64,000 nucleotides of DNA from Pelagibacteraceae bacterium AG-325-E08. Its GTDB lineage: Bacteria; Pseudomonadota; Alphaproteobacteria; Pelagibacterales; Pelagibacteraceae. Where the stretch lies: the NCBI GenBank assembly GCA_003282985.1, contig QBYE01000001.1:1-64000 (forward strand), read 5' to 3'. This document shows positions 1 through 64,000 of this stretch, piece after piece (position 1 is the first letter of the stretch; each line of letters opens with the position of its first letter). The notes under the pieces were generated by a model, which had not been told where the DNA came from, searched no databases, and was given only the letters and a program-made list of their open reading frames with translations. The position numbers and the translations under genes are program-made.

Positions 1-237
1 TGAAAAAGTCAAAATTTCTGTTGGAAGATCTGTTAAATGCTTTAAAGCGTTTACCATCATCGAAGTTCTAGCAACTTCACCAAAAGTTCCTATGTGAGGT
101 AATCCACTTGGTCCATAGCCAGTCTGAAGTGTGATTTTTCCTTTTTTTTCAATAATAGATTTTCTTTCTCTGAGTAACTTTTTAGCCTCAACGAATGGCC
201 ATGCACTTGTTTTTTCTAAGTTTTCTTTTTTAATCAT
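1..237 (-). CDS. lysK: Lysyl-tRNA synthetase, class I (N-terminal part)
   Basis: This gene runs off the left edge; only the first 79 codons are present, starting at the ATG at 237. The enzyme charges tRNA-Lys with lysine in the cytoplasm. The visible part reads SGLPHIGTFGEVAR, the HIGH-type ATP-binding motif of a class I synthetase. Class I LysRS is the form found in most alphaproteobacteria and archaea, unlike the class II enzyme of E. coli. It is divergent from trkH, with 88 bases between the two starts. The KMSKS motif and anticodon-binding domain lie outside the window. The assignment rests on the motif and its surroundings and is fairly secure. Confidence 0.85.
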   Translation of the reverse strand, partial: MIKKENLEKTSAWPFVEAKKLLRERKSIIEKKGKITLQTGYGPSGLPHIGTFGEVARTSMMVNALKHLTDLPTEILTFS

Positions 238-325
238 GAATAATTCAAACAAAATCTAATATTAACGAACAACTTAATTCTTATAGAGTTGAAATTTATT
301 TACCATAAAATAATGTTCTTTCAAA

Positions 326-1765
326 ATGTCTAATTATAAAACTGTTTTTTTTACACTAGGGATACTTCAAATAATCCTAGGGATTTTTATGTTAGTGCCT
401 ATCATTGTGCAACTGATCTATAGCCAGTTTGATTCGTCTTTTTTTGGAGCCTCTATCGTAACAATAGTTTTTGGTACTTTATTTTTTTTATCAAATTTGG
501 ATCATGAAAAAAAACTAAATTTACAACAAGCTTTTTTACTCACAGCACTTTCTTGGTTAAGTATTGCAATCTTTGGGTCTCTTCCATTTGTATTTTCTAA
601 TTTAAACTTTTCATTCACTAATGCTTTTTTTGAGAGTATGTCAGGGATTACTACTACTGGCTCTACAATTATCTCAAATCTTGAGGATATGCCTAAAGGT
701 ATTTTACTATGGAGAGCAATACTTCAATGGTTAGGTGGTATTGGTATAATTGTAATGGCAATTACTTTAATGCCAATTATGAATGTTGGAGGTATGCAGC
801 TATTTAAAATATCCAACAATGACTCATCAGAAAAAATTCTTCCAAAATCAAAAGAGATCGCACTGAGATTAATTTATATCTATTCAGGTCTTACTGCTCT
901 TTGTGCTATTACTTATAATATTTTTGGGATGGATATTTTTGATAGTATTACCCATTCTATGACGACAATAGCAACAGGAGGTTTTTCAAATTATAATCAG
1001 TCTATCGGTTTTTTTAATAGTGTTGCGATAGAAACGTCTGCAATAATTTTTATAATTTTGGGAAGTCTTCCTTTTATTGTTTATATAAAATTTTTAAATG
1101 GAAATAGATCTATCTTCACTTCTGATACTCAAATTAAAACTTTTTTAAAGGTTATATTTATATCTATTATAATTTTATCAATTTATCTATCCATTAATAA
1201 TTCAAGTTCATTTAATATAAGGTCAGTCTTTTTCAATGTCATTTCAATTTTGACAGGAACTGGTTATGTAAATGCTCAATTTGATAGTTGGGGAAGTTTT
1301 CCATTAGTTTTATTTTTAGGTTTAATGTTCATAGGAGGATGCGCGGGTTCAACAACATGTGGTATTAAAATATTTCGATTTCAAATTCTTTATTCTTTTA
1401 TAACAAATCAGCTTAAAAAAATTATATATCCCAAGGGTATTTTTGTTTTGAAATATGACCAGAATCAAATTGATAATAAATTTATTGCTTCAATAATTTC
1501 ATTTATTTACATGTATTTAGTAATATTTTTTTTATTATCAGCTTTGTTATCTTTAACAGGGCTTGATTTTATTACAGCAATATCTGGTGCTGCTACTTCC
1601 ATTTCTAATGTTGGTCCTGGGTTAGGATCTATAATTGGTCCTAATGGAAATTTTTCAACTCTACCTGATGTTTCAAAGTGGATTTTAACTATTGGTATGA
1701 TCTTGGGGAGATTAGAACTTTTTGCAATATTAGTTTTATTCCTTCCATCCTTTTGGAGAAATTAA
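326..1765 (+). CDS. trkH: Trk-type potassium uptake membrane subunit TrkH
   Basis: Inner-membrane K+ translocating subunit of the Trk/Ktr family. The 479 residues are almost wholly hydrophobic. They hold the four pore-loop repeats typical of the family: TTTGST near residue 109, ATGGF near 216, TGTGY near 310 and SNVGPG near 425, each carrying the glycine of the selectivity filter. The length matches TrkH (about 480). The NAD-binding regulatory subunit TrkA is not in the window. The stop codon is one base before the next start, so trkH and the AmpG-like gene are probably cotranscribed. Confidence 0.9.
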   Translation: MSNYKTVFFTLGILQIILGIFMLVPIIVQLIYSQFDSSFFGASIVTIVFGTLFFLSNLDHEKKLNLQQAFLLTALSWLSIAIFGSLPFVFSNLNFSFTNAFFESMSGITTTGSTIISNLEDMPKGILLWRAILQWLGGIGIIVMAITLMPIMNVGGMQLFKISNNDSSEKILPKSKEIALRLIYIYSGLTALCAITYNIFGMDIFDSITHSMTTIATGGFSNYNQSIGFFNSVAIETSAIIFIILGSLPFIVYIKFLNGNRSIFTSDTQIKTFLKVIFISIIILSIYLSINNSSSFNIRSVFFNVISILTGTGYVNAQFDSWGSFPLVLFLGLMFIGGCAGSTTCGIKIFRFQILYSFITNQLKKIIYPKGIFVLKYDQNQIDNKFIASIISFIYMYLVIFFLLSALLSLTGLDFITAISGAATSISNVGPGLGSIIGPNGNFSTLPDVSKWILTIGMILGRLELFAILVLFLPSFWRN

Positions 1766-1766
1766 A

Positions 1767-3143
1767 ATGATTGAAATAAAAAAACAATCTCTTTCAGAAA
1801 CCTTCTCAATTTATTTTGATAAAAGAATGTTAAAAATATTATTATTAGGTGCAATTTCTGGATTTCCTTGGGTTTTAATCGGAAGTAGTCTTAGTTTATG
1901 GTTAAAGGAAGATGGACTTAGTAGATCAACCGTAGGCTGGGCTGGACTTATATTTGCTGTTTATGCTTTTAATTATTTATGGGCACCTTTAGTTGATAGG
2001 ATCCAAATACCCTTTTTAACAAAAAAAATTGGCCATAGAAGAGGGTGGATTGTGTTAATGCAATCGTTAATTTTGTTGTCTCTTTTTTTGTGGAGCATTA
2101 TTAATCCAACAGAAAATTTAGCATTAGTTATTACTGTTGGACTTTTAATTGCTGTGGCATCAGCAACACAAGACATAACAGTTGACGCATTAAGAATAGA
2201 ACAAATTGGAGAAAATGAAGGTGGGGCAATGGCTGCTGGTGCCGCAATGGCTGTAGTTGGGTGGTGGAGTGGATATAAACTTGGAGGTGTATTATCTCTA
2301 TTTTCTGCTGAATTTTTAGAAAATGCAGGTTTTGAAAATTACTGGCAATTAACTTTTTTAATTTTAGGAATTCTAATAATTTTAATGAATATCGGACTCA
2401 TGTTTATTCACGAAACAGGTCATGAAGATAGACGAATAAAACAGTTAGAAAATGACAAACTAATCTCAAGCAAATTTATAAAACAAAACATCTTTACTCT
2501 ATCATTGTCTTGGGTTGCAGGTACTATTGGTGGACCTATTTCAAGTTTTTTCAAAAAAAATGGCTTTCAAATTGCTATTGGAATATTAAGTTTTGTATTT
2601 TTATTTAAAGTTGGTGAAGCTTTTTTGGGTCGTATGTCTATCATTTTTTATAAAGAAATAGGTTTTAGTAAATCAGATATTGCTATCTATTCTAAAACAT
2701 TAGGTTGGATAACAACTGTAATTTTTACTCTTTTGGGGGGACTTTTTGTTATTAGATCAGGTGTTTTAAAAGCCATGTTTCTAGCTGGAATTATTATGGC
2801 AAGTACAAACCTTTTATTTAGTCTGTTAGCATGGAGCGATAAATCTGAGTTATTATTTGCTATTGCAGTAATTTTTGATGATATCGCAGCAGCGTTTGCG
2901 ACAGTTGCATTTGTGGCATTTATTTCCTTATTAGTTGATAGAGCTTACACCGCAACTCAATATGCACTTTTAGCTTCAATAGGAACTGCTGGAAGAACAA
3001 CATTAGCATCCTCATCAGGTGCTCTTGTAGATTGGCTAAACGGTGATTGGGGTACTTTTTTTATATTAACTGCCCTAATGGTTATACCTTCTTTAATTAT
3101 ATTATGGATTTTGAGGAATAAATTGAAACTTTATGAAAAATAA
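1767..3143 (+). CDS. ampG: AmpG-like MFS permease
   Basis: A 458-residue major facilitator protein with about 12 to 14 membrane segments. The N-terminal stretch (GFPWVLIGSSLSLWL, near residues 31-45, then the YAFNYLWAPLVD loop) and the TQDITVDALR segment near residue 134 resemble AmpG and the PAT family. AmpG imports anhydro-muropeptides from peptidoglycan turnover into the cytoplasm. The gene overlaps the following NlpC/P60 peptidase gene by 11 bases, which fits a murein-recycling role. Other PAT members carry acetyl-CoA or siderophores, so the substrate is inferred rather than seen. Confidence 0.75.
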   Translation: MIEIKKQSLSETFSIYFDKRMLKILLLGAISGFPWVLIGSSLSLWLKEDGLSRSTVGWAGLIFAVYAFNYLWAPLVDRIQIPFLTKKIGHRRGWIVLMQSLILLSLFLWSIINPTENLALVITVGLLIAVASATQDITVDALRIEQIGENEGGAMAAGAAMAVVGWWSGYKLGGVLSLFSAEFLENAGFENYWQLTFLILGILIILMNIGLMFIHETGHEDRRIKQLENDKLISSKFIKQNIFTLSLSWVAGTIGGPISSFFKKNGFQIAIGILSFVFLFKVGEAFLGRMSIIFYKEIGFSKSDIAIYSKTLGWITTVIFTLLGGLFVIRSGVLKAMFLAGIIMASTNLLFSLLAWSDKSELLFAIAVIFDDIAAAFATVAFVAFISLLVDRAYTATQYALLASIGTAGRTTLASSSGALVDWLNGDWGTFFILTALMVIPSLIILWILRNKLKLYEK

Positions 3144-3885
3144 TTTTCTCAATATTTCAGTCACAAATATCTATTCAAAACCTTCTTTAAAGTCAGAAGT
3201 TACATCCCAAATTTTATATGGAGAAAAATTTAAGGTTTTATCAAAAAAAAGAAATTGGGTAAAAATTAAAACTAGTTTTGATAACTATATTGGTTTTATT
3301 AAAGAGAATAAATTTTATGAAAAATTTAAACCTTCGCTTAAAATTTCTAAATTAAAATCAAAAATATTTAGAAAGCTAAATAATAGATATATCCCAACAG
3401 ATAAATTTCTTTATTTTGGAACAGGAATTGTAGCTCTTAATAAAAATAGAAATTATGTTGAGTATAAAAAAAATAAGTGGATAAGAAAAAAAGATCTTAA
3501 AAAAATTAATTATATTGAGAAAAATTTTTTAAAAGTAATTAAATCATTTTTAGGTTGTAAATATATGTGGGGTGGTAAAACGTCTAATGGTATTGATTGC
3601 TCAGCTTTAATTCAAATATATTTTTATTATAATAGAATTTTTTTTCCAAGAGATACAAAAGATCAAATAAAATTTTGTAAAAAAAAGATAAGTAAAAAAA
3701 TAAATAAAGGCGATATTATTTTTTGGAAAGGTCATGTAGGTATTAGCATAAATCAATTAAATTTTATTCATGCTTACGGTCCAAGAAAAAAAGTGTTAAT
3801 TATGCCCATAAAACATACAATAAAGATAATTTCTAAAACTGCAAATTTGAGCGTAAAAAAAATAACAAATATAAAAAATTATTAG
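3133..3885 (+). CDS. NlpC/P60 family cysteine peptidase with SH3 domains
   Basis: Predicted peptidoglycan peptide hydrolase, 250 residues. The first 120 or so residues look like two bacterial SH3 domains (KVLSKKRNWVKIK is a typical core). The C-terminal half is an NlpC/P60 papain-like fold with Cys156 in GIDCSAL, His201 in GHVGI and His213 in FIHAYG as the likely catalytic set. There is no signal peptide, so the protein should be cytoplasmic, as expected for the YkfC-type enzymes that trim imported muropeptides. It overlaps the AmpG-like permease upstream and, at its 3' end, overlaps convergent tyrC by 4 bases. Exact bond specificity cannot be read from sequence. Confidence 0.8.
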   Translation: MKNNFLNISVTNIYSKPSLKSEVTSQILYGEKFKVLSKKRNWVKIKTSFDNYIGFIKENKFYEKFKPSLKISKLKSKIFRKLNNRYIPTDKFLYFGTGIVALNKNRNYVEYKKNKWIRKKDLKKINYIEKNFLKVIKSFLGCKYMWGGKTSNGIDCSALIQIYFYYNRIFFPRDTKDQIKFCKKKISKKINKGDIIFWKGHVGISINQLNFIHAYGPRKKVLIMPIKHTIKIISKTANLSVKKITNIKNY

Positions 3886-4778
3886 TCTCTACCAAAATTA
3901 GGTAAATTAATATCTTGTTTTAATTTAATTATCTGAGATCTAACTTTTTTTGTTTGAATTAATTTTTTAATAATTGATTTATTGTTTTTGGAATTAATAT
4001 CTTTTTTAAATTCATTTAAATTTTTTATGAATAAGTTTATAGCCTTTGAAACATTAGTTTTATTATCAAAAAAAATATCTCTCCACATTACCTCATTTGA
4101 GGCTGCGATTCTTGAAAAATCTCTTAAACCACCAGCACTAAATTTTATTAAATCATGTTTTTGCTTTTTCTCAAAAGTTTGAGCTGTTTTTACTAAATTG
4201 TAGGCTATGAGATGGGGCAAGTGACTTGTGATTGAAAAAATTTTATCATGTTTTGTGGGACTCATCAAAACTGTTTTGGATCCCATTTTTTTCCAGAAAG
4301 AGTCAACCAACTTTAAATGTTTAAAGTTGGTTTTTTTATCTTTTATCAAAACGCACCATTTATCTTCAAACAAATCTTGTTTTCCATGTTCTGGTCCACT
4401 CACTTCAGAACCAGCTATTGGATGGCTTGAGATCCAAGAAATATTTTTTTTTAAATTTTTATTAACTACTTTTAATGAATTTGATTTTGATGAACCAATG
4501 TCTGTAATAATATGATTTTTAGTTAAAAATTTATTTAATTTTAAAATAATCTTTTTGTATTCACTCATTGGTGTGCAAAAAATAATCATATTGATCTCTG
4601 ACATTACATCTTCAGGTTTTTTTATAATGATACCTGGTAATTTTAATTTTTTTATTTTAGATAAATTTTTTTTTGATTTTTCAAAAATAAAAATTTTTTT
4701 TGCTAATTTTTTTTTTTTTATTCTTCTCAATAAAGATGAGCCTAGTAATCCACAGCCTATAATTAATATATTTTTCAT
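3882..4778 (-). CDS. tyrC: Prephenate/arogenate dehydrogenase
   Basis: NAD-dependent oxidative decarboxylase of tyrosine synthesis, 298 residues. It has an N-terminal Rossmann motif GCGLLGSS (residues 8-15), the SSHPIAGSE segment near residue 118 that carries the catalytic His, and the all-alpha C-terminal domain of the family. It follows hisC with a 4-base ATGA overlap, a pairing common in alphaproteobacteria, where HisC also transaminates aromatic keto acids. An uninterrupted A13 run (plus-strand T13 at 4707-4719) codes four lysines near residue 24 and is in frame. The gene could be named tyrA; specificity for prephenate versus arogenate is not visible. Confidence 0.85.
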   Translation of the reverse strand: MKNILIIGCGLLGSSLLRRIKKKKLAKKIFIFEKSKKNLSKIKKLKLPGIIIKKPEDVMSEINMIIFCTPMSEYKKIILKLNKFLTKNHIITDIGSSKSNSLKVVNKNLKKNISWISSHPIAGSEVSGPEHGKQDLFEDKWCVLIKDKKTNFKHLKLVDSFWKKMGSKTVLMSPTKHDKIFSITSHLPHLIAYNLVKTAQTFEKKQKHDLIKFSAGGLRDFSRIAASNEVMWRDIFFDNKTNVSKAINLFIKNLNEFKKDINSKNNKSIIKKLIQTKKVRSQIIKLKQDINLPNFGRD

Positions 4779-5860
4779 TTGCCAAATATTCTTTCTACAC
4801 TTCTCATAAATTTTAGGTTATCATTTCTTGAACCAATTGTTAGTCTCAACCTATTTTTAATTTTATAACCATACTCTGTTGATCTTAAAATAATTCCTTT
4901 TGCTTTTAACTTTTCATAGAAATTTTTAGCTTTGAATTTACAATTTGAGAAGTCTAATAGTAAAAAATTTGCACTAATTTCATTTGAGTAAATATTGTAC
5001 TGATTTAAAAATTTTTTTATTTTTGAAGCATATAATAAATTATGTTTTACAGACTGAGAGACAAATTTTGTATCTTTAAGAGACTCGACTGCAGCAAGTT
5101 GAGCAACCTCATTAACGTTAAACGGAGGTTTTATTAAGTTTAAAGCATCAACAATTTTTCTAGGCCCATACCCCCAACCTATTCGTAAAGAAGCTAATCC
5201 ATATATTTTTGAAAATGTTCTTAAAATGAAAACATTTTCTTTATTTCTAAATAAATCTAGACCAGATTTATAATCTCGATTTTTCATGTATTCAAAATAA
5301 GCATCGTCTACAACAAGTAATATATTTTTTCTCAATTTCTTTCTTAGTTGCATAAGTTCAGATTTATTCAGATATGTGCCTGTTGGATTATTTGGGTTTG
5401 CTATAAAAACTATTTTAGTTTTTTTTGTTACTTTTTTTAAAATCTCAGAAATAGATATTTTAAAATTTTTTTCTTTAGAAAAAACTACCTTTGCTCCCAC
5501 TATCTTTGAATAAATTCTATACATCAAAAAACTATATTGAGGGACTATAACCTCGTCATTTGGTTTAAGAAAAAGCTGACAGAGCATCTGAATTATCTCA
5601 TCAGAGCCAGCACCACAGATAATTTTATCTATATCACATTTAAATTTTTTAGATATTTGATCTCTTAACTTTCTGGATGTTCCATCTGGGTATCTAAAAA
5701 AGTTTGTATTTTTTTTTAAAATTACTTTTTTTGCTTTTAAACTAACACCTAAAGCAGACTCGTTAGCAGAAAGCTTAATGACCTTTTTTATTTTTTTTAT
5801 AGTAGATTTGCCCGGTTCATAGGCTTCTATGTTGATTTTTTTAAATGATAGATTTGTCAT
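4775..5860 (-). CDS. hisC: Histidinol-phosphate / aromatic aminotransferase
   Basis: PLP enzyme of fold type I, 361 residues, which moves an amino group to imidazole acetol phosphate in histidine synthesis. It shows KLSANESALG near the start, FIANPNNPTGT in the middle, and TFSKIYGLASLRIGW with the PLP-binding lysine. The paired tyrC suggests that it also serves phenylalanine and tyrosine synthesis. No other his genes are in the window. It begins at the ATG at 5860 and is divergent from metX. Confidence 0.88.
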   Translation of the reverse strand: MTNLSFKKINIEAYEPGKSTIKKIKKVIKLSANESALGVSLKAKKVILKKNTNFFRYPDGTSRKLRDQISKKFKCDIDKIICGAGSDEIIQMLCQLFLKPNDEVIVPQYSFLMYRIYSKIVGAKVVFSKEKNFKISISEILKKVTKKTKIVFIANPNNPTGTYLNKSELMQLRKKLRKNILLVVDDAYFEYMKNRDYKSGLDLFRNKENVFILRTFSKIYGLASLRIGWGYGPRKIVDALNLIKPPFNVNEVAQLAAVESLKDTKFVSQSVKHNLLYASKIKKFLNQYNIYSNEISANFLLLDFSNCKFKAKNFYEKLKAKGIILRSTEYGYKIKNRLRLTIGSRNDNLKFMRSVERIFGK

Positions 5861-5935
5861 TTTTTTTTAAATTTAAGCTCTTTATAAATAAAATAACAAT
5901 TTTTTATATAGTATTAGTAAATTTATTTAAAAAAA

Positions 5936-5964
5936 TTGACATACTAAATAACTTCTAGTACAAA
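5936..5964 (+). promoter_or_regulatory. Sigma70-type promoter of metX
   Basis: A perfect -35 box TTGACA (5936-5941) is followed after 17 bases by TACAAA (5959-5964). The predicted start of transcription, about 7 bases on, falls at 5970-5972, the first base of the SAM-II aptamer. This makes it the best promoter call in the window. Confidence 0.7.
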
Positions 5965-5969
5965 ATTTA

Positions 5970-6020
5970 TGCGCTGATTTAACTGAATTGCGAGCGCTTT
6001 AAAAAAACCGCTAAAAATGT
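5970..6020 (+). ncRNA. SAM-II riboswitch upstream of metX
   Basis: The stretch matches the SAM-II aptamer, including the metX-associated marine versions. It has P1 as GCGCT (5971-5975) paired with AGCGC (5993-5997), the conserved loop GATTTAAC (5976-5983) with ATTGC (5987-5991), and the 3' GCTAAAAA block (6010-6017) that forms the pseudoknot. The class binds S-adenosylmethionine and in alphaproteobacteria turns off methionine genes such as metA and metX. It lies 35 bases before the likely metX ATG. Just after it is a T8 run (6020-6027) but no strong GC stem, so control of translation is more likely than simple intrinsic termination. Confidence 0.9.
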
Positions 6021-6054
6021 TTTTTTTCTCACAATTCAATACTTGGCAATTATT

Positions 6055-7170
6055 ATGAATGTTAAAGAAAATATAAAAACACTTATTGTTAATAAACCTC
6101 TAAAGCTTGATTGTGGTCAAACTATTAATGAGTTTCCATTAGCTTATGAAACCTATGGGTCACTTAATAAAGATAAGAATAATGCTATATTGGTTTTTCA
6201 TGCATTAACAGGTGATCAATTTGTTACAGGAAAAAATCCTATTACAAATAAGGATGGTTGGTGGTCTTATGCAGTCGGTCCAAATAAATCAATTGATACA
6301 AATAAATACTTCGTAATTTGTGCTAATGTAATTGGGGGGTGTATGGGCTCTTTTGGTCCTAGTCATAAAAATCCTAAAACAAACAAATCATATGGGACAG
6401 ACTTTCCTGTTATTACAATCAACGATATAGTTAATGCCCAAATTAATTTGCTAGATCATTTTGGAATTAGAAAACTTTTTTCTGTTGTTGGTGGTTCAAT
6501 GGGTGGAATGCAAGTATTGCAGTTTGTAAGTAATTTTCCTGACAAAACGAAAACTGCTGTGCCTATAGCTTGTACAGCAAGTCATTCAGCACAAAATATT
6601 GCTTTTAATGAACTTGGTAGACAGGCAATCACTGCAGATCATAATTGGTCTGAAGGAGAATACTCCTCAAATAATACAATTCCTGATAAAGGTTTGGCTG
6701 TAGCAAGAATGGCTGCACATATTACTTATTTATCTAAAAAAGGTCTTCAAGAAAAGTTTGGAAGAAAACTTCAAGAAAGAGATGATCTTAAATTTGGCTT
6801 TGATGCTGATTTTCAAATAGAAAGTTATTTAAGATATCAAGGTTCAGTTTTTGTGGATAGATTTGATGCGAATAGTTATCTTTATATCACTCGTGCAATG
6901 GATTATTTTGATTTGGCAAAGCAATTTAAAGGTAATTTATCTAATGCTTTTATAAAAACTAATGCAAAATTTTTTGTTGTATCTTTTACATCTGATTGGC
7001 TTTATCCAACACAAGAAAATAAAGATATAGTAATTGCATTGAATGCTATTGGAGCAAATGTTGGCTTCGTTGAAATAGAATCTGATAAAGGTCACGATTC
7101 ATTTTTATTGGATGTTCCAGATTTTTTAAGTGCACTTAAAAATTTTTTAGATCAATCTTATAAAGAATAA
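6055..7170 (+). CDS. metX: Homoserine O-acetyltransferase
   Basis: Alpha/beta-hydrolase fold enzyme that acylates homoserine with acetyl-CoA (some members use succinyl-CoA) as the first committed step of methionine synthesis. It has ALTGDQFVTG near residue 55, the nucleophile elbow GGSMGGMQ near residue 150, and the terminal GHDSFLL carrying the catalytic His. The ATG at 6055 is preferred over an in-frame TTG at 6043, because the family usually begins just before this point; that gives 371 residues. It is under the SAM-II riboswitch and is followed 3 bases later by metW, the usual alphaproteobacterial partner. Confidence 0.93.
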   Translation: MNVKENIKTLIVNKPLKLDCGQTINEFPLAYETYGSLNKDKNNAILVFHALTGDQFVTGKNPITNKDGWWSYAVGPNKSIDTNKYFVICANVIGGCMGSFGPSHKNPKTNKSYGTDFPVITINDIVNAQINLLDHFGIRKLFSVVGGSMGGMQVLQFVSNFPDKTKTAVPIACTASHSAQNIAFNELGRQAITADHNWSEGEYSSNNTIPDKGLAVARMAAHITYLSKKGLQEKFGRKLQERDDLKFGFDADFQIESYLRYQGSVFVDRFDANSYLYITRAMDYFDLAKQFKGNLSNAFIKTNAKFFVVSFTSDWLYPTQENKDIVIALNAIGANVGFVEIESDKGHDSFLLDVPDFLSALKNFLDQSYKE

Positions 7171-7173
7171 ATT

Positions 7174-7770
7174 ATGAAATTAGAATTTAAAATTATTGCA
7201 AACTTATTGGAGGAAAATACTAGAATCTTAGATGTTGGATGTGATGATGGAACTTTAATGGAATTTCTGAAAAAAAATAAAAATGTAGATATAAGAGGTA
7301 TTGAGATTTCAAAAAAGAAAGTTCAAGTTTGTATTTCAAAAGGATTAACTGTACTTGAAGGTAATGCTGAATTTGACTTAAAACAATTTCCAGAAAATTC
7401 TTTTGATTATGTTATATTAGGACAAACTTTACAGGCTTTTGTAAATCCAGAAATAGTTATTAAAGAACTTTTGAGGGTTGGAAAAAAAGCAATTGTAACT
7501 ATTCCTAATTTTGGTCATTGGAAAGTAAGACTTAATCTATTAACAAAAGGAACTATGCCTGTCACAAAAACATTACCAAATGATTGGTATAACACACCAA
7601 ACATTCACATGTGTACAATAAAAGATTTTGTAAAATTTTCTAAAACTATAAATTTTAAAATTTACAAATCTCTTGCACTAATGAATAAAAATGTTTCAAA
7701 TATAAACAATTCTAACTTATCTTTTAAAAATTTATTTGCTGAGCTTGGTATTTTCTTAATAGAGAAATAA
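7174..7770 (+). CDS. metW: Methionine biosynthesis protein MetW
   Basis: Class I SAM-dependent methyltransferase fold, 198 residues. It has the SAM-binding motif ILDVGCDDGTLMEFL near residues 18-32 and the family-specific segment TIPNFGHWKVRLNLL followed by the NTPNIHMCTIKDF box. MetW is required together with MetX for homoserine acylation in several proteobacteria. The close metX-metW spacing here supports a joint complex. Confidence 0.92.
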   Translation: MKLEFKIIANLLEENTRILDVGCDDGTLMEFLKKNKNVDIRGIEISKKKVQVCISKGLTVLEGNAEFDLKQFPENSFDYVILGQTLQAFVNPEIVIKELLRVGKKAIVTIPNFGHWKVRLNLLTKGTMPVTKTLPNDWYNTPNIHMCTIKDFVKFSKTINFKIYKSLALMNKNVSNINNSNLSFKNLFAELGIFLIEK

Positions 7771-7771
7771 T

Positions 7772-8491
7772 ATGAAAGTTGAAATAATCAAATGTCTAGA
7801 AGATAACTATAGTTATATTATAGTTGATGAAAAAAATCAGACAGCATGTGTTATCGATCCAAGTGAAGCACAACCGATTATTAATTTTGTTGAAGAAAAA
7901 AAGATATATTTAAAGTACATTTTAAATACTCACCATCATTATGATCATATTGGTGGAAATGAAGAACTCAAAAAAAAATATAATTCTAAAATTGTTGGAT
8001 TTAAAGAAGACAGAAATCGCATTCCAGGAATTAACGAATTTGTAGAAAACAATCAAATTTGGAAAGCAGATAATTTTGAAGCAAAAATTTTCCATGTTCC
8101 AGGACATACTTCAGGACATATTGCTTATCATTTTTATAAAGAAAGAAAAATTTTTACAGGTGACACACTATTCTCTTTAGGTTGTGGTAGAATTTTTGAG
8201 GGAACATATGAGGAAATGTTTAATTCTTTAAATAAAATAAAAAATCTTTCAGACGATACAGAAATTTACTGTGGACACGAGTATACTTTACAAAATTCAA
8301 AATTTTGTATTTATCACGACTCAAAAAATTTAAATCTCAAAAAAAAAATTATTGAAATTGAAGAAAAGGTAAGAAAAGGTTTGCCAACTATTCCAAGTAT
8401 TTTAAAAGATGAAATTGAGTGTAATATATTCCTAAAAGCAAAAGATTTAGAAAGCTTTTCAAAATTAAGAGATTTAAAGGATAATTTTTAA
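7772..8491 (+). CDS. gloB: Hydroxyacylglutathione hydrolase (glyoxalase II)
   Basis: Metallo-beta-lactamase fold thioesterase that hydrolyses S-D-lactoylglutathione to D-lactate and glutathione. The binuclear metal motif THHHYDH lies at residues 53-59, with further ligands in VPGHTSGH, in GDTLFSLGCGR and in YCGHEYT. The 239-residue length is close to the usual 250. It starts 2 bases after metW and is probably part of the metX operon, though no methionine link is known for it. Confidence 0.9.
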   Translation: MKVEIIKCLEDNYSYIIVDEKNQTACVIDPSEAQPIINFVEEKKIYLKYILNTHHHYDHIGGNEELKKKYNSKIVGFKEDRNRIPGINEFVENNQIWKADNFEAKIFHVPGHTSGHIAYHFYKERKIFTGDTLFSLGCGRIFEGTYEEMFNSLNKIKNLSDDTEIYCGHEYTLQNSKFCIYHDSKNLNLKKKIIEIEEKVRKGLPTIPSILKDEIECNIFLKAKDLESFSKLRDLKDNF

Positions 8492-8501
8492 GTTATAGAG
8501 C

Positions 8502-8529
8502 TTGACTAAAATATCGCTGAGACTATATT
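8502..8529 (+). promoter_or_regulatory. Promoter of rplU
   Basis: TTGACT (8502-8507) is followed after 16 bases by TATATT (8524-8529). The element lies in the 64-base gap between gloB and rplU, so it likely starts the ribosomal protein and obgE transcript with an untranslated leader of about 20 bases. Confidence 0.6.
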
Positions 8530-8555
8530 GCGGTTACAAATTTTAACATTATTTT

Positions 8556-8954
8556 ATGTCATACGCAGTAATACAAACAGGTGGTAAGCAGTATAAGGTA
8601 AAATCTGGGGAGATTCTTAAGATTGAAAAACTACCAGATTCTAAATCTGATACTAAAATAGAATTTAATGAAATTTTAGCTTACGGAGATAATAAGATAA
8701 TTGAGATTGGATCTCCAATTGTTCAGGGTGCAAAAGTTGAAGCTAATTTGATTAAAAATAGTAAAAATAGAACTGTTTTAATTTTTAAGAAAAGAAGAAG
8801 ACAAAACTCAAGAAGAAAAAATGGACATAGACAGGAGTATTCTATGATAAGAATCAATAAGATTTTTTCAAAAGATGGAAAAGTATTGTCTGAAGCAGAA
8901 AAAATTTCTAAGCCTTCAAAAAAAGAAGAGGCTAAAAAGGAAACAAGTAAGTAA
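8556..8954 (+). CDS. rplU: 50S ribosomal protein L21
   Basis: Large-subunit ribosomal protein. The core matches L21: MSYAVIQTGGKQYKV at the N-terminus and KKRRRQNSRRKNGHRQ near residue 90. The core ends near residue 115; a lysine- and glutamate-rich tail (KPSKKEEAKKETSK) extends the protein to 132 residues compared with 103 in E. coli. It is followed 13 bases on by rpmA, the standard order. Confidence 0.97.
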   Translation: MSYAVIQTGGKQYKVKSGEILKIEKLPDSKSDTKIEFNEILAYGDNKIIEIGSPIVQGAKVEANLIKNSKNRTVLIFKKRRRQNSRRKNGHRQEYSMIRINKIFSKDGKVLSEAEKISKPSKKEEAKKETSK

Positions 8955-8967
8955 TTAGGAATAAATT

Positions 8968-9222
8968 ATGGCAACAAAAAAAGCAGGTGGATCTTCTAGA
9001 AACGGACGAGATAGTGCCGGTCGTAGATTAGGTGTAAAAAAATATGGTGGTGAAACAGTTATACCTGGAAATATAATTGTAAGACAAAGAGGAACCAAAA
9101 TATTCCCTGGAGAAAATGTAGGAATGGGCAAAGATCACTCAATTTTTTCAGTAATAAAAGGTAAAGTAGTTTTTAAAAAAACTAAATCAGATAGAACTTT
9201 TGTTTCAGTAAAACCCAATTAA
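8968..9222 (+). CDS. rpmA: 50S ribosomal protein L27
   Basis: Large-subunit protein whose N-terminus reaches the peptidyl-transferase centre. It begins [16 protein letters not shown] and contains [16 protein letters not shown], both diagnostic. At 84 residues it has normal length. No N-terminal extension of the kind cleaved in Firmicutes is present. It sits between rplU and obgE, as in most bacteria. Confidence 0.97.
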
Positions 9223-9250
9223 TAGTACAACTTTAAACTAGCGTTGTATT

Positions 9251-10234
9251 ATGAAATTCTTAGATCAAGTAAAAATTTATGTTAAAGCCGGTAACGGTGG
9301 AGATGGCTCCCCAAGTTTTAGAAGAGAGAAATTTATTGAATACGGTGGACCAGATGGAGGTGACGGAGGAGGCGGTGGTTCAGTAATACTAAAATCTGAA
9401 CAGAACCTTAATACTTTAATAGATTATAGATACCAGCAGCATCATAAAGCAAAAAGAGGAGAAAACGGGTCAGGGCAAAATCGTACAGGAAAAGGTGGAG
9501 AAGATTTAATATTAAAAGTTCCCTTAGGCACACAAGTTTTTGAGGAGGATAACAAAACTTTAATTTATGATTTCACAAAAATTGGTGAAGAGTTCATAGC
9601 TGCATCTGGTGGCAGAGGTGGTCTAGGGAATACAAGATTTAAAAGTTCAACAAATAGAGCACCAAGAAAATATACAAAAGGAACTCTTGGTGAAGAATTT
9701 ACAATATGGCTTCAATTGAAAACAATTGCTGACATTGGTATTATCGGTTTACCAAATGCTGGAAAATCAAGTTTATTAGCAGCGATAACAAACGCTAATC
9801 CTAAAATTGCTAATTATCAGTTCACTACTTTAAATCCAAACCTAGGTGTAGCAAGTTATGATGATAAAGAAATTACTATAGCCGATATTCCTGGTTTAGT
9901 AGAAGGAGCACATAAAGGAACAGGACTTGGAATACAATTTTTGAAACATATAGAAAGGTGTAAATCTCTTTTGCATATGATTGATGTAACCAATGATGAT
10001 TTAAAAAAAAGTTATAAACAGATCAAAAATGAGTTAAAAAAATATAGTGCTAAACTTTCAAAAAAAAAGGAGCTAGTGGTTTTGAATAAGGTTGATTTAA
10101 TTGATAATAATGAAGTGAAAAAGATAATTAAAGAATTCTCAAAAAATATAAAATCTGAAGTTATTACATTATCAACATTAGAAAAAAAGTCTGTTTCTCA
10201 AATTAAAGCTAAACTAATATCTTATGCATCTTAA
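9251..10234 (+). CDS. obgE: GTPase Obg/CgtA
   Basis: Essential GTPase in late 50S assembly. The glycine-rich Obg domain fills residues 1-158 (GNGGDGSPSFRREKF, GGPDGGDGGGGG). The G domain follows with the P-loop GLPNAGKSS near residue 165, switch II DIPGLVEGAH and the NKVDLID base-recognition motif. The protein is 327 residues and lacks the variable C-terminal domain of E. coli ObgE. It overlaps proB by 11 bases. Confidence 0.95.
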   Translation: MKFLDQVKIYVKAGNGGDGSPSFRREKFIEYGGPDGGDGGGGGSVILKSEQNLNTLIDYRYQQHHKAKRGENGSGQNRTGKGGEDLILKVPLGTQVFEEDNKTLIYDFTKIGEEFIAASGGRGGLGNTRFKSSTNRAPRKYTKGTLGEEFTIWLQLKTIADIGIIGLPNAGKSSLLAAITNANPKIANYQFTTLNPNLGVASYDDKEITIADIPGLVEGAHKGTGLGIQFLKHIERCKSLLHMIDVTNDDLKKSYKQIKNELKKYSAKLSKKKELVVLNKVDLIDNNEVKKIIKEFSKNIKSEVITLSTLEKKSVSQIKAKLISYAS

Positions 10235-11330
10235 AAATTCAAAAATAATTGTTATTAAAATTGGTTCAGCTTTATTAGTTGACTCAAATAAAAAGATTAG
10301 AAATAAATGGTTTTCTAATTTTGCAAAAGATATTAAGAAATTAAAATCAAAAAATAAAAAAATAATCATAGTTAGTTCAGGTGCAATAGCTTTAGGTTGC
10401 AAAAAAATGAAATTTAATAAATCACGACTTAAACTTGATAAGAGTCAAGCAATAGCTTCTATTGGTCAAATAGAACTGATGAATTTGTTCACAAAAACAT
10501 TCTCTAAATATAAATTAAATATTTCACAAATTTTATTAACTTTAGACGACACAGAAGAAAGGAGAAGATCTATAAATGCAAAAAGAACTTTTGAAAATTT
10601 ATTTCAACTTGATTATATACCAATAGTAAATGAAAACGATACTATTGCTACTTCAGAAATAAAGTATGGAGATAACGATAGATTAGCATCTAGAGTAGCG
10701 CAAATAACTAATGCTGATACTTTAATTTTACTATCTGATGTTGATGGACTTTTTACAAAAAATCCAAAAATATTTAAAGATGCCAAATTGATTAAAAAAG
10801 TTGATAATTTAAGTAAAGATATAGGAAATATTAATATCAAAGGTATGACAGAATTAGGTAGTGGTGGTATGAACACAAAAATTGAAGCAGCTAAAATTTG
10901 TAATTTGGCAGGCTGTAATATGATTATAGCAAATGGTCTTTATTTAAATCCAATAAGTCGAATTGAAAAAAAAAATAATTGTACATGGTTTGTTTCAAAA
11001 ATATCAAAATTACATGCTAGAAAAAAATGGATTATTAGTTCTGTTTCACCAAAAGGGGAATTAATAATTGATGAAGGTGCAAAAAAAGCACTTATTAATG
11101 GAAAAAGTTTACTGGCAGCTGGTATTAGAAAAGTTTCAGGAAAATTTAAAAAAGGGGATCATATTAAAATTATAGATTCTAAAAAAAGAGATTTTGCTCG
11201 AGGATTAAGTTCTTTTTCATCTGAAGAAATTGAAAAAATCAAAGGTTATCACTCAAATGAAATACAAAAAATTCTTGGGTATGTTTCAAAATCTGAAGTT
11301 GTTCACAAAGATGACATGGTAGAAATTTAA
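10224..11330 (+). CDS. proB: Glutamate 5-kinase
   Basis: First enzyme of proline synthesis; it phosphorylates glutamate. It has an amino acid kinase domain (KIGSALLVD at residues 11-19, SSGAIALGCKKM, NENDTIAT, LLSDVDGLFTKNP) and a C-terminal PUA domain from about residue 275, giving the full 368 residues. Its start lies inside obgE and its stop shares one base with the proA start, so the three are translationally coupled. Feedback inhibition by proline is known in the family. Confidence 0.93.
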   Translation: MHLKNSKIIVIKIGSALLVDSNKKIRNKWFSNFAKDIKKLKSKNKKIIIVSSGAIALGCKKMKFNKSRLKLDKSQAIASIGQIELMNLFTKTFSKYKLNISQILLTLDDTEERRRSINAKRTFENLFQLDYIPIVNENDTIATSEIKYGDNDRLASRVAQITNADTLILLSDVDGLFTKNPKIFKDAKLIKKVDNLSKDIGNINIKGMTELGSGGMNTKIEAAKICNLAGCNMIIANGLYLNPISRIEKKNNCTWFVSKISKLHARKKWIISSVSPKGELIIDEGAKKALINGKSLLAAGIRKVSGKFKKGDHIKIIDSKKRDFARGLSSFSSEEIEKIKGYHSNEIQKILGYVSKSEVVHKDDMVEI

Positions 11331-12580
11331 TGAAAAATTTATTGATTAATATTGGTAAAAAATCAAAAAAAGCTTTTTCAAATCAAATAAATTCCAAGAA
11401 AAAGGACAAGATTTTAAAAGATTATTACCGATTAATTGAAAAAAATAAAAAGTTAATTTTAAATGAGAATAAAAAAGATATTAAGAATGCGTTAAAAAAA
11501 AAAGTTAAAGATAATTTAATAAAAAGACTGATATTAAATGATAAAAAAATATCAGATATCGTTAATTCAATCAAAAAAATAATAAAATTAAAGGATCCAA
11601 CAAATATTGTACTAGAAAAATGGAAGAGACCAAATGGTTTAAATATCTCTAAAGTATCAATTCCAATAGGAGTTATTGGAATAATTTATGAAAGCAGGCC
11701 AAATGTTACATCTGATGTCGCTTCATTATGTTTAAAATCAGGTAATCCAGTAATTTTAAAAGGTGGCTCAGAGGCATTTTATTCAAATCTTATACTTTCA
11801 AAACTCTTTAGAAAGTCTTTAAAAAAAAATAAAGTTGATGAGAATTTTATTCAATTTATTGACATAAAGAAAAGAACTGTAGTCGATTATCTTTTAACTA
11901 AAATGAGTAGGTTCATTGATGTGATTATTCCAAGAGGAGGAAAAGGTTTAGTTAAAAAAGTTCAAGATTTATCAACAGTTCCAACTATTGGTCATTTAGA
12001 GGGTATCTGTCATTCTTATGTAGATAAAGACGCAAATCCTAAAATAGCTCGAAATGTTGTTTACAATGCAAAGTTAAGAAATACTGCAATTTGTGGCGCA
12101 ACAGAAACAATATTATTACATAAACAAATCATAAAAAAAATCGGTAATTCAATTTTAAAAAGTTTAGAGGAGAGTGGATGTAAAATTATTGGAGACAGTA
12201 AAATAATGAAATCATATAAAGGTAACGTTAAAAAAGCTTCTAATAAAGATTGGTCTAAAGAATATTTATCCTCAGTTGTTTCAGTAAAATCAGTAAATAA
12301 TTTAAATGAAGCAATAGCCCATATTAATAAATATGGAACTATGCATACTGATTCTATCATCACAGATAATAAAAAATCTGCAAAAAAATTTTTAAAGGAA
12401 ACAAAAAGTTCCATTGCAATGCATAATACATCTACTCAATTTGCAGACGGAGGTGAATTTGGTTTTGGTGGAGAAGTTGGAATTTCAACAAATACTCTTC
12501 CACCGCGTGGACCAGTTGGCTTAAATCAACTTGTTTCCTACAAGTATCAAATAACTAGTAAAGGAAAAATAAGGAAATAA
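11330..12580 (+). CDS. proA: Gamma-glutamyl phosphate reductase
   Basis: NADPH-dependent reductase of the aldehyde dehydrogenase superfamily; it converts glutamyl-5-phosphate to the semialdehyde. It carries GVIGIIYESRPNVTSD near residue 110, the catalytic Cys in NTAICGATE near 250, and the terminal GGEFGFGGEVGIST and RGPVGL motifs. At 416 residues it has the normal length. It partners with ProB in the next step and may channel the unstable phosphate. Confidence 0.95.
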   Translation: MKNLLINIGKKSKKAFSNQINSKKKDKILKDYYRLIEKNKKLILNENKKDIKNALKKKVKDNLIKRLILNDKKISDIVNSIKKIIKLKDPTNIVLEKWKRPNGLNISKVSIPIGVIGIIYESRPNVTSDVASLCLKSGNPVILKGGSEAFYSNLILSKLFRKSLKKNKVDENFIQFIDIKKRTVVDYLLTKMSRFIDVIIPRGGKGLVKKVQDLSTVPTIGHLEGICHSYVDKDANPKIARNVVYNAKLRNTAICGATETILLHKQIIKKIGNSILKSLEESGCKIIGDSKIMKSYKGNVKKASNKDWSKEYLSSVVSVKSVNNLNEAIAHINKYGTMHTDSIITDNKKSAKKFLKETKSSIAMHNTSTQFADGGEFGFGGEVGISTNTLPPRGPVGLNQLVSYKYQITSKGKIRK

Positions 12581-12581
12581 T

Positions 12582-13103
12582 TTGAGCTTAAAAAAAAATA
12601 AAATTGGTATTCTTGGTGGAACTTTTGATCCCGCTCATAAAGGTCATTTAACAATATCTAAAGAAGCAGTAAAAAGATTTATGTTAAAAGAGGTAATTTG
12701 GGCAATTACAAAAAAAAATCCTTTTAAAAGGAGAAGTAATACAAATTTAACTACAAGAATAAAGAATTGTAAAAAAATTATTGGAAATAAGAAATATATA
12801 AAAGTGGGTTTTTATGAGGATATTATCAAATCAAATAGAACAATTAATTTGATTAACTTTTTTTATAAAAAGAAAAAAAGTGAGATTTATTTTTTGATGG
12901 GTGCAGACAATTTAGTAAATTTTCATAAATGGCATAAGTGGAAAACTATTTCACAAAAATGTAATATTATTGTCTTTGATCGTCATGGCTATAAAAAAAA
13001 ATCATTAAATTCAACTACATACAGAAGGCTTAATAAGAAAAATTTGAAATTTATAGAATTTAATAAGGTCAATATTTCTTCTTCTCAATTGAGAAAAATT
13101 TGA
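12582..13103 (+). CDS. nadD: Nicotinate-nucleotide adenylyltransferase
   Basis: Transfers AMP to nicotinate mononucleotide in NAD synthesis. It has GGTFDPAHKGH (residues 11-21, the nucleotidyl-transferase HxGH motif), FLMGADNLVNFHKWHKW near residue 105 and SSSQLRK at the end. The start appears to be TTG at 12582, as no ATG occurs before the GGTFDP motif. At 173 residues it is shorter than the 190-215 usual, ending just after the SSxxLR motif. It lies between proA and rsfS, a common alphaproteobacterial order. Confidence 0.9.
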   Translation: MSLKKNKIGILGGTFDPAHKGHLTISKEAVKRFMLKEVIWAITKKNPFKRRSNTNLTTRIKNCKKIIGNKKYIKVGFYEDIIKSNRTINLINFFYKKKKSEIYFLMGADNLVNFHKWHKWKTISQKCNIIVFDRHGYKKKSLNSTTYRRLNKKNLKFIEFNKVNISSSQLRKI

Positions 13104-13120
13104 TAATCTTAAATTAATCA

Positions 13121-13471
13121 ATGGATAAAATTTCTGATCTAAAACAAATAGTTATCAACACACTAGATATAAATAAAGCACAAGACATAGTAAGCATTGA
13201 TCTAAAAGACAAGAGTTCTATGGCTGATTTTATGATAATTGCCAGTGGGACATCGTCTAGACATATACAATCTTTATCAGAGCAAGTTTTAGAAAAACTA
13301 AAAAATAGTGGAGTAAAAGATTCTAGGATAGAGGGCAAAGATAGCAGTGAATGGAAGTTGGTTGATGGTATTGACTTAATTGTTCATATATTTCACCCAG
13401 AAAAAAGAAAATTTTATGAACTTGAAAAAATGTGGTCTGAATTAATACCTAAAGAGAAATTAATTATATGA
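13121..13471 (+). CDS. rsfS: Ribosomal silencing factor RsfS
   Basis: Iojap/YbeB family protein of 116 residues that binds L14 and blocks subunit joining when nutrients are low. Diagnostic segments are DFMIIASGTSSRHIQSL (residues 32-48) and EWKLVDGIDLIVHIFHPE. It follows nadD, as in many bacteria, and overlaps ctpA by 4 bases. The rlmH gene that often follows rsfS is absent here. Confidence 0.92.
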   Translation: MDKISDLKQIVINTLDINKAQDIVSIDLKDKSSMADFMIIASGTSSRHIQSLSEQVLEKLKNSGVKDSRIEGKDSSEWKLVDGIDLIVHIFHPEKRKFYELEKMWSELIPKEKLII

Positions 13472-14604
13472 TTAACAAAAGTTTAACAGCATTATTATTA
13501 ATTTTCTCATTTTTTGTTTCCAAAGCTTACTCCTCTGAAAATAATATTTATAAAAAAATTGATTTATTTGGAGAGGTCCTTGAAAAAATAAATAAAGAAT
13601 ATGTGGATGAAGTAAATCAATCTGAAAGTATGGATTCTGCAATAAATGGACTTCTTCAGTCATTAGATCCTTATTCGGCTTATATGTCACCAGAAATTTT
13701 TAACGAAATGCAGACTGAAACTAGTGGCGAATTTGGAGGATTGGGTATTGAAGTGGGTATGGAGTCTGGAGTTGTTAAAGTAATTTCTCCTATTGATGAT
13801 ACTCCTGCATCCAAAGCAGGTATTAAGGCAGGAGATTACATTGTCAAAATAAACAATACACAAGTTCAAGGTAAATCTTTAAGTGAAGCAGTAGATTTGA
13901 TGAGAGGTCCAGTTGGTTCTGGAATAGAATTGACCATAAGAAGACGAGGAGAAAAGAAAGCTCTAATTTTCAATGTAATAAGAGAAGTAATTCAAATTAA
14001 ATCTGTCAAAGCAGATCTTTTAGAAAAAAATATTGGATATATTAGATTAACATCATTTAATGAAAATAGTGGTAAACAAATTGAAAGAGAAATAAAAAAA
14101 TTAGAAAAAAATGACTCTGTTAAATCATATATTTTAGATTTAAGAAACAATCCTGGTGGTTTGCTTTCTCAAGCAATAAAAATTTCAGATTTTTTTTTAG
14201 AAAATGGGGAAATAGTATCTACAAAAAGTAGAAAAGCTTCTGAAAATAGAAAATGGTTTGCTAAGAAAGGTGACCTAACAAATGGTAAAAAGTTAATTGT
14301 GTTAATTAATTATGGTTCAGCTTCAGCCTCAGAAATTGTAGCTGGTGCTTTAAAAGATCATAAAAGAGCAATTTTATTAGGGGAAAATAGTTATGGAAAA
14401 GGTTCTGTTCAATCAATAATTCCTCTAAAAAATAGAGGTGCAATAAGATTAACTGTTGCCAAATATTACTTACCTTCTGGGAAATCTATTTCTGAAGTTG
14501 GTGTGTCACCTGATATAGAAATTAGTGAAGAGAATGAGAACTTTAGGATAAAAACTGAAACAGATAATCAATTAGATTACGCTATCAAACTTCTTAACGG
14601 TTAA
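13468..14604 (+). CDS. ctpA: C-terminal processing peptidase (S41)
   Basis: Periplasmic serine protease, 378 residues. A signal peptide covers the first 22 or so residues (hydrophobic core LTALLLIFSFFV, then KAYSSE). A PDZ domain follows (GGLGIEVGMESG to GPVGSGIEL), then the S41 protease domain with the catalytic Ser in NYGSASASEIVAG and the Lys in GENSYGKGSVQ. It ends shortly after the protease fold. Family members trim envelope proteins and murein enzymes; the target here is unknown. It is coupled to rsfS upstream and precedes rppH by one base. Confidence 0.93.
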   Translation: MINKSLTALLLIFSFFVSKAYSSENNIYKKIDLFGEVLEKINKEYVDEVNQSESMDSAINGLLQSLDPYSAYMSPEIFNEMQTETSGEFGGLGIEVGMESGVVKVISPIDDTPASKAGIKAGDYIVKINNTQVQGKSLSEAVDLMRGPVGSGIELTIRRRGEKKALIFNVIREVIQIKSVKADLLEKNIGYIRLTSFNENSGKQIEREIKKLEKNDSVKSYILDLRNNPGGLLSQAIKISDFFLENGEIVSTKSRKASENRKWFAKKGDLTNGKKLIVLINYGSASASEIVAGALKDHKRAILLGENSYGKGSVQSIIPLKNRGAIRLTVAKYYLPSGKSISEVGVSPDIEISEENENFRIKTETDNQLDYAIKLLNG

Positions 14605-14605
14605 A

Positions 14606-15082
14606 ATGAAAGAAAAATTTAGAGCTTTACCACTCAGAAGTGGTGTAGGAATAATTGTCTTAAATAAAGAAAACAAGGTTTTTGTTGCCAAAAGAATTGA
14701 TAATCCAAAAAATTTTTGGCAAATGCCTCAAGGTGGTGTAGATGAAGGAGAAGATTTTTTGACTGCAGCCTACAGAGAATTAGAGGAAGAGACTAGTATC
14801 AAAAAAGTAGAGGTGATTAAAGAAATTGATGGAACAATAACTTACGAACTTCCAGATCATTTGTTGGGTATTATATGGAAAGGTAAATATAAAGGACAAA
14901 AACAAAAATGGTTTGTAATGAGATTTTTAGGAAATGATGAAGAGATTAACATCAAAACTAACAAACCTGAGTTTTTAGAATGGAAGTGGATAGATTTAGA
15001 TAAACTGACTGAGGTAGTAGTCGACTTTAAACTTCATGTCTATAAAGAGCTTAAAGAAAAAATAAAAAAAATAATTAATTAA
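14606..15082 (+). CDS. rppH: RNA pyrophosphohydrolase (Nudix)
   Basis: Removes pyrophosphate from 5' triphosphate RNA and so starts mRNA decay. The Nudix box begins GGVDEGEDFLTAAYRELEEE (near residues 43-62); the usual glycine after the box is serine here. The RSGVGIIVLN opening and KWFVMRFLG segment match RppH. At 158 residues it is the normal length for alphaproteobacteria. Its 3' end overlaps convergent atpC by 8 bases. Confidence 0.88.
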   Translation: MKEKFRALPLRSGVGIIVLNKENKVFVAKRIDNPKNFWQMPQGGVDEGEDFLTAAYRELEEETSIKKVEVIKEIDGTITYELPDHLLGIIWKGKYKGQKQKWFVMRFLGNDEEINIKTNKPEFLEWKWIDLDKLTEVVVDFKLHVYKELKEKIKKIIN

Positions 15083-15466
15083 GGGATTTTAAAACTTCAA
15101 TCTTTTGATCAACTAAATATTTTGTTTGATCATTTGCCTCTGATTTATTGGCTTCTTCTTCTGCTAATTTTAGTAAATCTTGTAGCTTATTTTTTTCGAC
15201 TTCATTCAAATTAAAGATTGAGCTAGTTAAGATAGATAAATTATTATTTTTAAATTCAACTATTCCATCTTCAACATAAAACTTTTCTTCTCCAGATTTT
15301 GAATGGATTGTAATTATTCCTGGTTTTAAGAAAGAAATAATTGAAATGTGATCTTTTAGTATTCCCATTTCACCTTCAAAAGCTGGAACTACAACTTCTG
15401 TTGCATCTTCTTTTGAAAGAAAAGATTTTTCAGGATTGACTACTTCAACTTTAAATTCTTCACTCA

Positions 15467-15467
<1 letters not shown>
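15075..15467 (-). CDS. atpC: ATP synthase F1 epsilon subunit
   Basis: Rotor subunit of F1 that joins gamma to the c-ring and can inhibit ATP hydrolysis. The N-terminal beta-sandwich is recognisable in VVPAFEGEMGILKDHISIISFLKPG and YVEDGIVEFKNNNLSIL. A short C-terminal helical part completes 130 residues. It is last in atpHAGDC and overlaps atpD by one base. Confidence 0.93.
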
Positions 15468-17760
<2,293 letters not shown>

Positions 17761-17766
17761 ATCGTA

Positions 17767-19302
17767 TTAAGATTTAAAAGTTCCTTTTAGTTGAGTAATT
17801 ACTTCAATAAGTATTTTCTCTTTATCATCTTCAAGTTTACCTGAATTTTGAATTCCCTCTATTATTTCGGGTTTCTCTGATTTACATCTCTCAATAATCT
17901 TGCTCTCAAATTCAGCAACATCCTTTAATTCTATATCATCAAGATAACCTTTAACTCCACAAAAAACTGCTACCACTTGTTCTGCTACAGTCAGTGGCGA
18001 ATATTGTTTTTGTTTTAAGAGTTCAGTTAATTTAGAACCTCTGTTTAAAAGTTGTTGAGTAGAGGCGTCTAAATCAGATCCAAATTGAGCAAATGCAGCC
18101 ATCTCTCTATATTGAGCTAATTCTAATTTCATTGATCCAGAAACTTTTTTCATTGCTTTTGTCTGAGCCGATGATCCAACTCTAGATACTGACAAACCAA
18201 CGTTAATTGCTGGCCTGATACCTTGGTTAAATAGTTCAGTTTCTAGGAAAATTTGGCCATCTGTAATTGAAATTACATTGGTAGGAATAAATGCCGATAC
18301 ATCACCACCCTGTGTTTCAATGATTGGAAGTGCTGTTAATGATCCACCGCCATGTTCATCACTTAATTTTGCAGCCCTTTCAAGTAATCTACTGTGTAAG
18401 TAAAACACATCTCCTGGATAAGCTTCACGCCCTGGAGGTCTTCTTAATAGAAGAGACATTTGTCTATATGCAACTGCTTGCTTAGATAAATCATCGTAGA
18501 TAATCAATGCGTGCATTCCATTATCTCTAAAGTATTCACCCATAGCACATCCTGTATATGGTGCTAAAAATTGTAATGGTGCTGAGTCAGATGCTGTGGC
18601 AGCAACAATGGTTGTGTACTCCATTGCACCTGCTTCTTCTAGTGTTTTTTGAATTTGTCTAACTGTTGATCTTTTTTGTCCAACGGCAACATATATACAA
18701 TATAATTTTTGTTTTTCGTCACCAGATTCATTTATTTTTTTTTGATTAATAATTGCATCTACAGCAACTGCCGTTTTTCCAGTTTGTCTATCACCAATAA
18801 TTAATTCCCTTTGACCTCTTCCAATTGGGACCAAACTATCAATCGATTTCAATCCAGTTTGCATTGGTTCACTAACTGATTGTCGAGGAATAATTCCAGG
18901 TGCTTTAACTTCTACTCTAGTTTTTTTAACATTTTTGCTTAATGGTCCTTTGCCATCAATTGGATTACCTAAGCCATCAACTACTCTTCCTAATAATTCT
19001 TTACCAACTGGAGTATCAACAATACTACCTGTTCTTTTTACTACATCACCCTCTTTTATATTTCTATCATCACCAAAAATTACAACACCAACATTTTCAC
19101 TTTCTAAATTAAGAGCCATTCCTTTTGATCCATCTGCAAACTCTACCATTTCTCCAGCTTGTACGTTATCTAGACCATAAATTCTGGCAATACCATCTCC
19201 TACAGACAAAACCTGTCCAACTTCTGTGACTTCAGCTTTATCACCAAAATTTTTTATTTGTTCTTTTAATATCTTTGTAACTTCTGAAGGATTTATTTCC
19301 AT
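17767..19302 (-). CDS. atpA: ATP synthase F1 alpha subunit
   Basis: Non-catalytic nucleotide-binding subunit of F1, 511 residues. It shows [15 protein letters not shown] (P-loop near residue 170), [19 protein letters not shown], and [16 protein letters not shown] near residue 373, which carries the arginine finger. It follows atpH directly with no gap. The order atpH-atpA-atpG-atpD-atpC is standard; the F0 genes (atpB, atpE, atpF) are elsewhere, as is usual in alphaproteobacteria. Confidence 0.98.
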
Positions 19303-19860
19303 TTATGCCTCTATCATTCTGTTTTCAATTTGTTGTAATTTATTCTTAATCGAGGTGTCAACCATAGTACTTCCAACTTGCACTACTAAACCTCCTATTA
19401 AACTTTCATCATGTTTGTAGTTTAATTTTATTTTTGAGCTAAAATTTTTAGTTAACAACTCCGTAATTTTTGTTATTTCATCACTTGATAAATTTTTTGC
19501 TGATTTTAACTCTGCTTTGAGTTCACCTCTTTTTATTGAACAAGTCTCAATAAAACTTTCAAGAATACTCTCAATAAAAAAGAAGCGTCTTTTTTGAATT
19601 AAAAAATTTAAAAAATTTTTAAATAATGTATCAAATTTATTTTTTTCTACGATTATGTTTATAACTTTTGATAAATCTTCTTGGTTAATAGTTGGATCTT
19701 TAATTAAAATATAAAAATCATTACTTTGATTTATTAAATTAAGCATAGATAAAGATTGATCCTCTATTTGACTTAATAAATTATTTTCCTCTGCAAGTTC
19801 AAAAAGTGCAAGTGAATACCTATTAGCAGAGGTAATTGAAAATCCTGTATTTTTGCTCAA
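19303..19860 (-). CDS. atpH: ATP synthase F1 delta subunit
   Basis: Stator subunit that ties the F1 head to the b-subunits. The 185 residues include SANRYSLALFELAEE near the start and YKHDESLIGGLVVQVGSTMVDTSI near the end, the conserved OSCP/delta signature. The start is TTG at 19860, since the N-terminal ANRYA-like motif begins only about 10 residues in and no ATG fits. It is the first gene of the F1 operon. Confidence 0.92.
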   Translation of the reverse strand: MSKNTGFSITSANRYSLALFELAEENNLLSQIEDQSLSMLNLINQSNDFYILIKDPTINQEDLSKVINIIVEKNKFDTLFKNFLNFLIQKRRFFFIESILESFIETCSIKRGELKAELKSAKNLSSDEITKITELLTKNFSSKIKLNYKHDESLIGGLVVQVGSTMVDTSIKNKLQQIENRMIEA

Positions 19861-19904
19861 TTTGATACCTATGTATTGTTGAGGATTAATTTAAAATCAC
19901 GCTT

Positions 19905-19933
19905 TAATTAACATATGACCATTATGTCTTCAA
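19905..19933 (-). promoter_or_regulatory. Possible promoter of the atp operon
   Basis: On the minus strand TTGAAG (19933-19928) is followed after 17 bases by TAATTA (19910-19905), about 45 bases before the atpH start. The spacing is right and the position is the only sizeable gap upstream of atpH, but both boxes are imperfect in AT-rich DNA. Confidence 0.35.
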
Positions 19934-19968
19934 GTAGCACATTCATTAAAAAGTAACTTTTTAGAGGG

Positions 19969-21924
19969 TTAATTGAAGTTTATTGGATCAACATCAACTG
20001 AAAGTTTTATTCCTGGTTGAAATTTGTAATTTGGAATTGCCGCTGCTAATGAATTTTGTAATTTTAATGTTTTTTCTCCTCTAATTAGCAACCTGATTCT
20101 ATATCTTTTTTTTAATCTAAATATTGGAGCATTTACTGGACCTAAAATTTTTCCAGTTAATTTATTTTCTATGAAGGTTTTAAATTTGTAAGCCTCTTTT
20201 TCTAATTTTACTTCGTTTTCCCCAGTTAAAATCAATGAAATAAACCTTTGAAATGGTGGAAGCTTATTTTTTTTTCTAATATCTAGCTCTCTATCCAGAA
20301 AGATATTAGGATTACTATTAGTTAAATCCAGAATCATTTTATGATTATTGTTTAAAGTCTGAAAATACACTGTTGCAGGCTTACCTGCTCTTCCTGCTCT
20401 TCCAGAAAGTTGATGATATAGTTGTAAGTTTTTTTCAGCACCTCTTAAATCATGTCCATGTGAAGAAAGATCAATATCAACTACCACAATACAATTTAAA
20501 TTTGGAAAGTGAAAGCCTTTTGAAATTAATTGTGTACCAACTAAAATTTGAACCTGATTGTTAATTATTTTTTCTAACTTGATAATAGAGTCTTTTTTAT
20601 TCATAGTATCACTTGAAAAAATTTCTATTTTCTTTGTTGGAAAATTTTTTTTTACTTCTTCAGATATTCTTTCAACTCCTGGGCCACTAAAAATAATTTC
20701 ACAGTCTCCATCTTTTGTACAAGTTCTTTTCAGTGAAGTTCTAAAACCACAATAATGACATAATAAATTATTCTTATTTTTGTGATAAACTAAATTAATT
20801 GAACAGTTAGGGCATGAATAACTATTAAAACATTTACTACAAAGGACATATGGAGAAAATCCTCTTCGATTTAAAAAAAATAATACTTGATCATCTTTAT
20901 CGAGGTGAAAATTTACTTTTTCTATTATTTTTTTTGAAAGCCACGACTGTTTTTCTAATTTAGTCTCATTAAGATTAATTATTTCATAATTTGGTAAAGA
21001 AGCGTTTTGATAACGTTTTTCTAATCTAGAAATACTATACTTACCTTTTTTTACATTTTCGAATGTTTCTATTGATGGAACTGCAGTTATTAAATTGATA
21101 GGAATATTTTCAAATGATGCTCTTGAGATTGCCATATCTCTCGCATTATAAGTGACACCTTCATCTTGCTTATATGATTGGTCATGTTCTTCGTCTACAA
21201 TAATTAAGCCTAACTTCTTAAATGGTAAAAATAGTGATGATCTTGCTCCTATTACAACTTTAATTTCGCCATTCGCAACACCACTCCAAATAATTTCCTT
21301 CTTTTTTTTTGAAATACCAGAGTGCCAGACGGCTGGGACAATTCCAAAAAATTCTATAAACTTTTTTTCAAATTGACTTGTTAAACCTATTTCAGGTAAC
21401 AATATTAAACCCTGAAAATCTTTCTTTATAATTTCTTTTAAAGCCGAAAAATAAACAATAGTTTTGCCTGATCCTGTTGTGCCTTGAAGAACATGAACTC
21501 TAAATTTTTGATTGGAAATATTCATTTTTTTTAAAGATCTTTTTTGTTCTTCAGAAAGTTTAATTGTGCTCGCCCTAATATTAGGGTTGAAAGTCTTGAA
21601 AACCTCTTGTTGAAACTTTTCTATTGCATTACTGCTTAATAAAACCAATTTCAGAGCCATTCCTTTTGGAATTATATTGTATTCAGCAAACCAATTAAGA
21701 AATTTTATAGTTGTTTTTTTTAAAGGAGTTACATTTAATTTTTTTAAAACACTCTTAAGTTTAAAATTTTTATTATTCTTTTTTTCAAATTCATCCCATA
21801 CAACCCCTGTGATTTTGGATTTTCCAAAAGGTACCACTACATAATCCCCTACTTTTAGATTTAAATCACTTTCATATGTAAAAGGATGATTGAAAATATT
21901 AGGTAATAGAATTGGAAATTTCAT
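19969..21924 (-). CDS. priA: Primosomal helicase PriA
   Basis: 3'-to-5' helicase that reloads the replisome at stalled forks. It has the helicase motif I GTTGSGKTIVYFSAL near residue 150, DEEH in IIVDEEHDQSYKQDEG, and two zinc-binding Cys clusters (CSKCFNSYSCPNC and CHYCGFRTSLKRTC) between the helicase lobes. Motif VI GRAGRAGKPATVYFQT follows. At 651 residues it is shorter than E. coli PriA (732); the N-terminal DNA-binding part is reduced. It lies just upstream of atpH, on the same strand. Confidence 0.93.
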   Translation of the reverse strand: MKFPILLPNIFNHPFTYESDLNLKVGDYVVVPFGKSKITGVVWDEFEKKNNKNFKLKSVLKKLNVTPLKKTTIKFLNWFAEYNIIPKGMALKLVLLSSNAIEKFQQEVFKTFNPNIRASTIKLSEEQKRSLKKMNISNQKFRVHVLQGTTGSGKTIVYFSALKEIIKKDFQGLILLPEIGLTSQFEKKFIEFFGIVPAVWHSGISKKKKEIIWSGVANGEIKVVIGARSSLFLPFKKLGLIIVDEEHDQSYKQDEGVTYNARDMAISRASFENIPINLITAVPSIETFENVKKGKYSISRLEKRYQNASLPNYEIINLNETKLEKQSWLSKKIIEKVNFHLDKDDQVLFFLNRRGFSPYVLCSKCFNSYSCPNCSINLVYHKNKNNLLCHYCGFRTSLKRTCTKDGDCEIIFSGPGVERISEEVKKNFPTKKIEIFSSDTMNKKDSIIKLEKIINNQVQILVGTQLISKGFHFPNLNCIVVVDIDLSSHGHDLRGAEKNLQLYHQLSGRAGRAGKPATVYFQTLNNNHKMILDLTNSNPNIFLDRELDIRKKNKLPPFQRFISLILTGENEVKLEKEAYKFKTFIENKLTGKILGPVNAPIFRLKKRYRIRLLIRGEKTLKLQNSLAAAIPNYKFQPGIKLSVDVDPINFN

Positions 21925-21946
21925 ATTTTGATAATATGAAAGTATT

Positions 21947-23350
21947 TTAAGAGTGTATTGCTCTTTTATCTACAGATAATGCTGCTTCTTTGACTGCCTC
22001 AGAAAAAGTTGGATGGGCATGACATGTTCTAGCAATATCCTCTGAACTAGCACCAAATTCCATTGCAACCCCTATTTCTGCTATTAATTCTCCAGCGTGT
22101 GGACCAATTAAGTGAGCTCCTAAAACCTTGTCAGTTTTTTCATCTGCTAAAATTTTTACAAACCCCTCAGCATCATCTATGGCTTTTGCTCTAGAGTTTG
22201 CCATAAATGAAAATTTACCAATTTTATATTTAATATTTAATTCTTTTAATTGCTCTTCTGTTTTCCCAATAGAAGCAACTTCGGGAGTTGTATAAACGAC
22301 CCCCGGAATAGTATCATAATTTACATGACCTGATTGACCAGCAATATTTTCTGCAACAGCAATACCTTCATCCTCTGCTTTGTGTGCTAACATTGGCCCT
22401 GATATAACATCTCCAATAGCATAAATATTATCTTGATTGGTTTTAAAGTACTTGTCAGTTTTAATTCTCTTTTTTTCATCTAGCTCAATGTCAACTTTTT
22501 CTAAATTCAAACCACTTGTATTTGGCTTTCTTCCCACTGAAACTAAAACTATATCAGAATTAAAATCTTTTTTGTTTCCTTCTTTGTCTTTTGTGGAGAC
22601 GATTGCTCCACTGTTACTTTTTTTTATTTGTTCTACTTTATGTTGCATGTGAAAATTTATTCCTTGTTTTTTCAAAATCTTCATAAATTCATTTGAGATT
22701 TCTTTATCCATACCTGGTGTGATATGATCTAAAAACTCAATTACATGAACTTCGGTACCTAACCTTGACCAAACTGATCCCATCTCTAAACCAATATATC
22801 CTCCTCCAACTACAACCATTTTTTTGGGGACTCGGTCAAATTTTAATGCGCCAGTTGAGGAAACAATAATTTTTTCATCAAATTCAATTCCTGGTAAAGA
22901 AACTGGTAATGAACCTGTTGCAATTACAATTTTATCTGCTTTTATTGATGTTTCTTTTTTACTTTCTTTTTCTATAATCAAAATTTCATTTTTTGATTTA
23001 AAACTTCCAGTTCCCTTAAAATAAGTTACTTTGTTTTTCTTTAATAAAAATTCTACTCCTTTAGTCAAAACTGTAACTGCTTTATCTTTATTTTTCATCA
23101 TTTTTGATAAATTTAATTTTATTTCTCCTACTTCAATACCTTTGTTTGATAAATTTTTAGCTTTATGGAATTCTTCAGATAAATTTAATAAGCTTTTTGA
23201 TGGTATACAGCCTATGTTCAAACAAGTTCCACCTAGAGAACCTCTAGATTCTATGCATGCAGTTTTTAGACCTAATTGTGAGAGTCTAATTGCACATACA
23301 TAACCTCCTGGGCCTCCACCAATAACTACTGCTTGAAATTTATCTGTCAT
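21947..23350 (-). CDS. lpdA: Dihydrolipoamide dehydrogenase (E3)
   Basis: FAD flavoprotein that reoxidises lipoamide of the 2-oxoglutarate dehydrogenase complex with NAD+. The FAD-binding GGGPGGYVCAIRL (residues 11-23), the redox disulfide GGTCLNIGCIPSK near 41-53, the NAD-binding VVGGGYIGLEMGS near 183, and the C-terminal HAHPTFSEAVKEAA with the active-site His are all present. At 467 residues it is complete. It is the last gene of the TCA cluster, one base after sucB. Confidence 0.95.
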   Translation of the reverse strand: MTDKFQAVVIGGGPGGYVCAIRLSQLGLKTACIESRGSLGGTCLNIGCIPSKSLLNLSEEFHKAKNLSNKGIEVGEIKLNLSKMMKNKDKAVTVLTKGVEFLLKKNKVTYFKGTGSFKSKNEILIIEKESKKETSIKADKIVIATGSLPVSLPGIEFDEKIIVSSTGALKFDRVPKKMVVVGGGYIGLEMGSVWSRLGTEVHVIEFLDHITPGMDKEISNEFMKILKKQGINFHMQHKVEQIKKSNSGAIVSTKDKEGNKKDFNSDIVLVSVGRKPNTSGLNLEKVDIELDEKKRIKTDKYFKTNQDNIYAIGDVISGPMLAHKAEDEGIAVAENIAGQSGHVNYDTIPGVVYTTPEVASIGKTEEQLKELNIKYKIGKFSFMANSRAKAIDDAEGFVKILADEKTDKVLGAHLIGPHAGELIAEIGVAMEFGASSEDIARTCHAHPTFSEAVKEAALSVDKRAIHS

Positions 23351-24643
23351 TTAAATATCTAAAAATAACCTTCTAGGTTCCTCTAAATTTTCTTTAATCA
23401 TTTTTAAAAATGAAACTGACTCCTTGCCATCAATAATTCTATGATCATAAGATAATGCTAAATACATAACGGGTCTTATCTTTATTTCTCCATCAACCAC
23501 CATTGGTCTATCTACAATGTTATGCATACCTAATACACCTGATTGAGGTAAATTCAATATTGGTGTTGAGAGCATTGATCCATATACACCACCATTACTG
23601 ATAGTAAATGTACCTCCTTGCAGATCCTCAATCGTAAGTTTTCCATCTTTAGCTTTTTCTGAAATTTCTTTTATATTTTTTTCTATATTTGCAAATGAAA
23701 GTTCATCTGCATTTTTAAGAACTGGGACTACAAGCCCCTTATCAGTGCCAACCGCAAAACTTATATTATAATAATTCTTATAAATAATCTCATCACCTTC
23801 GATTTCTGCATTGACTGCAGGATAATTTTTTAAAGCTACGACACAAGCTTTCACAAAAAATGACATGAAGCCCAATTTTACTCCATATCTACTTTGAAAA
23901 TCCTCTTGATTTTCTTTTCTCATATCCATGACATTTGTCATGTCTACTTCATTAAAAGTAGTTAGTAATGCTGCATTCTCTTGAGCTTGTTTTAATCTCT
24001 TGGCTATTGTTTGTCTCAACCTGGTCATTTTTATTCTTTCTTCCTGACCATATTTAATTTTTCTCTCTGAAGGAGGTGGATTTGAACCCATTAAATTAAT
24101 TAAATCTCCTTTTAAGACTCTTCCATCTTTTCCAGTCCCTTTTACAGATTTAATATCAATTTTGTTTTCAGTTATAATTTTTCTTACTGCTGGAGACATT
24201 GTATTAGCATCTTTTTTTATATTTAATTCTTTTTTTTCTTTAACCTCATTAGTAAGGACCAGAGGTTCTTCTTCTTTTTTTTCGTCAAAAATTTCTGGTT
24301 CTTCTATTTCTTCTAATTCTTTTTGAGGTTCTAATTTTACAACATTATTTTCATTAATAGTTGGCTCAATTTTCTTTATCTCTTCAGTTTCATTTGTATT
24401 AGTGCTACTTTCACTCACTGAACCTAGAACTGCACCAACTTCAACCACCGATCCATCTTTAGAATTTATACTATCCAAAACTCCTGAAACAGGTGAAGGA
24501 ACTTCTAAATTAACTTTATCTGTTTCTAACTCAACAATTGGTTCATCTGCTTCAACTTTTTCACCTTCATTTTTAAGCCACTTAGATACTGTAGCTTCTG
24601 TGATACTTTCACCAAGGACTGGAACTAAAATTTTTTCACTCAT
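23351..24643 (-). CDS. sucB: Dihydrolipoyl succinyltransferase (E2 of 2-oxoglutarate dehydrogenase)
   Basis: Core of the 2-oxoglutarate dehydrogenase complex; it transfers succinyl from lipoamide to CoA. Domains in order: a lipoyl domain (residues 1-77, lipoylated Lys in ETDKVNLEV), an acidic linker rich in E and K (about 80-140), the E1/E3-binding domain ([23 protein letters not shown]), and the catalytic domain with [13 protein letters not shown] near the end, which holds the catalytic His and Asp. At 430 residues it is full length. It is flanked by sucA and lpd. Confidence 0.95.
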
Positions 24644-24649
24644 TTAAAT

Positions 24650-25066
24650 CTATTCAAAAACTTTCTTTATAATTTCTTCCTGTTGAGAAATGTGCCTTTT
24701 TGCATATCCGGTTGCTGGTGATGCATCAGGACTTCTTCCTATATAAGAAATTTCATTATTATTAGCCTTAATACTATCTAATGTCCATTGGATATAGTCT
24801 CGTACAGAAAACCATGCTCCCATGTTTTTTGGTTCTTCTTGGCACCAATAAAAATATGCATTTTTTGCATATGGCTTAAGTTCCTTAACAAGTGTTTTGG
24901 CAGGAAAAGGATAAAGCTGCTCAATCCTATAAAATACTACATCATTTCTTTTCATTTTCTCTCTTGCTTCCAATAAATCGAAATATATTTTTCCCGAACA
25001 AAGAATCACTTTTTTAATTTTTTCTGGTTTTTTTAATTTAATAAAATCTTTGGTTTTAGGATCCAT
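24650..25066 (-). CDS. sucA: SucA fragment 3 (C-terminal domain)
   Basis: Last open piece of sucA, equal to the C-terminal transketolase-like domain: KKVILCSGKIYFDL, RIEQLYPFPAKTL, WCQEEPKNMGAW, YIGRSPDASPATGYAKRH, all diagnostic for 2-oxoglutarate dehydrogenase E1. The real frame continues upstream from this ATG through ILWDHA to the A9 run; the ATG at 25066 is only the first in the frame, not a native start. Confidence 0.75.
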   Translation of the reverse strand: MDPKTKDFIKLKKPEKIKKVILCSGKIYFDLLEAREKMKRNDVVFYRIEQLYPFPAKTLVKELKPYAKNAYFYWCQEEPKNMGAWFSVRDYIQWTLDSIKANNNEISYIGRSPDASPATGYAKRHISQQEEIIKKVFE

Positions 25067-25085
25067 AGCATGATCCCATAAAATT

Positions 25086-27119
25086 CTATGAAATGAATTT
25101 TTTTTTACTGAAATCTTCTATCTGTGAAATACAATGTTTATGTCTTAATAGAGATTTTGGCGTCATGATTATTAAAGGCTTTCTAAAATCTCTGTGCATT
25201 TGTCTCCTTAAGGCATGAAAATAATTAGCTGGTGTTGTGCAGTTCATAATCTGCATATTATCGTTAGAACATAATTGTAAAAATCTTTCTAATCTTGCAG
25301 ATGAATGTTCTGGGCCTTGACCTTCATATCCATGTGGTAAAAGCATAACTAGACCTGAAGCCCTTGACCATTTTCTCTCACCAGATGCAATGAATTGATC
25401 AATAACTACTTGGGCACCATTTGCAAAATCACCAAATTGTGCTTCCCATAAAGTAAGTGTGTTTGGTTCCACTAAACTATAACCGTACTCGAAACCCAAA
25501 ACAGCTAATTCAGATAAAAAACTATCAACTATTTCAAATTTTTTTTGTTTATTTGAAATATTATTTAAAGGAACATATCTTGAATTATCTATTTGATTTC
25601 TTAAAACTGAATGTCTTTGACTAAATGTGCCCCTCCCAGAATCTTGACCAACCAATCTTACTGGATAACCTTCTTCTAACAAGGATCCAAAAGCCAAGGC
25701 CTCTGCAGTAGACCAGTCTATAGCTTTTCCATTTATAACTGTAGTTTTTCGGTTACCCATAATCTTTGATATAGTTTTATGAATATTAATATCTGATGGG
25801 ATTGAGTTTATTTTATTTGATATTTCCATTAATTTTTTTATATCAAAGCCAGTAACACCTCTTTTATCTTTACCTCTTTCTGGTTTGTATCGAGACCATG
25901 TTCCTTCAAACCACTCAATTTTTGGTTTATAGTTTTTGGCATTTTTAAATTGATCATCAAGTAAATCTTTAAATTTTTTAATTGAATTGTTTAGATGGTC
26001 TTTTGAAATTGAACCTTCGTGTACAAGCTTTTCACCATAAACTTTTACAGGTGAAGGATGTGATCGAATTTTTTTATACATTAATGGCTGAGTAAATGAT
26101 GGCTCATCACCTTCATTATGACCAAATCTTCGATAACAAATTAAGTCTATTACAACATCTCTGTTGAATTTTAATCTAAAATCTGTAGCTATTCTTGCTG
26201 CGTAAACAACTGCTTCTGGATCATCTCCATTAACATGGATAATTGGTGCATCAACCATTTTTGCAATATCCGAGGGATAAGGTGATGATCTTGCAAATCT
26301 AGGGCTTGTAGTAAAGCCTATTTGATTATTAACAATAATATGAATTGTACCACCAGTATTATGTCCTGGAAGACCTGACATTGCAAAACATTCTGCAACT
26401 ACCCCTTGTCCAGCAAAAGCTGCATCACCGTGTATTAATATTGGTATTACTTTTTTTCTTTCTTTGTCTTGGTGGAAAAATTGTTTTGCTCTAGTTTGAC
26501 CAAGAACAACTGGATTGACTGCCTCTAAATGGGAAGGATTATCAGTTAAACTTACATGAACTGAATTTCCATCAAATTCTCTATTAGATGATGCACCCAA
26601 ATGATACTTAACATCGCCAGCTCCATCCTCTGATGTTGAATTTATTTCACCAGCAAACTCGTTAAATATTCTTTTATAAGATTTTTGTAGAACGTTTGCT
26701 AACACATTTAGTCTGCCTCTGTGAGACATTCCAATCTTAACTTCCTTTATTTTAGATTGACCACCAATTTTAATGATTTGTTCAAGGGCAGGAATTAAAC
26801 TTTCACCACCATCAAGTCCAAATCTTTTAGTCCCTACATACTTAGTATGTAAATATTTTTCAAAACCTTCAGCTTGAATTAATTTGTTCAATATTGCTTC
26901 TTTACCGTTCTTAGTAAATTGAAAATCATCAGCTATTTCTACTCTATCCCTAAACCATTTTCTCTCCGTAGGATTAGAGATGTGCATGTACTCATACCCA
27001 ATTGTATCACAATATTTTTCCCTTAAAAATTCAAGTATCTCTTTAATTGTAGAATGTTGTTTATTAGTTACACCATCTAAAAATATTTTTTTTGTGATAA
27101 TCTTCTTTTTTAAATCCAT
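25086..27119 (-). CDS. sucA: SucA fragment 2 (TPP and central transketolase domains)
   Basis: Middle open piece of sucA. Its apparent first 9 or so codons are out of frame for the real protein; homology starts at KKIFLDGVTNKQHS. It contains the TPP-binding GDAAFAGQG...NNQIGF region, the RRFGHNEGDEPSFTQP motif and the pyrimidine-binding domain with LVGQDSGRGTFSQRH and EAQFGDFANGAQV. It ends with three wrong residues after the A9 run. Most catalytic residues are here. Confidence 0.75.
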   Translation of the reverse strand: MDLKKKIITKKIFLDGVTNKQHSTIKEILEFLREKYCDTIGYEYMHISNPTERKWFRDRVEIADDFQFTKNGKEAILNKLIQAEGFEKYLHTKYVGTKRFGLDGGESLIPALEQIIKIGGQSKIKEVKIGMSHRGRLNVLANVLQKSYKRIFNEFAGEINSTSEDGAGDVKYHLGASSNREFDGNSVHVSLTDNPSHLEAVNPVVLGQTRAKQFFHQDKERKKVIPILIHGDAAFAGQGVVAECFAMSGLPGHNTGGTIHIIVNNQIGFTTSPRFARSSPYPSDIAKMVDAPIIHVNGDDPEAVVYAARIATDFRLKFNRDVVIDLICYRRFGHNEGDEPSFTQPLMYKKIRSHPSPVKVYGEKLVHEGSISKDHLNNSIKKFKDLLDDQFKNAKNYKPKIEWFEGTWSRYKPERGKDKRGVTGFDIKKLMEISNKINSIPSDINIHKTISKIMGNRKTTVINGKAIDWSTAEALAFGSLLEEGYPVRLVGQDSGRGTFSQRHSVLRNQIDNSRYVPLNNISNKQKKFEIVDSFLSELAVLGFEYGYSLVEPNTLTLWEAQFGDFANGAQVVIDQFIASGERKWSRASGLVMLLPHGYEGQGPEHSSARLERFLQLCSNDNMQIMNCTTPANYFHALRRQMHRDFRKPLIIMTPKSLLRHKHCISQIEDFSKKKFIS

Positions 27120-27525
27120 AGGACTCTGGATGAAGTTCCTCTAAATAATCAGATTTAAGTAGTTCAAGGGGATCTAATTTTGCTATTAAATGACCTCGTT
27201 GTCTATATGATCTAATCATCGCCACAGCTTTAATTGAATTAGCATTTGATCTTATAGAGTCTATTGGATTTATTTTTTTGTCTTCATTAGATTGAATTTG
27301 ATTTCTATTAATTGAAACTTTTTTAGAGGGACTCCAAGATGGGCCATTTATTTCATTTACTACAACTTCAAACTCTTCTCCAATATCACTAAAATATTCT
27401 CTCCAGCCATTAGGTAAATCTGGATCGTTATTTACAAATTTTAGATACATTTCTTCTATAAAAGCACTATTTGATTTACTCAAAAATGCTGTTTTTGCGT
27501 AGTCAAGATTTTTAGAAGAAGACAT
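27064..27525 (-). CDS. sucA: SucA fragment 1 (N-terminal domain)
   Basis: First open piece of the broken sucA, starting at the true ATG at 27525. It covers the N-terminal E1 region (NSAFIEEMYLKFVNNDPDLP, VAMIRSYRQRGHLIAKLDPL, LHPESYGFKKEDY), then runs out of frame for 5 residues (IFRWCN) to a stop. The extra A in the run at 27086-27093 causes the shift. On its own it has no catalytic site. Confidence 0.75.
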   Translation of the reverse strand: MSSSKNLDYAKTAFLSKSNSAFIEEMYLKFVNNDPDLPNGWREYFSDIGEEFEVVVNEINGPSWSPSKKVSINRNQIQSNEDKKINPIDSIRSNANSIKAVAMIRSYRQRGHLIAKLDPLELLKSDYLEELHPESYGFKKEDYHKKNIFRWCN

Positions 27526-27560
27526 TATTTTATATTAATATAAACGTAGGAAGAAATTTT

Positions 27561-28436
27561 TCAATTAGACAATTTATTGAATAGTGTTTTTCCAATTTTT
27601 GATGGTGAGTTTGCAATAGTTATTCCGCACTCTTCCATCTTTTTTATCTTATCTCCAGCACCGCCTTTTCCTCCCGAAATTATAGCACCAGCATGTCCCA
27701 TTCTTCGACCTGGAGGAGCTGTTATTCCGGCAATAAATCCAACTATAGGTTTTTTAATTTTGTGATTTTTAATAAATTCTGCAGCTTCTTCCTCAGCATT
27801 ACCACCTATTTCACCAATCATTAAAATTGATTTTGTTTCATCGTCATTTAAAAATAAGTCTAAACAATCAATAAAATTTGTGCCATTGATAGGATCTCCA
27901 CCTATACCAATACAAGTCGACTGCCCCAAGCCATTTTCTGTTGTTTGCGCAACTGCTTCATATGTCAATGTTCCAGACCGAGATACAATTCCAACCGATC
28001 CACGCTTATGAATATTACCTGGCATTATTCCAATTTTACATTCATCAGGTGTTATAATTCCTGGACAATTAGGTCCTATTAATCTACTTTTTGAACCATT
28101 TAACTTTTGTCTAACTTTAAGCATATCTTGGATTGGAATACCCTCAGTAATACAAACTATAAGTTCAACTGATGCATCAATAGCTTCTATAATTGCAGCA
28201 GCTGCAAATTTAGCAGGAACATAAATCATTGTTGCGTCGGCACCAACCTCTTTTTTGGCTTCAAGAACACTGTTAAAGACTGGTCTGTCTAAATGATTTT
28301 GACCTCCTTTTTTTGGTGTAACTCCACCAACTAAATTTGTTCCATACTGAATTGCTTGTTCTGAATGAAAAGTACCATGTGCTCCTGTAAATCCCTGACA
28401 AATTACTTTTGTATTTTTATTTACCAAAACAGACAT
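27561..28436 (-). CDS. sucD: Succinyl-CoA synthetase alpha subunit
   Basis: Forms succinate and ATP or GTP from succinyl-CoA with SucC. It has an N-terminal CoA-binding Rossmann fold ([20 protein letters not shown]), the [11 protein letters not shown] segment near residue 122 and [15 protein letters not shown] near 245, whose His is the phosphorylated residue. At 291 residues it has the normal length. It is one base from sucC. Confidence 0.97.
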
Positions 28437-28437
28437 T

Positions 28438-29598
28438 TTATTTAATCGCCTCTACAATTTTTTTAGCTGCATCATCTAAATTTTCAGCAGAGATTAATTT
28501 TAATCCTGAGTTATCTAAAATTTTCTTTCCTTCTTTGAAATTTGTACCTGCAAGTCTAACTACTAGTGGAACGCTTATGTTAATTTCTTTAGCTGCATCA
28601 ACAACTCCTTGAGCAAGAACATCACATCTCATTATTCCTCCAAAAATGTTTATTAAAATTCCTTTAACATTCTTATCTGATAAAATAATTTTTAAAGCTG
28701 CAGAAACCTTTTCTTTTGAAGCGCCTCCTCCTACATCTAAAAAATTAGCTGGTTCTTTCCCATACAGTTTTATTATATCCATAGTTGCCATGGCTAAACC
28801 TGCTCCGTTAACCATACAACCAATACTTCCATCCAATTTGATATAAGCTAAATCGTGCTTGCTGGCTTCTATTTCACTCGTATCTTCCTCATTTAAATCT
28901 CTTAATTCAACAATTTCTGGCTGCCTAAATAAGGCATTAGAATCAAAATTTACTTTTGCATCTAAACAAATTATTTTTTCCTCCTTTGTTAAAATTAACG
29001 GATTTACTTCAACCATATTTGCATCTGTTTTTATAAACATTTGATAAATTGATTTTATTAAAGATATTGCTTGTATTTTTGTAGTATCATTTAAATTAAA
29101 AATCTTAACAATTTTCTCACAATCTTTTTCTAAAATTTCGTTATTTAAATCAACTTTTGTAGTAATAATTTTTTCTGGAGTATTTTTGGCTACTTCCTCA
29201 ATATCCATTCCCCCTTGATCACTGGATATAAAAGCAATTTTTGAACTAGCCCTGTCGACTAAGCAAGAGAGATAAAACTCTTTTTCTATACTTGAAGACT
29301 CTTCGACATATAATCTTTTTACTTCTCTACCTTCTGGGCCTGTTTGGTGAGTTATTAAAGTTTTTCCCATTAATTCTTTTGCAGCTTCACTTAATTCCTC
29401 AATGGTATCTAAAATTTTTACACCTCCTGCTTTACCTCTTCCTCCGGCATGAATCTGAGCTTTTAGTACATATTTCTTTGTGTTTAATGATTTTGCTTTT
29501 TCCACTAATTCATCAACAGAAAGAGCAAAAACTCCTTGTGGAACAATCGCTCCATATTTTTTTAAAATTTGTTTTGCCTGATGTTCGTGAATATTCAT
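28438..29598 (-). CDS. sucC: Succinyl-CoA synthetase beta subunit
   Basis: ATP-grasp subunit of the synthetase. It starts [20 protein letters not shown], and holds [15 protein letters not shown] near residue 46, [15 protein letters not shown] near 259, and [10 protein letters not shown] near 318, all family hallmarks. At 386 residues it is complete. It lies 2 bases after mdh and pairs with sucD. Confidence 0.97.
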
Positions 29599-29600
29599 TA

Positions 29601-30563
29601 TTATTTAGAAAGATCGGGATCTATTTTAGATGCTGCTTCCCACAAAGCTCTGACTGCATCAATAGAATGCATAAATTCTTTTTTTTCTTTTTCATCCAAA
29701 TCAATTTGTTCTATCTTTTCAACACCATTCTTTCCAATAATCACTGGAACACCAGCGTAAACATTATTAACACCATACTCTCCATTAAGTTGAATAGCAC
29801 ATGGTAATAATTTTTTTTCATCATTTAAGTATGCTTCTGCCATCTGAACTCCCGATGCTGCAGGTGCATAAAACGCTGATCCTTTTTCAAGATATTTCAC
29901 TATCTCAGCACCACCATCTCTAGTTCTCTGATTTATTTCTTCTAATTTTTCTTGAGAAATTTTTCCTTCCTTTACTAAATCAAGTAAAGGTTTTCCTAAT
30001 ACTTTTGTAAATCTAGGCATTGGAACCATAGTATCTCCATGACCACCCATAACCATTGCATCTATCTCTTTAACTGCAACATTAAGTTCTAAAGACAAAA
30101 ATAATTTAAATCTTGAACTGTCTAAAATTCCAGCCATACCAACTACTTTATTTGCTGATAATCCTGAAAATTTTTGAAAAGCCATTACCATTACGTCTAA
30201 AGGATTTGTGATACAGATTACAAAAGCATTGGGTGCATTCTGTTTAACCCCTTCAGCAACTTGTTTAATAATTTTTAAATTTATACCAAGTAAGTCATCT
30301 CTACTCATTCCAGGTTTTCTCGGAACCCCTGCAGTAATAATAATTACATCAGAGTCTTTAATGTCCTTATAATCATCAGTGCCTGAGAATTTTACATTAA
30401 AACCATCAACTGATGATGATTGAGCGATATCTAATGCTTTTCCTTTAGCTATCCCACTTGCTACATCAAAAAGAACAACTTCATCAACAAGTTCTTTTGT
30501 TCCAATCAAGTGTGCAAGAGTTCCACCAATTTGACCAGCGCCAATTAAAGATATTTTACTCAT
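29601..30563 (-). CDS. mdh: Malate dehydrogenase
   Basis: NAD-dependent oxidation of malate to oxaloacetate. It belongs to the lactate-dehydrogenase-like MDH type common in alphaproteobacteria. Evidence: [12 protein letters not shown] (residues 8-19), [15 protein letters not shown] near residue 80 with the arginine that selects malate over lactate, and [10 protein letters not shown] near residue 174 with the catalytic His. At 320 residues it is the usual length. It lies 12 bases after mmsA and before sucC. Confidence 0.95.
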
Positions 30564-30575
30564 TAATATTTCTCC

Positions 30576-32069
30576 TTATTTCATTGTTGGCATTACGAAC
30601 TCAGCATTTGATCTAATTCCAGAAGGCCATCTCGAGGTTATTGTTTTAAGTTTTGTATAAAATTTTATCCCTTCCATACCATGCATTGCACTATCTCCAA
30701 ATAGCGATCTTTTCCAACCTCCAAAACTATGAAAGGCCATTGGAACAGGGATAGGAACATTAATACCAACCATTCCAACTTGTATCTTGCTTGCAAAAGT
30801 TCTTCCTGCATCACCATCTCTTGTATAAATACTTACTCCATTTCCATATTCATGATCATTAATGAGTTTTGTAGCCTCTTCAAAAGTTTTTACTCTAACT
30901 ACAGATAAGACTGGTCCAAATATTTCCTCTTGATATATTCTCATTTCTTTTTTTACATGATCAAACAAACAGCCTCCAATATAGAAACCATCTTCATAAC
31001 CTTGTAATTTTAAGTTTCTACCATCAACTACTAACTTGGCACCTTCTTTTACCCCTAAATCAACATATCCTTTTACTTTTTCTAGATGCTCCTTAGTAAC
31101 TAAAGGTCCCATCTCTGAACTTTTATCCATTCCAGGACCAACTTTTAAAGCCTCTGCTTTTTTTGATAATCTTGATACTAGCTCATCTCCTATATCTCCA
31201 ACAGCTACTGCAACTGATTGGGCCATACATCTTTCACCTGCAGATCCATATGCAGCACCCATTAAACCATTTACTGCACCATCTAAATCACAATCTGGCA
31301 TAACAACTAAATGATTCTTTGCTCCTCCTAGTGCCTGAACTCTCTTTTCATTTTTTGCAGAATTTTCATAAATATATTTTGCTATTGGTGTCGAACCTAC
31401 AAAACTTACTGCTTTAATATCTTTGTTTGTTAAGATTGCATCTACAACTTCTTTATCTCCGTTAACAACATTAAAAACTCCATCTGGAAGACCTGCTTCT
31501 TTTAATAATTCTGCTAGTTTTATTGCACACGATGGATCTTTTTCGGACGGCTTTAATATAAAGGTATTTCCACAAGCAATTGCGATAGGAAACATCCACA
31601 TTGGCACCATTGCTGGAAAGTTAAATGGTGTGATACCTGCAACTACTCCTAATGGTTGTCGCATTGACCAACTGTCGACATTAGTTCCAACATTTTCTGA
31701 AAATTCACCTTTAAGTAAATGGGGTATTCCACAAGCAAATTCAACAACCTCTAAACCTCTGGTTAAAGATCCCTTTGCATCTTCATAAACTTTTCCATGT
31801 TCAGAAACTATTAACTGTGTAAGCTCATCTGAATTTTTTTCTATTAACTCTTTAAATTTGAACATAATTCTAGCTCTTACAAGAGAGGGTTTTAACGACC
31901 ATTCCTTAAAAGCTTCTTGTGCAATATTAACTGTATGATCTAGATCTGCTTTAGAGGCTAATCTTACTTCTTTTTCTTGTTCACCAGTCGCTGGGTTAAA
32001 AACCTTACCTTTTTTATTTGATTTACCAGGAATTATTTTTCCACCTACAAAATGTTCAATTTGTTTCAT
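30576..32069 (-). CDS. mmsA: Methylmalonate/malonate-semialdehyde dehydrogenase (CoA-acylating)
   Basis: Aldehyde dehydrogenase superfamily enzyme of 497 residues that converts methylmalonate or malonate semialdehyde to propionyl-CoA or acetyl-CoA. It contains GVVAGITPFNFPAMVPMWM (near residue 138), FILKPSEKDPS, SFVGSTPIAKYIY, and the catalytic Cys in GSAGERCMAQ near 279; the last is typical of MmsA. Family role: valine and beta-alanine catabolism, and in some bacteria the acrylate and 3-hydroxypropionate route. It lies between sdhB and mdh, inside the TCA cluster. Confidence 0.9.
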   Translation of the reverse strand: MKQIEHFVGGKIIPGKSNKKGKVFNPATGEQEKEVRLASKADLDHTVNIAQEAFKEWSLKPSLVRARIMFKFKELIEKNSDELTQLIVSEHGKVYEDAKGSLTRGLEVVEFACGIPHLLKGEFSENVGTNVDSWSMRQPLGVVAGITPFNFPAMVPMWMFPIAIACGNTFILKPSEKDPSCAIKLAELLKEAGLPDGVFNVVNGDKEVVDAILTNKDIKAVSFVGSTPIAKYIYENSAKNEKRVQALGGAKNHLVVMPDCDLDGAVNGLMGAAYGSAGERCMAQSVAVAVGDIGDELVSRLSKKAEALKVGPGMDKSSEMGPLVTKEHLEKVKGYVDLGVKEGAKLVVDGRNLKLQGYEDGFYIGGCLFDHVKKEMRIYQEEIFGPVLSVVRVKTFEEATKLINDHEYGNGVSIYTRDGDAGRTFASKIQVGMVGINVPIPVPMAFHSFGGWKRSLFGDSAMHGMEGIKFYTKLKTITSRWPSGIRSNAEFVMPTMK

Positions 32070-32111
32070 GAATAGGATCTTTTAGATTAAAAACTCTTGT
32101 TAGTCTATTGT

Positions 32112-32891
32112 TTATATATTAGCGGTTGCTAACATTTTTTTTATTTCAGCAATAGCTTTTGCTGGGTTTAAACCTTTGGGACATGCACTAGTACAATTTA
32201 AGATAGTATGGCATCTATAAAGTTTAAGTTCATCTGCTACTTTTTTTAATCTAGCTTCTCTCTCTTCATCTCTGCTATCCACAATCCATCTGTAAGCCTG
32301 TAATAATACTGCTGGACCTAAATACTTGTCTCCATTCCACCAATAACTTGGACAAGATGTGGAACAACAAGCACACATAATACATTCATATGCACCATCT
32401 AGTTTTTCCCTGTCTTTTTTTGATTGAATAATTTCTGTAGTTTCTGAATTTGAATTTGATTTTAACCAGGGTTCTATAGATTGATATTGTTTATATAAAC
32501 CATCTAAATCACCAATTAAATCCTTTTTAACTTTTAAGTGAGGTAATGGATAAATATCTATATCCCCATCAATTTCAGAATGAGGAGTAGTACAAGCCAA
32601 TCCATTTTTACCACCCATGTTCATTGCACAAGAACCACAAACTCCATGAGCACAAGATCTCCTATAAGCAATAGATGGATCAATCTCATTTTTTATTTTG
32701 TTTAAAACATCTAAAACTTTTGAAGGACAGTTATCCATATCAACCTCATAAGTATCAATTCTAGGGTTTTCTCCCGTTGAAGGATCCCATCTGTAGACAT
32801 TAACTTTTCTTAAGTTTTTAGAACCTGTTTTGTCTTTGAAATAATTACCTTTTTGAACTTTAGAGTTTTTAGGTAAATTAATCTGAACCAT
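32112..32891 (-). CDS. sdhB: Succinate dehydrogenase iron-sulfur subunit
   Basis: Electron-transfer subunit of complex II at the inner membrane. It carries a [2Fe-2S] cluster motif [14 protein letters not shown] near residue 77, then [16 protein letters not shown] ([4Fe-4S]) and [17 protein letters not shown] ([3Fe-4S]) in the C-terminal half. At 259 residues it is normal for alphaproteobacteria. It overlaps the sdhA stop by one base. Confidence 0.97.
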
Positions 32892-34666
32892 TAATAAACT
32901 CTTTCTTGGGGAGGAAAATATTGAACTTCATTTGTAAGAGTAGTTTTATGAACTTCTCTATAACTTATTTTTGTTTCTTTTCCATCGCACCAAGCAAGTG
33001 TATGTTGCATAAATTTTTCATCATCTCTTTTAGGATAATCTTCTCGTGCATGTGCTCCTCTACTTTCTTTTCTATTATAAGCGGAGTCTACAGTCACAAC
33101 TGCTTGTCTGATTAAATTGTCAAATTCTAAAGTTTCAACCAAATCTGTATTAAAGATTAATGATTTATCTTTAACTGATATCGATTCTAAACCATCATAA
33201 GTTTTTCTTATTTCCTCAACACCCTCTTTTAAAGTTTTTTCTGTTCTAAAAACTGCACATTTAGATTGCATTGTTTTTTGCATTGATAATCTTAATTCGG
33301 CAGTTCCAATGTCACCATCAGCGTTTCTAATTTTGTCAAATCTATCAAGACATTTTTGTGTTTCAGACTCACTAATTTCTTCATGTGGCATTCCTGGTGT
33401 AACTAATTCTGCTGCTCTTTTAGCTGCAGCTCTTCCAAATACTACAAGATCAATTAATGAATTAGATCCTAATCTGTTCGCTCCATGAACAGAAACACAT
33501 GCAGCTTCACCAATAGCCATTAAGCCTGGAACGGTTTTTTCTGATCCATTTACTGTTAATACCTCTCCCTTATAATTTGTCGGTATTCCACCCATATTGT
33601 AATGAACTGTAGGAACTACTGGAATTGGTTCTTTGGTAACATCTACATTAGCAAATAATCGCGCTGCATCAGTTATACCAGGTAATCTACTTTCTATAAT
33701 TTCTTTATCTAAGTGACTTAAGTTTAAATGAACATGGTCTTGATCTTTTCCTACACCTCTTCCTTCATTAATTTCTATTGACATAGATCTACTTACAACA
33801 TCTCTAGAAGCTAAATCTTTAGCATTAGGAGCATACCTCTCCATAAATCTTTCACCTTTAGAATTCGTAAGATATCCTCCTTCTCCTCTAGCACCTTCAG
33901 TTATTAACGTGCCATGACCATAAATTCCTGTTGGGTGGAACTGAACAAACTCCATATCTTGTAAAGGTAATCCCGCTCTAAGCACCATTGCATTACCATC
34001 GCCGGTACACGTGTGGGCAGAGGTAGCAGAATAATAAACTTTTCCATAACCGCCTGTTGCGATTATAACTGAATGTGCTCTAAATCTATGAATTGTTCCA
34101 TCGTTTAGATTCCATGCTATTAAACCTTTACACTCTCCATCTTTCATTAATAAATCTAACGCAAAATATTCTATAAAAAACTCTGTCTTATGTTTTAAAG
34201 CTTGACCATACAAAGTATGCAATATTGCATGACCAGTTCTATCTGCGGCAGCACAGGTTCTTTGAACAATTCCATTACCATAATTTTTTGTCATACCACC
34301 AAATGGTCTTTGATAAATCTTTCCATCATCCGTTCTACTAAAAGGGACACCATACTTTTCTAGTTCAATAACTGCTTTGGGTGCTTCTTTACACAGATAT
34401 TCAATGCTATCTTGATCACCTAACCAATCTGCTCCCTTAACAGTATCATACATATGCCATCGCCAATCATCTTCTCCCATATTCCCAAGTGCTGCTGAAA
34501 TACCACCTTGAGCTGCAGAGGTATGACTTCTAGTGGGAAATACTTTTGAGATACATGCAGTTTTTAATCCAGCTTCGCTTAATCCTACTGCTGCTCTTAG
34601 TCCAGAGCCACCAGCACCTAAAACCACTACATCATATTCATGATCTATTATTTTGTAAGAACTCAT
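32891..34666 (-). CDS. sdhA: Succinate dehydrogenase flavoprotein subunit
   Basis: FAD subunit that oxidises succinate to fumarate. It shows the dinucleotide motif [15 protein letters not shown] (residues 15-29), [16 protein letters not shown] near 46 with the His that binds FAD covalently, [12 protein letters not shown] near 247, and the [15 protein letters not shown]-terminal segment. At 591 residues it is full length. It overlaps sdhD by 4 bases. Confidence 0.98.
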
Positions 34667-34986
34667 AATTTAGATATTAATATAATTGTAATTAATGGAA
34701 TTACCACAGCTGAAGCAAATAAAAGCTTATTTGCGACATTTTTGATTTTATCATTTTGGATATAATCCTCAAAAACCTCACTAATACTCAAAGCCGAAAA
34801 GAAATATGCATTAATAATAAAAATACTGAATAAAAATTTTGATAATGAGGTTGTAAAAAAACTTTTAACTTCAATAAATTGTTGATCATAAATCGAAATT
34901 AAATTCAAAACAAACCACAACATTAATGGAATTAAAATGGCACCACTAATTTTTAAAAAAATCCATTTTTTAGTTGCTGAAATCAT
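34663..34986 (-). CDS. sdhD: Succinate dehydrogenase membrane anchor, SdhD
   Basis: Small membrane protein of 107 residues with three hydrophobic segments (about 10-35, 48-70, 82-105). Sequence conservation is low in this family; the call rests on its place between sdhC and sdhA, with 4-base overlaps on both sides. It should help bind heme b and quinone with SdhC. Confidence 0.82.
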
Positions 34987-35369
34987 AAAATAAAATTTTT
35001 TCCTATTAGATAAAAAATAACAGTAAAAATTATTGAGCCAAATATAACAATAAGACCTGTAATTTTGGTGGTTTGAATTTCAAAACCATATCCAAGATCC
35101 ATAATTAAGTGTCTTATTTCACTTAAAATCTGAAATAAAAATGACCAAGTAATCCCTAGAATTATAAATTTGCCAATAAAAGAATTTAAAAAAGAATTAA
35201 TTGCTTCATAATTATTTTCTCCAAGTAAAAGTGATGAGGCCCAAAAACAAATTATCGTAATTGCAATTATATTTATTATTCCAGTTATTCTATGAGAAAT
35301 TGATACCAAAGATGAAATGTGCCATCTATAAATTTGTATATGAGGAGATAAAGGTTCTTTATTTTCCAT
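34983..35369 (-). CDS. sdhC: Succinate dehydrogenase cytochrome b556 subunit
   Basis: Membrane anchor of complex II, 128 residues with three transmembrane segments. PLSPHIQIYRWHISSLVSISHRITGI at the N-terminus is the family signature (heme and quinone region), and HLIMDLG near residue 89 carries the predicted heme-ligand His. It is first in sdhCDAB and its start lies 11 bases inside the end of asd. Confidence 0.93.
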   Translation of the reverse strand: MENKEPLSPHIQIYRWHISSLVSISHRITGIINIIAITIICFWASSLLLGENNYEAINSFLNSFIGKFIILGITWSFLFQILSEIRHLIMDLGYGFEIQTTKITGLIVIFGSIIFTVIFYLIGKNFIL

Positions 35370-36366
35370 AGAAATTATTTTTAATTAAAGTTTCGGCAAT
35401 CTCTACTGCATTTAAAGCCGCTCCTCTTAAAAGATTATCTGAAACAATCCATAAATTCATTCCATTTTTAAGAGTTTTATCCTCTCTAATTCTCGAAATA
35501 AAAGTTTCATCTTTACCTTCTGCCTCAAGAGGAGTTGAATATCCTCCATCAGCTCTTTCATCTATTACTTTGCAACCTTCAAATTTATCAAGGGCTTTTC
35601 TAACCTCTTCTAAAGTAAAAGTTTTTTCAACTTCAATGTTTACCGACTCTGCGTGAGAAACTAAAACAGGTATTCTTACACACGTTGCAGTCAAATTAAT
35701 TTTATCATCTAAAATTTTTTTAGTTTCATTGACCATCTTAAGTTCCTCTTTTGTATAACCATTTTCAGAAAATATATCTATGTGAGGGATGATATTGAAA
35801 GCGATTTGTTTAGTAAAATTGCTAGGTTCTACTTTTTGGTTATTTAAAACCATTTTAGTTTGATCAATCAATTCATCCATTGGTGCTTTACCACCCCCTG
35901 AAACAGATTGATAAGTCGAAACTACTACTCTTTTGATTGTAAACAAATCGTGCAATGGTTTTAAGGCTAAAACCAACTGAGCTGTAGAACAATTTGGATT
36001 AGCTATAATATTTTTTTTTATATTATTCAGATCTTCAGAATTTACTTGAGGTACTATGAGAGGAACTTCAGGATCCATTCTGTAATGACTTGAATTGTCT
36101 ATAACAAAACAATTTTTAGCAGCCTTTTCAGCAAATTTTTCAGATATTTTTCCTCCGGCAGAAAAAAAAGCGATTTTTACTTTTGAAAAATCAAAACTCT
36201 CTAGATCAGAAACTTGATATTCTTTACCTTTAAAGGAAATTTTTTTTCCACTACTTTTAGTTGATGCTATCAAATAAAGATTATCAATAGATAGTCCCTT
36301 TTTTTCAAGAACTTCTAATATTTTTCTACCAACATTCCCAGTTGCTCCTACAATTGCTATATTCAT
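35359..36366 (-). CDS. asd: Aspartate-semialdehyde dehydrogenase
   Basis: NADPH-dependent reductase making aspartate semialdehyde for lysine, threonine and methionine synthesis. It has IVGATGNVGRKIL (residues 4-16), the catalytic Cys in NPNCSTAQ near residue 131, and YQSVSGGGKAPMDEL near 156. At 335 residues it is complete. It is upstream of sdhC and overlaps it by 11 bases, so amino acid and TCA genes appear cotranscribed. It supplies homoserine for MetX. Confidence 0.95.
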   Translation of the reverse strand: MNIAIVGATGNVGRKILEVLEKKGLSIDNLYLIASTKSSGKKISFKGKEYQVSDLESFDFSKVKIAFFSAGGKISEKFAEKAAKNCFVIDNSSHYRMDPEVPLIVPQVNSEDLNNIKKNIIANPNCSTAQLVLALKPLHDLFTIKRVVVSTYQSVSGGGKAPMDELIDQTKMVLNNQKVEPSNFTKQIAFNIIPHIDIFSENGYTKEELKMVNETKKILDDKINLTATCVRIPVLVSHAESVNIEVEKTFTLEEVRKALDKFEGCKVIDERADGGYSTPLEAEGKDETFISRIREDKTLKNGMNLWIVSDNLLRGAALNAVEIAETLIKNNFYGK

Positions 36367-36385
36367 GATAACGTTTATTTTTATA

Positions 36386-37495
36386 CTAAATGAAGGGTAA
36401 ATCGCAAACTGTTCCTACAAATATTTTATCGTTAATATCTATCTTAAACTGGGTTTTATTATCCCAATAAGGTTTATTAATCATTGCAATACCAATAACT
36501 TTTTTAAAAGTAGGAGAATAAGTTGCAGATCTTACATAACCGACAACTTTATTATCATTATCTAGTAGCGTCTTCTCACAATACATATCAATTTTGTTGT
36601 GATCAATCATAACTCCCATTAGTTTCCTTTTAATCCCATCTTGTTTTAATTTTTTAAGTTTTTCTTTACCTAAAAAGTTAACTTCACTATCTAAATTTAC
36701 AAACTTATCAAAATTTGCCTCAAATGGATTATCTCTATTATCAAAATCATTTCCGTATGATAACAGTGCAGATTCTATTCGCTCTATTAAATTTGGACAT
36801 CCAGCTTTGACATTAAATTCTTTCCCATATTCAAATAGATAATCATATAAATCTTGTCCGGCTTGATTATCTTCAACATAAATTTCAAATCCACTCTGTT
36901 TTGACCAACCTGATCTAGCGACAAAATATTTTTTTTCTTTAAATTCGTAATACTTAAAATTAAAAAATTTTAATTGTCTAATATCCTCACCAAATAATTT
37001 TGCCATTAAATCATCGGAGCGTGGACCTTGTACTGCTAAAATATTTACATTTGGTTCATGGATTTCAACATCAAATTTATTTCCTGCAGCAAGACCTTTT
37101 GCAAAAAAAATTACGTCTGAATCTGCAATTGAGAGCCACCATTTATCATCAGCTAATTTATTAATAATTGGATCATTAACTAAAAGACCCTCATCATCAA
37201 TTAATGGTGCATAGTAACATTTTCCAACTTTAGATTTTGACAAATCTCTACAAGTCATTAATTGAACTAATTTTGCAGAGTCTTTTCCAGATATTTCAAC
37301 TTGTCTTTCTGCTGCAACATCCCAAACCTGAACAAATTTTTTCAAATGCTCATAATCAGATTCTAAAGACTTAAATGATGCAGGAAGCAACATATGATTA
37401 TAAACAGTATAACTGCTCACACCATGAGATTCGATCCTATCTGTATAAGGTGTACTTCTTAATCTTCTTGATTTTACTATTGGAAAGTTTTTCAT
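36386..37495 (-). CDS. dmdA: DMSP demethylase DmdA
   Basis: GcvT-family protein of 369 residues. DmdA moves a methyl group from dimethylsulfoniopropionate to tetrahydrofolate, giving 3-methylmercaptopropionate. The N-terminus ([14 protein letters not shown], then [10 protein letters not shown]) and [13 protein letters not shown] match Pelagibacter DmdA as I recall it and differ from glycine-cleavage GcvT. The folate and substrate region [14 protein letters not shown] and [20 protein letters not shown] are also family-like. The identity is strongly backed by dmdB and dmdC two genes downstream. It overlaps the following hydrolase start. A diverged GcvT paralogue is the alternative. Confidence 0.85.
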
Positions 37496-38268
37496 TTTTT
37501 TAAAAATTCTAAGACCTTTTCTCTCATTTCAAATGCTTTTTCAATCATAATCATATGTCCACATCCAGGAATTATATGAGTGGTAGAATTTTTAACTAAG
37601 TTTGCAAATTTTTTTCCAGCTTCTAGATTAACCATTTTATCTAACTCTCCAAAAACTAACATGCTTGGACAACTAATTGATTGTGCTGCCTTAGAACCAT
37701 TCGCATAATTATTACACGCAATAAGATCAACCGCTAAAATTTCACTTATATCCCTAGGTGATTGAATAATTCTTTCAATTGGATTTCCACCAATAAACTT
37801 TTTAGAACCTTCATAACCCCATTTCATCATTAATTTAACTGCATCAGAGTCGCCATTTGATGCCAAATCAATTAAATCTTTATTTACTGGCATTCGATAT
37901 GATCCACTTATTAAAACCATTTTTTTTAATCTTTTTTTATATTTAAATGAGTACTCAATAGCTTCTAAGCATCCTTGAGAATGGCCAACTAATATTAAAT
38001 TTTTCAAATTCAGCTTCTCAAATACTTTTTCTAACCAATCTGTAATTTTTTCAATACTATCTAAACAGGGACCTTCAGAATTTCCATGACCTGGTAAATC
38101 AATAGAAAGAACATTGAAATTTTTACTTGAAAAAAATTGTTCTGTTAAAGACCAAACAATATGAGAGAGACCACTTCCATGAAGAAATACTATCGTATCC
38201 TTTGAATTATCTACACCTTGTCCAGCATCAGATACATGAACACTTTTGTTTTCAATTTCAATTATCAA
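37492..38268 (-). CDS. Alpha/beta hydrolase in the dmd cluster
   Basis: Predicted cytoplasmic hydrolase of 258 residues with the canonical fold: oxyanion segment [13 protein letters not shown] near residue 28, nucleophile GHSQGCLEA near 96, and the terminal [11 protein letters not shown] with the catalytic His. No signal peptide is seen. It lies between dmdB (8 bases before it) and dmdA (4-base overlap), so a role in DMSP breakdown, such as ester or thioester hydrolysis, is likely but unproven. The start is TTG at 38268, chosen because no suitable ATG precedes the first beta strand. Confidence 0.8.
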
Positions 38269-38276
38269 TTAATTAC

Positions 38277-39893
38277 CTAAAATTTTTTTCTCAATTCAAA
38301 TTTTTGAATTTTACCTGTTGAAGTTTTTGGCAATTCACAGAAAATTACTTGTTTTGGAACTTTAAAACCTGCTAATGTTTCCTTACAAAAATCAATTAAT
38401 TCTTTATCTGTTGTAGGCTTGTCTTTGACCATTTCAATAAATGCACAAGGTACTTCTCCCCATTTCTCATCAGGTTTAGCAACAACTGCAGCAATTGATA
38501 CTGAAGGATGTTTGGATAAAGTATTCTCAATTTCAATTGAAGAAATATTTTCTCCTCCAGAAATAATTATATCTTTTGATCTATCTTGTATTTTTACATA
38601 TCCATCTGGGTGTATTACCGCTAAATCTCCTGAATGAAACCAGCCACCAGCCATGGCTTTATCTGTTGCAGCTTTATCTTTAAAATAACCTTTCATAACT
38701 ACATTTCCTCTGAGCATAATCTCACCAATTGTTTTCCCATCTTTTGGTACTTCCTTCATTGTTTCAGGATCCATTATAGTTGCACCTTCAAGATTAGGAT
38801 ACCTAACTCCTTGTCTTGCTTTAATTTCGTTCTGCTTATCCTCATCAAAATTATTCCAATCATCATTCCAGGCACATTGTGTGACATGTCCGTAAGTTTC
38901 TGTTAGGCCATACACGTGCATTACCTCAAAACCAAGTTCTTTCATTTTTTTAAAGATTATACTTGGTGGTGGGGCTCCTGCGGTAAGTACATGTACTTTA
39001 TGTTTTAGTTTTTTTCGATCACTTTCGGGGGCACCTGTAATCATGTTTAAAACTATAGGTGCTCCACCAAAATGAGTTACATTATATTTATCTATTAGTT
39101 CAAAAATTTTTTTTACATCTATATTTCTTAAGCAAATTGTTCTTCCATTTAACATTGGAACTGTCCAAGGATAGCACCATCCGTTACAATGAAACATTGG
39201 AACAATTGTTAAAAAATTTAACCTATTTGGCATATTCCAGGCAACAGCACTTCCTGTAGACATTAAATATGATCCTCGATGATGATAGACAACTCCTTTT
39301 GGATTTCCTGTAGTTCCAGAAGTATAACTTAATGATATAGCTTGCCACTCATCCTCTGGCATTTTCCAAATGTAGTTATCATCTCCAGTATTCAAAAAGC
39401 TTTCGTATTCTAATTCGCCAATTTTTTCTAATTTAGACTGATCAGCAAACTTGTCATGAATATCAATGATAATAATTTTTTTGTCTAATTTGCTTAATGC
39501 TTTTTTTACCTCAGTGTGAAGTTGTCTATCTACTACCAATACTTTTGCATCACTGTGTTTTAGAATATATGAGATAGTATTAGCATCTAATCTTATATTA
39601 ATCGTATTTAATACTGCACCCGACATTGGAACTGAATAATGTGCCTCAAAAATTTCTGGTGTATTAAATGCCAGAAATGAAACCGTATCTCCTTTTGTGA
39701 TACCAATTTTTTCTAAAGCACTAGCAAATTTAGTAGCTCTTTTATATACATCACTCCAAGTGTATTTTCGATCTTCATAAACTATAGCTTCATAGTTAGG
39801 ATAGACTTCTTTTGCTCTTTCTAAAAAAGATAAAGGTGTTAATGGGACGTAATTAGCTCTATTTTTATCTAAATTTGTATCATAATGGCTCAT
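38277..39893 (-). CDS. dmdB: 3-methylmercaptopropionyl-CoA ligase DmdB
   Basis: ANL-superfamily acyl-CoA synthetase, 538 residues. The AMP-binding motif YTSGTTGNPKGVVYHH lies near residue 180, GLTETYGH near 320, GWFHSGDLAVIHPDGY near 420, and the C-terminal lysine in PKTSTGKIQKFELR. DmdB activates 3-methylmercaptopropionate with ATP and CoA as the second step of DMSP demethylation. Assignment over a generic medium-chain ligase rests on its place next to dmdC and dmdA. It precedes the hydrolase gene. Confidence 0.83.
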   Translation of the reverse strand: MSHYDTNLDKNRANYVPLTPLSFLERAKEVYPNYEAIVYEDRKYTWSDVYKRATKFASALEKIGITKGDTVSFLAFNTPEIFEAHYSVPMSGAVLNTINIRLDANTISYILKHSDAKVLVVDRQLHTEVKKALSKLDKKIIIIDIHDKFADQSKLEKIGELEYESFLNTGDDNYIWKMPEDEWQAISLSYTSGTTGNPKGVVYHHRGSYLMSTGSAVAWNMPNRLNFLTIVPMFHCNGWCYPWTVPMLNGRTICLRNIDVKKIFELIDKYNVTHFGGAPIVLNMITGAPESDRKKLKHKVHVLTAGAPPPSIIFKKMKELGFEVMHVYGLTETYGHVTQCAWNDDWNNFDEDKQNEIKARQGVRYPNLEGATIMDPETMKEVPKDGKTIGEIMLRGNVVMKGYFKDKAATDKAMAGGWFHSGDLAVIHPDGYVKIQDRSKDIIISGGENISSIEIENTLSKHPSVSIAAVVAKPDEKWGEVPCAFIEMVKDKPTTDKELIDFCKETLAGFKVPKQVIFCELPKTSTGKIQKFELRKKF

Positions 39894-39894
39894 T

Positions 39895-41658
39895 TTAATT
39901 GAATTTAAAATTCATTATGTTCGAACTACCAGATATGGCTGACTTATAATGTTGTTCAGCTCGGGGTAGAACTTTATCAAAATAAAACTTAGCAGTATTT
40001 ATTTTTTCATCATAAAACTTTTTATTTTCATCATAATTCTTGAAGCTTACTTCTAAAACTTTTATCCAAGCATAAGCAACTGATACGTACCCTAATGTTT
40101 TTAAGTAGTCATTTGCTGCAGCACTTACATCATCTTTGTCCGTTTTAGCTTTTTCAATTGTCCAATCACTAAACTTGCTCAAAATGTCTAAATAATAAGT
40201 AAATTCTTTTGCAAATATTTTTATTTGCTCATTATTTGAGTTAACCTCAGATTTAATTAGATCTAAAAATCTATTAATTATATTTCCATTTTTATTAGAT
40301 AATTTTCTAAAAACTAAATCTGCTGCTTGCACTGAATTAGTGCCTTCATATATTGGCGTTATTCTATTATCTCTATAAAGTTGTTCTATTCCTTGATCTT
40401 TTGTATAACCATAACCACCATGAATTTGCATAGCATCATTAGTAATTTCCATACCAAGATCTGTAAATAACGATTTAACAACAGGCGTCATTAAGGAAAC
40501 AAAGTCGGAAGCTTCCTGACGAACTTTTTCATCTGGATGATTTAAACTAACTTCTGTTTGTTGTGACAACCAAAAACATAATGCTCTCTCACCTTCTATA
40601 ATTGATTTCATATTTAATAATGACCTTCTTATATCAGCATGTTCAATTATAAAATCTGCTCCATTAGATGATTTGGTGTTGTTAGTTTTACCTTGTTTTC
40701 TCTCTTTAGCATAAGCAAGTGAATTTTGATAAGCAATTTCTGAAATTCCAAGTCCTTGTATACCGACAACAATTCTTTCAAGATTCATCATTGTAAACAT
40801 CGCGCTTAAACCTTTGTCCTTTTTACCTATCATATACCCAGTTGCTCCATCAAAGTTGAGAACGCATGTAGCAGAACCTTTGATACCCATTTTACTTTCT
40901 ATAGATCCTGTTGATACTCCGTTCCTAGGTCCTACACTTCCATCCTCATTGACTAAAAATTTTGGGACTAAAAATAAACTTATACCTTTTGTACCAGTTG
41001 GTGAGTCTGTTGCTCTTGCAATTACTAAATGAATAATATTTTCTGTAAGATCTTGATCACCTGAAGTAATGAAAATCTTTTGACCACTAAGTTTATATGT
41101 TCCATCAGATTGTTTCTCAGCTTTAGTTTTTAAAAGTCCTAAATCAGTTCCACAAACTGGTTCTGTTAAACACATAGTGCCACTCCATTTGCCTTCAACT
41201 ATTTTTGGTAAATATTTAGTTTTTATTTCTTCTGAGGCATGATGATTTATACAATTATATGCCCCAATACTGAGTTCACTATAAAGTTTGAAAGATAAGC
41301 TTGCAGATGAAAGCATTTCATCAAAAAAAGCACTAACAGTCTTTGGCATTCCCTGTCCACCATACTTTGGATCACAAGATAAAGAAGTCCAACCATCTTC
41401 AATATACTTTTGGTAAGCTTCTTTATATCCAGGGGGTGTTCTTACAACTCCATTTTCTAAAACAGCAGGATTTTCATCACCTATTTTAGCGAGAGGTAAT
41501 ATTAAATTTTGATTAATCTTTGCAGCCTCTTCTAAAATATCTTTAACAAGTTCTGAGCTGACCTCTTTATATTTTTCTAATTCATTGTAATTTTTATTAT
41601 CTCTTAGTTTCTCAAAAAGAAACATCATATCTTCAACTGGTGCATTGTAGCTTGGCAT
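39895..41658 (-). CDS. dmdC: 3-methylmercaptopropionyl-CoA dehydrogenase DmdC
   Basis: FAD acyl-CoA dehydrogenase of 587 residues; the long form with a C-terminal extension is typical of DmdC. It has MCLTEPVCGTDLG near residue 155, FITSGDQDLTENI near 194, and GGYGYTKDQGIEQLYRDNRI followed by PIYEGTNSVQ, with the catalytic Glu. It oxidises MMPA-CoA to methylthioacryloyl-CoA. It is one base before dmdB and probably first in the dmd transcript. Confidence 0.83.
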   Translation of the reverse strand: MPSYNAPVEDMMFLFEKLRDNKNYNELEKYKEVSSELVKDILEEAAKINQNLILPLAKIGDENPAVLENGVVRTPPGYKEAYQKYIEDGWTSLSCDPKYGGQGMPKTVSAFFDEMLSSASLSFKLYSELSIGAYNCINHHASEEIKTKYLPKIVEGKWSGTMCLTEPVCGTDLGLLKTKAEKQSDGTYKLSGQKIFITSGDQDLTENIIHLVIARATDSPTGTKGISLFLVPKFLVNEDGSVGPRNGVSTGSIESKMGIKGSATCVLNFDGATGYMIGKKDKGLSAMFTMMNLERIVVGIQGLGISEIAYQNSLAYAKERKQGKTNNTKSSNGADFIIEHADIRRSLLNMKSIIEGERALCFWLSQQTEVSLNHPDEKVRQEASDFVSLMTPVVKSLFTDLGMEITNDAMQIHGGYGYTKDQGIEQLYRDNRITPIYEGTNSVQAADLVFRKLSNKNGNIINRFLDLIKSEVNSNNEQIKIFAKEFTYYLDILSKFSDWTIEKAKTDKDDVSAAANDYLKTLGYVSVAYAWIKVLEVSFKNYDENKKFYDEKINTAKFYFDKVLPRAEQHYKSAISGSSNIMNFKFN

Positions 41659-41684
41659 AGATTTAGTTTAGGATAATTAATAGA

Positions 41685-42791
41685 TTATTGCAATTTTGAA
41701 ATTATCGCATCTCCCATTTGAGAGGTTGAAACTTCTTTCATTCCATCTGATAGAATATCTTTTGTTCTCAATCCATCATTTAGCACATCTTGTACAGCTT
41801 TTTCTAATGCTTCAGCCTCTTTATCTAAATCTAAAGAATACCTTAAGGCCATAGCAAAACTCAATATAGTTGCAATCGGATTTGCAATTCCTTTACCAGC
41901 TATATCTGGAGCTGAACCATGAATTGGTTCATACATTGCTCTCATTTCACCATCTTTATTTTTAGCACCTAAAGATGCTGAGGGTAAAAGACCTAAAGAT
42001 CCAGTAAGCATTGAAGCCTGATCTGATAACATATCTCCAAATAAATTATCAGTTACAATTACATCAAACTGCTTGGGATTTCTTAATAGTTGCATAGCAC
42101 AGTTATCAGCAAGCATATGACTTAGTTCTACATCTTTATATTCTTTTTCGTGTAATGCTTGAACTTCTTCTTTCCAAAGTTGTCCGGCTTCCATAACATT
42201 TGATTTTTCACACGACGTAACTTTGTTTGATCTTTTTTTTGCTAATTCAAAAGCAATTTTAGCAACTCTAATTATTTCACTGCTCGTATATGTATGAGTA
42301 TTAATTCCTTTTCTTTCACCATTTTCAATTGGTTTAATTCCTCTAGGTTCGCCAAAATATATCCCACCAGTCAGTTCTCTTACTATCATAATATCTAAAC
42401 CAGAAACAATTTCTGGTTTTAAAGTTGATGCATCGACTAATTGTTTAAAACATATTGCTGGCCTTAAGTTTGCAAATAATTTTAATTCTTTTCTAAGTTT
42501 TAATAATGCTCTTTCAGGTTTTTTTGAAAAATCTATATTATCCCATTTTGGACCTCCCACTGCTCCTAACATTACTACCGCACTTTCTAATGCCTTATAA
42601 AATACTTCGTCAGTTATAGGGGTTCCATGTTTATCAATAGAGCAACCTCCAGCAAGATCTTGATCTATTTCAAAGTCGAGTGATTTTTTATCATTAAACC
42701 AATTAATTATTTTTTTTACTTCAGCAATAACTTCAGGACCAATACCGTCACCAGGTAATAATAAAATTTTTCTTTTTTTTACTTTAATCAT
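41685..42791 (-). CDS. leuB: 3-isopropylmalate dehydrogenase
   Basis: NAD-dependent oxidative decarboxylase of leucine synthesis. [11 protein letters not shown] (residues 11-21), [12 protein letters not shown] near 145 and [28 protein letters not shown] near 246 identify it. At 368 residues it is complete. It overlaps the leuD stop by 8 bases, so leuC-leuD-leuB form a coupled set. Confidence 0.96.
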
Positions 42792-43389
42792 TAAAAATCC
42801 AAGGTTTTTGATTTTTTAAATCTTTTTCAAAATTTTCAATCTTTTCTGACTTTTTTAAAGATAGTGCTATATCGTCTAATCCTTCTAAAAGACATTTTTT
42901 TTTAAATTTATCTACATCAAATTTAATTTCATTGTTTCCATAAACAATCTTATTTTCATTTAAATCAACTGATATTTCCTCTTTTCGATTTGCGTATTCT
43001 GATAACTCTTTAATTTTTTCCTCCTCAAGAACAATAGGTAAAATTCCGTTTTTAAAACAATTACTATAAAAAATATCTGCAAAACTTGAACTAATTACAC
43101 ATGTTATGCCAAAATCTAACAACGCCCATGGAGCATGCTCTCTTGATGAGCCACATCCAAAATTTTTTCCAGCTATTAAAATTTTAGAATTATTAAATGG
43201 ATTTTGATTTAAAATAAAATCTCCAATTTCTTTACCTTGGTCATCATATCTCATCTCAAAAAATAAATTTTTACCAAGACCAGTTCTTTTAATAGTTTTC
43301 AAAAATTGTTTTGGAATTATCATATCCGTATCAATATTCACTATTGGTAAATATGCTGGAATACTTTTTAAAGTATTAAATTTTTGCAT
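42784..43389 (-). CDS. leuD: 3-isopropylmalate dehydratase small subunit
   Basis: Swivelling domain of isopropylmalate isomerase; it forms a complex with LeuC. Key segments are [13 protein letters not shown] (residues 18-30) and [17 protein letters not shown] near residue 75. At 201 residues it is the normal bacterial length. It follows leuC with no intervening base. Confidence 0.96.
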
Positions 43390-44793
43390 TTAATTTTGGT
43401 ACTTTCTAACGTCATCAAGATTTCCAGAAATAGCTGCTGCTGCTGCCATACCAGGGCTTACTAAATGAGTTCTTCCACCTCTTCCTTGTCTTCCTTCAAA
43501 GTTTCTATTTGAGGTAGAAGCACATCTTTCTTGAGGTTTTAACTTATCTGCATTCATGGCTAAACACATAGAGCAACCAGGCTCTCTCCATTCAAAGCCT
43601 GAATTTACAAAAATTTTATCTAATCCCTCTTGCTCAGCCTGTTCTTTTACCAATCCTGATCCTGGCACAACCATCGCATGAACATGAGCAGCTATCTTTT
43701 TGTCTTTTAAAATTTTTGCCGCCTCTCTCAAATCTTCTATTCTTCCATTAGTGCAACTCCCAATAAAAACTTTATCTATTTTTATATCTTTTGCAGCCAT
43801 ATTTGGTTTTAAACCCATATAATTTAAAGATCTTTCTAAAGAATTTTTTCTATCCTCATCCTTTTCGTTCTGAGGATTTGGAACTTTTTCATCTATTGTG
43901 ATTACATCTTGAGGAGAAGTTCCCCAAGTTATCATAGGTAAAATTTCCTCTGCTTGAAGATCAATTTCTTTATCAAATTTAGCACCTTCGTCTGTTTTTA
44001 AACTTTTCCAATATTCCACTGCTTTATCCCAATCTTTATCTTTTGGAGACATTGGTCTATCTTTTAAATATTTAAATATTTTTTCATCAGGGGCTATTAA
44101 TCCTGCCCTAGCTCCACCCTCTATAGTCATGTTGCAAATTGTCATTCTTTGTTCAACACTCAACGATCTAATTAGGTCACCTGCATATTCTATTACACAA
44201 CCCGTTCCACCTGCTGTACCAATTTTTCCAATTATTTGAAGAATAACATCTTTAGAAGTTACACCTAAAGGGAGTTTGCCATTTACATTTACTCTAAAAT
44301 TTTTAGCTTTTTTTTGAACTAATGTTTGAGTAGCTAAAACATGTTCTACTTCTGAAGTTCCAATTCCAAATGCTAAAGAACCAAAAGCACCGTGTGTTGC
44401 CGTATGGCTATCACCACATACTATTACTGTTCCAGGTTGAGTAAAACCTTGCTCTGGACCTGTAACATGAACGATTCCTTGTCTCTTATCATTCATACCA
44501 AAAAGTTTAATACCAAACTCTTTGCAATTAGCTTCTAAAGTTTCAACTTGTATCTTTGACTCTTTATCAGAAATACCTTTTGATCTATCAGTTGTTGGAA
44601 CATTATGATCTGCCACTGCAAGTGTTAAATTAGGATGTCTAACTTTACGATTAGAGTTTCTTAAACCTTCAAATGCCTGGGGACTGGTTACCTCATGAAC
44701 CAAATGACGATCTACAAATAACAAAGCTGTTCCATCATCTTGTAGATCTACAAGGTGATCATTCCAAATTTTATCGTATAAAGTATTGGGCAT
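43390..44793 (-). CDS. leuC: 3-isopropylmalate dehydratase large subunit
   Basis: [4Fe-4S] aconitase-family enzyme that isomerises 2-isopropylmalate. It starts [15 protein letters not shown], has [20 protein letters not shown] near 130, IGSCTNGR near 346, and GCSMCLAMN near 409, where Cys residues ligate the cluster. The terminal [18 protein letters not shown] is diagnostic. At 467 residues it is full length. It follows rplS by 11 bases, an unusual link between leucine and ribosomal genes. Confidence 0.97.
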
Positions 44794-44804
44794 TGAAAAA
44801 AAAA

Positions 44805-45380
44805 CTATTTTTTTTCTGGTGTCTTTTCAAGTTTTTTTTCTGCTTTAATTTCAGCTTTAGGGGCATCTTTTTGAGACTCTTCCTTAACAGAATCATCTTT
44901 TTTAGCCTCTGAAGTCGGTGCAGTTTCTACTTTTATCTCAGCTTCATTTTCTTTAACTACTGGAGCTAAGTTTTCTTCGTTCACTGTTTCTGGTTTCACA
45001 TCCATATCGATACCAATTTTTTTTCTAATTTTCTCTGCAATCCTAGCTGATTTACCAGTTCTATCTCTTAAATAGTAAAGCTTAGCTCTTCTTACTTTAC
45101 CTGAACGGATTACTTTAATTGTATCTATTAAAGTTCCGTATAATGGAAAAGTTCGTTCTACACCCTCTCCAAAAGAAATTTTTCTTACAGTAAACGATGA
45201 ATTAAGATCTCTATTTTTTTTAGCAATGCAAACGCCTTCAAAATATTGGATTCTTTCTTTTTTACCTTCAGTAATTCTAACACCAACTTTTACAACATCA
45301 CCAGGATAAAATTCAGGAATTTTTTTCTCTGAAAGAATCTTTTTGACGTTATGCTGATTTATTTCTTCAATAGTTTTCAT
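44805..45380 (-). CDS. rplS: 50S ribosomal protein L19
   Basis: Large-subunit protein. The core is clear: [20 protein letters not shown] near residue 25 and [18 protein letters not shown] near residue 95. After about residue 115 comes a long tail of some 75 residues rich in E, K and A, so the protein is 191 residues against about 115 in E. coli. The ATG at 45380 is preferred to an upstream in-frame TTG at 45395, since the family starts with M-x-x-I-E-E. It lies downstream of trmD. Confidence 0.93.
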
Positions 45381-45396
45381 TTTAATATTTAACAAA

Positions 45397-46083
45397 TTAA
45401 TCTTTCTTATATTTTTGCCACAAATCTGGTCTTCGGTCGCGTGTTATAGCCTCTGATTGAGATAAACGCCAGTCTTTAATTTTAGCATGATCCCCAGATA
45501 ATAATACTTCAGGGACTGACTTTTCTTCCCAAATTTGAGGTTTTGTATATTGAGGGTACTCTAAAAGACCATTTTCAAAGGTTTCATCAATGGAAGATTT
45601 TTCATTTCCCAAAACCCCTGGCAAAAGTCTTAAAATACTATCAAGTACTACTAATGCAGCAGTTTCACCTCCAGACAAAACATAATCTCCTATACTTATT
45701 TCTTCAATATTCCTTGTTGTCAAAACTCTTTCATCTACCCCTTCGAAGTGGCCACAAATTAAAGATATTGATTTCTCTTTTGATAAGTCTTGAGCAAGTT
45801 TTTGATCAAATTTTTTACCTTTTGGTGAAAGATAAAAAACTCTTTCTCCCTTTTTTACTTTTTGGTCAAGAGAGTTTGCTAAAATATCTGCTTTAAGTAA
45901 CATTCCTGTTCCTCCACCATAAGGAGTATCATCGACTGTTTTATGTTTATCAGTTGCGGCATCTCTAATGTTTATTACGCTTAAGTTCCATAATTTATTA
46001 GACAAAGCTTTTCCATAAAGACCTTTTGCTAAAGGTCCAGGAAAAACTTCTGGATAAAGGGTAAATACTTGAGCTTGAAACAT
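45397..46083 (-). CDS. trmD: tRNA (guanine-37-N1)-methyltransferase
   Basis: SPOUT methyltransferase that makes m1G37 and prevents frameshifting. It has [20 protein letters not shown] near the start, [13 protein letters not shown] near residue 109, and [21 protein letters not shown] near 127, the SAM-binding knot. The ATG at 46083 is chosen over the in-frame TTG at 46089. At 228 residues it is normal. It starts 14 bases after the rpsP stop, so rimM, which usually lies here, is missing from the operon. Confidence 0.94.
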
Positions 46084-46097
46084 AAACAATCTTTAGA

Positions 46098-46553
46098 TTA
46101 TTTTTTTTCCTCTTTAGGAGCTTCTTCCTTTTTAGCTTCTGCTGCTGGTGCTGCGTCTGCTTTAGGAGCTTCTTCCTTTTTAGCTTCTGCTGCTGGTGCT
46201 GCGTCTGCTTTAGGAGCTTCTTCCTTTTTAGCTTCTTCAGATCCTTCTTTTTTTCTATCTTTTTTTGGAACTGCTTTTTGAGGATTATTTCCATTAGCAG
46301 GCATAGGCATTAATTCATTTTCACCTAAAATTCTTGCTACTCTTGTTGTTGGTTGCGCCCCTTGACCTAGCCAATATTTTATTCTTTCAGCCTCAAGTCC
46401 AATTCTTTCCTTTTTTTCTTTGGGAAGTAATGGATTGAAAAAACCTACTTTTTCAATAAACCTTCCATCTCTTGCAAAACGACTATCTGCTACAACTACT
46501 TTGTAAACTGGTCTCTTCTTTGTTCCACCTCTTGATAACCTTAACTTCAACAT
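46098..46553 (-). CDS. rpsP: 30S ribosomal protein S16
   Basis: Small-subunit protein. Residues 1-85 match S16 ([49 protein letters not shown]). The rest is an A, K, E, P-rich tail built of a 16-residue unit [16 protein letters not shown], present twice plus a partial third copy, bringing the protein to 151 residues compared with 82 in E. coli. It is the first gene of rpsP-trmD-rplS and lies 15 bases after ffh. Confidence 0.95.
46113..46236. repeat. 48-bp tandem repeat in the rpsP tail
   Basis: Identical 48-bp units begin at 46113, 46161 and 46209; the third breaks off at about 46236. Perfect DNA identity, not just protein similarity, points to recent duplication. Each unit codes for 16 residues, so gain or loss of a unit keeps the rpsP frame open. 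Confidence 0.92.
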
Positions 46554-46568
46554 TTACTCTCCTTTTTT

Positions 46569-47927
46569 TTATTTTAATTGATTAAATAATTCTGGTGGTA
46601 TTCCTTTATCAGACATACCTTTCAGATTTCCTTTAGACATCTTTTTCATCATTTCGGACATCATTTTAAATTGCTTTAGCAATTTATTGATAGTGGCTGG
46701 ATCTGTACCAGAACCATTAGCAATTCTTTTTTTTCGAGAACCATCAATTATTTTTGGATTCTCTCGTTCATTTTTTGTCATAGATAGAATTATTGCCTCA
46801 TTTTTTGTAATTACACTTTCATCTATACCTGCAGCATCCATTTGAGACTTAACTTTTGAAACCCCTGGCATAAAAGACATTACTCCTTCTATTCCACCCA
46901 TTTTTTTCATCTGTCGTAATTGAGTTAAATAATCTTGCATTGAAAATTGTCCTTTTTTTAAATTTTCTTCAGCCTTTTTAATATTTTCTTCACCAAGATC
47001 TTGTGCAGCTTTTTCTACAAGAGATACAATATCTCCCATTCCCAAAATTCTATTTGCAATTCTATCTGGATGAAATACTTCAAGATTTTCAATTTTTTCA
47101 CCTACGCCTAAAAATTTAATTGGAACTTGAGAAATAAATTTCATACTAACAGCTGCTCCGCCTCTAGCATCACCATCTGCTCTAGTTAAAATTATTCCTG
47201 ACAGATTTACTGTATTTTTAAATTCTTTTGCTACAGATGCTGCTACTTGTCCCGTAAGTGAGTCTGCAACCAAAAAAGTCTCTGCAGGATTAATTGTTTT
47301 TTCAATTTGTTTAATCTCACTCATCATTTGTAAATCAATCTGTGTCCTTCCTGCGGTATCAAATAATATAATATCAGCTCCATTTAAATTAGCGGCGCTT
47401 ATAGCTCTTTGACAAATATCAGCTGGCTGTTGGCCTTCAATTATAGGGAGAGTTAAAATATCATTTTGCTCACCTAAAGATTTAAGTTGTTCTTGAGCAG
47501 CAGGCCTATAAATATCTAAGCTAACCATCATAACTTTCTTTTTCTTAGTATTTTCTAAGTACCTTGCAAGTTTAGCGGTTGTAGTTGTTTTACCAGAGCC
47601 TTGTAATCCAACTAGCATCATTGGTACTGGAGGAACTGCATTAAGATTTACATCATTATTTTTTTCACCTAGCAAATTAACAAGCTCATCATAAACAATC
47701 TTAACCACCATATCTCCAGGTGATGTCGATCTTATTATTTCTTGTCCTAATGCTTTTGGTTTAACCTTTTCAACGAATTCTTTTGCAACATCTAGAGAAA
47801 CGTCAGCTTCTATTAAAGCTTGTCTAATACCTCTTAAGCCTTCATCGACTTGCTTTTCATCAAGAGAAGGTGCTTTTTTTAGAGAAGAAAAAATTTCTTC
47901 AAATTTATTTGTCAAATTTTCAAACAT
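46569..47927 (-). CDS. ffh: Signal recognition particle protein Ffh
   Basis: GTPase of the signal recognition particle, which takes nascent membrane proteins to FtsY. N domain (MFENLTNKFEEIF), G domain with GLQGSGKTTTTAKLARYL near residue 105, DTAGRTQIDLQM near 190 and TRADGDARGGAAVS near 250, then a methionine-rich M domain (KKMGGIEGVMSFMPG). The ATG at 47927 is chosen because residues upstream in the same frame show no homology. At 452 residues it is complete. It is preceded by a strongly structured leader. Confidence 0.95.
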   Translation of the reverse strand: MFENLTNKFEEIFSSLKKAPSLDEKQVDEGLRGIRQALIEADVSLDVAKEFVEKVKPKALGQEIIRSTSPGDMVVKIVYDELVNLLGEKNNDVNLNAVPPVPMMLVGLQGSGKTTTTAKLARYLENTKKKKVMMVSLDIYRPAAQEQLKSLGEQNDILTLPIIEGQQPADICQRAISAANLNGADIILFDTAGRTQIDLQMMSEIKQIEKTINPAETFLVADSLTGQVAASVAKEFKNTVNLSGIILTRADGDARGGAAVSMKFISQVPIKFLGVGEKIENLEVFHPDRIANRILGMGDIVSLVEKAAQDLGEENIKKAEENLKKGQFSMQDYLTQLRQMKKMGGIEGVMSFMPGVSKVKSQMDAAGIDESVITKNEAIILSMTKNERENPKIIDGSRKKRIANGSGTDPATINKLLKQFKMMSEMMKKMSKGNLKGMSDKGIPPELFNQLK

Positions 47928-47951
47928 ATTTATTTCACACAGCAGTAATCT

Positions 47952-48038
47952 CACTAGTGGGCGAACCCTCGCTGACTAGTGTCGATCTCTTTGTTTCCAA
48001 AGACACCGCAAATTTAACGTTTTTGCGGAAACTGGCCC
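47952..48038 (-). ncRNA. Structured leader RNA upstream of ffh
   Basis: The gap between ffh and dapF can fold into several perfect stems. Reading plus coordinates: CCGCAAA (48006-48012) with TTTGCGG (48022-48028); TCTTTG (47988-47993) with CAAAGA (47998-48003), closed on the minus strand by a GAAA tetraloop; CACTAGT (47952-47958) with ACTAGTG (47975-47981), enclosing a GCGA/TCGC stem. The GNRA loop exists only on the minus strand, which favours an ffh leader. The sequence lacks the conserved SRP RNA core. I recall a candidate structured RNA near ffh being reported in Pelagibacter, but I cannot confirm that this is it. On the plus strand TATAAT at 48043-48048 could serve dapF. Confidence 0.6.
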
Positions 48039-48088
48039 AAACTATAATAGAGGTTCAAAAAGTCAATAAATAAGTTAAATAACTATAT

Positions 48089-48913
48089 ATGGACATTAAA
48101 GCTTTTAAAATGGATGGATTAGGTAATGATTTTGTGATCATTGATAATAGAGAAAAAATTACAAACTTATCAAAAGATCAGGTTATTAAAATCTGTAACA
48201 GGAATTTTATTGGTTGTGATCAATTGATACTAATAGAAAAAGATAACACTACTGATGCTAGTTTAAAATTTTTTAATTCTGATGGAGGAGAATCTGGAGC
48301 ATGCGGAAATGGAACAAGATGTGTTGCTGATTTAATATCAAAAGAGAAAAATGATAGAAATGTGACACTAACGACTCAGTCCGGAATTTTAAAATCAGAA
48401 ATATTGGATAATAATCTTGTAATAACTGAAATTGGAAAAGCAAAAATAAATTGGAATGAAATTCCTCTTTCAAAAGAATCTGATACAAAAAATTTAAATA
48501 TTAAGATTAATGATTTAGATAATAAAGAATATTTAGGTGGTACTGCTGTAAATGTGGGGAACCCCCATGTTATTTTTTTTGTAGAAAAAATTGAAAACTT
48601 TGATGTTGGAAAAATTGGTCCAAAAATTGAGAGTCATGTTTTATTTCCGGAAAGATGTAACGTTACAATAGCTAAAGTAATTAATGAAAATCTAATAAAA
48701 GTTAAAGTTTGGGAAAGAGGTGCAGGTTTAACAAAGGCATGTGGAACAGCAGCTTGTGCAACAGCTTTTGCTGGTAAATTAAATAATTTAACCAAAAATA
48801 ATACAGATATAGAATTTGTTAATGGCAAATTATCAATTTTTATAGATGAAAAAAATTCTATTCATATGAAAGGCCCAGTCTCAGATATTAAGGAAATTTC
48901 AATAAAATTATAA
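48089..48913 (+). CDS. dapF: Diaminopimelate epimerase
   Basis: Converts LL- to meso-diaminopimelate for lysine and murein. It has MDGLGNDFVIID (residues 8-19), the two catalytic Cys in GESGACGNGTRC near residue 72 and TKACGTAACATA near 216, and GGTAVNVGNPHVIFF near 150. At 274 residues it is full length. It shares one base with ftsY downstream, which suggests coupling. Confidence 0.95.
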   Translation: MDIKAFKMDGLGNDFVIIDNREKITNLSKDQVIKICNRNFIGCDQLILIEKDNTTDASLKFFNSDGGESGACGNGTRCVADLISKEKNDRNVTLTTQSGILKSEILDNNLVITEIGKAKINWNEIPLSKESDTKNLNIKINDLDNKEYLGGTAVNVGNPHVIFFVEKIENFDVGKIGPKIESHVLFPERCNVTIAKVINENLIKVKVWERGAGLTKACGTAACATAFAGKLNNLTKNNTDIEFVNGKLSIFIDEKNSIHMKGPVSDIKEISIKL

Positions 48914-49830
48914 TGGGAATTTTTGATAAATTTAAAGAAGGTTTTCAAAAAAGTGCTTCCGCACTTTCGTCTGGCATTAAGGAAATAATTGTAAAAAAAA
49001 AAATAGATGATGAAAATTTAAATAAAATTGAAGAATTTTTAATTAAATCTGATGTAGGTATAGAAGCTGCCTCTGAGATAAAACAAATAATTTCAACTAA
49101 AAAAATTGATCCTTCAAAAGATTTATCTTTAGAAATAAATCTCATTTTAAAAGATTATATAATTTCTTTAATGAAACCCCTAGAGAACAAGTCTTTTTTC
49201 ACCAAAAAAGATAAATTAAATGCAACTTTAATTTCTGGTGTAAATGGTGTTGGTAAAACAACTACTATTGGTAAAATTGGTAAAATTTTAAAATCAAGTG
49301 GTAATAAAGTTATGTTTGCAGCCTCTGATACTTTTAGAGCTGCAGCTATTGAGCAATTAGAAAATTGGGCTAATAAAATAGATGTTCAAGTTATTAAATC
49401 ATCACAAGGTTCAGATCCAGCTTCAGTAGCGTATAAAGCCATCGAAGATGCATTAAAAAATAATTTTGATCAAGTTTTAATTGATACGGCAGGAAGACTT
49501 CAAAATAAAAAGAATTTAATGGAAGAATATAAAAAAATTGCAAATGTAACTAAAAAGATAGACGCTGAAGCACCACATGATGTTGTTTTAGTTTTAGACG
49601 CAACTTCAGGTCAAAATATAATAAATCAAGTCGAAGAGTTTAATAAAATTATTCCAATAACAGGTATCATAATGACGAAATTAGATGGAACTGCAAAAGG
49701 AGGTATTCTTTTAGCTTTAGCAAAGAAATATAAACTTCCTATTATTGCATTAGGATTAGGTGAAAAAGAAGATGACTTGCAAATATTTGAAGCAGAAAAA
49801 TTTGCAGATGCCTTCACTCAAACTGATTAA
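48913..49830 (+). CDS. ftsY: Signal recognition particle receptor FtsY
   Basis: Membrane-associated SRP GTPase that receives Ffh. The NG domains are complete: SGVNGVGKTTTIGKIGKIL near residue 112, DTFRAAAIEQLENWA near 140, DTAGRLQNKKNLMEE near 195, and TKLDGTAKGGILL near 255. At 305 residues it lacks the acidic A domain found in E. coli, as in most alphaproteobacteria. It lies divergent from ffh, with dapF between. The 3' end overlaps the convergent hypothetical gene by 4 bases. Confidence 0.95.
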   Translation: MGIFDKFKEGFQKSASALSSGIKEIIVKKKIDDENLNKIEEFLIKSDVGIEAASEIKQIISTKKIDPSKDLSLEINLILKDYIISLMKPLENKSFFTKKDKLNATLISGVNGVGKTTTIGKIGKILKSSGNKVMFAASDTFRAAAIEQLENWANKIDVQVIKSSQGSDPASVAYKAIEDALKNNFDQVLIDTAGRLQNKKNLMEEYKKIANVTKKIDAEAPHDVVLVLDATSGQNIINQVEEFNKIIPITGIIMTKLDGTAKGGILLALAKKYKLPIIALGLGEKEDDLQIFEAEKFADAFTQTD

Positions 49831-50390
49831 TTTATTAAATTACTCGAAATCAAAGGCTTATAAATACTACACTTATAATTATCTTTAAATTTATAATGAC
49901 CACAATCTTTAGAAAAAGAAGAAATTATAAAATCAAATTTACCAGTTGTAGGATAAAGTTCTAATTTTTGATTAATAATATCATATTTGAAATTTGCATT
50001 TAAACTTTTGACAGCACTAATCATCACTAGAGTTTTATTATCCTTCAAAAGATAGTAAGCGAAATCATCAGGGAAAACTGGAAAATTATACTCTTGTAAA
50101 AAATATTTAGCCTGAGAAGGAAACCAATCATAAGAAATTAGAGGCATAGATGATTTGGTGGAATAATTATAAATATAAAGGTCTCTTGGAAAATCGTTTA
50201 TATAATTACTTTCTTCACCTCTAGCTAAAATCGATTTTTCTCTACCTTTAAAATATAGTGCAAACTCTTTATTGTGAGAGTCCATATGATCAATATGAAA
50301 TAAATCATCTGGGTAAAAAGAGTTTTCTTTTGAGTAAACAGAATTTGTGAAAATAAAGCTAAAAAAAAGAATTAAAAAATATCTTATCAT
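49827..50390 (-). CDS. Hypothetical exported protein
   Basis: I do not recognise this 187-residue protein. A signal peptide is clear (MIRYFLILFFSFIFTNSVYS, cut before KEN). The mature part is rich in aromatic residues and Asp, with two Cys near the C-terminus (DCGHYKFKDNYKCSIY) that could form a disulfide. It is likely periplasmic. It lies downstream of an alpha/beta hydrolase gene and convergent with ftsY. No function is proposed. Confidence 0.6.
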   Translation of the reverse strand: MIRYFLILFFSFIFTNSVYSKENSFYPDDLFHIDHMDSHNKEFALYFKGREKSILARGEESNYINDFPRDLYIYNYSTKSSMPLISYDWFPSQAKYFLQEYNFPVFPDDFAYYLLKDNKTLVMISAVKSLNANFKYDIINQKLELYPTTGKFDFIISSFSKDCGHYKFKDNYKCSIYKPLISSNLIN

Positions 50391-50439
50391 TAATTTAAAT
50401 AAGCTTAAAATCTTGAAATATATTTGTTTAGATTGTGGC

Positions 50440-51258
50440 TTAATTTAAACTGTCTAAAAATGACTTTAATGCTTTAAGAAGATTTTCATCATATTCCATC
50501 ATATGATTGTCATATTTTGTAAAATATGAATATTTAGGCTCATTTGCAATTTCATATATTTTTTTTCCCATTGAAAATGGAACAATTTGATCAGCCTCAC
50601 CATGCATCACTAAAATAGGAGAATTAATATTTTTAATGTTTTTTTTATTTTCAAATTTATCTTTTAACAATAGGTTGACAGGTATATATGGATAAAATTT
50701 CTTGGCAGCATCGATCATTGAAGTAAAAGGTGTTTCTAATATTATTCCTGCAAAATTTTTATTTTGTGCAAGATGTGTAGCCACTCCTGTACCCAATGAC
50801 TCTCCATATAAAATAATATCTTTTTCTCTCACGCCTTTTTTGGCTAACCAGTCAATTGCACTTTTGCCATCATCATAAAGACCTTGTTCAGTCGGTTTGC
50901 CTTTATTTCCACTAAAGCCACGCCAAGCTATTATTAAAAAATTTATATCCATATCTCTAAAATGATTGATTTTATGAATTCTATTTTCCAGGGATCCTGC
51001 ATTACCATGAAAAAAAATTAGTGTTTTAAAATCTTTTAGATTTTTTTCGTGATACCAGCCTAATATTTGAAGATTATCTGAAGATGATATTTTCACTTTT
51101 TCAATACCTACAGAGATTTCATCCCCTGAATAATTATTTTCGTTTGGATGATATAATAAGCTTCTTTGATAGAAGTACAAAAACACTAAAATTAAAGAAT
51201 AAAGAAAAAATATAATTAAAATTAATTGCATTATATTGTTCCTAATTTTTTTGAACAT
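50440..51258 (-). CDS. Membrane-anchored alpha/beta hydrolase (BEM46/ABHD13-like)
   Basis: 272 residues with an N-terminal membrane segment (about 9-30), then a serine hydrolase domain. Evidence: FFHGNAGSLENR near residue 83, AWRGFSGNKGKPTEQG near 112, nucleophile GESLGTGVA near 150, then the acid loop VMHGEADQIVPF and a His near the end. This matches the BEM46/YfhR group, whose substrates are unknown. It starts 17 bases inside the upstream EamA transporter gene, so the two are coupled. Confidence 0.8.
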   Translation of the reverse strand: MFKKIRNNIMQLILIIFFLYSLILVFLYFYQRSLLYHPNENNYSGDEISVGIEKVKISSSDNLQILGWYHEKNLKDFKTLIFFHGNAGSLENRIHKINHFRDMDINFLIIAWRGFSGNKGKPTEQGLYDDGKSAIDWLAKKGVREKDIILYGESLGTGVATHLAQNKNFAGIILETPFTSMIDAAKKFYPYIPVNLLLKDKFENKKNIKNINSPILVMHGEADQIVPFSMGKKIYEIANEPKYSYFTKYDNHMMEYDENLLKALKSFLDSLN

Positions 51259-52147
51259 TTTTTTTCTTTGCTAAGTATATGCCAAAAAAAACTAACATAG
51301 TTCCTACAAGATGATAATTTTCTAATTTTTCTTCAAATAGAAAATAGCCGTAAATTGCTCCATATATTGTAAAAATATATAAGGTAAATCCTGTCAGAGA
51401 TGCGCCAAGTTTTTTTTGTGCCATTGTATAGAGAGTAAATGCAACTATTCCTGGGGAAACTGCTGCAAAGACAACCCACATGAAAAATTCCTGATTAAAT
51501 ATAGTTCTTTCAAAAAAGATTTCTTCACTAATATAAAAAGGTAACAAGCTGACTGCACCAAAAAAAGCAATTAATGTAAATCTTTGAAAAATTTCAAGTT
51601 TTGTTTTCCAATAAAACAAATAAATTGAATATAAAGCCCATCCAATAGCAGCAGCCAACATCCACAAATCACCAATTGTAAAATTAAGATCTATTAACAA
51701 AGAGAGATCGCCTTTTATAATAATAGCAAATACTCCTATCAAACAAGCTATAAGTCCAATAATTTTAGTTAGATTAATTTTTTCATTAAAAAAAATGCTT
51801 GAAATCAAAATTATAAATACTGGAGATGAGGTATAAATGATTCCCATATTGGTAACAGTAGTGGTTTGACCAGCTAAAAAAGGGAAGGCGCCACATACCC
51901 CACATCCAGTTGCCCCTAAGAAAAAAAGTTTTTTATATTCTTTTTTCATAATTTTGTAACTCTTTCTTAAAGATAAATAAGTGAATGGTAGGAGAATTAA
52001 AAAAACTACCGTCCATCTCCAAAATGCTAAAGAGATTGGTGGAACATATTCAACTCCACCTCTGGCTACAATTAAATTTGATGCCATAAATATTGGTTGA
52101 ATAAATAAAAGAGAAAATGCTAATAAATTATTTGTTTTTGTGTTCAA
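51242..52147 (-). CDS. EamA/DMT family transporter
   Basis: Predicted inner-membrane exporter or permease of 301 residues with ten hydrophobic segments in two EamA repeats. The first repeat carries SLAFWRWTVVFLILLPF near residue 40, the second LWMLAAAIGWALYSIYLFYWKT near residue 157; both are family features. It starts with TTG at 52147. It ends inside the start of the following hydrolase. Members move amino acids or small metabolites; the substrate here is unknown. Confidence 0.8.
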   Translation of the reverse strand: MNTKTNNLLAFSLLFIQPIFMASNLIVARGGVEYVPPISLAFWRWTVVFLILLPFTYLSLRKSYKIMKKEYKKLFFLGATGCGVCGAFPFLAGQTTTVTNMGIIYTSSPVFIILISSIFFNEKINLTKIIGLIACLIGVFAIIIKGDLSLLIDLNFTIGDLWMLAAAIGWALYSIYLFYWKTKLEIFQRFTLIAFFGAVSLLPFYISEEIFFERTIFNQEFFMWVVFAAVSPGIVAFTLYTMAQKKLGASLTGFTLYIFTIYGAIYGYFLFEEKLENYHLVGTMLVFFGIYLAKKKNVQKN

Positions 52148-52167
52148 TGATTTTAATTTTTAGATAT

Positions 52168-52344
52168 CTATTTTTTATCAAAAAAGGCCTCATAGACCAT
52201 CATAAAAATTGCAATACCCATTAAAATATAAACAGGCAATACATCAAAAAAACCTATCATTGAAGATCTGGTTAATGTAAATGCAAGACCTACCAAAAAA
52301 GCTATTGCCAGAAGAGACCCTAAAAATGTTGTAAACTTTTGCAT
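52168..52344 (-). CDS. Small membrane protein, 58 residues
   Basis: A short reading frame (starts MQKFTTFLGSLLAIAF, ends FFDKK) fills the gap between the amidase and EamA genes. It has two predicted transmembrane segments (about 7-22 and 34-51). It begins one base after the amidase stop and so is likely translated with it. I do not recognise a family; the second segment ends MMVYEAFFDKK. Its placement and full use of the gap support a real gene. Confidence 0.55.
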   Translation of the reverse strand: MQKFTTFLGSLLAIAFLVGLAFTLTRSSMIGFFDVLPVYILMGIAIFMMVYEAFFDKK

Positions 52345-52345
52345 C

Positions 52346-53671
52346 TTAATTATTACATTCTTTTTCTAACCAATTAGCAACCCCTAAAAATCTATGATCA
52401 TCATAACGATCTCCAATAAGCTGCACACCTAAAGGCAAATTATTTTCACCTTCAAGTAGAGGAAGAGATATGCAGGGAGTACCTAGATATGACCATACCT
52501 TATTAAACTCAGCTGTACCGGTACTCTTCAATCCTTTTGGCGCAACACCCGGACTAGATGGAGATAAAACTCCATGATAATCCTCAAAAACTTCTTGATA
52601 AGACTCATAGCTTCTTTTTTTAAAATCAATAGCTTCAGCATATTCTTTTGCTGAATATTTATTACCTTTAGCTATAGCAGTTTGCATATATTTTGATAAT
52701 TTTGCCTTATACTTTTTATAATACATAGCAAAATTATTAGCCAAATCTGTTTCATGAATTATTTGATGATATTTATGAATATCTTTAAAATATGATGGAG
52801 TATCAAACACCTCAATATTTTTAAATGACTTAATAAAATATTCGAAAGACTCTCTAGATTTTTTATCAATTATTTTCCAATAATCTGATTTATAAAAGAT
52901 GAACTTAGGCTCATATGCAGGACCTTTTTTTGTTTCTTCTAAAATATTTTCTGCTGAATAATAAATGGTTGCTGGATCATGATGATCCTTTTTAATTAAA
53001 ACTTTAGCTAACAAAGCTACATCTTCAACAGTTCTGCCAAATAAACCCATATGATCCAATGCATATGAAGTTCTTAAAACACCATTTCTTGAAATTAGAC
53101 CATAAGTTGGTTTATATCCAACAACACCACAATAAGAAGCTGGTCTAATAACTGATCCACCTGTTTGTGATCCAATTGAAAGAGGTGCCATGAGAGAAGC
53201 AACAGATGCTGCTGAACCGCTAGAAGAGCCTCCAGGTGTTCTTGTATAATCATGCGGATTAGTTGTTTTTGGTGGTCCGAGATACGCTAATTCTGATGTA
53301 GCAGTTTTACCCATCACAATAGCACCAGCTGAATTTAATAGTTCAACTATCTCGGCATTTTGGGAATAAGATTTACCTTTTCTTATTGGTGTGCCACATT
53401 CAGTTGGCATATCAACAGTTCCAATTATATCTTTTAAAGCTATTGGAACTCCGTGCAAAAGACCTACTGGTTTTCCTGATTTTCTATGCTCATCTGCATC
53501 AGCAGCTTTTTCTAATAAAACTTTTTTATCAAAGTGAACCCAGGCTTTAATATCTCTTTCAAATTTACCTATTCTTTCAATATATTTTTCACAAACTTCA
53601 ACTGAGCTTAAGTGACCCTCTTTAATTTTTGAGGCTAACTCTTCGACACTTAACGAAAATATATCAATCAT
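52346..53671 (-). CDS. Amidase (amidase signature family)
   Basis: Amide hydrolase of 441 residues with the Ser-cisSer-Lys triad of the family: Lys in PIALKDIIG near residue 79, Ser in the GGSSSGSAASVASLMAP glycine-serine loop near 150 and GSQTGGSVIRPASYCG near 175. It resembles GatA, but no gatB or gatC is nearby and the C-terminal part (LPLLEGENNLPLGVQLIGD) is of the general amidase type. It starts 6 bases after dctM, so the substrate may be a compound the TRAP system brings in; that is inference. Confidence 0.85.
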   Translation of the reverse strand: MIDIFSLSVEELASKIKEGHLSSVEVCEKYIERIGKFERDIKAWVHFDKKVLLEKAADADEHRKSGKPVGLLHGVPIALKDIIGTVDMPTECGTPIRKGKSYSQNAEIVELLNSAGAIVMGKTATSELAYLGPPKTTNPHDYTRTPGGSSSGSAASVASLMAPLSIGSQTGGSVIRPASYCGVVGYKPTYGLISRNGVLRTSYALDHMGLFGRTVEDVALLAKVLIKKDHHDPATIYYSAENILEETKKGPAYEPKFIFYKSDYWKIIDKKSRESFEYFIKSFKNIEVFDTPSYFKDIHKYHQIIHETDLANNFAMYYKKYKAKLSKYMQTAIAKGNKYSAKEYAEAIDFKKRSYESYQEVFEDYHGVLSPSSPGVAPKGLKSTGTAEFNKVWSYLGTPCISLPLLEGENNLPLGVQLIGDRYDDHRFLGVANWLEKECNN

Positions 53672-53677
53672 CTTTTT

Positions 53678-55039
53678 TTAGTCTGCAAACAATACATCTG
53701 GTAACCATAAAGCAATTCCAGGAAACATGTACATCAAAAACATTCCAAAAATAACTATGCCTAAAAATGGCATAATGCCCTTAAATATTTCTAACAGTTC
53801 AACATTAGTTTTTTGAACTCCTTTAAGATAATAGGCGGACATGGCCATTGGCGGAGTTAAAAAGGATGTTTGTAAATTTAACGCAATTAACATCGCAAAA
53901 AAATATGGATTCACGTTAAATATCTCTAGCAATGGTAAAAATATTGGAACAAATATAATTAAAATCTCCGTCCATTCTAAGGGCCAACCTAGTAAAAAAA
54001 TTATTATTTGGGTTATTATTAAAAATTGCCATGTAGTTATATTTATCGATGTAAAGAAATGTTCAAATACCTCATGGCCGCCCAAGTAAGAAAAAACTGA
54101 AGAAAAAGTCCAAGATCCAATAAATAACCACATAATCATTGCGGTAGTTTTAGCTGTTAGAAAGACAGATTCCTTAAAATTTTGCCATTTAAGAGTTTTA
54201 TAAAACCAAGATAAAATCAAAGCACCAAAAGCTCCTGCTGCGGCGGCTTCGGCTGGGGTAGCAATTCCTGCTAAAATTGTTCCAAGAACTAACATTATTA
54301 AACCAAATAAAGGAACAAAAGAGACTAATACCTCTTTTAAAATTTCTGCTCTTGGTGGAATATCTTCAGCAGGTGGTCTTGGAGCTATTGAAGGGTTAAG
54401 CCATGCTCTAAATACTGCATATCCGATGTATAAACCTGCTAACATCAATCCTGGAAAAATTGCAGCTGCAAATAATCTTAATGGTGATAATTGAGCGATC
54501 ACAGAATAAACAATTAACATGATGCTCGGTGGAATTAAAATTCCTAAACAACCACCACTGCAAATTATTCCTGATGCAAATTTTTTGTCATATCCTGCCT
54601 TAACCATTGCGGGCCAGGCTAATAATCCCATCAAAGTTACGACTGCCCCAATAATTCCTGTTGCTGTAGAAAATAAAGTACACGTAATAAGTGCTGCTAC
54701 AGCCATCGATGCAGGTAATCTATGTGCTGCTAGTCTTATTGCAAAAAATAATTTTGCTACAATTCCTGCTCTTTCAACTAAATATCCCATAAACAAAAAG
54801 AGTGGTACTGCGGTCAATACGTTATTATCCATAACTGTATAAGTATTTTTTACAAATAGAGAAAATATTCTATTATCAAAAAGATGATCCATTAAAACTG
54901 GATCATAATAAGCATAATATCCAAAACCTATTCCCATAGCCATTAACGTAAATGCTATAGGGAAACCAAGTAAAACTGCGAATAGGAATACTCCCATCAT
55001 TAAAATTGCTACTTCTGGATTGGTAAGACTAAATAACAT
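53678..55039 (-). CDS. dctM: TRAP transporter large membrane subunit
   Basis: Ion-coupled permease subunit with about 12 hydrophobic segments over 453 residues. Family features include PLFLFMGYLVERAGI near residue 80, TGIIGAVVTLMGLLAWPAM near 128, GGCLGILIPPSIMLIVYS near 160, and ATPAEAAAAGAFGAL near 270. It starts 11 bases inside dctQ and takes ligand from the DctP-type binding protein using Na+ in known family members. Confidence 0.93.
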   Translation of the reverse strand: MLFSLTNPEVAILMMGVFLFAVLLGFPIAFTLMAMGIGFGYYAYYDPVLMDHLFDNRIFSLFVKNTYTVMDNNVLTAVPLFLFMGYLVERAGIVAKLFFAIRLAAHRLPASMAVAALITCTLFSTATGIIGAVVTLMGLLAWPAMVKAGYDKKFASGIICSGGCLGILIPPSIMLIVYSVIAQLSPLRLFAAAIFPGLMLAGLYIGYAVFRAWLNPSIAPRPPAEDIPPRAEILKEVLVSFVPLFGLIMLVLGTILAGIATPAEAAAAGAFGALILSWFYKTLKWQNFKESVFLTAKTTAMIMWLFIGSWTFSSVFSYLGGHEVFEHFFTSINITTWQFLIITQIIIFLLGWPLEWTEILIIFVPIFLPLLEIFNVNPYFFAMLIALNLQTSFLTPPMAMSAYYLKGVQKTNVELLEIFKGIMPFLGIVIFGMFLMYMFPGIALWLPDVLFAD

Positions 55040-55613
55040 TATTTTTATCTTCTTCTTGAGAGGTTCTCATTAAAATTTTATCTGTTTCTTCAGCAACAAC
55101 CATTCGTGAAGGCCAAATACCTGTTTTAATACAAATTACAGATCTGAACACCTCGCTTACTCCCTGAATTATTAACATAATACCAGCAGCAGGTATCATG
55201 GATTTCACCATGTAAATTTGAATTTGAGCTGGACTACTCCAGCTAGTTTCTTTAATTTTCCAGGCTTGAGCTGCGTATTCATAGCCATAAAATGCTAAAG
55301 CGATTACACCAGGAAAAAAGAATATAAAATAAAGAACTAAATCTATCCATGCTTGGGTTCTTTGGCTAAATAATCTATAAATTACATCACCTCTTACGTG
55401 AGCTTCTGTTGCTAAACAGTATGCACCAGACATCATTAATATTGCTCCATACATCTGCATACTAAAATCAAAATTCCATAATGTTGGCTTATTAAATGCA
55501 TAAGCCATTACTACTTCATAAACTGTTCCTCCCATTAAAATAACAATACACCATGAAAAGGCTTTGCCCATTGATGTGCTAAGTGTATCAGCAAATTTTA
55601 TGTAAGATTCCAT
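55029..55613 (-). CDS. dctQ: TRAP transporter small membrane subunit
   Basis: 194 residues with four hydrophobic segments, the second (about 50-65) short and amphipathic. ATEAHVRGDVIYRLFSQRTQ near residue 68 is a typical DctQ element. It pairs with DctM and has a long C-terminal tail (to residue 194) with acidic and basic residues. It overlaps dctM by 11 bases and is separated from dctP by a terminator. Confidence 0.9.
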   Translation of the reverse strand: MESYIKFADTLSTSMGKAFSWCIVILMGGTVYEVVMAYAFNKPTLWNFDFSMQMYGAILMMSGAYCLATEAHVRGDVIYRLFSQRTQAWIDLVLYFIFFFPGVIALAFYGYEYAAQAWKIKETSWSSPAQIQIYMVKSMIPAAGIMLIIQGVSEVFRSVICIKTGIWPSRMVVAEETDKILMRTSQEEDKNNVI

Positions 55614-55640
55614 TTTAATTTATAAGTATAGTAAATTTTG

Positions 55641-55674
55641 GTAAAAAAAAAGGGGGTTTTTAAACCCCCTTTAA
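55641..55674 (-). terminator. Intrinsic terminator between dctP and dctQ
   Basis: A perfect inverted repeat, AAAGGGGGTTT (55649-55659) and AAACCCCCTTT (55662-55672), is followed on the minus strand by nine T. It lies 22 bases after the dctP stop and 36 bases before the dctQ start. It should end many dctP transcripts and let a minority read into dctQM. Confidence 0.9.
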
Positions 55675-55694
55675 TTTAATTCTTTTAAAGTTAA

Positions 55695-56852
55695 TTAAAT
55701 TTTAACTTTTCCGATTGGACCAAACTCATTTTCATAAGCTAATTTGTAGTTCGGTTGATTCATCAACAGATACTTCATAGTTCTCTTAGCGTATGCTTTC
55801 TGAGAAGCGATAATTTTCTTGAAGAAAGGATCTTTTCCAGAAAATTCACTTACTATTTTATCCCAACCTTTTAACTGTTCAGCTAAAATAGCATCAGATG
55901 TTTGGTAAACATTAACCTTATGCTCATTCATTAACTTAGCTAAGTCAGCAGAATATCTAACTAAAGCTTTGAAGTAGTTATCTGAGTTTGCAGCATAAGC
56001 AGCATTTTTCAAGATAGCTTGATGAGCAGGTGAAAGGCTATTGTATCTTTTCTTGTTCACCGGTATCTCAAACATTTCTTGAGACTGGTGGAAACTACCT
56101 AAGTGGTAATGTTTAGATACATCTTGCATTCCAAACTGTGAGTCTGATGTTGGGTTGTTAAATTCAGCAGCATCAATCAAACCAGTTTTCATTGCTGGTT
56201 GAATTTCACCACCTGGTAATTGTCTTACGACCATTCCCATAGCAGTTAAAACGTTAGTCGCTAAACCAACTGTTCTATACTTCATTCCTTTAACATCAGA
56301 TACTTTTGTTACATTCTTTTTGAACCAACCAAAAGGCTGTGCTGGCATAGGCATATGAAAGAATCCAATGTAATCGAATCCTACTGAAGCAACAGCTTCG
56401 TCATATAATTTTCTTCCTCCACCATATTCCATCCATCCCATTACTTCTTGAGATGACATTCCGTATGATGGACCAGTTCCAAAAAGTGAAGCGGCAGGAT
56501 TTTTACCATACCAATAAGCTGTCACCCAGTGACCCATATCTAGGTTACCATCACTAACAGCTGCTCCTATTTCTGAAGTTTTTACAACTGAACCTACTGG
56601 TTGAAGATCAATCTTAAGTGAACCTCCAGACATTTCTTTAACCATGTTACAGTAGTCCCCAGCCATTTCAAAAAAGATGTTAGCGCCTGAAGGCCAAGCT
56701 GCTTGCATCTTTAATGTTACATGACCATCTGCTCTTGCAATGTTTGGCATTGCAACCGTAGCTGCAGCAACAGCTCCAGCTTTAGCAGCGGTTTTAAAGA
56801 ACTTACGTCTTGAAGATGTTTTAATCTTCAATGATTTATTTTCTTTTGTCAT
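55695..56852 (-). CDS. dctP: TRAP transporter substrate-binding protein
   Basis: Periplasmic ligand-binding protein, 385 residues. A twin-arginine type signal is seen (SRRKFFKTAAKAGAVAAAT, cleaved after NIARA). The mature protein matches the TakP/TTHA0766 branch (lactate or 2-oxo acids): LKMQAAWPSGANIFFEMA, KYRTVGLATNVL, GGEIQPAMKTGLIDAAEF near residue 215, and YHLGSFHQSQEMFEI. A strong Shine-Dalgarno sequence (AGAGGAG) precedes the ATG. The upstream gap (56853-56970) carries its leader, but I could not define a promoter. The ligand class is inferred from family. Confidence 0.9.
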   Translation of the reverse strand: MTKENKSLKIKTSSRRKFFKTAAKAGAVAAATVAMPNIARADGHVTLKMQAAWPSGANIFFEMAGDYCNMVKEMSGGSLKIDLQPVGSVVKTSEIGAAVSDGNLDMGHWVTAYWYGKNPAASLFGTGPSYGMSSQEVMGWMEYGGGRKLYDEAVASVGFDYIGFFHMPMPAQPFGWFKKNVTKVSDVKGMKYRTVGLATNVLTAMGMVVRQLPGGEIQPAMKTGLIDAAEFNNPTSDSQFGMQDVSKHYHLGSFHQSQEMFEIPVNKKRYNSLSPAHQAILKNAAYAANSDNYFKALVRYSADLAKLMNEHKVNVYQTSDAILAEQLKGWDKIVSEFSGKDPFFKKIIASQKAYAKRTMKYLLMNQPNYKLAYENEFGPIGKVKI

Positions 56853-56970
56853 TATTTCTCCTCTACTAGTTAATTAACTGTAATAATTTAAACATAGAAT
56901 TAGCTTAGAGTCTTTCTAAAAAAAGGAGTAGATGTCGCAGAAATTTAATTTTATACAATCTAGGGTAGAA

Positions 56971-57924
56971 TTAGTTCACTTTATTTTTACAATTCCCTGT
57001 TTGAAAATACTCATCAATATTATCAATAGCTAAATTAGCCATTGCTATTCTAGTGTCTTTTGTTGCGCTTCCAAGATGAGGTAAAATAAAAGCAGATTTT
57101 ATTTTTGAATAACCTGGGTTTAAGTTTGGTTCATTTTTGTAAACATCTAAGCCTACAGCATAAATTTTTCTTCTGTTCAATGCATCAATTAAAGCCTCAT
57201 CATCAACAATATCACCTCTAGCAACATTAGTTATTACTGCTCCTTTAGGAAAATATTCAACTGTCTCTTTGTTGATCATATTTTCTGTTTCCTTTGTTGC
57301 TGGACAACAAATAGATAAAACATCAGATACTGAAAAAAGACTTTTTACACTATCATGATAAATTGCACCGTTTTCTTTTTCAGGATTTAATTTTGATCGG
57401 TTATGATAATGAATTATCATTCCTAATGATTTAGCAATTTTAGCTATTTTTTGCCCAATTCTTCCCATTCCTAAAACACCTAATCTTGTTCCAGTTAATT
57501 GTTTTCCAATTAAATAATCTGCAGACCATTTCCATCCACCTTCTCTTGCAGAACTTATTCCCTCAGCAGCTCTTCTGCATGCTCCTAATATTAGGAGAAC
57601 ACCGATTTCTGCAGTTGCATCTGACAAAACCTCAGGCGTATTTGTAACTGCAATCCCTCTCTTTTTTGCAGCCTCTAAATCAATATTTCCAAATCCAACA
57701 GCAAAATTTGAAATAATCTTAACTGTATCCGGTAATTTTTCAATTGTATCTTTATCTAATTTTTCTGTCAAAGATGAAAGAATACCATCACAACCTTGAC
57801 TCATTTCTATTACTTTTGATTGTGAATATAATTCATCATTTGAGTTAAATTTTGCTTCAAAAATTTTTGAAGCTTTATCCTCACTATCTTTAATTAATTT
57901 CCTGGTAATTAAAATTTTTTTCAT
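56971..57924 (-). CDS. D-2-hydroxyacid dehydrogenase (glyoxylate/hydroxypyruvate reductase-like)
   Basis: NAD(P)-dependent oxidoreductase of 317 residues. It shows LGVLGMGRIGQKIAKIAKSLGM near residue 149, the catalytic Arg in NVARGDIVDDEALI near 233, Glu in DVYKNEPN near 262 and His in LPHLGSATKDTR near 282. This is the GyaR/GhrB-type set. It lies 9 bases downstream of the FAD oxidase gene and likely interconverts glyoxylate or hydroxypyruvate with glycolate or glycerate. Confidence 0.87.
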   Translation of the reverse strand: MKKILITRKLIKDSEDKASKIFEAKFNSNDELYSQSKVIEMSQGCDGILSSLTEKLDKDTIEKLPDTVKIISNFAVGFGNIDLEAAKKRGIAVTNTPEVLSDATAEIGVLLILGACRRAAEGISSAREGGWKWSADYLIGKQLTGTRLGVLGMGRIGQKIAKIAKSLGMIIHYHNRSKLNPEKENGAIYHDSVKSLFSVSDVLSICCPATKETENMINKETVEYFPKGAVITNVARGDIVDDEALIDALNRRKIYAVGLDVYKNEPNLNPGYSKIKSAFILPHLGSATKDTRIAMANLAIDNIDEYFQTGNCKNKVN

Positions 57925-57933
57925 TTTTATTGA

Positions 57934-59307
57934 TTAATTTAAATCAAATATTTTGCCAGGATTCATTATATTATTTTGGTCAATACTCTTTTTAATAGTT
58001 TTCATTAATGGAATACAATCACCATGCTCCTGAAGAAGATAGGCTTTTTTATGTAATCCAACTCCATGCTCACCTGTTATTGTTCCATTTAGCTCTAGAG
58101 TTTTTTTTATTAATAAATCACTAAAGTCTCTTATCTTATTATAAATTCCCTCTTCTTTAGGATCATAAGGTAAAATTACATGAAAATTTCCATCTCCTAA
58201 ATGTCCTACCATAGGAGCTCTTAGACCAAGTTTCTTTGTCTCCTCTTCAGCAAAATTTACACATTCTGTAATGTTTGAGATTGGTAGACATACATCAGTT
58301 GAGTATACTCTGCCATTATTAATTAAGGCTTTAACAGAATAATAAACATCCCATCTTGCTTTCCAAAGTTTATTCCTTTCCTCTAAATCTTTTGCCCATT
58401 TAAACGAGCTTCCATTATTGTCTTTTGAAATTTCTTCAACTATTTTTATATTTTCTTGATTTGATGCTTCTGAACCGTGAAATTCGAAAAATAATGTTGG
58501 CACTGCTTCAATATTTTTCAGTTTAGAATAATTTATACTAATTTCCATTTGCTCTTTATTTAACATCTCAATTCTTGCTATAGGCACACCATATTGAATT
58601 ACCTGCTGAGCAGTTTGCACTGCACTTTCTAAAGATGGAAAATGGCATACAGCACTCATAATACTTTCTGGGATAGGAGATAATCTTAACTGAATTTCTG
58701 TAATTATACCTAAAGTGCCTTCAGAACCGATGAAAAGATTAGTTAAATTATAACCTGCTGAAGTTTTTTTAGTTCTACTTCCAGTTTTTACAATTTCACC
58801 ACTAGGCAGAACGACTGTAAGGCCAGTAATTACTGTTTTCATCGTTCCGTATTTAACTGCCATAGTTCCTGAAGCTGAAGTAGATGCCATGCCCCCTATT
58901 GCTGCATTTGCACCAGGATCAATTGGGAAAAAAACTCCGTCTTCTCTTAAATATTCGTTTAATTGTTCTTTAGTTACACAAGCTTGAACTCTGCAATCAA
59001 AATCTTCTGCATTGACACTTAAAATTTTATTCATTTTTTCTAAAGAAATAGTAATTCCTTTATCATTTCCTACAACATTTCCTTCTAAGGATGTTCCAGT
59101 ACCAAAAGGAACCACAGGGATTTTATGCTCATTACATAAACTTAATATTTTTGAAACTTCTTCATTTGTTTCAGGAAAAACAACTGCTTTAGATAAAACA
59201 GGATCATAAGTGTCCTCACCCCTAGCATAATTAGCTCTTGTAGACTCCGAAGTCGAAAATCTTCCATTAAAGATTTTTTTTAATTCTGCTTGAACTTGAT
59301 TATTCAT
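57934..59307 (-). CDS. FAD-linked 2-hydroxyacid oxidase (GlcD/D-lactate dehydrogenase type)
   Basis: 457-residue flavoprotein of the VAO family. The FAD-binding PCMH domain shows PVVPFGTGTSLEGNVVG near residue 70, DPGANAAIGGMASTSASGTMAVKYGTM near 132 and GSEGTLGIITEIQLRLSP near 193. The C-terminal domain ends GTITGEHGVGLHKKAYL and IMNPGKIFD, both diagnostic. No separate glcE or glcF adjoins, so single-subunit D-lactate or 2-hydroxyglutarate-type activity is at least as likely as glycolate oxidation. Confidence 0.87.
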   Translation of the reverse strand: MNNQVQAELKKIFNGRFSTSESTRANYARGEDTYDPVLSKAVVFPETNEEVSKILSLCNEHKIPVVPFGTGTSLEGNVVGNDKGITISLEKMNKILSVNAEDFDCRVQACVTKEQLNEYLREDGVFFPIDPGANAAIGGMASTSASGTMAVKYGTMKTVITGLTVVLPSGEIVKTGSRTKKTSAGYNLTNLFIGSEGTLGIITEIQLRLSPIPESIMSAVCHFPSLESAVQTAQQVIQYGVPIARIEMLNKEQMEISINYSKLKNIEAVPTLFFEFHGSEASNQENIKIVEEISKDNNGSSFKWAKDLEERNKLWKARWDVYYSVKALINNGRVYSTDVCLPISNITECVNFAEEETKKLGLRAPMVGHLGDGNFHVILPYDPKEEGIYNKIRDFSDLLIKKTLELNGTITGEHGVGLHKKAYLLQEHGDCIPLMKTIKKSIDQNNIMNPGKIFDLN

Positions 59308-59346
59308 TTGTTTGAATATTAATAAAGATTAAAGGAAAAATACAGC

Positions 59347-60513
59347 TTATTTAGTTAGCATTTTCTTTATGTTTTCTAAAGCTTGAGAAATATTATCTCT
59401 AGAAGCAGCGAAACTAAATCTAACATAATCTTTGCAAGTTTTACCAAAAGCTGTTCCAGGGACTATTGCTACACCAGCTTCATGCATTGCTTTTTTACAA
59501 AATTCACTTCCACTCATTCCTGTTCCACTAACCTTCGGAAATGCGTAAAAAGCTCCTCCAGGTAGACTACATTCAACACCTGGTAAATCATTTAAACCTT
59601 GATGAATTAAGTTTCTTCTAGCTGTAAATTTTTCCATCATTTCATGAATTGAGTCATCTGGACCATCTAAAGCAGCAATGCCAGCAAATTGCGCAGCAGC
59701 ATTTACACAAGATACACTATTTATTAAAAGTTTATTTACATGTGGAACTAATTCTTTAGGCCAAAAACTCCAACCTAATCTCCATCCAGTCATTGAATAT
59801 GCTTTACTCCATCCTTCCAATACAATTAATCTTTCTCTCAATTCTGGGTAATTAAAAAAAGATGGCATTTCTTTGTTATCGAAAATTTGTCTACTATAAA
59901 TTTCATCACTCAAAATAGTTACATGTGGATGTTTTTTTAGTCCTTCAGCTAAAACATCTATTTGTGATTTTTCTACAAAACTTCCTGTAGGATTATTTGG
60001 ATTTATTAATATTAATAATCTTGTTTTGTCAGTAATTAATGACAATATTTTTTCTGGATTAAATTTTAAATCTTTGTCCTCTGTCAAATCGTAAGGTATA
60101 GAAGTCGAGCCTGTATAGTTAATCATTGACTCATAAATTGGAAAAGCAGGAGTTGGATGAATAATTTCTGCACCTGGCTCTCCAAAACATTGAATTGCAT
60201 AACTCATAGTGGGTTTACCACCTGGCATGATTAAAATTCTTTCAGCATCTACCTCAGCATTATATCTTTTCTTAATCCATCTCGTAACAGATTGTCTGCA
60301 TTCTAAAATTCCGTTGGATAAAACATAACCATGATGTCCGTCATCTAAAGCTTTTTTTGCTGCTTCAACAACGTGTTTAGGTGTTTTAAAATCTGGCTGA
60401 CCTAGTCCCAAATGTATCATTGGATTTCCCTTAGCCTCTAATGCCTTTGCCTCAGCCAAAACAGAAAAAGCAGATTCAGTCCCTAAATTATTTAAATTTT
60501 TTGCTAGCTTCAT
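59347..60513 (-). CDS. Class I aminotransferase
   Basis: PLP enzyme of fold type I, 388 residues. Evidence: GLGQPDFKTPKHVVEAA (residues 37-53), INPNNPTGSFV near 170, and the PLP lysine in EGWSKAYSMTGWRLGW near 233. It resembles the aspartate/alanine-type aminotransferases of alphaproteobacteria. Its place among hydroxyacid oxidoreductases suggests it aminates glyoxylate, pyruvate or a similar keto acid; the donor and acceptor are not readable. Confidence 0.85.
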   Translation of the reverse strand: MKLAKNLNNLGTESAFSVLAEAKALEAKGNPMIHLGLGQPDFKTPKHVVEAAKKALDDGHHGYVLSNGILECRQSVTRWIKKRYNAEVDAERILIMPGGKPTMSYAIQCFGEPGAEIIHPTPAFPIYESMINYTGSTSIPYDLTEDKDLKFNPEKILSLITDKTRLLILINPNNPTGSFVEKSQIDVLAEGLKKHPHVTILSDEIYSRQIFDNKEMPSFFNYPELRERLIVLEGWSKAYSMTGWRLGWSFWPKELVPHVNKLLINSVSCVNAAAQFAGIAALDGPDDSIHEMMEKFTARRNLIHQGLNDLPGVECSLPGGAFYAFPKVSGTGMSGSEFCKKAMHEAGVAIVPGTAFGKTCKDYVRFSFAASRDNISQALENIKKMLTK

Positions 60514-60532
60514 GATAATGTTTTTTTAATTT

Positions 60533-61690
60533 TTAAGACCTATTTCTATAAATTAATTTTGAACTATTCAACTCTTTTAAATTTTTGCATCCCATTAAAA
60601 CCATATTTCTATTGATTTCATCGTGCATGTTTTGAAGTAAATGCTCAACACCTTTTTGACCACCTGCGGCTAAAGAGAACAAAAACATTTTTCCAAAACT
60701 GCAAGCTTTTGCTCCTGCGGCAAGCGCTTTTAATACGTGAGTTCCCCTCCGCACTCCTCCATCTAAAATGATTTCCAGCTTATCTCCTACTGCATCAGAA
60801 ATTGCTTTTACTTGATCAAAGGGAGATCGAGAACCATCTAATTGACGACCACCATGATTGGAGATCATTATTGCTGTACACCCAATATCAATAGCTCTTT
60901 TAGCATCCTCAACACTCATCACACCTTTTAGAGCAAATGGACCATTCCATTTTTTTGCACAATACTCAGCATCCTTCCAGCCCATTGCCGGATCATATTG
61001 TTCATTAATATATTCAATAACTGATTTTGCAATACTAGTTCCCTTATCTGTTTTTTTTTTAACATTTGAAAGTTCAAATTTTTTTCCTGTCAGATAATTA
61101 AAAACCCAATTAGGACGCATCGCAAAACTAATTAGACTTTGTAAAGTTAATTTTGGTGGTGTTGTAAACCCTGTTCTGTGATCTTTCTCTCTATTTCCAG
61201 CAACTAAAGTATCTACAGTTAAGCACATTGCATCAAAACCAGACCTCCTAGACCTATCGATTAAGTCATCAGAAATTGATCTATCCTTATGAACATAAAG
61301 TTGAAATAATTTTGGACCACTTGAGATATTCGATATCTCTTCAATTGAATTATTACCCATCGAAGACATACTATAAAATGTTCCAAATTTTTCTGCTGCC
61401 CTAGCCGAAGCTTTATCTCCATCAGGATGATAAAGTCTTTGCATAGCTGCCGGTGAAAGAAAAATTGGCATATCTATTTTACGTCCAAATAAAGTTGTTG
61501 ATAAGTCTGGTTTACCTACACTTGCAAGAATATTTGGAACTAAATCACATTCATTAAATGAGTCCGTATTCCTTCTTAAAGTTGACTCATCATCAGAACC
61601 ACCGTCTATGTAATGAAAAATTGGTGAGGGTAATTTTTTTTTTGCTAACTTTCTGAAGTCCTCAAAGTTATAACAATTTTTTAAACTCAC
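60533..61690 (-). CDS. FMN-dependent alpha-hydroxyacid dehydrogenase (LldD-like) 1
   Basis: TIM-barrel flavoprotein of 385 residues. It has PIFHYIDGGSDDEST near residue 22, FQLYVHKDR near 128, SNHGGRQLDGSRSPFDQV near 277 with the catalytic His and Arg, and the canonical LDGGVRRGTHVLKAL FMN-phosphate loop near 311. Starts at GTG 61690, overlapping the paralogue's stop by 4 bases (GTGA). Such enzymes oxidise L-lactate, glycolate or related acids. It is paired in tandem with a close paralogue. Confidence 0.88.
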   Translation of the reverse strand: MSLKNCYNFEDFRKLAKKKLPSPIFHYIDGGSDDESTLRRNTDSFNECDLVPNILASVGKPDLSTTLFGRKIDMPIFLSPAAMQRLYHPDGDKASARAAEKFGTFYSMSSMGNNSIEEISNISSGPKLFQLYVHKDRSISDDLIDRSRRSGFDAMCLTVDTLVAGNREKDHRTGFTTPPKLTLQSLISFAMRPNWVFNYLTGKKFELSNVKKKTDKGTSIAKSVIEYINEQYDPAMGWKDAEYCAKKWNGPFALKGVMSVEDAKRAIDIGCTAIMISNHGGRQLDGSRSPFDQVKAISDAVGDKLEIILDGGVRRGTHVLKALAAGAKACSFGKMFLFSLAAGGQKGVEHLLQNMHDEINRNMVLMGCKNLKELNSSKLIYRNRS

Positions 61691-62841
61691 GTTCTTCTGA
61701 ATCTTAAATTACTTCTATTTAAGTCGCTTATCTTTGTGCAACCCATTAGTTTCATATCTCTTTGTAATTCAGATTTATATTGTTCCAAAGCTCTTTCAAC
61801 ACCAGCTTGGCCCGCTGCTGCTAGTGCATAAAGGTAAAGTCTTCCACCAGAACATGCCTTTGCACCTAATGACAACGCTTTGAGCATATGTGTTCCTCTG
61901 TGAATTCCACCCTCACAAATTACATCAAGCTTATCTCCTACTGCATCAACAATTTCTGCTAGCTGATCGAATGGAGATCTAGAACCATCTAATTGTCTTC
62001 CACCATGATTTGAAACCATTATACCTGTGCACCCAATATCAACTGCTCGTTTTGCATCCTCAACACTCATAACACCCTTCAATGCAAAATGACCTCCCCA
62101 TTGAGAGCAAAGTTTTTCTGCATCTTTCCAGTTCATGGATTGATCTAACATAGTAGAAAAATAATTTCCAATGGACGAGTTGGTGCTCGTACCTTCTTTT
62201 ACAAAATCTTGTAAGTGTGGCAATTCAAACTTACCTTTTGTTAAATAATTTATTCCCCACATTGGCTTAGTAGCAAAGCTAAATAAACTTGATAAAGTTA
62301 GTTTTGGTGGAGATGTAAATCCTGTTCTCAGATCTCTTTCACGATTTCCACCTGTTATAGTATCTACTGTTAAAGCCATTACATCAAATTTAGCTGCCTT
62401 TGCGCGCTCTAAACAAGAATCATTTAAACCTCTATCTTTATGGAAATAAAATTGAAACATCTTAGGAGTATCAATCATTGAAGATATTTCCTCTACACTC
62501 ACTGTAGCTAATGCTGAAACCCCAAACATTGTATTGTATTTTTTAGCTGCTTTTCCAACTGCCCTTTCACCATCATAATGGAAAAGTCTTTGTAAAGCTG
62601 TTGGTGCAAGATAAAAAGGTAAGTCTAGTTTCTTTCCAAAAATTGTTGTGGAAAGATCAACATCTTCAACTCCTCTTAAAACATTTGGAACCAAATCAAC
62701 ATCATCAAATGCACTGGTATTTCTTGCATAAGTAATTTCATCATCAGCTGCACCATCAATATAATGAAATATGGGTGATGGTAATTTTTTTTGTGCTAAT
62801 TTTCTAAAGTCACTAAAATTGTGGCAATCTTTTAATCTCAT
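61687..62841 (-). CDS. FMN-dependent alpha-hydroxyacid dehydrogenase (LldD-like) 2
   Basis: A close paralogue of the next gene, 384 residues, with the same landmarks: PIFHYIDGAADDEIT near 22, FQFYFHKDR near 128 and SNHGGRQLDGSRSPFDQL near 276. The FMN loop is altered: CEGGIHRGTHMLKAL in place of the usual DGGVRRG. The active-site His and Arg remain. The pair likely arose by duplication and has diverged in substrate or partner. Confidence 0.87.
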   Translation of the reverse strand: MRLKDCHNFSDFRKLAQKKLPSPIFHYIDGAADDEITYARNTSAFDDVDLVPNVLRGVEDVDLSTTIFGKKLDLPFYLAPTALQRLFHYDGERAVGKAAKKYNTMFGVSALATVSVEEISSMIDTPKMFQFYFHKDRGLNDSCLERAKAAKFDVMALTVDTITGGNRERDLRTGFTSPPKLTLSSLFSFATKPMWGINYLTKGKFELPHLQDFVKEGTSTNSSIGNYFSTMLDQSMNWKDAEKLCSQWGGHFALKGVMSVEDAKRAVDIGCTGIMVSNHGGRQLDGSRSPFDQLAEIVDAVGDKLDVICEGGIHRGTHMLKALSLGAKACSGGRLYLYALAAAGQAGVERALEQYKSELQRDMKLMGCTKISDLNRSNLRFRRT

Positions 62842-62850
62842 ATTATATAT

Positions 62851-63363
62851 TTAAAACTTTTTAAGAAAATTAAACATATAACTATTTGCCCCAGGATTTT
62901 TATCTCCTAGACTAGCATTAGATAAATGGTTGTAAGAAAAACCAAATTGACTATCCTTAGGCAGATCTAAAGAGAGTTGGACCTCGCTTTTAAACTCAAT
63001 TATATGTCCTAAATCTTTACCATCTCCCTGTTCATAAATACCAGGAGTAAAACTTGGTATCACATTTAAAGCTCCTATAGAATATTGAGCTTGCACTCCA
63101 GTATAGAAATATGCTGCATTGTCTGATGTTATTAATGCTCCAGTGATAGGTGATAAATTTCCTAAAAATGTATCTTTATTAAGATCTACATTTTGATGTT
63201 GAAGTCCAATTAAAGTTGATCTTTTACCATCATCACTAAAATCAAACATTCCTGAGTAAACATTAAACTTAGTATTATTAGTGTCGACCTTAAAATCTTC
63301 AGCATTAATAGGTAAACCTGCTACAAAGAATGCAATCAAAAGATATAAAATTTTTAGTTTCAT
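62851..63363 (-). CDS. PagL-like acyloxyacyl hydrolase (outer membrane)
   Basis: 170 residues with a signal peptide (LKILYLLIAFFVAGLPINA) and a beta-rich mature part that should form a small outer-membrane barrel. YNHLSNASLGDKNPG near residue 146 matches the HxSN...NPG signature of PagL lipid A 3-O-deacylases, with His and Ser of the expected triad. The protein ends in Phe, as outer-membrane barrels often do. The acidic third residue is not obvious, so activity is uncertain. Confidence 0.7.
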   Translation of the reverse strand: MKLKILYLLIAFFVAGLPINAEDFKVDTNNTKFNVYSGMFDFSDDGKRSTLIGLQHQNVDLNKDTFLGNLSPITGALITSDNAAYFYTGVQAQYSIGALNVIPSFTPGIYEQGDGKDLGHIIEFKSEVQLSLDLPKDSQFGFSYNHLSNASLGDKNPGANSYMFNFLKKF

Positions 63364-63376
63364 ATGTGAAATATAA

Positions 63377-63742
63377 TTAATTTTTTTTATATATAAATAA
63401 TTTTAATATTATTGCACCACCAATTAAAAACATCAAGAGAGGTAATAACCAGAGAAAATAAGTGTTTTTACTAAATCCTGGGTCATATAAAATCCATTCA
63501 CCATATTTATCTTTTAAATAATTATAAATTTCCTCTTCACTACTCCCTTCATTTAATTTTTTTTTTACCAAGGTTTTTAAACTAATTGCAAATTCAGAGT
63601 CAGAGTCATGTATAGATTGACCTTGACAAATTAGACAGCGTAAATTTTTTGTTATTTTTGCATCCAAACTTTTAGTTTTTGCATGTACTAAATTAAAATT
63701 AAATATAATTAAAATTAAAATAAAAAATTTTAGAAATCTCAT
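63377..63742 (-). CDS. ccmH: Cytochrome c maturation protein CcmH
   Basis: Membrane-bound thiol protein that reduces apocytochrome c for heme attachment. After a signal peptide (FLKFFILILIIFNFNLVHA) comes the redox motif LRCLICQGQSIHDSDSE near residue 35 and KDKYGEWILYDP near 70, then one C-terminal membrane segment. At 121 residues it matches the short CcmH/CycL form. It overlaps ccmG by 4 bases. Confidence 0.93.
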   Translation of the reverse strand: MRFLKFFILILIIFNFNLVHAKTKSLDAKITKNLRCLICQGQSIHDSDSEFAISLKTLVKKKLNEGSSEEEIYNYLKDKYGEWILYDPGFSKNTYFLWLLPLLMFLIGGAIILKLFIYKKN

Positions 63743-64000
63743 TGAATTAACTCTTTAATTTCTAGTAATGAATTTTGGTCGATTGGTCCAATAATCTTTT
63801 TAACAATCTTATTTTTATATAATAAAAAAGACTCTGGAACCCCATAAGCACCCCACTCGATTGCGATTGTTCCATCTGTATCACTAAAAATAAAATCATA
63901 GGGATTGTTTAATTCGTTTAAAAAATTTGTTGCATTTTTTTTTTTATCTTTATAGTTGAGGCCAATAATTTTTAATTTTTTTTGATTAGATAAATTTAAT
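63739..64000 (-). CDS. ccmG: Thiol:disulfide interchange protein CcmG/DsbE (C-terminal part)
   Basis: Only the last 86 or so codons lie in the window; the gene continues past the right edge. The visible part reads KIIGLNYKDKKKNATNFL and EWGAYGVPESFLLYKN, with the cis-Pro loop GVPE of the CcmG thioredoxin fold. The CxxC active site is outside. The stop overlaps the ccmH start (ATGA). An in-frame A11 run codes lysines. Reduces apocytochrome c together with CcmH. Confidence 0.88.
   Translation of the reverse strand, partial: LNLSNQKKLKIIGLNYKDKKKNATNFLNELNNPYDFIFSDTDGTIAIEWGAYGVPESFLLYKNKIVKKIIGPIDQNSLLEIKELIQ

Follow-up and report, generated by a model that had tools for sequence, protein, structure and literature searches.

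Ribosomal-protein leader RNAs, such as the L19, L20, S15, and S4 leaders, are structured 5′ leaders of ribosomal-protein operons. The ffh RNA motif (RF01793) was found in Pelagibacter by Meyer et al. in 2009 (PMC2704228), who proposed a role in ffh regulation and reported no likeness to the Ffh-binding part of 4.5S RNA. The element described here is this motif, lying in a 64,000-nt window (the whole stretch of DNA analyzed) of a SAR11 genome in which it is present in single copy. RF01793 matches positions 47943 to 47996 on the minus strand at 50.4 bits, above the family cut-off of 35, and is the sole Rfam family matching the window at its curated cut-off; a preliminary description of the sequence had suggested a candidate element of Pelagibacter, and this was correct. 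The locus type, strand, bulged hairpin (H3), and conserved cytosines are those of the described motif. The Rfam record, however, covers 52 positions corresponding to H3 and the 3′ half of a second hairpin (H2), whereas our analysis adds H2 as a helix, a further hairpin (H1), and a fixed distance to a promoter, and in one bacterial order the element is followed by rpsP and not by ffh.

The element shares with the 4.5S SRP RNA (RF00169) a tie to ffh by name and position, but Meyer et al. (PMC2704228) report that this leader has no Ffh-binding domain. We reject its identity with 4.5S RNA, as the window has no RF00169 match at the gathering cut-off and the bona fide SRP RNA maps to a different contig. 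The only SRP RNA candidate in the genome (G000:C4:43859-43951) is full length and scores 34.3 bits, below the RF00169 cut-off of 40. The SRP RNA of another SAR11 genome, G003, is likewise below this cut-off, and two further SAR11 genera that were tested have SRP RNAs scoring above it.

The element occupies the intergenic region between the divergently oriented ffh and dapF genes, with ffh followed by rpsP, trmD, and rplS in one operon (Table 1). There is no rimM in this SAR11 operon, since trmD directly follows rpsP. We note that ftsY, coding for the SRP receptor, is at 48913 to 49830, directly after dapF, such that the SAR11 ffh/dapF intergenic region is flanked by both SRP protein genes. The GC content is raised locally, at 45% in 47950 to 48049 compared to roughly 21 to 39% nearby, although the earlier wording of "far above its surroundings" is strong.

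Table 1. Features of the ffh leader and its operon in the window
Feature	Position	Strand	Remarks
Intergenic stretch holding the element	between ffh start codon (47927) and dapF (48089)	ffh (-), dapF (+)	
-35 box TTGACT of leader promoter	48061..48066	-	TTGAC conserved upstream of element
Probable -10 region TAGTTT	48039..48044	-	spacer 16; read from the sequence and the fixed -35 distance
Hairpin H1, CCGCAAA/TTTGCGG	48006..48028	-	inner five pairs all changed on both sides; outer CC/GG overlaps H2 base
Hairpin H2, GGU.UCUUUG-GAAA-CAAAGA.AUC	47984..48007	-	all ten pairs changed on both sides (n=86)
Hairpin H3 (ffh motif core), CACUAGU/ACUAGUG + GCGA/UCGC	47952..47981	-	internal loop C47974-A47973 / C47960-C47959
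ffh	46569..47927	-	first gene 3′ of element
rpsP (ribosomal protein S16)	46098..46553	-	downstream gene common to all checkable motif loci
trmD	45397..46089	-	immediately 3′ of rpsP
rplS (ribosomal protein L19)	44805..45395	-	

RF01793 matches were found in 348 of 397 SAR11 genomes searched, with the position upstream of ffh verified in the loci that were read, and in 75 of 289 alphaproteobacterial genomes. Among 40 distinct SAR11 leaders that were aligned, both H1 and H2 are common to all and both show compensatory changes. A covariance model trained only on SAR11 sequences finds the element across other alphaproteobacterial orders. Its matches are full length in nearly all loci of a first set and in most rpsP loci of a second set that was fetched independently. 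In the alignment of 86 matches, 93.8% of cells pair and 24 of 26 pairs are changed on both sides; the covariation score is 0.472, whereas shuffles give 0.155 and slid controls no more than 0.089, noting that this alignment is fitted to the structure and leans toward it, but that most of its lineages are outside the model-building set. The preliminary description had pointed to at least three perfect stems within 87 bases, one of them with a GAAA tetraloop on the minus strand. Read on that strand, the stems at this place are CCGCAAA/TTTGCGG, TCTTTG-GAAA-CAAAGA, and CACTAGT/ACTAGTG with an inner GCGA/TCGC, and they go far beyond what is expected by chance. The alignments thus indicate an element larger than the Rfam record, consisting of a fixed -35 box followed by H1, H2, and H3.

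H3 has pairing in 100% of cells and changes on both sides in 9 of its 11 pairs across the 86 sequences. What had been taken as a bulge in the ffh motif is a near-invariant C·C (84 of 86) beside an A·C (window positions 47973 and 47960; alignment columns 151 and 165). Because a few sequences have G·U, C-G, or U-A in place of the A·C, part of this supposed bulge is probably a pair. An extension of H3 by AUCG/CGAU is weak, and we reject a closing helix (UUCC/GGAA) by which the ribosome site close to the AUG would be masked, as it is paired in 73% of cells and has no double changes.

The transcribed strand can be read from H3, where the minus strand has 27 G·U cells and no A·C, showing that the RNA is in the ffh sense. 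A plus-strand RNA directed toward dapF is rejected on the same count, despite the good folding of that strand relative to dinucleotide shuffles (z = -4.8, compared to z = -2.8 for the minus strand, with 3 of 200 shuffles equally good). Regulation of dapF is also unlikely, the nearest dapF found being kilobases away from the motif in several alphaproteobacteria. A leader peptide is unlikely as well: the 23-codon frame with a GTG start seen in the window is shifted by single-base indels that distinguish the H3 loops of different SAR11 families. In 83 of the 86 aligned loci (7% is expected in shuffles), TTGAC is present in the 90 nt preceding the element, mostly 28 to 32 nt before model position 1, although a generic promoter consensus scan did not report this leader promoter. 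From the usual promoter spacing the transcript is predicted to start at about 48031 to 48034, and the hairpins would therefore fill the extreme 5′ end of the mRNA.

The gene following the motif is most often ffh. Outside of a marine alphaproteobacterial order discussed below, ffh is the gene directly after the motif in 66 of 69 non-SAR11 genomes. In all 63 that have both ffh and rpsP on the contig, rpsP is encoded on the same strand 0.1 to 3.7 kb beyond ffh. Similarly, ffh lies between the motif and rpsP in 62 of 67 named, independently fetched loci, the remaining five belonging to the marine clade; these loci were fetched through S16, such that they test the position of ffh and not that of rpsP. 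Together with all of the SAR11 loci read, these positions are what favors the proposal of Meyer et al., shared by the preliminary description in tying the element to the SRP pathway, that ffh expression is set by the leader in response to Ffh or 4.5S RNA. We consider this quite improbable, both for the missing likeness to the Ffh-binding part of 4.5S RNA and for the fate of the element where the SRP proteins appear to have been lost.

The order in question is represented by 18 genomes labeled PS1, OCS116, or Hyphomicrobiales at NCBI, which may not be their true placement. In three of these (G445, G569, and G664) the motif precedes rpsP and not ffh, with dapF still on the other side; in this order both SRP protein genes are missing from the motif neighborhood. 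No gene scores above the cut-off for PF00448, the SRP54 GTPase family that includes Ffh and FtsY, in any of the 18 genomes, which are draft or single-cell assemblies, whereas the same search is positive in 14 of 14 control genomes. TIGR00959 (Ffh) is likewise not found in the three genomes of this order tested, although the same search of 75 genomes is positive for the remaining 72. These protein absences are strong, with many genomes, three of them at 95 to 97% completeness, and positive controls. SRP RNA (RF00169) was not found in eleven genomes of the order, but this absence is weaker, because 16S rRNA also escaped this tool in 8 of 10 genomes. The order thus appears to lack Ffh and FtsY, and its SRP RNA is undetected; loss of SRP in free-living bacteria would be notable in its own right, and we found no report of such a loss in the open-access literature searched.

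The motif is nonetheless present in 14 of the 18 genomes, exactly those 14 in which S16 was found, and a missing contig most simply accounts for the other four, which have neither. It is about 35 to 40 bases upstream of rpsP, and H3 has compensatory changes within the order; H3 is therefore under selection where no SRP proteins are detectable. The element does not occur only where SRP is detectable, and for this order an SRP-linked switch is already contradicted. The order also provides a natural test that separates a function in SRP from one in rpsP.

Considering all of the motif loci that could be checked, rpsP is the only downstream gene that they have in common, because ffh is absent in the marine clade, rimM is absent from the SAR11 operon, and neither trmD nor rplS is universal (of 58 rpsP loci, 10 have no trmD and 15 no rplS in the 5 kb that follow rpsP). 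Two motif loci (in G567 and G403) have no linked ffh or rpsP, and both score below the family cut-off. We therefore favor, at about an even chance, a leader that controls in cis the operon containing rpsP, probably through feedback by S16. The three hairpins at the extreme 5′ end of the ffh-rpsP-trmD-rplS mRNA would act in cis, and their conserved purpose would be control of this ribosomal operon and not of SRP. Free S16 would bind the leader, most likely through H3 with its C·C internal loop, and lower expression of the operon through either translation or transcript elongation; ffh, being the first gene in most lineages, would be regulated along with the rest.

In its several hairpins, its narrow phylogenetic range, and its place as a structured 5′ leader with a ribosomal-protein gene downstream in cis (rpsP in all motif loci that could be placed), the element resembles the ribosomal-protein leaders. 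It differs in that the first gene is usually ffh, with rpsP sometimes 2 to 3.7 kb downstream, and in that both the ligand and repression are predicted only. A low-power scan of the H3 strands against Escherichia coli 16S and 23S rRNA gave no match above shuffles, and therefore no mimicry of a binding site was found. The distance from motif to start codon varies, which also counts against an rpsP leader, and we found no conserved sequestration of the Shine-Dalgarno sequence.

The main rival to an S16-responsive leader is an independent, trans-acting small RNA made by processing of the leader or by early termination, which would have stayed beside rpsP when ffh was deleted. This same outcome is expected of any such RNA after loss of ffh, and it therefore weighs against reading the retention next to rpsP as evidence of a leader. 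The Rfam type of RF01793 is sRNA, Meyer et al. cite small-RNA metatranscriptomes (PMC2704228), and an "ffH leader RNA" is among the significantly expressed sRNAs in RNAseq of Bartonella bacilliformis (PMC7717549). Nevertheless, there is no terminator-like site between the element and ffh (in 47880 to 48140), and in the window only about 15 nt lie between the Rfam match and the ffh start codon. The element also keeps its operon context throughout, we met no free-standing copy above the family cut-off, and a separate small RNA is rather unlikely.

It is also unlikely that the leader serves the operon through a different ligand, whether L19, TrmD, RimM, or a general RNA chaperone or RNase for which it would be an mRNA stability element. 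L19, TrmD, and RimM are encoded in the same operon in many genomes, and S16 binding is itself only proposed. However, the absence of rimM from the SAR11 operon and the loci in which trmD or rplS is not near rpsP do not fit these three proteins, and the constant presence of rpsP downstream would be left unexplained by a general factor.

How an S16-responsive leader might switch is suggested by the CGG that closes H1 and also forms the base of H2. The base in common shows covariation with its partners in both hairpins, each pairing being standard in roughly three quarters of the sequences, and long forms of H1 and H2 competing for the CGG are a weakly supported candidate two-state design. It is a better switch candidate than the pairing of GTGTC with GACAC (47979 to 47983 and 48002 to 48006) that was suggested earlier as a competitor of the other stems; the positions given for that pairing were exact, but it has no compensatory change in the 40 SAR11 leaders, one pair is broken in 18 of the 40, and we reject it. 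That the ffh motif is the leader for feedback by S16 on its own operon in Alphaproteobacteria, acting through this exchange of CGG partners between H1 and H2, is possible but tentative. If true, it would be a first regulator of the rpsP-trmD operon, and it would explain how ffh comes under ribosome-linked control.

According to a 2024 review (PMC10931766), the trmD operon is a rare one among operons of ribosomal proteins in that its regulation is entirely unknown, and we found no statement linking the ffh motif to rpsP or S16 in the open-access literature. The Rfam family name points to SRP, and if the real target is the S16 operon, both this name and the sRNA label mislead annotation. The three-hairpin model provides experimenters with defined mutants. 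We note also that the 3′ part of rpsP in the window contains a perfect 48-base tandem repeat (2.6 copies, 46112 to 46236), giving S16 a C-terminal tail rich in Lys, Ala, Pro, and Glu; the S16 of G445, from the order lacking detectable SRP, has a similar repetitive tail.
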